Assembly (NCBI GenBank): GCA_002716725.1
Contig: PBBX01000009.1
Location: 26,312-65,895 of the forward strand
Length of the DNA stretch: 39,584 nt
DNA from: a bacterium
Lineage (GTDB): Bacteria; Margulisbacteria; Marinamargulisbacteria; GCA-2716485; GCA-002719695
Reading direction: 5' to 3'
Shown here piece after piece: positions 1 to 39,584 of this stretch (position 1 is the first letter of the stretch; each line of letters starts with the position of its first letter). A program made the translations under genes and the position numbers. The notes beneath the pieces were generated by a model. The model was not told the DNA's origin. It ran no database searches and was given only the letters and a program-made list of their open reading frames with translations.

Positions 1-129
1 TGTGGAACCTGTGTTAATGCTCATGTTGGCGTTGCTCAAAAATCTGGGGTTTCTAACACTGATATTCAAACGGTTATTAAATTAGCCGCTGTTATCAATG
101 GCGCTAATACGAGTTCATTGTTAGCTTAA
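1..129 (+). CDS. AhpD/carboxymuconolactone decarboxylase-family protein, C-terminal fragment
   Basis: This is the last 42 codons of a gene whose start lies before the window. The visible peptide opens with C-G-T-C-V-N-A-H, the CxxC plus His redox motif of the AhpD/carboxymuconolactone decarboxylase fold. It continues with the alanine-rich helix that usually ends these small domains. Members with this motif act as alkylhydroperoxidases or thiol-disulfide redox proteins, so a cytoplasmic peroxide defence role is likely but inferred. The gene ends in TAA at 127-129. The substrate class cannot be decided from the fragment. Confidence 0.85.
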   Translation, partial: CGTCVNAHVGVAQKSGVSNTDIQTVIKLAAVINGANTSSLLA

Positions 130-214
130 TACTATTTAACTCCCATTTTTCATACTTGTACTCTACCGTTTAGTAGTGGAAACGTTAGACTATTATCTAG
201 CTGGGAGGGGGAAA

Positions 215-522
215 ATGATTTTAAAAACTTTTCTACAAAAAACCCATTTGGAACGTTTTTAGATAAAAGCAACATTGCCATTTTATATCGTACTTTACAG
301 GCCTATCTTAATATCATTGTAGTAGATGTATATTATAATCAACCAATTGAGCACTGGACTCAAAGTTTAACTGTATTGCTCACTACCTTGTTTAGTTGTG
401 ACCTTCAAACATGTTATGATTCTTCAAAAGATATCTCTATGGTTCAAGATTATATTAAGGATCTGAATAAACAACAACGTTGCAAATTGACACGACAAAT
501 ATACAAACTAATTCCTAAGTAA
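215..522 (+). pseudogene. Frameshifted or decayed ORF, unknown protein
   Basis: A strong Shine-Dalgarno run (GGGAGGGGG, 203-211) precedes ATG 215, but that frame stops at 260 after 15 codons. The frame one base back is open from 130 to the TAA at 520-522. It encodes a protein-like stretch with several aromatic residues and four cysteines, but no ATG, GTG or TTG near its beginning. Moving from the ATG frame to the long frame at the A6 run (237-242) would give a protein of about 100 residues. This may be a frameshift mutation, a sequencing error in a homopolymer, or programmed -1 slippage. I do not recognise the family. Confidence 0.4.
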
Positions 523-564
523 TCCTATAATTTTTTTCTCCTCAGTGGTGTTTTTTTGACCCTC

Positions 565-705
565 TTATATACAAAAAGAATTAGTTACATAGATCATTGT
601 ATAATGGTTCAAAATATCTATATTTAATATCATCACATCACTTCTTAAAGCTGGCCCAAGTCCACCATGTTCCCCAAGATAAAAATAATAATCCGCTTTA
701 TTCAT
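565..705 (-). CDS. Possible small ORF, 46 residues, downstream of ligA
   Basis: An ATG at 705-703 on the minus strand opens 46 codons ending in TAA at 567-565. It lies 24 bases past the ligA stop and in the same direction, so it could share the ligA transcript. The peptide contains a glycine-rich stretch (GEHGGLGP) but matches no family I know. There is no clear Shine-Dalgarno sequence. The rest of 523-729 is AT-rich and shows no RNA gene or convincing terminator. It may be a chance ORF. Confidence 0.25.
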   Translation of the reverse strand: MNKADYYFYLGEHGGLGPALRSDVMILNIDILNHYTMIYVTNSFCI

Positions 706-729
706 ACTTTATTTAAATATAATGTTACT

Positions 730-2679
730 TTACGCTAATTTATTATTTAATTCATCGTAGGTGATAATCTGAATCTCAGCGTCTTTTTTATTTAAATTTT
801 TTGCTTTTTCTAATTTTGATCCTGGATTATCCCCTACAATTAAATAATTTAGCTGCTTTGAAACGCTAGATACAAGTCGCCCGCCATTTTCTTTTATTCG
901 CGCTTCTACTTTGTATCGTGATTCTGCTAATGTTCCCGTAATTAAACAGGTTTTCCCAGATAATTCTCCTGTTATTGTTTTTGTTTTATAGCTAGGCCTT
1001 ACTCCTAAATTGATTAATTGTATTACCTGATTGATAAACGTGGGATTGCTTAACTCTACTTTCATGGATTCTGCTACCGTCTTTCCTATTCCATAAATAT
1101 TACATAAATCATCATAATCCGCAGCTAAAAATGCATCGATTGTTTGATACGTTTCAGCTAAAATACTTGCTGTAACTTGTCCAATATGATGAATCCCTAA
1201 AGCAAAAATAAATTTTTCTAAATCACAGGTTTTAGATGCATGAATAGCAGTGATTAACTTATCCGCTGATTTTTCTGCAAATCGATCTAAACGTATTAAT
1301 TGATCTTTTGTTAATGTATATAAATCTGGAATATTATTCACAAGCTTTTCCATTAATAATTGCTCAATAATGGATTCTCCTAATCCATCTATATTCATGG
1401 CATTACGTGATACATAATGCTTAATTTTTTCTATTACTTGATCATGACATTGAGTATTTGTGCACCGTAAAGCGACCTCTGATTCTAACTGAATTAAACT
1501 ACTTTCACAGCAGGGGCACTGTGTCGGAAATAAAATGGGATTTTGCTTGTTGTTTTTTTTAGCTAATCGCACTACCTTTGGGATTACTTCGCCCGCTCGT
1601 TTAATAACAATGTCATCTCCTATCTCAATACCTAATCGCTCGATTTCATCTTTATTATGTAAGGATGCCTTTGATAACATAGCACCTGATACGTTTACTG
1701 CTTTTAACTGTGCGACCGGTGTAATCACACCGGTTCTTCCTACTTGAAACTCCACATCGTCTAATCGCGTCACAACCTCTTCTTCAGCAAACTTATAGGC
1801 AGCCGCCCATCGTGGTGCTTTGGCTGTTTCTCCCATAGCAGCTTGTGCAGCTAACTGATTTGCTTTTATCACAGCGCCATCAATATCAAAGTCATATATA
1901 GCTCGCTTACCTTCAATAACATCTATGGCTCTCCATATGTCTTGTGGCACTGTGCACGCTGTTATATCCGGACATACTGGCAATCCTTGCTTTGCTAAAA
2001 AGCGTATCATTGCTGTATGCGTCTTAATACCAGGATAAATACCAGCATAAATCATAATATCTAATTCTCGTTGAGCTGTGATTTCAGGATTTAATTGACG
2101 CAACGATCCAGCTGCTGCATTTCTTGGATTTACAAATAAATGACTTATTTTCTGAAAGGTAGAATGTCGTATCATCACTTCGCCTCGTACTTCTATTGTA
2201 ATAGGCTCTTTTAACTGCTGAGGTAAAGACTGAATGGTCTTAATATTTTCTGTTACGATTTCTCCTGTCACACCGTTTCCCCGTGTTGCAGCAACCTTTA
2301 ACTGTCCTTTTTCATAATGCAAGGCCACTGCCAATCCATCCATTTTTGGTTCAATCGATAGCTCTATCTCAGATAGATCTAGCTGTTTTTGCATCCGTTC
2401 ATAAAAGGTCATGAACTCTTCATAATTATAAATATTAGCTAATGATTTTAAAGGAATTTTATGATTAAATTGTGTTAAATCTTTTCGGGGCTCATTCCCT
2501 ACTTTTTGAGTTGGAGATTCTGGATTTATTAAAAGAGGATTTTTAGTTTCAAATGCTTTTAATTGCTGGTAATAGTCATTGTATTGCTTATCTGTAATTG
2601 TAGGGGTATCAAACTGATAGTACTCCAATGCATACTGATTGACCTGTTTTACTAAAGCCTCATACTCTTTATGATTCAT
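730..2679 (-). CDS. ligA: NAD-dependent DNA ligase LigA
   Basis: LigA seals nicks during replication and repair using NAD+. The 649-residue protein has the full bacterial layout. An N-terminal Ia domain is followed by the adenylation domain, with the nucleophilic lysine in the KMDG motif (K112) and later nucleotidyltransferase motifs including AAYKF. The OB fold follows, then a four-cysteine zinc finger (CPCC ... CTNTQC, about residues 388-413), helix-hairpin-helix repeats and a C-terminal BRCT domain (about 570-649). The start codon directly abuts the amj stop at 2680-2682, so the two genes are almost certainly cotranscribed. Length and motifs are normal. Confidence 0.98.
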   Translation of the reverse strand: MNHKEYEALVKQVNQYALEYYQFDTPTITDKQYNDYYQQLKAFETKNPLLINPESPTQKVGNEPRKDLTQFNHKIPLKSLANIYNYEEFMTFYERMQKQLDLSEIELSIEPKMDGLAVALHYEKGQLKVAATRGNGVTGEIVTENIKTIQSLPQQLKEPITIEVRGEVMIRHSTFQKISHLFVNPRNAAAGSLRQLNPEITAQRELDIMIYAGIYPGIKTHTAMIRFLAKQGLPVCPDITACTVPQDIWRAIDVIEGKRAIYDFDIDGAVIKANQLAAQAAMGETAKAPRWAAAYKFAEEEVVTRLDDVEFQVGRTGVITPVAQLKAVNVSGAMLSKASLHNKDEIERLGIEIGDDIVIKRAGEVIPKVVRLAKKNNKQNPILFPTQCPCCESSLIQLESEVALRCTNTQCHDQVIEKIKHYVSRNAMNIDGLGESIIEQLLMEKLVNNIPDLYTLTKDQLIRLDRFAEKSADKLITAIHASKTCDLEKFIFALGIHHIGQVTASILAETYQTIDAFLAADYDDLCNIYGIGKTVAESMKVELSNPTFINQVIQLINLGVRPSYKTKTITGELSGKTCLITGTLAESRYKVEARIKENGGRLVSSVSKQLNYLIVGDNPGSKLEKAKNLNKKDAEIQIITYDELNNKLA

Positions 2680-3513
2680 TCAACTTACCCAATGTTTAAT
2701 GATTTCTGTAACCCACATGATGTAATTGCTAAATGGTTTTAAAAATAGTTGTGCAAGAACTAAAATCCCAATCATTTTTCCTGCTTGTAAACAAAACACA
2801 ACACTTCTTACATCATTTTCTGATCGTAGCCCATTTACAGCTTGATCGGTTACTCTAGCTCCGGGTGGATCCACAAAAATAGTAAATAAAATGGTGGCCA
2901 TTCCATTGATAATTCCTGATAACTGCAATGCTGTTGAACGAAATTCTGGTAAAAATGCGCCTGCTAATAAGGAACATAATACCCCTATCACATAAATAGA
3001 CGTTACTATCACATTGGTTACTAAAAATCCTTTAGGAATATCTTTTATTGAAATGGTTTTAAGCGCTTTTAAAGATGGCAATCGAAATGACTTTAAAATC
3101 TGGATCATATTTTTAGGCTTTAATCCTCTTACAACCGTACGAGGAATCGATCCTGTTTCTTGAAAATGCAAAATAGCTTTTTGAAACAAAAATACGGCTG
3201 TTGGTGTTAATACAGCTCCTATGAAGGCTCCTACAAAAGCAAATAAAATAACGAGTCTAAATTGATTTTCTAGTATACCCAAGCTTTCTTGTGTGTTGAT
3301 TAATATCGTTGTATCTACCATGGCCCCTAATAAAGGGGCTTGAAACATATTTGATAATCTTGAAACCAACAAGGTAGAGGTTACAAATGCCATCGCAATC
3401 GCTATTTGCTTTGTTCTTACTCCCGCTAATCTCATCCCATAGGCTAAAGACTCTGTTGTATGAATCAAACATGTAAAAAAACAAATGATCATTAATGATA
3501 TCGACAGTTCCAT
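2680..3513 (-). CDS. amj: Lipid II flippase, Amj family
   Basis: This is a 277-residue polytopic membrane protein of the Amj (YdaH, DUF2837) family, an alternative to MurJ that moves lipid II across the cytoplasmic membrane for peptidoglycan synthesis. Recognition rests on the N-terminal pattern ESLAYGMRLAGVRT followed by a segment ending in QAPLLG, plus about six hydrophobic helices with a cytoplasmic basic stretch around residues 128-165. It is the first gene of the amj-ligA unit. No Shine-Dalgarno sequence precedes the ATG, and a candidate -10 box ends only 8 bases upstream, so a leaderless mRNA is possible. Whether MurJ is also present cannot be judged here. Confidence 0.85.
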   Translation of the reverse strand: MELSISLMIICFFTCLIHTTESLAYGMRLAGVRTKQIAIAMAFVTSTLLVSRLSNMFQAPLLGAMVDTTILINTQESLGILENQFRLVILFAFVGAFIGAVLTPTAVFLFQKAILHFQETGSIPRTVVRGLKPKNMIQILKSFRLPSLKALKTISIKDIPKGFLVTNVIVTSIYVIGVLCSLLAGAFLPEFRSTALQLSGIINGMATILFTIFVDPPGARVTDQAVNGLRSENDVRSVVFCLQAGKMIGILVLAQLFLKPFSNYIMWVTEIIKHWVS

Positions 3514-3521
3514 TAATCACA

Positions 3522-3551
3522 AGATTACCATTAGATATATATATTATTCAA
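3522..3551 (-). promoter_or_regulatory. Candidate promoter for amj-ligA
   Basis: On the minus strand TTGAAT (3551-3546), an 18-base spacer ending in TGG, and TAATCT (3527-3522) form a sigma70-like element with a TGn extension. The start codon follows after 8 bases, so transcription would begin at or within two bases of the ATG. Confidence 0.4.
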
Positions 3552-3561
3552 AAAGAATACA

Positions 3562-3590
3562 TTGCATTCACTCTTATTTTTTCATAGAAT
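3562..3590 (+). promoter_or_regulatory. Candidate promoter for secG-bamA
   Basis: TTGCAT (3562-3567) and TAGAAT (3585-3590) are separated by 17 bases. The predicted start near 3597 leaves a leader of about 9 bases before the secG ATG at 3606, with no Shine-Dalgarno sequence in it. Confidence 0.5.
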
Positions 3591-3605
3591 ACGTTTCATA
3601 GTATT

Positions 3606-3824
3606 ATGAAAGTTTTATTATTAACTATTGAATTTGTATCGGCCATATCATTGATTATTGCTATTTTACTTCATTCTGCAAAAGGAGAAGGTCTTGCTGG
3701 CATTGGGGGACAAGGGCGGATGTTTAATAGTCAAAAAGGCTTAGAAGACGGTTTAAATCGTATTACTACTATTTTAGCTATTATTTTTCTTACTACAGCA
3801 GGTATTTTTGGTGTTTATTATTAA
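3606..3824 (+). CDS. secG: Preprotein translocase subunit SecG
   Basis: SecG is the small accessory subunit of the SecYEG channel and helps SecA-driven protein export. The 72 residues show the family layout. A first transmembrane helix (about 3-22) is followed by the conserved loop with GEGLAGIGGQG and FN, then a second helix (about 50-70). The length is typical. Its 3' end overlaps the start of bamA by 14 bases, so translation of the outer membrane assembly factor is probably coupled to it. The functional link is that both act on exported proteins. Confidence 0.95.
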   Translation: MKVLLLTIEFVSAISLIIAILLHSAKGEGLAGIGGQGRMFNSQKGLEDGLNRITTILAIIFLTTAGIFGVYY

Positions 3825-5640
3825 ACGTTTAATCCTCCTCATTACCCTTTTATTATTCTTTTCATCTTTATCCTATTCACAAGATACTCCTGATGAAACG
3901 GATTCAACCTATATAAAAACCTATATGCCTGATTTTTCTAAATCAGAAGCTCTTTCTAATTCATACTCTTTAAAAACATTTGTTATTGACTCTATTACAG
4001 TAACAGGAAATGTATTTGTTTCATCCAATACTATCCTTGCTTATTCATCACTGGCTATCGGAAACTCTGTTTCAGATCTTACCTTAGAAAGAGCTAAAAA
4101 AACTATAAAACGAAAAGGATCTTTTCGTGATGTTACTCTTAAATATGATGAACCCACTAAGCATGTTTCTATTACTGTTTCTGAAAACCCTATTATAACT
4201 GATATTATTTTTGATGGAGCAAGTATTTATACGCCTGAGGATCTTTTACCCTTAATGAAAACTCAACGTAATCAACCTGTTAACATGGCTCATGTTCGTG
4301 CCGATATTAAGACCATACAATCAAAGTATAAAGATGAGGGCTATATAGAGTCTAAAATTTATAATATTAAACGCCCTGAAACAAATAAGGGGCCTTTAAT
4401 TTTTAAAATTGCTGAAGGGGTTATTGATGATATTATTATTACTGGCAATATCAAAACCCAAGATTTTGTTATTTTAAGAGAATTAGATATTAGGCCTGGT
4501 GATATTATTAATCAACGAATCTTAGAAGATAATATTCGACAAATATTTAATTTAAACTACTTTAATAATATTATTCCAGATTTAACCTTAACAGAAGAAC
4601 CCCACCACTATAACTTAATTATTAACTTAGATGAAAAAGAAACAAGTGGCGCCTTTACACTAGGGGGCGGATTTCAACCTAATCGAGGATTTAATATATT
4701 CTCTGATTTATATTGGGATAACTTAATGGGGAAAGGTCAGCTTATTATGCTTAAAGGCAACTTTGGTCTTGGTGCGGTTAATTATGATAATAGAAGTAAT
4801 ACGTATCAATTTAAGTATCATAACCCTTGGGCCTTTGGTAAACGAAAATCATTTACACTTCGTGTCTGGTCAAGTTCCGGTAATTTTCAATCGTTTAATT
4901 TATTAAATCAACAGTATCGCTTTAAAAATTCATTTCGCCGAGGTATAGATACCGAATACGGGTTTCCTCATACCTATGACTTTAGAACATCCCACAAAAC
5001 AAAATATGAATCTATTCGTATTATTGATGATAATATACATTATTACTTGTACACATATACATTTAGAGCTACCTATGATAAACGAGATCAAAAGCTAAAC
5101 CCAACGACTGGTTATTTTGCTAATTTTTCTATTGAACAAGGGTTTAAGTTTCGTAATTCTGCTATAGATCTTACTCGTATTGATCTTGTTTTTCAGAAAC
5201 TCTTTTCTGTTTTTAATAAACAAGTTCTTTTTTTCCAATCTAAATTTGGTTTTATTAGAAGTCCCCAAATCAACAATGAATCTATCTTTGTTGATGAATA
5301 TTATTATGTCGGTGGAAGCCACACCGTTCGTGGATACCATGATAATGAGCCTTTTGGTTATGGCGATAAACAAATAATAGGAACCGTAGAATACCGCTAT
5401 GTTTTTTCTCCAACTGTTACGGCTTATTTATTTTCAGATGTTGGTTATGCGTCTAAAATTAAAAATAATGATAATGTCTTTATCCCTGCATCCTTTACCG
5501 ATATTTCTAACTATAAAGTTACAAAAGGGATTGGTGTTACGTTTGTTATAAATCCTATTGGCCCAATACAGTTACATTATGGTATTACACAAGAGAACCC
5601 GGAGGGGCGTGTTCAATTTAATTTGGGATATTCATTTTAA
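3811..5640 (+). CDS. bamA: Outer membrane assembly factor BamA (Omp85 family)
   Basis: This Omp85 protein inserts beta-barrel proteins into the outer membrane. A signal peptide (about residues 1-23) precedes roughly three POTRA domains (about 57-280) and a C-terminal 16-strand type barrel with the VRGY lid motif near residue 515 and a terminal phenylalanine. At 609 residues it is shorter than the five-POTRA proteobacterial BamA. TTG at 3808 is also possible, but GTG at 3811 sits at better distance from an AGG at 3800-3802. The gene overlaps secG and is followed by skp and lpxD, the classical outer membrane biogenesis neighbourhood. A TamA-like role is less likely given that context. Confidence 0.93.
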   Translation: MFIIKRLILLITLLLFFSSLSYSQDTPDETDSTYIKTYMPDFSKSEALSNSYSLKTFVIDSITVTGNVFVSSNTILAYSSLAIGNSVSDLTLERAKKTIKRKGSFRDVTLKYDEPTKHVSITVSENPIITDIIFDGASIYTPEDLLPLMKTQRNQPVNMAHVRADIKTIQSKYKDEGYIESKIYNIKRPETNKGPLIFKIAEGVIDDIIITGNIKTQDFVILRELDIRPGDIINQRILEDNIRQIFNLNYFNNIIPDLTLTEEPHHYNLIINLDEKETSGAFTLGGGFQPNRGFNIFSDLYWDNLMGKGQLIMLKGNFGLGAVNYDNRSNTYQFKYHNPWAFGKRKSFTLRVWSSSGNFQSFNLLNQQYRFKNSFRRGIDTEYGFPHTYDFRTSHKTKYESIRIIDDNIHYYLYTYTFRATYDKRDQKLNPTTGYFANFSIEQGFKFRNSAIDLTRIDLVFQKLFSVFNKQVLFFQSKFGFIRSPQINNESIFVDEYYYVGGSHTVRGYHDNEPFGYGDKQIIGTVEYRYVFSPTVTAYLFSDVGYASKIKNNDNVFIPASFTDISNYKVTKGIGVTFVINPIGPIQLHYGITQENPEGRVQFNLGYSF

Positions 5641-5648
5641 GTCATTTA

Positions 5649-5677
5649 TAGTCAAATTATATTTCTTACGTTATAAT
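5649..5677 (+). promoter_or_regulatory. Candidate promoter for skp-lpxD
   Basis: TAGTCA (5649-5654), a 17-base spacer and a perfect TATAAT (5672-5677) lie in the gap after bamA. The predicted start near 5684 leaves a leader that contains the skp Shine-Dalgarno sequence AAAGGA. Confidence 0.5.
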
Positions 5678-5711
5678 TTTTTTAATATTTTTAATTAAAA
5701 GGAATTATTTA

Positions 5712-6161
5712 ATGAAACCATTCATGATTACAATCTTATTATCTGTTTTTTTAACATCATTTAATTATGCTAGCGAAATAGGGTTTATTGATACTGCTGT
5801 TATATTTCAAAAAGCAAAATTTGTTACTGTCTTTAAAGACAACTTTTCAGAAAAAGAAAAGGAATTTAATGAACATCTTCAGAAAAAATCAAAAAAAATT
5901 GAAGCTGCTATTGCAAAAGGAAAGCCTGAGGATGAAATTCGTGAAATGGTCAGAAAACGTGATGAGGAATTAGAACCTAAAAAACAAGAACTTATGCAAT
6001 ATGAAATGTCTTTTCAGCAAAACTTTTTATTAAATGTTTCATCAACTGCAAAAAAAGTAGCAGCTGAATATGATATTGATGTTGTTTTTGATAAACAAGT
6101 TGTTTACCATGGAGGATTTGATTTAACTAATATTGTTTTAGAGCGCCTTAACCAGCAGTGA
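5712..6161 (+). CDS. skp: Periplasmic chaperone Skp/OmpH family
   Basis: Skp-family chaperones bind unfolded outer membrane proteins in the periplasm and hand them to BamA. The 149-residue product has a signal peptide ending around NYA (residue 20), then a lysine- and glutamate-rich helical hairpin (about 35-110) that forms the tentacles, and a C-terminal beta segment with DVVFDKQVVYH typical of OmpH proteins. AAAGGA lies 8 bases before the ATG. It overlaps lpxD by 4 bases (GTGA), which implies coupled translation. Confidence 0.92.
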   Translation: MKPFMITILLSVFLTSFNYASEIGFIDTAVIFQKAKFVTVFKDNFSEKEKEFNEHLQKKSKKIEAAIAKGKPEDEIREMVRKRDEELEPKKQELMQYEMSFQQNFLLNVSSTAKKVAAEYDIDVVFDKQVVYHGGFDLTNIVLERLNQQ

Positions 6162-7105
6162 TTTTAGCTGATATATCAAGTCATCTATCAGGTGACTTAA
6201 TCGGGGATTCTTCTGTACAAATAGATCATATTAATACCCTACATGAAGCAAAAGAAGGTCAGTTAACCTTTGTCTTAGAAAAAAAATATATTTCTCTTGC
6301 TCAACAATCATCTGCTAGTGCATTTATCACCTTTAAATATATAGATGGTTTAGCGAATCAAATTATTATTAAAAATCCCAAAAAAGCACTTTCTCAAGTT
6401 ATTTTATTATTTAAAAAATCTATTACTGAATCTTATACTAAAAAACATAATGCGATCATTTCTCAAACATCAACGATTTCTACAACAGCTAATCTTGATG
6501 AGGGTTGCTCTGTTGGCAATAATAGCATCATCTCCCATCTAGTTACTATCGGTAAAAACTGTATCATTGGAAATGATGTCATGATTTATCCCAATGTTAC
6601 ACTGTATGATAATACGATTATTGGCAATCACGTTATTATTCACTCTGGAGCGGTTATTGGTTCAGACGGATTTGGCTATTATCAAGATGCGAATCAATGG
6701 TTTAAAGTCCCTCATATTGGTTATGTTCAAATTGATGACCATGTTGAAATTGGGGCTAATACATGTATTGATAGAGGGTGTATTGGGCTTACCCATATTA
6801 TGAGCGGTTGTAAAATTGATAATTTAGTTCATATTGCTCATAATACGATTATAGAACCTCATGTTGCTGTTGCTGCTCAGGTTGGGTTTACTGGTAGTAC
6901 TAGAATTGGAGATCATGTTATCATTGGAGGACAAGCTGGTATTGATGCTAATCATATTGGTTCACATGCTGTTATTGCAGGAAAAGCAGGTGTAACTAAA
7001 GATGTTTCGGAAAATGAGATGGTATCTGGGTTTCCAGCTTGGTCACATAAAAAGGAATTAAAAAAACAAGCGTTTATTAGACATTTAATGAGGAGTCATA
7101 TATGA
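6158..7105 (+). CDS. lpxD: UDP-3-O-acylglucosamine N-acyltransferase LpxD
   Basis: LpxD adds the second acyl chain to UDP-3-O-acyl-glucosamine in lipid A synthesis. The 315-residue protein has an N-terminal uridine-binding domain (about 1-95), then many hexapeptide repeats forming a left-handed beta helix (about 100-285), including the IHSGAVIGSDGFGY segment and the HIAHNT motif that carries the likely catalytic histidine. The start is GTG in a GTGA overlap with skp. It is slightly shorter than the usual 340 residues but complete in motifs. Its presence argues that the organism makes lipopolysaccharide. Confidence 0.95.
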   Translation: MILADISSHLSGDLIGDSSVQIDHINTLHEAKEGQLTFVLEKKYISLAQQSSASAFITFKYIDGLANQIIIKNPKKALSQVILLFKKSITESYTKKHNAIISQTSTISTTANLDEGCSVGNNSIISHLVTIGKNCIIGNDVMIYPNVTLYDNTIIGNHVIIHSGAVIGSDGFGYYQDANQWFKVPHIGYVQIDDHVEIGANTCIDRGCIGLTHIMSGCKIDNLVHIAHNTIIEPHVAVAAQVGFTGSTRIGDHVIIGGQAGIDANHIGSHAVIAGKAGVTKDVSENEMVSGFPAWSHKKELKKQAFIRHLMRSHI

Positions 7106-7785
7106 ATTATTTATCTGCATTACTATTTATTTTTATAGTCTTTCTTAGTAGCTATTCTATGGCATTGCCTAGTATCAATGGGACGACAGGCCTTATTACA
7201 ATGCCTACTGCGGATATTTTAAAGTATAGAGAATACAATGTTGCTATTGATTATAATTTAAACCTAGATACCCGTAATCCATCTGAATATTATTATAAAA
7301 TTAATGTTGGGGCACTTGAAAATACAGAAGTTGGTTTTGTTGGGGGCTCTAATCCTTCTGAAGGTGTATTTATAAATTTTAAATGGCATTTATCTTCCAA
7401 TACGGGTCGTTTTCCGCTTCTTATGGCTATTGGTTTTGAAAATTTAACGTCAACTCATAACTCTGATTTTTATATTGTTTCATCAAAAAAAATACGATCT
7501 GATCTTGGTTTACATGGTGGATTTAAAGCGTTATTTAAAGAAAAAGTTGTTCCAGGGTTTATGGCTGGTATTGACTATGCCTATAATGAATCGTTGCTTA
7601 TCTTTGGAGATTTAACTAATACAGGCGATAATTACTATACTGTTAATGTTAGTACCCTTTACAAATTATCTATGGGTGAATCTACAGACGATCTCTATTT
7701 AAGGGCGTCTATTCAAAACTTATTTGGTTCTGGTAATGATGATACTTATTTTAATTTAGGTATTTGTTATTTTAATATTTTATAA
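7102..7785 (+). CDS. Putative outer membrane beta-barrel protein, YjbH-like
   Basis: This 227-residue protein has a signal peptide (about 1-22) and then alternating polar and hydrophobic strands rich in aromatic residues, as in a small outer membrane barrel. The N-terminus of the mature part, G-T-T-G-L-I-T-M-P-T-A, resembles the start of YjbH/DUF940 proteins, which are much longer in enterobacteria. It overlaps lpxD by 4 bases (ATGA), so it is made together with Skp and LpxD. A structural or lipopolysaccharide-linked role in the outer membrane is inferred from position only. The function is unknown. Confidence 0.6.
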   Translation: MNYLSALLFIFIVFLSSYSMALPSINGTTGLITMPTADILKYREYNVAIDYNLNLDTRNPSEYYYKINVGALENTEVGFVGGSNPSEGVFINFKWHLSSNTGRFPLLMAIGFENLTSTHNSDFYIVSSKKIRSDLGLHGGFKALFKEKVVPGFMAGIDYAYNESLLIFGDLTNTGDNYYTVNVSTLYKLSMGESTDDLYLRASIQNLFGSGNDDTYFNLGICYFNIL

Positions 7786-7813
7786 TTGCTTGTTTATTTA
7801 TTCTTTGACTCCA

Positions 7814-7822
7814 TGCTAATAT
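7814..7822 (+). promoter_or_regulatory. Candidate extended -10 promoter before the HicB-like gene
   Basis: TGC followed by TAATAT (7817-7822) forms an extended -10 element without a good -35 box. The ATG at 7833 is 10 bases downstream, so the message would be nearly leaderless. No Shine-Dalgarno sequence is present. Confidence 0.3.
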
Positions 7823-7832
7823 ATCTTTTGAA

Positions 7833-8300
7833 ATGTATGAAAATTTGCTGAAAAATTTAGATTTTGAGCTTATTATAGCAAAACAGAAAAATAATCGTTA
7901 CAAAGCTACGGCGCCTTCTTTTCCTCACTGTAAAGGGTTTGGTTCTACAAAAAAGGAAGCTATTATACGACTTTGTCATTCCATTGGGAACTTTGTTAAA
8001 GAATCTACTCAAGATTTTTTAAAGCTTCATCTCTTAACTAATAATTATACTGAAGTTATTACAGATCCTACTAGTGCCGATGATTTTCAACATCGTATTA
8101 TTCCCATTGGAACTAAGTCTAACGTTGTAGATCATCGTGTTTTTATTAAATCTATTAACTCTATGTTTAAGTCTATCTCTATATCACAGTCTGATGAACA
8201 CCGTTCGTTTGATAATTTTAATATCCAAGATTTTGTTTCGGATAGCACTCCTCAGGAGAATGATGACCTAATTTTAGGTATTAATTTATGTCTGAATTAA
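7833..8300 (+). CDS. Orphan HicB-like domain protein
   Basis: Residues about 10-57 resemble the HicB antitoxin fold: a strand-turn-strand with YKATAPSFPHCKGFG followed by a helix beginning STKKEAI. HicB proteins usually neutralise the HicA mRNA interferase, but no HicA-like ORF lies nearby. The C-terminal 95 residues are polar, serine- and aspartate-rich, and show no DNA-binding motif that I recognise. The gene overlaps thrS by 13 bases, so the pair is translationally coupled. A regulatory role in the thrS operon is possible but unproven. Recognition of the fold is moderate. Confidence 0.6.
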   Translation: MYENLLKNLDFELIIAKQKNNRYKATAPSFPHCKGFGSTKKEAIIRLCHSIGNFVKESTQDFLKLHLLTNNYTEVITDPTSADDFQHRIIPIGTKSNVVDHRVFIKSINSMFKSISISQSDEHRSFDNFNIQDFVSDSTPQENDDLILGINLCLN

Positions 8301-10030
8301 TCAATAATCTTGATACATTGCGACATTCGACTTCGCATGTTTTGGCTCAGGCTGTTTTAAAATTATTTCCTGATGCTAAATTAGGGATTGGCCCTGCAAT
8401 TAATGACGGGTTTTATTATGATTTTGATATTGATACCCCTATTACTGAAGATGATTTAATTAACATTGAATCCATTATGAGTGACATTATCAAGGAAGGG
8501 CAACCTTTTACTCAATTTTCCCTTGATAAAGACTCATCATTAAAAAAATTAGAAAAATCTAATCAGCCATATAAATGTGAATTAATTAAAGATCTACAAC
8601 TAGATCATTATTCTTTTTATGAAAATGGCCCTTTTATTGACTTATGTAAAGGCCCTCATATTGAGAACACAAAACAAATAAAAGCATTTAAGTTGTTAAA
8701 AGTATCGGGTGCCTATTGGAAAGGTTCTGAGGCAAATAAAATGTTACAACGAATTTATGGAACTGCTTTTTTAAATTCAAAAGACTTAAAAATTTATTTA
8801 AATCAACTTGAAGAAGCTAAAAAACGTGATCATAGAAAACTTGGGAAAGAGCTTAGTCTTTTTAGCATTAAAGATGATGTTGGGGGCGGTCTTATTTTAT
8901 GGCATCCAAAAGGCTCTATCATGAGAAATATCATTGAAACATTTTGGAAAAACAAACACCTGGAGCAGGGATATGATCTTGTATATACGCCCCATATTGG
9001 AAAAGCTGATTTATGGAAAACATCGGGACATTTAGATTTTTATGAAGAAAATATGTACGATAAAATGTCTATTGAAAATCAAGACTATTATTTACGTCCT
9101 ATGAATTGCCCATTTCATATTATGATATATAATAGTGCTTTACACTCCTATCGCAACCTCCCTATCCGTTATGCTGAACTCGGTACCGTGTACCGATTTG
9201 AACGCTCTGGTGTTTTGCAGGGCTTATTTCGTGTCAGAGGATTTACTCAGGATGATGCCCATATTATTTGTTCTAAAGAGGATATTAATGATGAAATAGA
9301 ACGTGCGCTTATATTTTCCTTAGATATGCTACGTGTTTTTGGATTTTCGGACTTTGAATTATTTGTTTCTACCAAACCAGCTGAAAAATTTGTTGGTAAC
9401 CCTGATCAATGGTCTTTAGCTGAATCTGCGTTAAAACAAGCGCTTGAGAAACACCATTTGTCTTATCGTGTTGATGAAGGAGGTGGTGCCTTTTATGGTC
9501 CTAAAATTGATATTAAAATCAATGATGCTATTGGCAGACAATGGCAATGTTCTACAATACAATTTGATTTTAACTTGCCCTCCCAGTTTAACATGTCATT
9601 TATTAATACTCATGGAGATAAAGAAGAACCGTATATGATTCATCGGGCTTTACTTGGTTCTTTAGAACGATTTTTTGGTATTCTCATTGAACATTATTCA
9701 GGATGGTTTCCGACATGGTTAGCACCTACTCAATGTATTATTCTGACAATTAATTCTAATGCTATAGCTTATGCACACTCTGTGATTGATCAATTAAAGG
9801 CTCATCAAATACGTGTTAATCAGGATTTTTCTACTGAGAAAATTGGATATAAAATCAGACAATCTATTGCTCAAAAAATACCCTACATGATTATTATTGG
9901 CGATCAAGAAGTCAATGAAAATGTATTAACCATTCGGCATAAAAAAAATAATTTAGGCTCTTATTCTATGCCTGATTTTATCAAAAAATTTTATAAAGAA
10001 TTTATTAGTCCAATTGACAATGCTATTTAA
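8288..10030 (+). CDS. thrS: Threonyl-tRNA synthetase, TGS domain absent
   Basis: ThrRS charges tRNA-Thr. The 580-residue protein begins at the editing (SAD) domain, with HSTSHVLA near the start. It then has the class II catalytic core with MNCPFH (zinc-binding C274), a histidine in FTQDDAH (H325), a third ligand in MIHRALLGS, and a C-terminal anticodon-binding domain. The 60-residue N-terminal TGS domain present in most bacterial ThrRS is missing. The reading frame upstream belongs to the HicB-like gene, so this is not a misplaced start. The order thrS-infC-rpmI-rplT matches the well-known translation operon. Confidence 0.97.
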   Translation: MSELINNLDTLRHSTSHVLAQAVLKLFPDAKLGIGPAINDGFYYDFDIDTPITEDDLINIESIMSDIIKEGQPFTQFSLDKDSSLKKLEKSNQPYKCELIKDLQLDHYSFYENGPFIDLCKGPHIENTKQIKAFKLLKVSGAYWKGSEANKMLQRIYGTAFLNSKDLKIYLNQLEEAKKRDHRKLGKELSLFSIKDDVGGGLILWHPKGSIMRNIIETFWKNKHLEQGYDLVYTPHIGKADLWKTSGHLDFYEENMYDKMSIENQDYYLRPMNCPFHIMIYNSALHSYRNLPIRYAELGTVYRFERSGVLQGLFRVRGFTQDDAHIICSKEDINDEIERALIFSLDMLRVFGFSDFELFVSTKPAEKFVGNPDQWSLAESALKQALEKHHLSYRVDEGGGAFYGPKIDIKINDAIGRQWQCSTIQFDFNLPSQFNMSFINTHGDKEEPYMIHRALLGSLERFFGILIEHYSGWFPTWLAPTQCIILTINSNAIAYAHSVIDQLKAHQIRVNQDFSTEKIGYKIRQSIAQKIPYMIIIGDQEVNENVLTIRHKKNNLGSYSMPDFIKKFYKEFISPIDNAI

Positions 10031-10101
10031 AACCGATATATTTCCCTTCAATGTGTAAAATCTTAAAAATTATGGTACATAAGTAAATAGGAGGAACCTT
10101 T

Positions 10102-10602
10102 ATAAAACATTATATTATCAATGAAAAAATAAAAGCTGAAAAAGTTCGCTTAATTGACAACGAGGGAAATCAACTTGGGATACTGCCTATTTCAGAAGCA
10201 AGGAGGCTTTCTTTAGAAAAGAATTTAGATTTACTTCTTTTATCTGGTAATGCCTCTCCCCCTGTATGTAAAATTGTTGATTATGGTCAATTTATGTATC
10301 ATCAAAAGAAAAAGGAAAAGCAATCACGTCGATCTGGTCAAGTGATTAAAGAGCTTAAACTAAGTCACAAGATATCCAGCCATGACTATAATGTACGTAT
10401 TAACCAAGCTATTAAATTCCTTTCAAAGAAATATAAAGTTAAAGTAACCGTTGTTTTTAGAGGTAGAGAAATTGTTTTTAGAGATAAATTAGGAGTAGAA
10501 ATGGTAAATCGATTTTTAAATGATATAGAAGAATATGGCATTAAAGACAATGATATTGTAAAATCAGGTAGGAATTTAATGGTTATGGTGAATCCAAAAT
10601 GA
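10102..10602 (+). CDS. infC: Translation initiation factor IF-3 with ATA start
   Basis: IF-3 binds the 30S subunit, prevents premature 50S joining and rejects wrong start codons. The first ATG in frame (10294) would remove the whole N-terminal domain, but the conserved sequence begins upstream with the INEKIKAEKVRLID segment. A perfect AGGAGG at 10089-10094 lies 7 bases before ATA at 10102, giving a normal 166-residue protein. No ATG, GTG or TTG exists between the in-frame stop at 10084 and ATA. Rare ATT, ATC or ATA starts in infC are established as the basis of IF-3 autoregulation, so that control is expected here. Confidence 0.95.
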   Translation: MKHYIINEKIKAEKVRLIDNEGNQLGILPISEARRLSLEKNLDLLLLSGNASPPVCKIVDYGQFMYHQKKKEKQSRRSGQVIKELKLSHKISSHDYNVRINQAIKFLSKKYKVKVTVVFRGREIVFRDKLGVEMVNRFLNDIEEYGIKDNDIVKSGRNLMVMVNPK

Positions 10603-10611
10603 GGTTAAGTA

Positions 10612-10827
10612 ATGAAAAAATTTAAACAAAAAACAAAAAAAGCTGCTAAGAAGCGTTTCACATTAACCGCTTCTGGTAAAGTTAAGCGATATAAAACAGG
10701 TAGACGCCATTTGCTAGAACATAAGTCATCGACGTTAATACGATCGAAGCGATTTAAAACAGGGGTATCATCCTCAGATATTAAAAAGATCAAAGCTTTG
10801 CTACCCGGTATGCGTATAAAGGAGTAA
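10612..10827 (+). CDS. rpmI: 50S ribosomal protein L35
   Basis: This is a 71-residue basic protein with the L35 features: a lysine-rich N-terminus, the KRFTLTASGKVKRYKTGRRH core and a C-terminal LLPG. It is a few residues longer than the usual 65. It starts 9 bases after the infC stop, with GAGG (10601-10604) as Shine-Dalgarno sequence overlapping that stop. It is part of the infC-rpmI-rplT unit. Confidence 0.96.
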   Translation: MKKFKQKTKKAAKKRFTLTASGKVKRYKTGRRHLLEHKSSTLIRSKRFKTGVSSSDIKKIKALLPGMRIKE

Positions 10828-10830
10828 ATT

Positions 10831-11178
10831 ATGTCACGAGTTAAACGAGGTAATGTTGCACGAAAAAGAAGAAAAAAACAATTAAAATTAGCAAAAGGGT
10901 TTAGGGGCTCTTTATCAAAGTTATTTCGACCTGCTAGTCAAGCATTACTTCATTCAGGAAACAATGCTTATCGAGATAGACGCTTAAAGAAACGTGACTT
11001 TAGAAAAATTTGGATTATTCGTTTAAATGCAGCATTACATGAGCATAGTATGAGTTATTCACAATTTATCGGGGCATGTAAGAAAAAAAATATATTACTA
11101 AATCGTAAAACACTTTCAGACATAGCTCTGAATAAGCCAGATATATTTGCTCAGCTTATTCACTTTGTAACGACTTAA
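10831..11178 (+). CDS. rplT: 50S ribosomal protein L20
   Basis: L20 binds 23S rRNA early in 50S assembly. The 115-residue protein carries the expected [14 protein letters not shown] start, the [12 protein letters not shown] motif and the RLNAA segment near the middle. It begins 3 bases after the rpmI stop. In other bacteria L20 represses translation of its own operon by binding leader RNA. I could not see a clear L20-binding pseudoknot here. Confidence 0.97.
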
Positions 11179-11194
11179 AGAGAGGGGATACCAG

Positions 11195-11689
11195 ATGATC
11201 TTGATGCAATTAGGTGGCTTGGGTTTTGATCCAAAAAACATGTCTCCTATTATTTTGCTAAAAGATACAGAAGAAAGAAATTTTCTTCCGATATGGATTG
11301 GCATGTTTGAGGCAGCGGCTATCGCTATGGAGTTACAAGACTTTAAACCTCCACGGCCTATGACACATGATCTTATTACCAAAACTATACGTTCTTTAAA
11401 TGCTACTATACAGCGAGTTGTTATTAGTGAAATTGTTGAAAACACATTTTATGCCATTATTGAAATTGAAACAAAGCAAAAGCAACTTATAAAAGTTGAT
11501 GCCAGACCTTCCGATGCTATCGCTATTTCTGTTCGTGTTGATGCCCCTATTTTTGTTTCTGAAACGGTTATGTCTAAAGCTAAGATGGTTAATTCTGAAA
11601 AAGATGAGGAAGAAACAAAAGATTTTAAAAATTTTATTGATAATATTAATCCTGATGACTTTCAAGAATATATGGATAAGCAAAACTAA
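11195..11689 (+). CDS. Bifunctional nuclease (BFN, DUF151) domain protein
   Basis: The 164-residue protein consists of one BFN domain (about 5-130) with the hallmark LPIWIGMFEA segment near residue 30 and DARPSDAIAISVR near 107. It ends in an acidic tail. Homologues in plants and bacteria have RNase and DNase activity, though the physiological role in most bacteria is unknown. No UvrC-type tail domain is present. A GAGAGGGG-type Shine-Dalgarno sequence precedes the ATG, and the gene lies 16 bases after rplT, so it probably ends the thrS operon. Confidence 0.9.
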   Translation: MILMQLGGLGFDPKNMSPIILLKDTEERNFLPIWIGMFEAAAIAMELQDFKPPRPMTHDLITKTIRSLNATIQRVVISEIVENTFYAIIEIETKQKQLIKVDARPSDAIAISVRVDAPIFVSETVMSKAKMVNSEKDEEETKDFKNFIDNINPDDFQEYMDKQN

Positions 11690-11710
11690 ACGTTTTACTT
11701 ACTTTCTTTA

Positions 11711-11739
11711 TTGACTTTTTTTAAAAATTTATATATAGT
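11711..11739 (+). promoter_or_regulatory. Promoter for rpmH-rnpA
   Basis: TTGACT (11711-11716) and TATAGT (11734-11739) are separated by exactly 17 bases, each five of six to the sigma70 consensus. The predicted start near 11746 gives a leader of about 30 bases before rpmH. Confidence 0.65.
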
Positions 11740-11775
11740 TCTCATCTAAAATAAAATATTGTAGGTAGCATTATT

Positions 11776-11910
11776 ATGAAACGTACTTTTCAACCTAATC
11801 AAAGAAAACGTCATAAAAAACACGGGTTTTTAGTTCGAATGAGAACGCCTGGTGGTAGACGTGTCATATCAAATAGACGCCGAAAAGGGCGCTCTAAGTT
11901 AGCCGTATAA
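11776..11910 (+). CDS. rpmH: 50S ribosomal protein L34
   Basis: The 44-residue protein is a textbook L34: [18 protein letters not shown] at the start and [11 protein letters not shown] at the end. It is followed after three bases by rnpA in the same frame, as in most bacteria. Often dnaA and the replication origin lie next to this gene. I saw no DnaA box cluster or dnaA here, so the origin is not in this gap. Confidence 0.98.
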
Positions 11911-11913
11911 TAT

Positions 11914-12267
11914 TTGTCTAAATATTCATTCTCCCAAAGCAAACGAATTAAAACGGATGCTCATTTTCAGTCTTTAATCAATCATGAAACTAAATTAGTC
12001 TCTAAATCATTTATTTTATATGCACGCCTAAAAGAACATGATGTTCAAAAAATAGGGTTTATTGCTAGCAAAAGAATTGGCAATGCTGTTAGTCGTAATA
12101 AATCCAAACGAAAATTAAAAGAAGTCGTTCGATGCTATCAATATCATATTCATAAACAATATGATATCGTATTAATTGCAAGGCAATCTATCCATACTAT
12201 TTCTTATAGTGATTTATGTAATGAGTTTATTAATAGTATACAAGAACTATCCATTTGGATTGATTAA
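11914..12267 (+). CDS. rnpA: Ribonuclease P protein component
   Basis: RnpA assists the RNase P RNA in removing tRNA 5' leaders. The 117-residue basic protein has the family core, including the IASKRIGNAVSRNKSKR segment, the variant of the RNR signature, around residues 49-65. TTG at 11914 is chosen because the rpmH stop lies in the same frame only three bases upstream and no other start precedes the conserved KRIKTDAHF segment. This spacing implies translation by ribosomes ending rpmH. The yidD gene often found next is absent. Confidence 0.95.
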   Translation: MSKYSFSQSKRIKTDAHFQSLINHETKLVSKSFILYARLKEHDVQKIGFIASKRIGNAVSRNKSKRKLKEVVRCYQYHIHKQYDIVLIARQSIHTISYSDLCNEFINSIQELSIWID

Positions 12268-12329
12268 CTATTTACTAGATTACAATATTAGATAATTATG
12301 TTATATTTACATGTGTGCAGCACAGTCTG

Positions 12330-12359
12330 TTGTAAAAAAATAGATAGTTTAACTATAAT
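12330..12359 (+). promoter_or_regulatory. Candidate promoter for yidC-jag-mnmE
   Basis: TTGTAA (12330-12335) and a perfect TATAAT (12354-12359) are 18 bases apart in the 113-base gap after rnpA. The leader would be about 15 bases and hold the AAGGA Shine-Dalgarno sequence of yidC. Confidence 0.45.
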
Positions 12360-12380
12360 ATAGAGACTTAAGGATTAACT

Positions 12381-13070
12381 ATGACTGAATTTGGCCCAAT
12401 AAAATTTTTAATAGAAGCATTTATGCTTCCTTTTCTAACATTTTCTTATAATACATTTGTACCTAATTATGGCATCAGCATTATATTACTTACTATTGTT
12501 ATTAAAATTATTTTTTATCCTCTTATGACTAAACAATATAAATCGATGAAGAAGATGCAAGATATTGCCCCCAAAATGACAGAAATACGTCAAAAATTTA
12601 AAAAAGACCCCCAAAAAATGCAGCAGGAAGTTATGAAGTTATATAAAGATAATAATGTTAACCCTCTGCAGGGCTGTTTGCCAATGCTATTACAAATACC
12701 ATTTTTCATTGCTATTTATGCTACTATTCTTAGTGATCAATTTAATACTATTATTCAAGCTCCCGGCATTAATAAAGGTTTGTTTTCTTTTTGGTTATCT
12801 GATCTTACAGTTGCAGATAGCACCTATATCCTCCCCATTATTTTAGCTGTTTTCACGTTTTATTCACAAAAAATGATGATGGTTGATCCCAAACAAAAAC
12901 AATTACTTTACTTATCGCCTATCATGATTTTAATTTTTGGTCTTCAATTACCTTCTGGTGTTTTACTATATTGGGCTGCATCTACTGTTTTATCTACTAT
13001 TCAACAGGTTATGATTTCAAAGCCTAGTCCCCCAGAAATTTTAAATGTAATCCCAAAAAAGGTACATTAA
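12381..13070 (+). CDS. yidC: Membrane protein insertase YidC, short Oxa1 type
   Basis: YidC inserts and folds inner membrane proteins alone or with SecYEG. The 229 residues cover only the conserved Oxa1 core of five transmembrane helices, with the amphipathic K-rich hairpin (about 54-92) and the NPLQGCLPMLLQIPFF segment near residue 94. The large periplasmic P1 domain and first helix found in Gram-negative YidC are missing, and no lipoprotein signal is seen. Outer membrane genes elsewhere in the window make this combination noteworthy. It is followed by jag, its common partner in bacteria with short YidC. Confidence 0.95.
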   Translation: MTEFGPIKFLIEAFMLPFLTFSYNTFVPNYGISIILLTIVIKIIFYPLMTKQYKSMKKMQDIAPKMTEIRQKFKKDPQKMQQEVMKLYKDNNVNPLQGCLPMLLQIPFFIAIYATILSDQFNTIIQAPGINKGLFSFWLSDLTVADSTYILPIILAVFTFYSQKMMMVDPKQKQLLYLSPIMILIFGLQLPSGVLLYWAASTVLSTIQQVMISKPSPPEILNVIPKKVH

Positions 13071-13092
13071 TTTTATTTAAGGAGTTATATAA

Positions 13093-13707
13093 ATGAATGA
13101 CAAAAAAGGAATTTTTAGTTTTTTATCTAATTGGTCTGAAAAAGATAATAAAACGACTCCCTCTGCCGAGGGCACCACGCTTGATACCATTTCCCCGGTT
13201 CAAAATCAAAATAATGAAAAACCTGCTATTGTAATTTCGGATGAAATTGAAGCATTTGCGTTAGAAAAAACTCAGGAATTATTAAGCCTAGCCCAATTTC
13301 AAGGAACCGTATCTCCGCGCTATAAGAAAGGGTATACAATATGTATGGAAATTAATGATGCAGGCGATGACCTTGGTCGTATTATTGGTAAAAATGGGTC
13401 GTGTTTACAAGCAATTCAAATTTTAGTTAAGTTTTTTGTTATCCGAAAATTTGAACTTTCACTGCGAATTGTGGTAGATGCTGGTGATTATAAAAATCGT
13501 CATCAATCTCAAATGAAGCGTATGGCTTTAAAGGCGGCAGATGATGTTATTACATCTGGCAATAATATTAAGCTTGATCCTATGAATGCTGTTGATAGAA
13601 GAACGATTCATGTTTTATTTGAAAACCATAATGATATTATTACTCAAAGTGAAGGGGAAGGGAATGAACGGCATATCGTTCTTATGAAACGAGATGATAC
13701 CCAATGA
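13093..13707 (+). CDS. jag: RNA-binding protein Jag (KhpB), KH and R3H domains
   Basis: Jag/KhpB is an RNA-binding protein tied to cell elongation and division in Gram-positive bacteria. The 204-residue product has a low-complexity N-terminus (1-50), a KH domain with the GRIIGKNGSCLQAIQ loop (about 95-112), and an R3H domain with NRHQSQM and the DRRTIH signature (about 135-178). The short Jag-N region typical of Firmicutes is not evident. AAGGAG lies upstream of the ATG. The gene overlaps mnmE by 14 bases. Confidence 0.94.
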   Translation: MNDKKGIFSFLSNWSEKDNKTTPSAEGTTLDTISPVQNQNNEKPAIVISDEIEAFALEKTQELLSLAQFQGTVSPRYKKGYTICMEINDAGDDLGRIIGKNGSCLQAIQILVKFFVIRKFELSLRIVVDAGDYKNRHQSQMKRMALKAADDVITSGNNIKLDPMNAVDRRTIHVLFENHNDIITQSEGEGNERHIVLMKRDDTQ

Positions 13708-15058
13708 TGATACCATTGTCGCACGAGCCACCCCTAACGGTGTTGCTGCCATTGGTATTATTCGATTATCAGGTGTTTTAAGTTTACAGTATATAAGATC
13801 TTGTTTTACGTTTTCAAAAGCTATATCCCCTAATAAAGTTTATATTGGTTATTTTAATGATCCTGAGACAGGGGAAACGATTGATCATGTTTGCGTAACA
13901 TACTTTCAAAACCCTAAATCTTATACAGGAGAAGATTCTGTAGAAGTACATTGTCATTCTAGTTCATATGTTATTAAAGCTATTTTAAATTCATTTGTTT
14001 TTTTAGGGGCTCGTTTAGCAACGTCAGGGGAGTTCTCAAAACGTGCTTACATTAATGGAAAATTGTCATTAACTCAGTCTGAATCTGTCATTGATTTAAT
14101 CCATAGTGAGACAAAACTACAACATCAGGTTAGTTTAAATCGTGTTCAAGGAAAGCTCTATACCCATATTCAATCCATACGAAGCCAGCTTATGAGCCTA
14201 TTGGAACAACTAGAAGGCTCTATTGATTTTCCTGATGAGGTACCGCCTATCAATAGAAAGGATGCTTACCATATTATCCACTCTATTTCTAATGAGCTTA
14301 ATCATATTTTATCCTTACAAGATTTAGGTAAATCTATCTCTGATGGGGTTCACTGTTTATTAATAGGTAAACCAAATGTTGGAAAATCATCTATTTTTAA
14401 TGCTTTACTAGGCGAAAATCGTTCTATTGTAACCGAAACTCCAGGAACAACACGCGATTATATTACGGAACGTATTGATTATAATAATGTTCATTTTCAT
14501 ATGTATGATACAGCTGGTTTACGAGACTCTGATGATGTCATTGAATTTTTAGGTATGCAAAAAATTCAATCTCTGATTAAACAAGCCACTATTATAGTAT
14601 GGGTATGCGACCAATCAACACCGCTTACATCCGATGACTTTATCGTTTTAGATCATATTAAACACCTTCCTAACTATGCTATTGTATTCAATAAATCTGA
14701 TCTTTCATCTAATCATGTGATGACTATTCCTAATGCGGCTCCTATTTTTCAACTTTCCTGCTCTGCTTTAGACTCACATTCTATTTCCTGTTTAAAGCAC
14801 TTAATTTATGAGCATACGGTGTCATCATTTCAGGATCATGATCTTGAGTTTCTTTGTAATATTCGTCAACATGCCTGTCTTAAAACCCTGGTTTGTCTTA
14901 TATCTTCCTTACTAGACCGCCTTAACGTAACCTACCATGATGATATGCTTGCCATTGATTTACGAAACTGTATTAATAGTTGCTCTGAATTAACAGGCGA
15001 TACGATTACAGAAGAAGTCCTTGATGGTATTTTTTCACGATTTTGTGTTGGGAAATAA
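13694..15058 (+). CDS. mnmE: tRNA uridine-5-carboxymethylaminomethyl modification GTPase MnmE
   Basis: MnmE, with MnmG, modifies the wobble uridine of several tRNAs using formyl-THF, GTP and FAD. The 454 residues show the N-terminal folate-binding domain (1-120), a helical domain interrupted by the G domain with the P-loop GKPNVGKS (225-232), DTAGLR, and NKSD, and the C-terminal FCVGK with the conserved cysteine (C451). The start overlaps the end of jag by 14 bases. Confidence 0.98.
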
Positions 15059-15394
15059 CTATACTATCTTTCCTTTTTTATTACTAAATTCTCTTAATTT
15101 TTTTTCCCAATCCATTTTTTGATTAAATGATCCTTTCCCCTTTTCACTCACTTTTGTGTTATTAATATCTACAAGCTGAATATTTAGTTGTGATTTCATG
15201 TCTGATCTAGGTTTCATTTGCGTTACCAAAACGCGTATTCTTTTTACCTGTTTATCTTTTTCTTTTACTTCTTGATCTAATAACTTTAAATATGATGCTG
15301 TCGTTTTATTAAAAAGACGTAAGTTATCAATAATCTCTTCAGATTCTTTTTTTCCTAAAATTAAATTTTTAAATTTCTCAAGAAATTTCTTCAT
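15059..15394 (-). CDS. Small basic protein of unknown function
   Basis: A 111-residue, lysine-rich protein. A longer reading from 15466 would add 24 lysine-rich residues lying inside the upstream gene, but ATG 15394 gives a sensible start (MKKFLEKFKNLILGKK) and only a 17-base overlap. The first 60 residues look helical and charged, with a heptad-like pattern around EEIIDNLRLFNKTTASYLKLLDQ. The remainder is polar with no transmembrane segment or known motif. It is translated with the gene before it. The stop abuts the mnmE stop of the opposite strand. I do not recognise the family. Confidence 0.65.
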   Translation of the reverse strand: MKKFLEKFKNLILGKKESEEIIDNLRLFNKTTASYLKLLDQEVKEKDKQVKRIRVLVTQMKPRSDMKSQLNIQLVDINNTKVSEKGKGSFNQKMDWEKKLREFSNKKGKIV

Positions 15395-15956
15395 CTTTTT
15401 CTTCTTTGTTTTTATTATCTTTTTTGTTAGGATCCTCTTCTTGTTTTTGATCTTGATTTTTCTCAATAATCTCTTCCAAAAAGGTTTCTTCTTTTTCTAA
15501 TAACTCTAACTGCTTATTTAAGGAATTAAGTTGATTTAAATTTTGTTTAAACTCATCTATTTCTTTTTTATCTTTTTCATCTAGCTGCTTTACATCAATA
15601 AAGCTAATTAACTCTGATAATGATTTTAATTTTTCTTCAAACTTTTTTTTCTTACGTTTTTTTCGTTCTAATTCATCTTGGCCTGCCAGGCTAGCAGCCG
15701 CTATTTCTGCTCCCTCTTCAATATGTCCTTGTTTAATGATTTCTTTTTGATTTAAATCCTCTTTTTTCTTAGATTTATTAGGATCTTTTACAGTCACTCT
15801 TCCTGATAATTCTTCTGTTAAATCCTTTAAGGCATTCATGGTTTCATTAGCGGTTTGACTAATATACTCTTTTAATTCGTTTAGTGCTGCTTTATTACCA
15901 ACATTCTGATTTGCTTGTACGGCTCCTTGGTTAGCTCCTTGAATTGATCCAGACAT
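15378..15956 (-). CDS. Highly charged coiled-coil protein of unknown function
   Basis: A 192-residue protein with three zones. The N-terminus is rich in Gly, Gln, Asn and Ala (residues 1-25). A middle region (26-115) has helices and an alanine patch before a run of lysines and arginines. The C-terminus (115-192) is strongly charged, with leucine-spaced coiled coil and an acidic low-complexity tail. It has no signal peptide or membrane helix. A good Shine-Dalgarno sequence (GAGAGG) precedes the ATG and a palindrome overlaps the predicted promoter, so expression may be controlled. The charged, soluble architecture would fit a secreted-effector chaperone or scaffold, but nothing proves that. Confidence 0.7.
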   Translation of the reverse strand: MSGSIQGANQGAVQANQNVGNKAALNELKEYISQTANETMNALKDLTEELSGRVTVKDPNKSKKKEDLNQKEIIKQGHIEEGAEIAAASLAGQDELERKKRKKKKFEEKLKSLSELISFIDVKQLDEKDKKEIDEFKQNLNQLNSLNKQLELLEKEETFLEEIIEKNQDQKQEEDPNKKDNKNKEEKDEEIS

Positions 15957-16008
15957 GATTTACCTCTCTATATGTTATGATTACCCTTGTTTTTTCTTAT
16001 TAAAACTA

Positions 16009-16022
16009 ATGTAAGCTTACAT
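16009..16022. promoter_or_regulatory. 14-bp perfect palindrome, candidate operator
   Basis: ATGTAAGCTTACAT reads the same on both strands. It sits directly downstream of the predicted -10 box of the unknown two-gene operon, covering about -6 to +8, where a bound dimer would block transcription. A further inverted repeat, TTATGATTA at about 15975-15983 and TAATCATAA at 16022-16030, flanks it. Confidence 0.45.
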
Positions 16023-16023
16023 A

Positions 16024-16052
16024 ATCATAAAATATTGCCATTTAAAAAACAA
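16024..16052 (-). promoter_or_regulatory. Candidate promoter of the unknown charged-protein operon
   Basis: On the minus strand TTGTTT (16052-16047) is followed after 17 bases by TATGAT (16029-16024). The -10 box is five of six and the -35 three of six to consensus. The predicted start near 16017 lies inside the palindrome. Confidence 0.4.
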
Positions 16053-16066
16053 TTTTCTGTGCTTAC

Positions 16067-16804
16067 CTAACGTGTATAATGATATAAAACTATCGCAGAT
16101 GTTGCGGCTACATTAAGTGAATCTGTATCGTTCTTCATTGGTATATAACACGATTTAACCCCCTCTAAACTATCCTCATCAAACCCTGTTTCTGAACCTA
16201 ATATAAAACATATTTTTTTATCTTTTGGCACATCCATTATTGGTGTTGATGCATGTATATCTAATTTCCAATACATATACCCTGATACCGTATCTATTGA
16301 TTCTTTTTCTATAATAGGAATACTAACAATATGTCCTGCAGTTGCTCGAATGCTTTCTGGATGAAATGGGTCGCAGCAACTCCCAATTAAATAAATTGCT
16401 CCACAGCCAAATGCATGTGCGTTTCTAATAATAGCGCCACAATTAGAGGGTGATTTAATATTGTATAAGGCTATTGCTAACGTAGTATTTATTTCATTAG
16501 GATTAATAGTTGCTTGCTCTATGACAGCAAAACAGCCCATTGGTTCTTTAACGGACGACATATAATAGGCACATGTTTTACTACATATATAGAAGGGGAT
16601 TCTTTTCTTTTCTGCAGCTGATTTTATGTCTATATGTTTATCTGTTATAAAGATAAAGGCTATTAAATTAGGTCTGTTTTTTATTAACTCTAAAATTGCT
16701 TGTTTATTTTCTAAAACAAATTGTTTTTCTTTTTTACGAAATTTTGTTTGTGAATTTAATTTTTTTATAAACTTAATTTTTTTATTTTCTGTACTCTCTA
16801 TCAT
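16067..16804 (-). CDS. TrmH/SpoU-family RNA 2'-O-methyltransferase
   Basis: The 245-residue protein has the N-terminal L30e-like substrate-binding domain (about 1-95) and the C-terminal knotted SPOUT domain. All three family motifs are visible: SPSNCGAIIRNAHAFG (about 114-129), ILGSETG (about 201-207) and IPMKNDTDSLNVAATSAI (about 221-238). It methylates a ribose in rRNA or tRNA using S-adenosylmethionine. The exact target, for example that of RlmB or TrmH, cannot be set from sequence alone. It starts 3 bases after the ispF stop and shares its promoter. Confidence 0.93.
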   Translation of the reverse strand: MIESTENKKIKFIKKLNSQTKFRKKEKQFVLENKQAILELIKNRPNLIAFIFITDKHIDIKSAAEKKRIPFYICSKTCAYYMSSVKEPMGCFAVIEQATINPNEINTTLAIALYNIKSPSNCGAIIRNAHAFGCGAIYLIGSCCDPFHPESIRATAGHIVSIPIIEKESIDTVSGYMYWKLDIHASTPIMDVPKDKKICFILGSETGFDEDSLEGVKSCYIPMKNDTDSLNVAATSAIVLYHYTR

Positions 16805-16807
16805 CCT

Positions 16808-17293
16808 CTATTGATTGTGGGTTTCTAATAAAACGACTGCATGTGCTGAAATCCCTTCTAAGTTTCCTTCTGGACCCATCTTTTCTGCGGTGGTTGCTTT
16901 TACACCGACACACTCTTTACTAATCTTCAGTACTGTGGCTAAACTGCTTGTGATTGCTGTTATATAAGGGTTTAGTTTAGGTTCTTCGGCAATAATTACA
17001 GAATCAATATTACTAATCTTATACCCTTTATTATGGATTAGTTGTACTACTTTTTTTAATAGCTCCATACTATCAGCATCTTTATACAGTGGGTCTGTAT
17101 CCGGAAAGTGATACCCAATAGATCCTAAAGCTAATGCTCCTAATATGGCATCCATAATTGCATGTGTCAGTACATCCGCATCGCTATGGCCTATTAAGCC
17201 TAAGTGATACCTAATCTCTATACCACCCAGAATTAATTTTCGATTTGCTTCAAAACGATGTGAATCTATTCCTAATCCAATCTTTAATGTCAT
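16808..17293 (-). CDS. ispF: 2-C-methyl-D-erythritol 2,4-cyclodiphosphate synthase IspF
   Basis: IspF forms the cyclic diphosphate in the MEP pathway of isoprenoid synthesis, so this organism uses that pathway. The 161-residue protein shows the metal ligands of the GIDSHRF motif (D10, H12) and of GHSDADVLTHAI (H44), plus the conserved GYHFPDTDP and KATTAEKMGPEG segments. The length is normal. No Shine-Dalgarno sequence is present and a predicted -10 box ends 8 bases before the ATG, so the message may be leaderless. Confidence 0.97.
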   Translation of the reverse strand: MTLKIGLGIDSHRFEANRKLILGGIEIRYHLGLIGHSDADVLTHAIMDAILGALALGSIGYHFPDTDPLYKDADSMELLKKVVQLIHNKGYKISNIDSVIIAEEPKLNPYITAITSSLATVLKISKECVGVKATTAEKMGPEGNLEGISAHAVVLLETHNQ

Positions 17294-17301
17294 ACGTGTT
17301 A

Positions 17302-17330
17302 ATTGTTACCATGATTTTTCATTTTGACAA
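17302..17330 (-). promoter_or_regulatory. Candidate promoter for ispF-trmH family operon
   Basis: On the minus strand TTGTCA (17330-17325) and AACAAT (17307-17302) are 17 bases apart. The ATG at 17293 follows after 8 bases, so little or no leader is expected. The -35 box overlaps that of the divergent moxR promoter. Confidence 0.4.
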
Positions 17331-17352
17331 TATTATTTTTTAAAATGATATT
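17324..17352 (+). promoter_or_regulatory. Candidate promoter for the moxR-bat operon
   Basis: A perfect TTGACA (17324-17329), a 17-base spacer and GATATT (17347-17352, four of six) precede moxR. The leader of about 55 bases ends in GGAGG (17400-17404), 8 bases before the GTG start. Confidence 0.45.
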
Positions 17353-17412
17353 CTTCTGATTTATATTATTTAATGTTAAAATTTATTCAGTTTGATTATG
17401 GAGGTTTAAATA

Positions 17413-18402
17413 GTGACGGAAACTCTAACTAAAATTAATAATCTTGTTGAAAAAGAATCTAGTTTTGTATCATCTATTTTTTCTGAGTCCCAAAAAGTTA
17501 TTTCTGGCCAACAGCATGTGATAGAAAAACTTCTTATTGGTGTACTTGCAGAAGGTCATGTTCTTTTAGAAGGGGTTCCTGGTTTAGCAAAAACATTATC
17601 TATTAAAACCCTTTCTAATATTACGGATTCGTCTTTTAGCCGAATTCAATTTACCCCAGATTTATTACCATCTGATATTATTGGGACATTGATGTATAAT
17701 CAATCAAAAAATGAATTTACGCCTAAACTTGGTCCTATTTTTGCTAATTTTATACTTGCTGATGAAATTAATCGTGCCCCCGCCAAAGTTCAAAGTGCCT
17801 TACTTGAAGCCATGCAAGAGTGCCAAGTAACATTAGGCGATAAAACGTACCCATTAAATGAGCCTTTTCTTGTTTTAGCTACTCAAAACCCTATTGATCA
17901 AGAAGGAACTTACTCATTACCAGAAGCTCAGGTAGATCGTTTTATGTTAAAAGTTACCGTTTCATATCCCAAAAAGGATGATGAAAAACTCATTATTGAA
18001 CGCATGTCCGGATCATCTGCCCCAACTGTGAATAAGATTGTAAGTTCTAATGACATTTTACGTGCCAGACAGGTTGTTAAAGATATTTATTTTGATGAAA
18101 AAGTAAAAGAATATGTATTAGATATTGTTCACGCAACACGAACGCCCAATGACTATAATCTTCAAGAGCTTTCTCCTTTAATTCAATATGGAGCATCCCC
18201 ACGTGCGTCTATTGCTCTTATTAAAGCAGCAAAAGCTCATGCGTTTATTCAAGGTCGTGGTTTTGTTACTCCCGAAGATATTAAAGCGATTGGCAAAGAT
18301 GTTTTACGCCATCGTATTATACCCTCGTTTGAAGCTGAAGCCGAAAATATTACATCGGATCAACTTGTTGAAAAGATTTTTTCACAAGTTGAAGTTCCGT
18401 AA
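17413..18402 (+). CDS. moxR: MoxR-family AAA+ ATPase
   Basis: MoxR ATPases act as chaperones that pair with von Willebrand factor A proteins, here those encoded downstream. The 329 residues show Walker A GVPGLAKT (54-61), Walker B with ILADEINRAP (about 114-123), sensor motifs (ATQNP and a following QVDRF) and the C-terminal lid. The GTG start has a strong GGAGG. It is the first gene of an eight-gene Bat operon, an arrangement established in Bacteroidetes, Spirochaetes and others. The cellular target is unknown. Confidence 0.96.
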   Translation: MTETLTKINNLVEKESSFVSSIFSESQKVISGQQHVIEKLLIGVLAEGHVLLEGVPGLAKTLSIKTLSNITDSSFSRIQFTPDLLPSDIIGTLMYNQSKNEFTPKLGPIFANFILADEINRAPAKVQSALLEAMQECQVTLGDKTYPLNEPFLVLATQNPIDQEGTYSLPEAQVDRFMLKVTVSYPKKDDEKLIIERMSGSSAPTVNKIVSSNDILRARQVVKDIYFDEKVKEYVLDIVHATRTPNDYNLQELSPLIQYGASPRASIALIKAAKAHAFIQGRGFVTPEDIKAIGKDVLRHRIIPSFEAEAENITSDQLVEKIFSQVEVP

Positions 18403-18443
18403 CCTCATTATATTATTTTTTATCCTATGATTTCATCACGATT

Positions 18444-19313
18444 ATGATTTCAGAAGAATTACTAAAAAATGTTCAAAAGCTTGAAATAAATACTCGACGT
18501 ATTGTTCAATCTACATTTTCTGGAAATTTTCAATCTGCTTTTAGAGGGCAAGGTCTTAATTTTTCTGATATGAGATCCTATCAAGTTGGAGATGATATTA
18601 GAAATATTAATTGGAAAGCATCTGCACGATCTCAAACGCCTTATGTTAATTTATTTGAAGAAGAAAGAGAGCTAACTGTTATTCTCATGGTTGACATTAG
18701 TGGTTCTGGTATTTTTGGATCCCACTATCGAACTAAATTAAACTTTGCAGCTGAAATGGCTGCTGTTTTAGGGTTTTCTGCTGTTCAAAACTCTGATAAA
18801 GTTGGGTTATTATTATTTTCTGATCATGTAGAAGCCTTTATCCCTCCTAAAAAAGGGAAAAATCATATGTTACGAATATTAAGGGATATTTTTTCTCATG
18901 TGCCCGCTAATAAACATACTAACTTGGCAGAAGCACTCCGTTATGTAACACAAATGATTAAGAAAAAATCTGTTTTATTTTTAATTTCTGATTTTCTAGA
19001 TCATCATTATCAACATCAATTTCGTATTGTTGCAAAAAAACATGATTTAGTCCCTATTGTGATTGAAGATTCATGTGAAAGCTCCCTTCCATCGGTAGGA
19101 ACGGTTGCTTTTCAAGATCAAGAAAATGATGAAATCGTATATGTTAATACATCATCTCAGGATGTTCAAAAAGCATACAATAATATGCAGTATGCTCGTC
19201 AATTAGAACAAAATCGTATTTTTAAATCATCAAATTGCGAATTTTTACGCTTAGATATTAATCATGACTATATTGCTCCTCTAATTCAATTTTTTAATAA
19301 ACGGTTAAAATAA
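18444..19313 (+). CDS. DUF58 domain protein of the Bat operon
   Basis: The 289-residue cytoplasmic protein has the DUF58 signature RSYQVGDDIRNINWKASAR (44-62) and a VWA-like metal site DISGS (84-88). DUF58 proteins nearly always sit between MoxR and BatA and are thought to be MoxR partners. It starts 41 bases after moxR. The gap shows no terminator. The stop overlaps the next ATG in a TAATG junction, so the following gene is coupled. Confidence 0.94.
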   Translation: MISEELLKNVQKLEINTRRIVQSTFSGNFQSAFRGQGLNFSDMRSYQVGDDIRNINWKASARSQTPYVNLFEEERELTVILMVDISGSGIFGSHYRTKLNFAAEMAAVLGFSAVQNSDKVGLLLFSDHVEAFIPPKKGKNHMLRILRDIFSHVPANKHTNLAEALRYVTQMIKKKSVLFLISDFLDHHYQHQFRIVAKKHDLVPIVIEDSCESSLPSVGTVAFQDQENDEIVYVNTSSQDVQKAYNNMQYARQLEQNRIFKSSNCEFLRLDINHDYIAPLIQFFNKRLK

Positions 19314-20296
19314 TGAAAAAAAAATTTCGAGATTATGTTTTATTACTTATCTTTTTCTTTACGGTTTCTTTTAGTTATGCAACGTCCCCTGGCGTTGAGG
19401 TAATCGTTTCTCCCAATACTCTATTTATTGGTGATGTTTTTACATATTCAATTAAATTAACATTAAGTAAGAATACTAGTTTAATCAAAGTCCCAAAAGA
19501 ATTTGATATTATTAAAGGTAACGAGCTATCATTTATTAATAGTCGCGTAACTAAATCCATGGATGATCAGTACCGCTATATAACACTAGCCTATGATCTA
19601 CAAATATTTGATATTACTATACAAACTATTCCAACTCAAAATATAACGATTAAAACCCCCTCTTATCAACAGGTATCTGTCCCATCACTTCCTTTAAGAA
19701 TTAATTCTATTAAATCTCCTGACGTTACGGATATTCAACTGTCTAATCATATATTTGTTAATACTCAGTTAAATTGGATCCCTGTTATTTTGCTTATTTT
19801 AGGTGTTATTTTATCTTGCTTTGGCTTATTTAAACTCATTACCTATGTTAAGCATTTAGGCAATCGTAATAAGATAGGCCCTGTTACGCCTATTCAGGAT
19901 ACACGGACCCCATATGAAATTGCTGTACAAGATTTATTAGCTAATTTTAATAAACGTCACGCTATTTCCCTTAAAGATTATTATGTTCATTATAGTGATA
20001 TTATCAAAACTTATTTAACTACTATTTTAAGCGTTAAAAATATTGAAATGACATCATATGAAATGTTGACTTTATGTTATGATCGGTTTAATGAACAAGA
20101 TTATCGGCGAATTAAAAAAGTTTTAAACTTTAGTGATAGTGTTAAGTTTGCTAAAAACCCTGCTAGTGATGATGACAATCAGCTGTATTATCAAAAAGCA
20201 CTTGATTGTATTCAGTCTATTCATGTGACACAATCTAAAGAAGTCATTTCTTCCGATGTATCTCATCCCACATCTACGGAGTCGCAACTCTCATGA
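19313..20296 (+). CDS. Bat-operon membrane protein, BatD-like/DUF4381-like
   Basis: A 327-residue single-pass membrane protein. A signal peptide (1-23) is followed by a beta-rich periplasmic domain (about 26-135), which resembles the first domain of BatD, then one transmembrane helix (154-176) and a helical cytoplasmic domain (about 200-300). Proteins with this layout occupy the same slot between DUF58 and BatA in other Bat operons. It overlaps batA by 4 bases. It may bridge periplasmic BatD and cytoplasmic MoxR, which is inference. Confidence 0.7.
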   Translation: MKKKFRDYVLLLIFFFTVSFSYATSPGVEVIVSPNTLFIGDVFTYSIKLTLSKNTSLIKVPKEFDIIKGNELSFINSRVTKSMDDQYRYITLAYDLQIFDITIQTIPTQNITIKTPSYQQVSVPSLPLRINSIKSPDVTDIQLSNHIFVNTQLNWIPVILLILGVILSCFGLFKLITYVKHLGNRNKIGPVTPIQDTRTPYEIAVQDLLANFNKRHAISLKDYYVHYSDIIKTYLTTILSVKNIEMTSYEMLTLCYDRFNEQDYRRIKKVLNFSDSVKFAKNPASDDDNQLYYQKALDCIQSIHVTQSKEVISSDVSHPTSTESQLS

Positions 20297-21276
20297 TTTT
20301 TGCAAATCCATATTGGCTACTTTGTTTACTCCCATTACTTTTTTTAATTCTATTTCAATCTCGTAATAATTTAGTGTCTACTCTAAAGTTTTCTGATGTT
20401 TCTATTTTTAGAAAAATTGAGAATAGATCCACCAAATATTTATCTCAATCATCTCGTTTTCTTAGATATCTTATTTTGTTTTTAATGGTTATAACCTTAG
20501 CAAAACCTCAATCTGTTAATGTAGAAAAAGAAATTATGAATAAAGGTATTGATATCATGATGCTCTTAGATACATCTGGAAGTATGGCTGCTGAGGATTT
20601 TCAACCCAAAAATCGACTTCAAGTTGCCAAAGAAACCATGAAAAACTTTATCTCTAAACGACAATCGGATCAAATCGGTCTTGTTGTTTTTGGTTCGGAT
20701 GCTTATACCCAAGCACCTCTATCAATGGATTATAAAATTATTGGTAATTTATTTAATTCTATTGAATTATCCATGGCTGGTGATGGAACTGCTATTGGGA
20801 TGGCGATTGCTACAGGATTAAACCGATTAAAAAGCAGTACTTCAAAATCTAAAATTATGGTTCTTCTTACTGATGGTGAAAATAATACAGGCGATATTGA
20901 CCCTACTCGTGCCTCAGAATTAGCACGTGATATTGGTGTTAAAATATATGCTATTGGAATTGGGAAAGAAGGGGGGGCTAAAATTCCATACTATCACCCT
21001 TTATATGGAAAAGTATACTCTGACACATTAACTTATCTTGATGAAGTCACCCTCAAAACCATTGCTAAGAATACGAACGGACGCTACTTTCGGGCAACTG
21101 ATACCAACAGTTTAAAAGACATTTATGAGCATATCGATATGCTTGAAAAAACTAAAATCAAGTCAAAAAACTATGTGAGTTATTATGACTACTTTCCTTC
21201 CTTATTGATGATAATTTCTATTCTCATTTTATTTGAACTCTTATTATTTAATATATTATTTGTGGTTATCCCATGA
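20293..21276 (+). CDS. batA: BatA, von Willebrand factor A membrane protein
   Basis: The 327-residue protein has two N-terminal transmembrane helices (about 5-21 and 56-71), a VWA domain with a complete MIDAS site (DTSGS, 93-97, and a later TDGEN), and a C-terminal transmembrane helix (about 303-323). This is the BatA architecture, with the VWA domain placed on the periplasmic side in the usual model. It overlaps both neighbours by 4 bases. BatA and BatB form a complex in other bacteria. Confidence 0.94.
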   Translation: MIFANPYWLLCLLPLLFLILFQSRNNLVSTLKFSDVSIFRKIENRSTKYLSQSSRFLRYLILFLMVITLAKPQSVNVEKEIMNKGIDIMMLLDTSGSMAAEDFQPKNRLQVAKETMKNFISKRQSDQIGLVVFGSDAYTQAPLSMDYKIIGNLFNSIELSMAGDGTAIGMAIATGLNRLKSSTSKSKIMVLLTDGENNTGDIDPTRASELARDIGVKIYAIGIGKEGGAKIPYYHPLYGKVYSDTLTYLDEVTLKTIAKNTNGRYFRATDTNSLKDIYEHIDMLEKTKIKSKNYVSYYDYFPSLLMIISILILFELLLFNILFVVIP

Positions 21277-22301
21277 TTTTTCAAAACATTACACATATAT
21301 ATTGGTTTTTTATCTTGATCCCAGTCATCATACTCATGATTTTTGGATATAAAAAGCGTCATCAACAACTTGAGCAAACCATTCATCCATCATTATGGGC
21401 AACCATTATTCCTCACCTAAGTTATTCTCGCAGATTTTGGAAACGCGTTATTCTTATTGTTGCCTTTATTTTTATTATTATTTCTTTGATGCGCCCTCAA
21501 TATGGTGTTATTTTTCAGCAAGTTGAGCGTAAAGGGCATGATATTTTTATTGCTATTGATTTATCTCAATCGATGCTTGCCCAAGACGTTAAACCATCTC
21601 GATTAACACATGCTAAGCGAGAGGTCCTAGGTTTAATTGATGACTTACAAGGCGACCGGATTGGTTTAATTGCTTTTGCTGGAAATGCTATTGTTCAGTG
21701 TCCGCTAACATCTGATTATAGTGCTATTAAAATGTATTTAGATTTTATTGAGCCCGACGTCATGTCGACGCCTGGCACTGATATTGCATCTGCTATTAAG
21801 GAAGCTCGTTTATCATTTGAACGGTTATCTAAATCTAATAAGCCTATTTTAATTCTTATTTCTGATGGAGAGTCATTCGAAAATGACCCCATTAAATCAG
21901 CATCTGTTGCAGCAAAAAAAGGCGTCTCTATTTATACCATTGGTATTGGAACTCCAAAAGGAGAACCCATCCCTCAATTTGATAGTAATGGCAAATTAAA
22001 TGGCTATAAAAAAGATAAAAATGGGGATATTGTTCTTTCACAACTTGATGATAAAACGCTTAAAGAAATTGCATCTATTGGTAAGGGTCGTTATTTTAAC
22101 TCTAGTTTAGGTGCTTTTGTTATGGATCAAGTGTATCAGGAAATTTCTTTTCATGAAAAAAAGAGACTAGAAGATTCTTTGCTAAAATTTCATCAAGATC
22201 GTTATCAATGGTTTTTAGCTATTGCTTTACTATTGCTATTTATTGAAATCTTTTTATCTGATCGCAAATCTAATCATAAAATACGACTGGAGAATCGATA
22301 A
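21273..22301 (+). CDS. batB: BatB, von Willebrand factor A membrane protein
   Basis: This is a paralogue of the preceding protein: 342 residues, two N-terminal helices (about 8-25 and 55-73), a VWA domain with MIDAS residues DLSQS (96-100) and SDGES, and a final helix (about 313-330). The replacement of the second position by leucine and of the glycine by glutamine (DLSQS) is common in BatB and keeps the DxSxS pattern. It is coupled to batA by a 4-base overlap and followed by batC after 4 bases. Confidence 0.93.
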   Translation: MIFQNITHIYWFFILIPVIILMIFGYKKRHQQLEQTIHPSLWATIIPHLSYSRRFWKRVILIVAFIFIIISLMRPQYGVIFQQVERKGHDIFIAIDLSQSMLAQDVKPSRLTHAKREVLGLIDDLQGDRIGLIAFAGNAIVQCPLTSDYSAIKMYLDFIEPDVMSTPGTDIASAIKEARLSFERLSKSNKPILILISDGESFENDPIKSASVAAKKGVSIYTIGIGTPKGEPIPQFDSNGKLNGYKKDKNGDIVLSQLDDKTLKEIASIGKGRYFNSSLGAFVMDQVYQEISFHEKKRLEDSLLKFHQDRYQWFLAIALLLLFIEIFLSDRKSNHKIRLENR

Positions 22302-22305
22302 TAAA

Positions 22306-23004
22306 ATGTTTAAATTAAGTGTTTTAATAATATGCTTTTCTTTTTATACTCTTTCTTATGGTTCTGTTAATATGCCTGAATATTTGTTAAATAAAAAATT
22401 TAAACAAGAGTTTCAATCCAACCACTATGATAAAGCTCAAACGTCTATTTCTAAATTACTAGAAAAACAAGCTAATAATGGCCACTATTTACATAATTTA
22501 GGGCAAACTCAACTTTTATCCCAAAAGCCTGAAGAAGCCCGTGCTTCTTTTGAAAAAGCACTTACATTATTACCAAAGGATCAACAGAGTCATACCAAAC
22601 TTAATTTAGCAGCGTCTCAATTGATGCAACAACACTATAATTCTGCCATTGATCTGTATAAATCTATTTTAAAAGAATCGCCTTCTAATCCTATTGCTAA
22701 ACATAATTTAGAGCTCGCACTTCAAATGAAGCAAGAACAACAAAAACAACAGCAAGAACAACCCAATCAAGACCAACAAAACCAACAAGACCAACAAAAC
22801 CAACAAGACCAACAAGACCAACAAGCCCAACAAGACCAACCAGAGTTACAAGATGCGTTTAATAAGCAAGAAGAAGAAGAAAAAAAGAAAAAACAACATG
22901 CTTATGATATACTTGATACGCTTTCTCAACGTGAAAAGGATGCCCGTAAAAAACATATGATAAAACAGCAAAATCAACAAGGAAATGTAGAGTATGATTG
23001 GTAA
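22306..23004 (+). CDS. batC: BatC, periplasmic TPR protein with Gln-rich repeat
   Basis: I take ATG 22306 as start because it opens a signal peptide (about 1-20). A longer frame from 22222 would lie inside batB. The 232-residue product has two to three tetratricopeptide repeats (about 38-145), a glutamine-rich tandem repeat (about 145-182), an acidic then lysine-rich stretch, and the BatC-type ending VEYDW. TPR proteins with a C-terminal acidic-basic linker and a final DW are typical of BatC. The repeat may vary in length between strains. It overlaps batD by 11 bases. Confidence 0.9.
   Translation: MFKLSVLIICFSFYTLSYGSVNMPEYLLNKKFKQEFQSNHYDKAQTSISKLLEKQANNGHYLHNLGQTQLLSQKPEEARASFEKALTLLPKDQQSHTKLNLAASQLMQQHYNSAIDLYKSILKESPSNPIAKHNLELALQMKQEQQKQQQEQPNQDQQNQQDQQNQQDQQDQQAQQDQPELQDAFNKQEEEEKKKKQHAYDILDTLSQREKDARKKHMIKQQNQQGNVEYDW
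22774..22836 (+). repeat. In-frame 9-bp tandem repeat in batC
   Basis: Seven nearly identical 9-base units of the form CAACAARAC (one CAACAAGCC) encode Gln-Gln followed by Asp, Asn or Ala. The repeat is in frame with batC, and a change in copy number would alter only the linker length. It is coding sequence, not a CRISPR array. Confidence 0.9.
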
Positions 23005-24751
23005 TATTATATCGTTATTTTTTCTTTTTTTTCTCACACTATCTATTCCGCTATCTGCTAATGCTTCGGATATTTCAGTTACAGCATCTGTTACCAAAAC
23101 GAAATTATCGATTAATGATATTTTAGAATATAAAATCACAATATCTGGCGCAAAGACCCAGCCTACTATTAATGAATCGTTTCTTAACGATTTTTCTATT
23201 ATTAATCGGTCTACACAACAAAGTTATCAACTTATTAATAATAATTTTTTTTCATCTCAAATCAAAAGCTTTCAATTAAGACCGAATATAGAAGGAACTA
23301 TTATTATTCCTAGTGCTAAACTTACTATTGATGGGAAAACGTTTGAAACAGACCCTATTACAATCACCGTATCAGCAAATACTTCTCCCTCGTCAACACC
23401 TAATGCTTCCCCATCCAAAATGCCTATTTCTAAGCAAGGGGTTTCTTCATCTGGAATCCCTCAAGGAAGTTCCAAAGATTTATTTATTCTTGCGGTCCTA
23501 GATAAAAATCAAGCATATGTTGGTGAAGAAATTATTTATTCTGTTCGCTTGTATCGACGTTTTTCTGCCATTGATCAGCTCTTATACCAAGAACCTAAAT
23601 TTGGAATGCTTTCTGAACAACTTGAACGAGATCAGAAAACCTACACTCAAACTTATAAAGGAATACGTTACTATGTTCAAGAAATTGATAGACGATCATT
23701 ATTTTCTTACGAATCAGGATCGATCGCTATCCCTCCTGCAAGCGCTGAGGTTCAAATTAACTTTTTCTATGGTAGCCAAATCATACAATCCAATGAGATA
23801 TCTATTAATATTATCCCGCTACCCGAAACTAATAAACCCAGTGATTTTTCTGGATTAGTTGGAGACTATGGTCTTGATGTTGATGTTAATACGAAAGCAC
23901 TTGTTGAAAATAAACCCATTGCTATTCGTCTTAGTGTTGGAGGCTCTGGAAATTTAAAGCAACTATCTACTCTTTCTATTTCTACAGATAGTGATATATT
24001 TAAAGTTTACCAATCTTCTATTAATGATCTGATTACCTATGTTAACTCGGTTAAAGGTATTCGCCATTTTGAGTATATTATGGTCCCAAAAGTTGATGGA
24101 TCCTTATCATTACCCGTCTTTTCTTTCTCTTATTTTGATCCAAAAACAAAACAATATAACGTACTCTCATCTCCTTCACAAACTGTTTCAATTATAGATG
24201 CTGGAGAATCAGAAATCCAATTTGCTAATAATGATTCTCAAAACCTTATTACTGAATTACGTCAAGATTTACGTTATATTAAAGAATCCATTGACATCTC
24301 TAAACAGGCAACCCCTTTTTTTAAGCAGGTGTTTAGTCTTTTCTTAATAGCTTTAAATATAGGATTATTGGCTACTACTATTTTTTCCTTTATTGCCAAA
24401 AGCTCTTTATTTCGTAATATCATACAACGCTTTTCTCTTAAGCCTAGCAAACAAGCTGTCAATGCAATTGAGCAAATAAAATCTACGTCTGACTGGTCTA
24501 TTAATGATGTTCAACACCATATTTTTCGCTTTCTCTCTTCTATTTTAAATCGTCCTGTTCAAGGTCTTCCCCTATCAGAGATTATAGAAGAGCTCACTCA
24601 ACAAAACATAGATACGTCTACTATTACAGATTTAGAAAGCTTGCTAGACCAATGTTCCTTTTTAGCCTACTCTCCTGATTCGTCTAATGTAGAATCTAAG
24701 ATTGATATTTGTGATAAAGCCATTGATATCATAAAAAGGATTAAAACATGA
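22994..24751 (+). CDS. batD: BatD, oxygen tolerance protein
   Basis: This 585-residue protein has a signal peptide (1-24), several beta-sandwich domains in the periplasm (about 25-410) with a Ser/Pro-rich linker near residue 130-155, one transmembrane helix (about 445-468) and a helical cytoplasmic tail (about 480-585). This matches the BatD family, which is required for the aerotolerance complex in Bacteroides. It is coupled to batC and to batE by 11-base and 4-base overlaps. The molecular activity of the family is unknown. Confidence 0.92.
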   Translation: MIGNIISLFFLFFLTLSIPLSANASDISVTASVTKTKLSINDILEYKITISGAKTQPTINESFLNDFSIINRSTQQSYQLINNNFFSSQIKSFQLRPNIEGTIIIPSAKLTIDGKTFETDPITITVSANTSPSSTPNASPSKMPISKQGVSSSGIPQGSSKDLFILAVLDKNQAYVGEEIIYSVRLYRRFSAIDQLLYQEPKFGMLSEQLERDQKTYTQTYKGIRYYVQEIDRRSLFSYESGSIAIPPASAEVQINFFYGSQIIQSNEISINIIPLPETNKPSDFSGLVGDYGLDVDVNTKALVENKPIAIRLSVGGSGNLKQLSTLSISTDSDIFKVYQSSINDLITYVNSVKGIRHFEYIMVPKVDGSLSLPVFSFSYFDPKTKQYNVLSSPSQTVSIIDAGESEIQFANNDSQNLITELRQDLRYIKESIDISKQATPFFKQVFSLFLIALNIGLLATTIFSFIAKSSLFRNIIQRFSLKPSKQAVNAIEQIKSTSDWSINDVQHHIFRFLSSILNRPVQGLPLSEIIEELTQQNIDTSTITDLESLLDQCSFLAYSPDSSNVESKIDICDKAIDIIKRIKT

Positions 24752-25488
24752 AATATTTAGTTAGTATATGCTTCAGTTTATATATTCTTATTTCTATTTC
24801 TTATGCTAATAATATGACACTCATTGAGCAAGCCTCTAATTACTATAAAAATAATAAATTTGAAAATGCTTTATCAATTTATGAATCTTTACATAAAAAA
24901 TTTCCTAATAATATTGATATTATTTATAATTTAGGAAATACTCATTTTAAATTAAATAATCATGGCTATGCTATTGGGTTTTATCTTAAAGCCATTAAAT
25001 GGGATCCATCTAATTCAGATATTCGTTATAATCTTTCGTTAGCCAGAGAATTAGTTCAGTCTGATTCTGAACAGGAAAACTCCATTATTTATACTATTCT
25101 TGGCTGGCTTCGCTTTCTATCTATTAATGTATCCTTTAATATTATGATGATACTACTCCTTGGATTTTTAGCAACGCTTCGGTTCATTCAATTACAAAAA
25201 TTTAATCGAGAACTTTTATTTAATATACTCATTGTTTGTGGCTTATTTTTTATTCTTTCTTTTAGTATGTTTTTGCATCGATATGCTCACTACTCTGAAG
25301 AAAAAGGTGTTGTGATTACTAAAAAACTAGCTGTATACTCTGGTCCATCAGAAACATTATCGATTTTATTTTATATTCATGAAGGATATGAATTTAGGAT
25401 TAATAAATTTGCTGGTGATTGGATAGAAATTGAACTCAGTAATGGATTTAAAGGATGGGCTCCTATTTCTGGACTTTTTCTTATTTAG
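24748..25488 (+). CDS. batE: BatE, TPR and SH3-like membrane protein
   Basis: The 246-residue protein starts with a signal peptide (about 1-20), then two tetratricopeptide repeats (about 25-100), two transmembrane helices (about 122-145 and 155-175) and a C-terminal SH3-like domain (about 185-246) that ends with GFKGWAPISGL. This domain order is that of BatE, the last member of the set. No terminator is visible in the 43 bases before murC, so read-through into murC is possible. Confidence 0.9.
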   Translation: MKYLVSICFSLYILISISYANNMTLIEQASNYYKNNKFENALSIYESLHKKFPNNIDIIYNLGNTHFKLNNHGYAIGFYLKAIKWDPSNSDIRYNLSLARELVQSDSEQENSIIYTILGWLRFLSINVSFNIMMILLLGFLATLRFIQLQKFNRELLFNILIVCGLFFILSFSMFLHRYAHYSEEKGVVITKKLAVYSGPSETLSILFYIHEGYEFRINKFAGDWIEIELSNGFKGWAPISGLFLI

Positions 25489-25531
25489 TCTAATAGCTTA
25501 TGGATTATTAATATGGTAGTCTATACTTACT

Positions 25532-26929
25532 ATGAAATCGTTAGATTTAATTAATAAAAACATACATTTTATTGGCATTGCGGGATCAGGAATGATTGCA
25601 CTTGCTCAATACCTTAGAACCTGGGGCCGATGTAAGATTACTGGATCTGAGATTAGAGAAACATCTGCCTCTAAAGATCTATTATTGCAGGGTATTAATA
25701 TTTCTTTTTCTCATCATGAAGATAATGTTAAAGATGCTCATATTATTGTTTATTCTAGTGCTATTTCTGACACTAACCCTGAATTATTTTATGCTAAAAA
25801 AAATAAAATTCCTTGCTATTCTCGTGGTGAATTTTTAGCTAAATTAATGTCTTTATATCAACGGCAAATTGTTATCGCAGGCACTCATGGCAAAACAACA
25901 ACCACGGGTATGTTGATTCATATTTTAGATGCAGCAGGTGTTACCCCTTCGTTTATGATTGGAGGAGAACTCCCTCCCTATCATATTAATGGTCGTTTTT
26001 CTGAAAGCTCAACCTTTATTGCTGAATCTGATGAATCTGATGGATCCTTTTTATTATTAAATCCATCTCATGTTATTTTAAATAATTTAGAATCTGAGCA
26101 CCTTCATTTTTATAAGACTTCCGAAAAATTATTTCAGGCATTTAATACCTTTATTCAAAATGCGATAACGCATAACACTAAGATTGCTATTAACTATGAT
26201 GATAAAAATTTACTCGATCTTGTCAAAAATGTAGACTCTAATAGTTTTGTCTCATTTTCTATTAATGATAAAAATGCTGATTTTTCTGCTCATAACATTG
26301 TATTTAATGAAAATAGCTCATCTTTTGATTTATATCACAACAATACATTTGAAGGATCTATTATTTTAGAGCTTATTGGCTTACATAATATTTATAATGC
26401 TTTGGCAGCATGTTCATTAGCTTCTATATTTGGTATTTCTATGACTAGTATTCAACAAGGTTTATCAAATTTTTCAGGTGTAAAAAGGCGTATCCAACCT
26501 ATATATAGGTATAATAATATTCAAATTTATGATGACTATGGCCATCACCCTACTGAAATACAAGCTACTTTAGATGGATTAAAAAAATCTAAGAAATCTC
26601 CCATTATTTGTATTTTTCAGCCTCACCGTTATTCTCGTGTTAAAGAACATATGAACGATTTCTATTTTTCTTTTAGTCATGCTGATCGTGTATTAATTAC
26701 CCCTATTTATTCTGCCAATGAAGTTAACGATGATGATACGTTACTTGAAACAATGATTGCAGGTATTCAACAGCATTCTGAGTGTCATGTTTCTTTTTTT
26801 AATTCTTTTGATGATGTTATTTATAATTTGCTTAAAACGTTAAAAACAGGTGATATTGTTATTACAATGGGGGCTGGTGATATTTATAAAGTATCTCATG
26901 AATTAGCAACTCATTATCAAAACTTATGA
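25532..26929 (+). CDS. murC: UDP-N-acetylmuramate--L-alanine ligase MurC
   Basis: MurC adds L-alanine to UDP-MurNAc in the cytoplasm, the first step of the stem peptide. The 465-residue protein has the N-terminal Rossmann-like domain with IHFIGIAGSGM (11-21), the ATP-binding loop GTHGKTTTTG (117-126), the substrate region with ESDESDGS and the C-terminal ligase domain with DDYGHHPTE. A TATACT (25522-25527) lies just upstream but too close to the ATG to be a convincing promoter. The gene is followed by murB after 10 bases. Confidence 0.97.
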   Translation: MKSLDLINKNIHFIGIAGSGMIALAQYLRTWGRCKITGSEIRETSASKDLLLQGINISFSHHEDNVKDAHIIVYSSAISDTNPELFYAKKNKIPCYSRGEFLAKLMSLYQRQIVIAGTHGKTTTTGMLIHILDAAGVTPSFMIGGELPPYHINGRFSESSTFIAESDESDGSFLLLNPSHVILNNLESEHLHFYKTSEKLFQAFNTFIQNAITHNTKIAINYDDKNLLDLVKNVDSNSFVSFSINDKNADFSAHNIVFNENSSSFDLYHNNTFEGSIILELIGLHNIYNALAACSLASIFGISMTSIQQGLSNFSGVKRRIQPIYRYNNIQIYDDYGHHPTEIQATLDGLKKSKKSPIICIFQPHRYSRVKEHMNDFYFSFSHADRVLITPIYSANEVNDDDTLLETMIAGIQQHSECHVSFFNSFDDVIYNLLKTLKTGDIVITMGAGDIYKVSHELATHYQNL

Positions 26930-26939
26930 AGGTGATTTT

Positions 26940-27788
26940 ATTAAATATTTAAGGAATGTTTCCGTTAAAACTTTAACATCATTTAAGCAAACTGGTATTA
27001 TTGACCATCTTTATGTTTTAGATACCAAACTAGATGTTCTAAATTTTTTTAATAATCACCCAAAATGCTTTGTTCTTGGGAAAGGCTCTAATAGTCTTAT
27101 TTTAGATTCAGCACTATCTATTCCATTTATAAAACTAGGGCCTTCTTTTCAAGCTATAACTGTTGATCATCATTTTTTACATGCAAAAGCAGGGGCTTCT
27201 GTTCCTCAACTGATGGCATTTATTCAAAAAAATGGTTTATCTGGATTAGAGTTTATGGCGGGGGTCCCTGCTTCATTAGGGGGCATGATTGCAATGAATT
27301 TTGGTTGTTGGGATATATGCATGAACGATATTGTTCATTCTGTCGATCTTTTTATTCCAAATCAAGGTTTTGTAACGTATAGTAATAAACAATGTCATTT
27401 TGGCTATCGAACTAGTATTTTTCAAACTATGGATTGCTTAATCATGGGTGCAACGTTATGTGTTTCTGTTTCTGATTCTATGCTTATTAAAAAAACCATC
27501 CACCGCTATGTTAATGAACGTTTAAAAAAACAACCCATGAGAATTGCTACATTTGGCTCTATTTTTAAAAATCCTTCTTTATCTCCAGCTGCTACTATCA
27601 TTGAAAACTCTGGTTTTAAGGGGTATCAATTACGTGAGGCTAAAATATCAGATAAACATGCAAATTTTATGGAAAATACCAATCATGCGTCCTCTCAAGA
27701 TGCCCTTGATTTAATTCATTTTATTCAACAAAACGTTTATGACAGTTTTAAAATCCAATTAAACCCAGAGGTACATATTTTTCAATGA
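26940..27788 (+). CDS. murB: UDP-N-acetylenolpyruvoylglucosamine reductase MurB with ATT start
   Basis: MurB is the FAD enzyme that makes UDP-MurNAc. The first ATG in frame (27213) would delete about 91 residues, including the FAD-binding GKGSNSLI segment. The frame is open upstream to a conserved N-terminus NVSVKTLTSFKQTG, with no ATG, GTG or TTG before it. ATT at 26940 follows AAGGTGA (26929-26935) by 4 bases and gives a 282-residue protein beginning (M)KYLRNVSVK. Other visible features are GLEFMAGVPASLGG, the catalytic serine in GSIFKNP and SDKHANFM. It overlaps ddl by 4 bases. Confidence 0.93.
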   Translation: MKYLRNVSVKTLTSFKQTGIIDHLYVLDTKLDVLNFFNNHPKCFVLGKGSNSLILDSALSIPFIKLGPSFQAITVDHHFLHAKAGASVPQLMAFIQKNGLSGLEFMAGVPASLGGMIAMNFGCWDICMNDIVHSVDLFIPNQGFVTYSNKQCHFGYRTSIFQTMDCLIMGATLCVSVSDSMLIKKTIHRYVNERLKKQPMRIATFGSIFKNPSLSPAATIIENSGFKGYQLREAKISDKHANFMENTNHASSQDALDLIHFIQQNVYDSFKIQLNPEVHIFQ

Positions 27789-28717
27789 TACAAGAATTTA
27801 AAAATAAAGTAATTACCGTTTTATGTGGTGGTAATTCTCAGGAAAGAGATGTTTCTTTGCGTTCAGGACATAATGTTTATGAGGCTTTAATTCGCTTAGG
27901 GTATCAGGCAGAAATACGTGATCCCATTGATATTAACTTTAACACAGATCAATTTGATGTTGTTTTTTTAGCATTACATGGGCCTGGTTATGAAGATGGT
28001 ACCATTCAATCTCAGTTAGAACTCCATACTATCCCTTATACTGGCTGTGGTGTTCTTGCATCCCAAATTGGCATGGATAAATCAAAAACAAAGTTAATAT
28101 GCTCACAAAATAACCTTCCTATTCCTCAGTATATGCTTCTTCATTCTGTTTTAGATACCCTTCCTTCTTCGTTTGCTTTTCCTGTTATTCTTAAGCCCGT
28201 TTCCGAAGGATCTAGCATTGATGTTTTTATTATTGAAACCCTTAAAGAACTTCACGAAAAATCAACCTATTTAACTCAACTATACCGCTCTTTTATCATT
28301 GAAGAATTTATTGAAGGCCGAGAATTAACGGTTGGTCTTGTTGAATCGCCTGATTTAATTGCCCTTCCTATTCTTGAATTAAAAACAAAAAACCGATTTT
28401 ATGATTATGAAGCAAAATATACAAAAGGTTTAACAAGCTTTATTTTACCCGCTTCGTTATCAGATCAAGACAATCAAGTTCTTTTTAACTATTCAAAACA
28501 ACTCTTTTTACTCGCATCATGTTCGGGCTTTGCTCGTATTGATTTTCGTTTTTGCCCAAAGCGAGGGCCTTTTATATTAGAAATTAATACCATTCCCGGC
28601 TTAACAGATACATCTGATATTCCTGCTCAAGCAAAAGAATTTGGCTGGTCTTTTGATACTTTTATTTCTAATATATTATTAAGTGCTCTTAATCGTCATC
28701 TTTTATGGGTAAAATAA
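27785..28717 (+). CDS. ddl: D-alanine--D-alanine ligase
   Basis: Ddl joins two D-alanines for the pentapeptide end of peptidoglycan precursors. The 310 residues show the ATP-grasp fold: GGNSQERDVSLRSG near the N-terminus, ALHGPGYEDG, the ATP-binding segment FPVILKPVSEGSS, EEFIEGRELTVG and the metal-binding LEINTIPGLT near residue 265-275. The sizes and motifs are normal. It is coupled to murB (4-base overlap) and ftsQ (13-base overlap). Confidence 0.97.
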   Translation: MIQEFKNKVITVLCGGNSQERDVSLRSGHNVYEALIRLGYQAEIRDPIDINFNTDQFDVVFLALHGPGYEDGTIQSQLELHTIPYTGCGVLASQIGMDKSKTKLICSQNNLPIPQYMLLHSVLDTLPSSFAFPVILKPVSEGSSIDVFIIETLKELHEKSTYLTQLYRSFIIEEFIEGRELTVGLVESPDLIALPILELKTKNRFYDYEAKYTKGLTSFILPASLSDQDNQVLFNYSKQLFLLASCSGFARIDFRFCPKRGPFILEINTIPGLTDTSDIPAQAKEFGWSFDTFISNILLSALNRHLLWVK

Positions 28718-29433
28718 AATTATATTCTATTGTTTTTGCGTTTCTTATTACTGGATTTCTATGTTTGTCTCCGATATTTTATCTTAATAAGATTACGATT
28801 ACGACCAAGCCTTTGTTTGTTGATTTAAACCTCTGTCAATCTTCATTAAATACATTACTAGGAAAACATCTTCTCCACCTGTTTATATTTAACTTAATTG
28901 ACAAAACATTACATGATTTTCCAGAAATAAAATCATATACCATACGGTTTACATCGTTTAATAGGATTCTTATTTCCCTTAATGAACGTCAACCTTGGAT
29001 TTCTAGTATTATTGATGGCAACAGTATTTTTATTGATAAAGATGGTTATATCTTAAGTTATAAACATTCGCTTTCTTCTTATCCTATTAAAAATAATATT
29101 TTTATTATTAAAGGATTACTCAATAATGATGTCCCACAAACGATTATAAGCCCTTATATGTTAACCCAATTAAAAGACTATACAGCCTTATTTAAACGTT
29201 ATTTTCCACAGCATAATTTATTTTTAGAACGTGTTCATAATCGGTTTTGGCAACTTATTCTTGATGATTCTATTGTTATTTTTTTAGGAGATCTTTCAAA
29301 CTTAGCGAATAAATTTGAACGTATTAATTATTTTTTAAATCAGTTGCCTTCAAATGACTATAAGAATCTTGATTATATTGATTCTCGGATTGATAATAAG
29401 TTATTGGTGACATATGAAAAAAAACGACAATAG
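28705..29433 (+). CDS. ftsQ: Cell division protein FtsQ
   Basis: The 242-residue bitopic protein has a short cytoplasmic end, one transmembrane helix (about 6-27), a POTRA domain (about 30-95) and a beta domain with the NERQPWISSI and IFIDKDGYIL segments typical of FtsQ/DivIB. In the division complex it joins FtsB and FtsL. Low sequence conservation is usual in this family, and the place between ddl and ftsA confirms the call. It overlaps ftsA by 20 bases. Confidence 0.9.
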   Translation: MGKIKLYSIVFAFLITGFLCLSPIFYLNKITITTKPLFVDLNLCQSSLNTLLGKHLLHLFIFNLIDKTLHDFPEIKSYTIRFTSFNRILISLNERQPWISSIIDGNSIFIDKDGYILSYKHSLSSYPIKNNIFIIKGLLNNDVPQTIISPYMLTQLKDYTALFKRYFPQHNLFLERVHNRFWQLILDDSIVIFLGDLSNLANKFERINYFLNQLPSNDYKNLDYIDSRIDNKLLVTYEKKRQ

Positions 29434-30607
29434 TTATATTGGCTTAGATATAGGTTCATCAAAAATATGTGCTGTTATGTGTGACATTCAGCATGATCAT
29501 AGCATTGATATCAAAGGTGTTGGTACTAGTTCTTCTGCAGGATTACATAATGGAGATATCACTCATCTAAAAAACCTGCAAACATCTATCAAGCAGGCTA
29601 TATCACGTGCTGAACATGACTCTGGTTATACCTCTAAGCGCATTCTTGTTAATATCCCTGCTTTAGGCTTAAAGTTTCTTCATCATACGGGAATGCTTGT
29701 TTCAAAAAGTGATACGGGCCAAATTACCAAGGCTGACCAAATTGAATGTATCAAACGTTCTAAAAATATTTCATTTAAAACTGATCAACGATTATTACAT
29801 GCTATTCCTTTACTTTATAAAGTTGAAGATGTTTTAGTTCAAAGTCCTGTTGGTGTTTTTGGCCGACGATTAGAAGTTCAATCCCATTTAATTTTCTCTA
29901 AACTATCTCTTTTAAATGGGATTCATAAAATTTTAAAGGACTATGATTTTTCTATTAAAGGTATGCTGTTTTGTTCTCATGCTTTATCTCAAGTGTTACT
30001 TCATGAATATGAACGTTCTCAAGGATGTTTCCTTTTTGATATTGGGGGGTCTTCTTCAAAAATATCATTTATTAAACATAATCGAATCCACTACTCTGTT
30101 ATTACGCCTATGGGAGGCAATATTATTACCAAAGATATTGCAACGTGTCTTAATATTTCATTTTCTGAAGCTGAACGATTAAAAATTTTATATGGTTCTC
30201 TTGCCCTTAATTGTATTAATCCTCAAGAAACGATTGATATTCTTTGTGCCACTCATGGACGTAAAAAAATAAAACTATTGTTGTTATGTCAAATTATTGA
30301 ATCTAGAATTCGAGAACTTTCAAATTTTTTATTAAAAAAAATTCCTCTTATATCTGATTCATCTTACAATGTTATTATTGCTGGAGGAGGATCTCTTCAA
30401 AAAGGATTGTTGCTATTTTTAAAACATTATCTCAATAGAAATACTCGCGAAAGTTCTCTAGACTCAAAGTCTTTGATGGGAAATACATCCTACCATACCG
30501 CTATTGGCATGGTACTATATGCTATAAAAACACATGCTATTGATTATAGCGATGTAAAAAGGCCATTTATTAAGCGATGTAAACAATGGATCAAACAACT
30601 ATATTAA
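29414..30607 (+). CDS. ftsA: Cell division protein FtsA
   Basis: FtsA is the actin-like protein that tethers FtsZ to the membrane. The 397-residue product has the phosphate 1 motif (GLDIGSSKIC, 10-19), the SHS2/1C domain, the phosphate 2 region LFDIGGSSSKISF, the adenosine motif IIAGGGSLQKG and a C-terminal amphipathic helix (RPFIKRCKQWIKQLY). The gene normally next, ftsZ, does not follow. Instead the ktrB-like gene overlaps it by 22 bases. Confidence 0.95.
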   Translation: MKKNDNSYIGLDIGSSKICAVMCDIQHDHSIDIKGVGTSSSAGLHNGDITHLKNLQTSIKQAISRAEHDSGYTSKRILVNIPALGLKFLHHTGMLVSKSDTGQITKADQIECIKRSKNISFKTDQRLLHAIPLLYKVEDVLVQSPVGVFGRRLEVQSHLIFSKLSLLNGIHKILKDYDFSIKGMLFCSHALSQVLLHEYERSQGCFLFDIGGSSSKISFIKHNRIHYSVITPMGGNIITKDIATCLNISFSEAERLKILYGSLALNCINPQETIDILCATHGRKKIKLLLLCQIIESRIRELSNFLLKKIPLISDSSYNVIIAGGGSLQKGLLLFLKHYLNRNTRESSLDSKSLMGNTSYHTAIGMVLYAIKTHAIDYSDVKRPFIKRCKQWIKQLY

Positions 30608-32331
30608 CATTAAGATCGTTATATTATTCTTTTCGTTTATTAATTCATAACGTTTATAATCGATTTGATCAATTATTAAAAGGTATTTCATCATTACTTT
30701 GTTTAGTTATTATTATTCTTTTATTTTTAGAATTTGCATTTCATTTAGAAAACACCCATCTTAGTGGTTATTATTTATTTCATTACCTTTTGATTGCTTT
30801 TTTTGCAACGGATAGTTTGTTAAGAGTGTTATTTTTTAAAAAGACAAAATGGACTTATAGTTATCAAAACCCTATTAATAGTCTCGTTTTGATTGTTTTT
30901 AGTCTTGATCTTTTTTATCCATCGTTTCAAATTAATTTTTTTATTTCTCAAATATTATTATTTATGGTTTTAGTTAGCCGTGTTTCTCATTTGCAGTTAT
31001 TCCTTAAATGGTTAAAAGTTCGCCCTACACAAATTATTATCCTTGCTTTTTTATTTGTTATTTTTGTTGGCACTTTATTACTTAGTTTGCCGCTTTCTAC
31101 GTCTACTAATATTCCCATACCCTTTATTGATGCCTTGTTTACTTCTTTTTCAGCAGTATGTGTTACCGGTTTAACTGTTAATAATATTGGGTCTGATTTT
31201 TCTTTCTTTGGCCAACTTATTATTTTATTTTTAATTCAAATTGGAGGCCTTGGAATTATGTCGTTTTCTGCTTTATTAATGTTAATTTTAAGACGAAAGG
31301 TCTCTCAATCAGATACGATGCGATTACAAGAAAACTATGCCACCATGAATTTGAAAGAAACATTTTCAGCTATCGGGTTTATTTTTAAATTTACCTTGTT
31401 TTTTGAATTCATTGGATCTGTTTTTTTAATTGCTTTTTGGTATACGCCTCAGAAAAATCTGCATGATATTATTTTTTCAGCTATTTTTCATTCCATATCT
31501 GCTTTTTGTAATGCTGGATTTTCCTTATTTTCTGATAGTCTCATCTCCTTTCAATTTCATTTTCCAACTGTCTTTATCATTTCATTTTTAATTATTGTTG
31601 GCGGGCTTGGTTTTCCTGTTTTATTTAATCTTTATCAACGTTACATCAAACATAAACACATTAAATTACGTCTTCAAACTCGAATGGCTTTAATTATTAC
31701 AGGATTCTTAATCGTTTTTGGAACTATTATTATTTTTTTAACCGAATATTCTCATAGTATGAATGCGTTGACTGTTTTTCAAAAATTACAATTATCCTAT
31801 TTCCAATCCGTTACAACACGAACTGCAGGATTTATGACAACGGATATTACGATGTTTCATCCCAGCACGATCATGATGTGTATTATTTTAATGATTATTG
31901 GGGCTTCTCCTGTTTCTACAGGAGGTGGTATTAAAACAACGACATTTGCATTAATACTTATTTCATTTTGGAATATAGTTAAATCATCATTCCGTTTTGA
32001 TTATCAGCATAAAACAATTGATCCAAACAGTGTTTTTGTTGCTTTTGCAACGTTATTTATTGCTATTTTTTTAATTTTTAGTTTTTCTTTCTTTCTTTTT
32101 TTAACCGATGTTGCCCCCATTGATAAATTACTCTTTGAAGTTGTTTCTGCGTTTGGAACCGTAGGCTTATCGCTTGGTGTTACCCCTCATTTATCGGCTA
32201 TCGGAAAGCTTATCATTATGACGATTATGTTTATTGGGAGAATTGGTCCTTTTGTATTTCTTTATGCTTTTTTTCAACGTAGAAATGTAAAACATTATTC
32301 ATATCCAGTTGAAAAAGTAAGTATTGTTTAG
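30586..32331 (+). CDS. Potassium uptake membrane subunit, KtrB/TrkH family, with extra N-terminal helices
   Basis: This is the ion-conducting subunit of a K+ uptake system. After residue about 145 the 581-residue protein contains the four membrane-pore-membrane repeats, with filter segments VTGLTVNNIG, AFCNAGFS, TRTAGFMT and FGTVGLSLG. The preceding 145 residues are extra compared with KtrB and contain about four hydrophobic helices, including an acidic-basic arrangement ATDSLLRVLFFKK and a later RVSHLQLFLKWLK, that recall a voltage-sensor-like bundle. It overlaps ftsA by 22 bases and is followed by the RCK partner, so K+ uptake and division genes are expressed together. Confidence 0.9.
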   Translation: MDQTTILTLRSLYYSFRLLIHNVYNRFDQLLKGISSLLCLVIIILLFLEFAFHLENTHLSGYYLFHYLLIAFFATDSLLRVLFFKKTKWTYSYQNPINSLVLIVFSLDLFYPSFQINFFISQILLFMVLVSRVSHLQLFLKWLKVRPTQIIILAFLFVIFVGTLLLSLPLSTSTNIPIPFIDALFTSFSAVCVTGLTVNNIGSDFSFFGQLIILFLIQIGGLGIMSFSALLMLILRRKVSQSDTMRLQENYATMNLKETFSAIGFIFKFTLFFEFIGSVFLIAFWYTPQKNLHDIIFSAIFHSISAFCNAGFSLFSDSLISFQFHFPTVFIISFLIIVGGLGFPVLFNLYQRYIKHKHIKLRLQTRMALIITGFLIVFGTIIIFLTEYSHSMNALTVFQKLQLSYFQSVTTRTAGFMTTDITMFHPSTIMMCIILMIIGASPVSTGGGIKTTTFALILISFWNIVKSSFRFDYQHKTIDPNSVFVAFATLFIAIFLIFSFSFFLFLTDVAPIDKLLFEVVSAFGTVGLSLGVTPHLSAIGKLIIMTIMFIGRIGPFVFLYAFFQRRNVKHYSYPVEKVSIV

Positions 32332-32352
32332 TAAGTTAGTCTTGTAAGGACT

Positions 32353-33066
32353 ATGTCTTCATCAAAAAAAAGTATTGCAGTGTTAGGAATGGGCCAATTT
32401 GGTTATCAGTTGGCTATTTCACTCACTCAAAAAAACTTTGAAGTTTTAGCGCTTGATTCTGATCCTGAAATGATTGATGAAGTGAAAGAGCTCGTATCAG
32501 AGGCTATTATTATTGATACAACCGATGAAAAGGCTATGCGTTCTATCAATATTGATACTGTTGATATTGCTATTGTTGCCATTGGTTCAAATGTCCAGTC
32601 TAGCTTATTATCTACAGCGTTATTACAACGTTTAGGTCTTGTTGATATTCATGTTCGACACATTAATTCTCTTCAAGAAAATATTCTTAAATCTATTGGT
32701 ATCAAACATATTGTTAGTATTGAAAAAGAAATGGGTATTCAAGTCTCTAATACCTTATCAACAGATCGTGTTGGTCGTTATATATCAATATCAGAACGTC
32801 ATTCTCTTATGGAAATTCAAGTTCCAGAAGGATTTGTTGGTAAATCATTAAAAGACCTTCATGTTCGTTCCCAATTTCGAGTTAATATTGTTGGTATCAA
32901 GACACGTGTCCCAACGGTTAATGATAATGGAGAAGTAACTTACGTTATTGAGATGACAGATGTTCCAGATCCTAATTACCCTCTAACAAAGGAAGACCTT
33001 CTTGTGATTGCTGGTACAGATGATAATTTGAGAAAATTTATTCAACTTGGAGAATTAAATGTTTAA
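32353..33066 (+). CDS. Potassium uptake regulatory subunit, KtrA/TrkA (RCK) family
   Basis: The 237-residue cytoplasmic protein has an RCK_N Rossmann domain with the nucleotide-binding GMGQFGYQLA (12-21) and an acidic residue at the end of the second strand (LALDSDP), then an RCK_C domain (about 145-237). The single RCK_N plus RCK_C size fits KtrA rather than the double-length TrkA. It gates the membrane subunit in response to nucleotide. TAAGGA sits just before the ATG. It overlaps the next gene by 8 bases. Confidence 0.94.
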   Translation: MSSSKKSIAVLGMGQFGYQLAISLTQKNFEVLALDSDPEMIDEVKELVSEAIIIDTTDEKAMRSINIDTVDIAIVAIGSNVQSSLLSTALLQRLGLVDIHVRHINSLQENILKSIGIKHIVSIEKEMGIQVSNTLSTDRVGRYISISERHSLMEIQVPEGFVGKSLKDLHVRSQFRVNIVGIKTRVPTVNDNGEVTYVIEMTDVPDPNYPLTKEDLLVIAGTDDNLRKFIQLGELNV

Positions 33067-33853
33067 TCTAGTCTCTCATCGTTTATCTATTTTTATTAAA
33101 TTATTATTGTTTATTGCGGGCTTTATGGGTGCCGTTTATTTTATTACGTTTTGTGTTTATCAAACATTATCTGAGTATTTGTTATCAACTTATAATATTT
33201 CTTTTCATTTTTCAGATATTTTTCCGTCATTACCTATTAATTATATTCTTATTGGGGTTTTGATTGTTTTTATTTTAATTATATTTATAAGCCTAGATCT
33301 TATATTTTTTATTAAAAAAATAAATGATCAGATTAAAGAATCATTAAGTGATAGAAAGTTAACTGAACAATTTAGTGAATTTTATTCTGGTATGACATTT
33401 TTTAATATCTTAAAAAATTTAAAAAGTTTATTATCACTTTATAAATCTTTTGATAATATGAAAACAGCTCGTATTGTTTTAGAATCCTCTACCATTAAAC
33501 AACTTATGAATAGTGTCTCTGAGGGATTATTTTTAATTAATAAAGATCTCATTGTAACGCATATTAATCATGTAGCTGAGCATGATTTAGGTTTGATTCC
33601 TGGTGAAATTATTGGGGAAGCTATGTCTCGAAAAATTAATAATGAAATTCTCATTCAGGCGTTGGAAAAGGTATTTGAATTTGATCATAAGTACATGGAC
33701 TTAGATATTAAACAATACGATCTTTTTGTTTCTATTTATCCATTAAAAGATAAGTTTGGCGATATTATTCGAGCACTGGTGATTTTTAATAAACATGATT
33801 CAAAGAAAAAACCCGTGCTCTCTGCAAGTTCTCCTAAATCATCCAAAAAATAA
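33059..33853 (+). CDS. Two-helix membrane protein with PAS domain
   Basis: The 264-residue protein has two transmembrane helices (about 10-35 and 60-85) enclosing a short loop, a charged linker (about 90-150) and one PAS domain (about 148-248) with SVSEGLFLINKDLIVTHINH at its start. The C-terminal tail is rich in serine and lysine. No histidine kinase, GGDEF or other output domain follows. It is translated with the KtrA-like gene (8-base overlap). A sensor that modulates potassium uptake is a reasonable guess, but no published system of this kind is known to me. Confidence 0.75.
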   Translation: MFNLVSHRLSIFIKLLLFIAGFMGAVYFITFCVYQTLSEYLLSTYNISFHFSDIFPSLPINYILIGVLIVFILIIFISLDLIFFIKKINDQIKESLSDRKLTEQFSEFYSGMTFFNILKNLKSLLSLYKSFDNMKTARIVLESSTIKQLMNSVSEGLFLINKDLIVTHINHVAEHDLGLIPGEIIGEAMSRKINNEILIQALEKVFEFDHKYMDLDIKQYDLFVSIYPLKDKFGDIIRALVIFNKHDSKKKPVLSASSPKSSKK

Positions 33854-33859
33854 CCTGTT

Positions 33860-34297
33860 ATGAAAGCTGTTGTTCAACGTGTTTCGCAAGCAAGCGTTAG
33901 TGTTAATCAATCTATTACAGCGTCTATTGATACTGGGTTATGTGTGTTTTTAGGCATTCACCATCATGATACTGTGACTCATAGTTCATGGATGATTGAT
34001 AAATTATTAAATTTACGTGTTTTTCCAGATCAATCAGGAACCATGTCCTATAGTATTCGAGATAAACACTACGGGATACTCATTATTTCTCAATTTACAC
34101 TCTATGGGGATTGCCAAAAAGGCAGACGCCCTAGTTTTACACAAGCCGCTCCTTCTGAGATTGCTGAACCTATTTATAATACCTTTATATCGATGCTTTC
34201 AGATACCTACGCTCCATCCGCTTCTGGTATCTTTGGCGCTAACATGGATATTACATTAGTTAATGATGGGCCTGTTACACTGCTTCTTGACCGCTAA
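33860..34297 (+). CDS. dtd: D-aminoacyl-tRNA deacylase
   Basis: Dtd removes D-amino acids, and glycine mischarged on tRNA-Ala, from tRNAs. The 145-residue protein has the family start MKAVVQRVSQASVSV, the SQFTLYGD motif near residue 75, KGRRPSF and the catalytic NDGPVT motif near residue 136. The size is normal. It starts 6 bases after the PAS protein gene and may belong to the same transcript. Confidence 0.96.
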   Translation: MKAVVQRVSQASVSVNQSITASIDTGLCVFLGIHHHDTVTHSSWMIDKLLNLRVFPDQSGTMSYSIRDKHYGILIISQFTLYGDCQKGRRPSFTQAAPSEIAEPIYNTFISMLSDTYAPSASGIFGANMDITLVNDGPVTLLLDR

Positions 34298-34392
34298 TCT
34301 ATTACTGTCATAGTTTATGTCTGTTAAATAGCTACATTATCTATCTTTTATCCTATATAATGCATTGATATAGTAATAAGGAAATTAGGGCC

Positions 34393-34485
34393 ATGTCTAT
34401 CAAGATTTATCCCCTCAACAATATCATTTTGTATTCAGGTATCAAGCTATTTAATGTGTTATCTACGCATAAGAGACCATCATGA
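34393..34485 (+). CDS. Possible leader ORF, 30 residues, before the glycosyltransferase
   Basis: ATG 34393 has AAGGA 10 bases upstream (34378-34382) and opens 30 codons. Its TGA at 34483-34485 overlaps the ATG of the next gene (ATGA), so it could couple translation as a short leader peptide. The peptide is hydrophobic in the middle and has a basic end, with no family match. A perfect TATAAT lies at 34356-34361, but no good -35 box is found. The rest of the 34298-34481 gap shows no other feature. Confidence 0.35.
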   Translation: MSIKIYPLNNIILYSGIKLFNVLSTHKRPS

Positions 34486-35561
34486 TTGTAATTGATTGTC
34501 GCTGTCTTCAAGATGATTCAAAATTTAGAGGAATTGGTAACGTTATTCGTAGTTTAATCACGCATTTACCTAATAAGCATCAGTACCGTTTATTATCTGA
34601 AAAAGGATGTGGTACGTTTGAGTGTTATGGTATTGAGTTATTAGAATTCCAGATCCCCTCAAATCAAAATCACTATAGTAAATGCTTATGTGACTTTTTA
34701 AAAGCCCATCATATTAAGCACTGTCATTTTATGGCACAATATAATATCCCTGCTAATTTTAATTTTCCATTTTCTGTCACCGTTCATGATTTATTCAATG
34801 ATTCTCTCTTAACAAATCCAAAACGATATCAACAAAAATTAACTCCGTTGTTATCAAACTTACATAAGGCTAAGCATATTATTGCTATTAGCAACTATAC
34901 GAAATCAACTATTATCAAACAGCTTCCCCATTCTTCGGTAAGTGTTATTTATAATGGGTTTAATTCATCTATGGCAACCCATGCCAACATGCCTTTTGAT
35001 CTGAGTAAGCCATTTAATATTAAAAAACCTTATATTTTATATGTTGGAAATTATGAAAAACGAAAAAATTTCCTAGGAGCTTTACGTGGATTTATTGAAT
35101 TTAATAAGCATTCTCCTCATTATCAGCTCGTAGCATGTACGGGACATCAACCCTTAATCGTACCACCTCCTATTTTATGGTTACGAATTAAGCATTATCA
35201 AAAAATTAACTTATTATCGTATCTACCTTCTAACACCTTAGCTACTCTTTATAATCATGCTGCAGCCCTACTGTTTATGTCTTACGCTGAAGGGTTTGGC
35301 CTTCCTGTTTTAGAAGCAATGGCTGTTCAAACACCCGCTGTTATTTCAAATAGGACCTCCTTGCCTGAAGTTGGCCAAGATGCTGCTATGTATGCAGATC
35401 CAGATAAGCCTCATGATATTGCTGCTGCTCTTATTAAGATTACAACGGATCAAGCGTGTCGTAGTTCTATCATAGAGAATATGCCAAAGGTATTAACCCA
35501 ATTTGATAGTAAAAAACAGGCAGCCTTATATGATCAACTGTTAACTACTCTAGTACAATAA
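34482..35561 (+). CDS. Glycosyltransferase, GT4 family
   Basis: The 359-residue protein has the GT-B two-domain fold. The N-terminal part contains VTVHDLFN (about 100-107) and the C-terminal Rossmann domain starts with YILYVGNYEKRKN (about 184-196). The nucleotide-sugar motif EGFGLPVLEAMA near residue 266 places it in the GT4 family. It may act on surface polysaccharide, lipopolysaccharide or glycolipid. The sugar and acceptor cannot be told. It has no membrane helix. It is the last gene before the opposing tatD. Confidence 0.9.
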   Translation: MIVIDCRCLQDDSKFRGIGNVIRSLITHLPNKHQYRLLSEKGCGTFECYGIELLEFQIPSNQNHYSKCLCDFLKAHHIKHCHFMAQYNIPANFNFPFSVTVHDLFNDSLLTNPKRYQQKLTPLLSNLHKAKHIIAISNYTKSTIIKQLPHSSVSVIYNGFNSSMATHANMPFDLSKPFNIKKPYILYVGNYEKRKNFLGALRGFIEFNKHSPHYQLVACTGHQPLIVPPPILWLRIKHYQKINLLSYLPSNTLATLYNHAAALLFMSYAEGFGLPVLEAMAVQTPAVISNRTSLPEVGQDAAMYADPDKPHDIAAALIKITTDQACRSSIIENMPKVLTQFDSKKQAALYDQLLTTLVQ

Positions 35562-35593
35562 TGTCTAATTTAATATGCGATCTATTATCTTTA

Positions 35594-36340
35594 TCACAGT
35601 AACTTAAAAAACTTTCTAGATGTTATTTCTAAAATCTGTTTTAGCTTTATTCTTTCTACTGGCTTTAGCTCTGCTATCTTATCTAAAATAAGCGATACAT
35701 TGGCCGGTTCATTATCGCCTTTAATCCCAATGGGATTCATATAAGGGCAATCTGTTTCTATCATGATATGCTCAATTGGAAGTTGCTTAATCGCATTAAT
35801 CACTTTGCCGCGTTTAGCAAGTGTAATCATTCCTGTAAAAGAAAAATAGGTGTTTTTATTAATCACGGATAAAGCAAATTCTGCTGATGATGAAAAACAA
35901 TGTAATACCTTTTTTACATCTTGATACTCCCTTAAAATAGCCTTCATATCATCATCTGATTCTCGACTATGAATAATTGCTGGTAACTTAAATTCTCTTG
36001 CTAAATCTAGTTGTTTTTTAAAGCATGCTATTTGTTCTTCTTTGGATGTGGCCATATGATAATAATCTAGTCCAATCTCGCCAACAGCGACATACTTGCC
36101 TGTAGATAACTCCTTTTTTAATGTTTTAAAATCTGAAAATCCAGCAACATCACAGGGATGAACCCCCATTGTAGCAGATATAAATTCAGGATATTGACCT
36201 GCTTGCTTTAATGCTTGTTTTCCTGATTTGATATCAATCGCAACATTAATAATATGGGTTACCCCTGCTTTTTTTGCCTTTTCTATAACATCTTTTAAAG
36301 GGTTTTTTAGATAAAATAAATGAGCATGTGTATCAATCAT
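35594..36340 (-). CDS. tatD: TatD-family metal-dependent hydrolase
   Basis: The 248-residue TIM-barrel protein has the metal-binding DTHAH (H5, H7), the GEIGLDYYH segment, HSRESDDD, LHCFS and the C-terminal ETDCPY motif. TatD proteins act as 3'-5' exonucleases or D-aminoacyl hydrolases, and the exact role here is open. It overlaps mltA by 8 bases and is the last gene of the tRNA-M23-bactofilin-rsmI-mltA-tatD run. Confidence 0.95.
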   Translation of the reverse strand: MIDTHAHLFYLKNPLKDVIEKAKKAGVTHIINVAIDIKSGKQALKQAGQYPEFISATMGVHPCDVAGFSDFKTLKKELSTGKYVAVGEIGLDYYHMATSKEEQIACFKKQLDLAREFKLPAIIHSRESDDDMKAILREYQDVKKVLHCFSSSAEFALSVINKNTYFSFTGMITLAKRGKVINAIKQLPIEHIMIETDCPYMNPIGIKGDNEPANVSLILDKIAELKPVERIKLKQILEITSRKFFKLL

Positions 36341-37361
36341 TGTTACGTAATCTTAACATAATTAATCGTGCGTTTTTATCTTTCATCAAACCAGCATCCT
36401 GCTCTACTTCTTTTTTAATCCCAAAAAATAAATCCCCCCGCTGAGGTCCTTTTATAGCCCCCCCTGTATCTTGTGCTATCACTAAGTTTCTAAATCGTTG
36501 AGGATTATTTGGGATTGCCGTTTCCAACCATATTAAACTATGAAAGGGGTAATATTGTTTATCGACTGCTAATGATTGCATCGCTTTTAATGCGGATCCA
36601 GCTGCGCCAGAAAAGGCTTGTTTTTTATCAAATTTAAAAAAAACATAAGACGGATTTTGAATAATAATTTCTTTTGCTCGTTTTAAATCATTTTTTAAAT
36701 ACTGCTTTATAAACGGTCCATTACGTTGTGCATGTGTAATGAGTTTCTTATCAAGCATATACTGGCTAATTGATTGATATCCATACCCATTTGATCCTGC
36801 ATATACTACTTTTTTAATATCTCCATCTGTAAATGTTAGTAATCCAGACCCTTGCATCATTAATAAATATACATCGATAGAATCTTGTAACCATGCCAGC
36901 TCTAACCCTTTATTGTGTAAGGCTCCGTCTAAAACAGCTTCATGAGAGTGATATCGTTGTTGTGCTGTACTTGGTTTTTGATAAATAGGAACCGGATATT
37001 GAGCAGACTGCTGGTAATCTGCTTTTGCATGAAAAATATGGTAGCCTGTTATTAAGTGTTCTTTTTGTGTATCGGTTATTAGCACTGGCTCATAATGTGT
37101 TTCTATAAATTTCTTTATCTTGGCATTATTGGTTTTATCTAATTGGGCTAATTCTTTTTTAAATGTTTCTGTCGTTTTTTTATGACTATCATTGGCTAAT
37201 CTTAAATAATCATTAAATTGATCTATAAGGGTTGCTTGTTTCCACCCTTTTAACTGATTAAATGTTAAACTATCATACTGTATATTTGTAGCTTGTACAT
37301 AATGTCCAACCATTAATAATCCAACAAAGAATAGGTTAATCTTGTTTATAGTTAAGAACAT
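36333..37361 (-). CDS. mltA: Membrane-bound lytic murein transglycosylase A
   Basis: MltA cleaves the MurNAc-GlcNAc bond of peptidoglycan to make 1,6-anhydro ends. The 342-residue protein has a hydrophobic signal segment (about 1-24), the MltA domain with MQGSGLLTFTDG (about 168-179) and the C-terminal 3D domain with AQDTGGAIKGPQRGD, which holds the catalytic aspartates. No lipobox cysteine is apparent, so it may be soluble or anchored by its signal helix. The start lies inside rsmI (26-base overlap), which suggests coupling. Confidence 0.92.
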   Translation of the reverse strand: MFLTINKINLFFVGLLMVGHYVQATNIQYDSLTFNQLKGWKQATLIDQFNDYLRLANDSHKKTTETFKKELAQLDKTNNAKIKKFIETHYEPVLITDTQKEHLITGYHIFHAKADYQQSAQYPVPIYQKPSTAQQRYHSHEAVLDGALHNKGLELAWLQDSIDVYLLMMQGSGLLTFTDGDIKKVVYAGSNGYGYQSISQYMLDKKLITHAQRNGPFIKQYLKNDLKRAKEIIIQNPSYVFFKFDKKQAFSGAAGSALKAMQSLAVDKQYYPFHSLIWLETAIPNNPQRFRNLVIAQDTGGAIKGPQRGDLFFGIKKEVEQDAGLMKDKNARLIMLRLRNND

Positions 37362-38160
37362 AGTTATACACTTCTTTTTTATTCCATCCTAACGTTTTTG
37401 CTAAAGTCCCGATTTGGTTTTGTGTCAGCCCAAGCTCACATGCTTGCTTTATAAAGGCTGTATTAAACTCTTTTTTTTCTTTTGGTAATGACACTATAAA
37501 GCACCATTCTCCCTTTAGAATATCATCGGTTAGTGTATCTAAAATTTGCGATGGATTTCCATATAAAATGCTTTCATAACATTTTGTCAGTTCTTTTCCT
37601 ACAACACAATAGGCATCCTTATAATAATTGTTTAGTAATGTAAGTGTTTTTTTGATGCGTTTTGGGGATTCAAAGCATACTATCGGGATTGATAATACAC
37701 CCATGTTCTTTAACATCGCTAATGCTTGGCCTTCTTTTTTTGGAAAAAACCCCCCAAATATATAATTATCAGCTCCAATTCCAGCTATCGATACTAAGGC
37801 TGATACGGCTGATGGGCCTGGAATAGGTGATATAATCACATTATGTTCTACTAATTTAGATATTGTATAACTTCCTGGATCTGAAATACCAGGTGTTCCT
37901 GCATCACTTACAATGGCAATATCATCTCCATCTTGAATGACTTGGTAAAGTGATTTAAAGCGAGTTGCTTCATTATGTTTTTCTAAACTAATTAATGATT
38001 TCTTGATGTTTAACTGTGTTAAGAGTAAGGCTGTTTTTCTAGTATCTTCTGCGGCAATTACACTTACTTGATTTAATATCGTTTCTAACCGCTTTGATAT
38101 ATCACTTAAATTTCCGATGGGGGTTGCACATACGTAACATGTCCCTACTTTTTTGCTAAT
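37336..38160 (-). CDS. rsmI: 16S rRNA (cytidine1402-2'-O)-methyltransferase RsmI with ATT start
   Basis: RsmI methylates the ribose of C1402 in the ribosomal decoding site. The first canonical start in frame (GTG 37839) would cut off 107 residues, including the ATPIGNLSDI and AEDTRKTALLL motifs that are clearly encoded upstream. An in-frame TGA in the bactofilin gene bounds the ORF, and no ATG, GTG or TTG lies between. ATT at 38160 has GAAGGA (38174-38169) 8 bases before it and gives 274 residues beginning (M)SKKVGTCYV. The SDAGTPGISDPG and PIPGPSA segments confirm the family. It overlaps the bactofilin gene by 16 bases. Confidence 0.93.
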   Translation of the reverse strand: MSKKVGTCYVCATPIGNLSDISKRLETILNQVSVIAAEDTRKTALLLTQLNIKKSLISLEKHNEATRFKSLYQVIQDGDDIAIVSDAGTPGISDPGSYTISKLVEHNVIISPIPGPSAVSALVSIAGIGADNYIFGGFFPKKEGQALAMLKNMGVLSIPIVCFESPKRIKKTLTLLNNYYKDAYCVVGKELTKCYESILYGNPSQILDTLTDDILKGEWCFIVSLPKEKKEFNTAFIKQACELGLTQNQIGTLAKTLGWNKKEVYNYVLNYKQD

Positions 38161-38537
38161 TGGAATGATCCTTCATAAGCATTTTTTGCAGAAATAATGT
38201 CCATATTTACTTTTCCTTTATAAACACCCCCTTCATCAATTTTTAATTCATCACCAGCAATATCTCCATATACACGCCCTGTCTTTAATATTTGTAAACT
38301 CTTGATGGCCTCAATATTTCCAATTACCTCCCCTGCTACTATAACATCCTTTGCAAATAAGGATGCTTTTACTTTGCTTTTTTGACCAATATAAATTTCA
38401 CCTTGTGAATTAATTTCTCCCTCAAAGACACCTTCTATCCGAATTGATCTTTGGGAGTGCAAAATCCCTTTTACGGATGTATCTTCTCCAACTACTGTAT
38501 TTACTAAATCTGTTCGATATTTTTTTTGATTCTTCAT
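38145..38537 (-). CDS. Bactofilin
   Basis: Bactofilins form nucleotide-free filaments that place wall enzymes and shape the cell. The 130-residue protein (ATG 38537; TTG at 38585 would extend it into the M23 gene) has a short charged N-terminus and the repeated right-handed beta-helix domain (about 14-115), with GVFEGEI, GEIYIGQKSKVKA and GRVYGDI turns. It lies between the M23 peptidase and rsmI. Bactofilin next to a LytM/M23 gene is an established pair, for example in Helicobacter, and suggests joint action in cell shape. Confidence 0.93.
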   Translation of the reverse strand: MKNQKKYRTDLVNTVVGEDTSVKGILHSQRSIRIEGVFEGEINSQGEIYIGQKSKVKASLFAKDVIVAGEVIGNIEAIKSLQILKTGRVYGDIAGDELKIDEGGVYKGKVNMDIISAKNAYEGSFQLAKK

Positions 38538-38550
38538 AGTTAAATTTACA

Positions 38551-39480
38551 CTACCATATTCGTCTTCGTGCTGTAAACATATCAAGATCTAAAAATGCAA
38601 TTGGGTTTAACCTCTGATTCCACTTGCGTATCTCATAATGTAAATGAGGCCCTGTTGATAGCCCTGTTGATCCCACTTGTGCAATGACTTGTCCTTTTTT
38701 TACAATTTCTTTTCTTTTTACTAAAATTTGAGAACAATGGGCATAATAGGTGCGATACCCATAACTATGATTGACCACAACAACATATCCAAATGTTCGA
38801 GACCATCCTGCATACTCTACAATCCCATCAGCTGTAACGTGAATAGGAGCTCCTGTCCATGATGCAACATCAATTCCTTTATGAAACCGTCTTTTCTTTG
38901 AAATAGGATGTCGTCTCCATCCATATCGTGACATAATCCTTCCATATAAGGGCCGAATAGACGGAGTTGCATCAAAACGTGCGGTCATTAAATGCGTTCT
39001 TTTTAAATGAATACTATATTTTTCATTAAATTCATCTACATAATGCTTCATCAAATCAACCAGTTTAAACGCACGTTCTTCTTTGTTTTCTGCATTACTT
39101 TCTAAAGACTTTAATTCTTTTTTAAATCGTTTAATATTTTTTTTTCTTAGTTTTTTTTTTACCGTTGCTTTTCCTAGTAATAATTCTAATCGCTCTTCCT
39201 TTTCAATTAAGTCCATTATTTCACTTTTTATAAAATCAATTTCCTCATTGAGTACTTTTATTGCTTCTGTTTTTTGAGAGTAATCTTTCTTTAACTTATT
39301 ATAGGCAGCTTGCTGAATATTTACATTGTATGATAGGTATATCCCAACACCTAATGCTATAAGGGTCCCAATGATACCAATGCTTATTAACTGCACTTTA
39401 GCCTGACTAATGGTTAGGGTATAACTTTTACCTGAATTATTTTTAAAAATTACAACTGAAATTGTCTTCTCTTTACTCAT
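38551..39480 (-). CDS. M23 (LytM) peptidase with transmembrane helix and coiled coil
   Basis: I start at ATG 39480, giving 309 residues. ATG 39492 lies at the last base of the tRNA and is unlikely. The protein has a membrane helix (about 25-48), a coiled coil (about 52-130) and a C-terminal LytM domain (about 190-300) with the zinc motifs HKGIDVA (about 201-207) and GPHLHYE (about 278-284), and a further HC in the middle strand. It is probably an endopeptidase or a regulator of amidases at the inner membrane face of the wall. All catalytic residues are present, so activity is likely. Its partner is the following bactofilin. Confidence 0.95.
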
Positions 39481-39491
39481 TAATCTACTCA

Positions 39492-39568
39492 TGGTCGGGG
39501 CGACTGGATTTGAACCAACGACCTCTAGTACCCCATACTAGTGCGCTACCGGGCTGCGCCACGCCCCG
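39492..39568 (-). tRNA. tRNA-Pro (anticodon GGG)
   Basis: The 77-base minus-strand sequence folds as a full cloverleaf: acceptor CGGGGCG/CGCCCCG, D arm GCGC/GCGC, anticodon stem CTAGT/ACTAG with the seven-base loop ATGGGGT, and T loop TTCAAAT. CCA is encoded. The C1-G72 pair suits proline. The T stem has two G-U wobbles. It decodes CCC and CCU. It sits directly before the M23 gene. Confidence 0.96.
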
Positions 39569-39584
39569 TTTATTTGTTATGTAT

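Follow-up and report, generated by a model that had tools for sequence, protein, structure and literature searches.

Where does translation of rsmI begin when its frame offers no canonical codon until inside the conserved domain, and why would such a start be retained? The question is raised by a minus-strand gene in a 39,584-nucleotide stretch of a bacterial draft genome, the whole of which is called here the window. The gene stands in a tightly packed minus-strand row (35594-39492) of M23 peptidase, bactofilin, rsmI, MltA/3D and tatD genes with overlapping ends; the overlap between rsmI and the MltA-like gene is 26 nt.

The rsmI frame and its product

The frame at 37336-38160 (minus strand, 274 aa counted from an ATT codon) encodes a 16S rRNA (cytidine1402-2'-O)-methyltransferase. 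Its product matches TIGR00096 from residue 9 onwards with 208.9 bits, above the cut-off of 167.9 (E 9e-62), is also recovered by PF00590 in the domain search, and aligns with the RsmI chains 9pzg and 5hw4 of the PDB beginning at residues 5-6. By family score the product is a full RsmI, predicted to carry out 2'-O-methylation of C1402. The 16S decoding-site sequence was searched for in the draft and was not found.

As read from the sequence, the frame is closed upstream by an in-frame TGA (38175-38173, minus strand) and runs TGA AGG ATC ATT CCA ATT (38160-38158) AGC AAA AAA GTA GGG ACA TGT, followed by TAC GTA TGT GCA ACC CCC ATC GGA AAT TTA and so on to the stop at 37336. Only four codons (AGG ATC ATT CCA) separate the TGA from the ATT at 38160. 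No ATG, GTG or TTG occurs in frame before a GTG at 37839-37837 (minus strand), which lies inside the conserved domain, 107 codons past that ATT. The original prediction, which placed 107 codons of conserved sequence ahead of the first canonical start in a frame bounded by an in-frame TGA, was exact in both coordinates and count.

Given that the N-terminal domain of E. coli RsmI spans Gly12 to Gly121 (PMC5053481), a start at GTG 37839 would delete this domain. TPIGN, SDAGTP, PGPSA, GKELTK and KGEW are present along with a complete N-terminal domain only if translation starts before that codon. In the long ORFs of the genome 6.0% of sense codons are canonical start codons, so that the chance of meeting 107 codons devoid of them is low (p about 0.0014). 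When the 1.26-Mb draft was scanned in full for coding potential, rsmI came out strongest among the full-length genes of identified family that have coding sequence before their first canonical start.

The proposed ATT start site and the bactofilin junction

The proposed start codon, the ATT at 38158-38160 (minus strand), is alone among the ATH codons of the open stretch in having good Shine-Dalgarno (SD) spacing. The predicted GAAGGA was found where expected, at 38169-38174 (minus strand), 8 nt before the ATT. For the 585 genes whose canonical start could be aligned, the start codon most often lies 12-14 nt from the first base of the aligned AAGGAGGTG; in rsmI the same distance to the ATT is 13 nt, that is, at the mode of the genome, and the SD pairing is an ordinary 5-nt AAGGA.

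The site lies within the end of the upstream gene, a bactofilin (PF04519, E 1.6e-24) whose ORF, counted from a TTG, occupies 38145-38585 of the minus strand and covers the first 16 nt of rsmI before ending at a TAG (38147-38145). Its last codons are TAT GAA GGA TCA TTC CAA TTA GCA AAA AAG TAG: GAAGGA belongs to its Tyr-Glu-Gly codons, the rsmI ATT is read out of CAA TTA in the -1 frame, and the first base of the TAG falls 13 nt past the first base of the ATT. Since they are located inside conserved bactofilin codons, the letters of both the SD and the ATT are partly by-products of bactofilin coding.

The codon AUU 38160 is very probably the start of rsmI. From the open frame, the absent canonical start, the conserved codon and spacing, and the rarity of such genes in the genome, we infer that ribosomes start there.

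Conservation of the proposed start among relatives

Within the class, rsmI was found in 20 genomes, and the order bactofilin-rsmI is retained in 18 of them. The arrangement of AAGG or AGGG, then exactly 9 nt, then an in-frame ATT occurs in eight class genomes representing five genera and four families: the window genome and two others of its genus (G000-G002), one of a different genus in the same family (G003), one of another family of the order (G004), and three of two more families of the class (G007, G011 and G015). G001 and G002, whose RsmI is 71-75% identical, share an identical stretch, GGATCATTCCAATTAGC, and the same ATT. In G003, G004, G007, G011 and G015 the spacer letters between AAGG and ATT differ, and across the five genera RsmI identity is 41-46%. 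A canonical alternative is absent in seven of these eight genomes, only G007 having one (a GTG) before the conserved region.

The other class genomes are more varied. In G018 an rsmI ATT shares letters with the bactofilin stop, in G008 rsmI has only ATC/ATT, lacking an SD, and in the remaining 10 it has ATG, GTG or TTG, overlapping the bactofilin stop in several. No canonical rsmI start is thus available in 9 of the 20. The comparison with close relatives that the original prediction had called for bears it out, the ATT being kept in the genus, in the sister genus and in the order relative where rsmI was found. A canonical start at a different position is likewise absent from these same relatives, and is present in distant families. 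Association of AAGG-N9-ATT with the lack of a canonical start within the class (Fisher p = 0.015 by genome, 0.09 by genus) is by itself not strong, and the class tree is poorly supported at its deep nodes. In G014, bactofilin is followed by an apparent tatD with no rsmI between, yet the AAGG-N9-ATT letters are present, so these letters can arise from bactofilin coding alone. Apparent tatD directly after bactofilin was seen at two loci, L342 (G009) and L351 (G014), both in incomplete genomes that yielded no rsmI.

Outside the class the pattern is uniform. A canonical start precedes the conserved motif in 79 of 80 named rsmI loci from diverse phyla, and the sole exception, MED721, belongs to the same family as the window genome and starts rsmI at ATT. 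In the rest of the phylum all 42 genes examined (9 + 33) have a canonical start; the contrast between 9/20 in the class and 0/42 elsewhere in the phylum gives a Fisher p of 8e-6, uncorrected for shared ancestry. At five loci from other classes of the phylum (L024, L025 and L027-L029) bactofilin adjoins rsmI in differing relative frames, and the rsmI starts are canonical.

Rarity of non-canonical starts in the genome

The draft genome, reassembled from pieces (1.257 Mb, 32.8% G+C), was compared with 1.18 Mb of G002. Among 712 orthologue pairs, the clear cases of conserved coding before every canonical start were murB, rsmI and infC, with 82, 69 and 59 conserved codons, respectively, preceding the canonical start in both genomes. 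A second scan, for an aligned ATT, ATA or ATC with an SD in both genomes, placed the same three genes on top, far above the rest. All three lie inside the window. The detection power of the orthologue-pair method for such genes is about 0.29-0.36, and for this reason the genome may hold roughly ten genes with starts of this kind. A genome-wide relaxed start code is rejected, three clear cases having emerged from 712 pairs at about 29-36% detection.

The murB gene (26940-27788, plus strand; TIGR00179 above cut-off) starts at an ATT (26940-26942) located 10 nt past the murC stop, with an SD, AAGGTGA, that overlaps this stop; 91 codons precede the first canonical codon, at 27213. This ATT is kept in the three genus genomes (3/3), and several other class members appear, from their sequences, to start murB at ATT, ATA or ATC. 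The infC gene, encoding IF3 (10102-10602, plus strand; TIGR00168 above cut-off), starts at ATA with AGGAGG upstream, and in the class genomes checked it starts at ATA, ATT or ATC, as expected for infC. The partner methylase gene rsmH is present and has an ordinary ATG start.

A fourth hit of the census, which we take to be a BatD-like protein, was discarded as its ATG is split from its frame by a poly-T run and is not a non-canonical start. In both G000 (C35:13296-15587, plus strand) and G002 (C14:14706-17000, plus strand) a protein gene has 11-15 consecutive T after its ATG, past which the main frame lies one base out of register; this could reflect either transcription slippage at the homopolymer or a common sequencing error. 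The other high scorers had an aligned Met or were apparent shadow frames. Similarly, a recR-like gene at about 4680-5250 of the reverse-complemented G000 C8 (minus strand) is broken into two frames at nine consecutive A, by either slippage or homopolymer error.

Alternative explanations

Other near-cognate codons share the frame with ATT 38160, namely ATC 38169, ATT 38166 and, downstream, e.g. GTA 38148. Initiation at one of them is improbable: ATC 38169 overlaps the SD, ATT 38166 is only 2 nt from it, and genome-typical spacing together with recurrence in other genera belongs to ATT 38160 only. Comparably improbable is a bactofilin-RsmI fusion produced by -1 frameshifting where A_AAA_AAG adjoins the bactofilin TAG. 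Relative to bactofilin, rsmI is indeed read in the -1 frame, with this heptamer directly before the TAG and GAAGGA 14 nt upstream, a layout that resembles the dnaX frameshift arrangement, and A-AAR-TAG is kept in all three genus members (A-AAA-TAG in G007), making a P-site slip conceivable. However, the heptamer is not conserved in the genus (G_AAA_AAA in G002, C_AAA_AAG in G001), A_AAA_AAG being found only in the genome of the window; the junctions of G003, G004, G007, G011 and G015, all with the ATT, contain no X_XXY_YYZ heptamer, and the ATT with its SD suits ordinary initiation. A start at the out-of-frame ATG 38140 followed by a shift was discarded, as neither G001 nor G002 has an ATG at the matching place. 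Assembly or sequencing error, or decay of rsmI, might be suspected in a draft metagenome assembly in which some other genes, such as recR, are broken at homopolymers. Yet three genomes agree, neither the reading frame nor the motifs are disrupted, and the orthologue with 75% identity has no break in its frame. Misassembly, which had been named at the outset as grounds for refuting the start, is ruled out by the two same-genus genomes (71-75% protein identity) that carry the same ATT, and the relatives leave error or decay a negligible probability.

The strongest rival, and a serious one, accepts the AUU start and denies it a selected role: AUU would be merely a weak near-cognate codon, tolerated by drift behind the SD-like Glu-Gly pair of bactofilin and coupled to that gene, sufficient for a small need of RsmI and subject neither to selected feedback nor to IF3 control. 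This account is plausible, if short of probable. The murB gene shows the same feature and has no link to initiation, the rsmI start codons vary within the class, about half being canonical, and the letters of the site follow bactofilin codons to the point that G014 carries them without rsmI; the ATT itself comes from a bactofilin NNA-TTA (x-Leu), common anyway in AT-rich genomes. Against it, retention of the ATT over five genera at the low RsmI identity given above indicates more than recent drift, such rsmI starts are absent outside the class, and TTG or GTG usually suffice for the tuning of weak starts.

Initiation fidelity and a possible feedback

A connection between RsmI and start-codon fidelity, more direct than the one invoked in the original prediction, is published for E. 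coli: according to the summary of Kimura & Suzuki 2010 given in a 2026 preprint, loss of MraW/RsmH or of RsmI increases mis-initiation at AUU (PMC13317604). A review concurs in tying m4C/m4Cm1402 to non-AUG initiation (PMC7694415), and another relates the non-AUG effect particularly to the missing N4 methyl group (PMC7379855), which is not the group that RsmI itself adds. IF3 represses non-canonical starts, infC and sigR being the measured cases (PMC5472188), and in poor medium the conserved AUU/AUA starts of S. aureus reach about 10% of the expression obtained with AUG (PMC13009471).

Under the reading of AUU 38160 as a start gated by initiation fidelity, rsmI would be translated from this codon using the GAAGGA of the bactofilin Glu-Gly codons as SD, and its initiation would be closely coupled to bactofilin, whose stop starts 13 nt past the first AUU base. 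Expression would be weak, its level set by the strictness of the 30S subunit against non-AUG codons. That AUU serves as such a weak, fidelity-gated start is probable, the low and IF3-gated output being deduced by analogy with the measured cases. One step further, initiation at AUU is suppressed by C1402 methylation in E. coli, and if this also applies to the present class, loss of the RsmI mark would raise rsmI translation and the enzyme would restrain its own synthesis, in a homeostatic loop parallel to the action of IF3 on infC. That this loop is the reason for retention of the codon is a tentative proposal. The conservation of an AUU-started rsmI across several families suggests, short of proof, that RsmI restrains its own output.

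The feedback between initiation accuracy and ribosome methylation originally envisaged therefore stands in part. It gains from AUU being the best-supported start, from its retention in close relatives and from the published link between RsmI and fidelity; a loop specific to RsmI is disfavored by murB, by the canonical half of the class and by bactofilin coding. A wider version is a little more doubtful still: unmethylated 30S subunits would initiate better at AUU, rsmI would be translated until C1402 is methylated, and together with the ATA of infC and the AUU of murB it would form a small set of genes reading out initiation fidelity. If true, this set would connect ribosome maturation to IF3 and to a cell-wall step, raising the question of whether the C1402 methyl mark sets the level of its own enzyme.

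Comparison with known systems

Very few genes are known to have conserved AUU, AUA or AUC starts, and such genes are overlooked or shortened by gene finders; rsmI and murB of this class will thus probably appear in annotations as truncated or absent. The E. coli rsmI gene begins at a canonical codon, unlike that of the window. The enzymes themselves belong to the same family and have the same domains, E. coli RsmI being the C1402 2'-O-methylase (PMC5053481). Among genes with unusual starts, sigR of Streptomyces, which begins with GTC (PMC5472188), resembles rsmI as a protein gene with a conserved non-canonical start that gene finders missed; it differs in the codon and in that its repression by IF3 was measured, that of rsmI being deduced. 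Conserved near-cognate starts with an SD are also found in cvfC1 (AUU) and ccpN (AUA) of S. aureus (PMC13009471), although these have extended SD pairing and ribosome-profiling support, whereas rsmI is known from sequence and has an ordinary AAGGA.

The closest parallel is infC, the gene for IF3 (PMC5472188), which shares with rsmI a near-cognate start with an SD, its retention across relatives, and a product that tightens start-codon selection. In contrast to infC, RsmI acts via C1402 methylation of 16S rRNA, its SD lies inside the upstream gene, its start is restricted to one class, and its autoregulation is conjectural. A regulatory loop for rsmI would be a possible, though unproven, new element beyond the known infC-type starts. 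That rsmI joins the infC-type genes with conserved non-canonical starts is well supported by its lack of an early ATG, GTG or TTG, its normal SD spacing and the retention of the codon in eight genomes; it would then be, after IF3, the second start-codon-fidelity factor whose gene begins with a codon that the factor suppresses.
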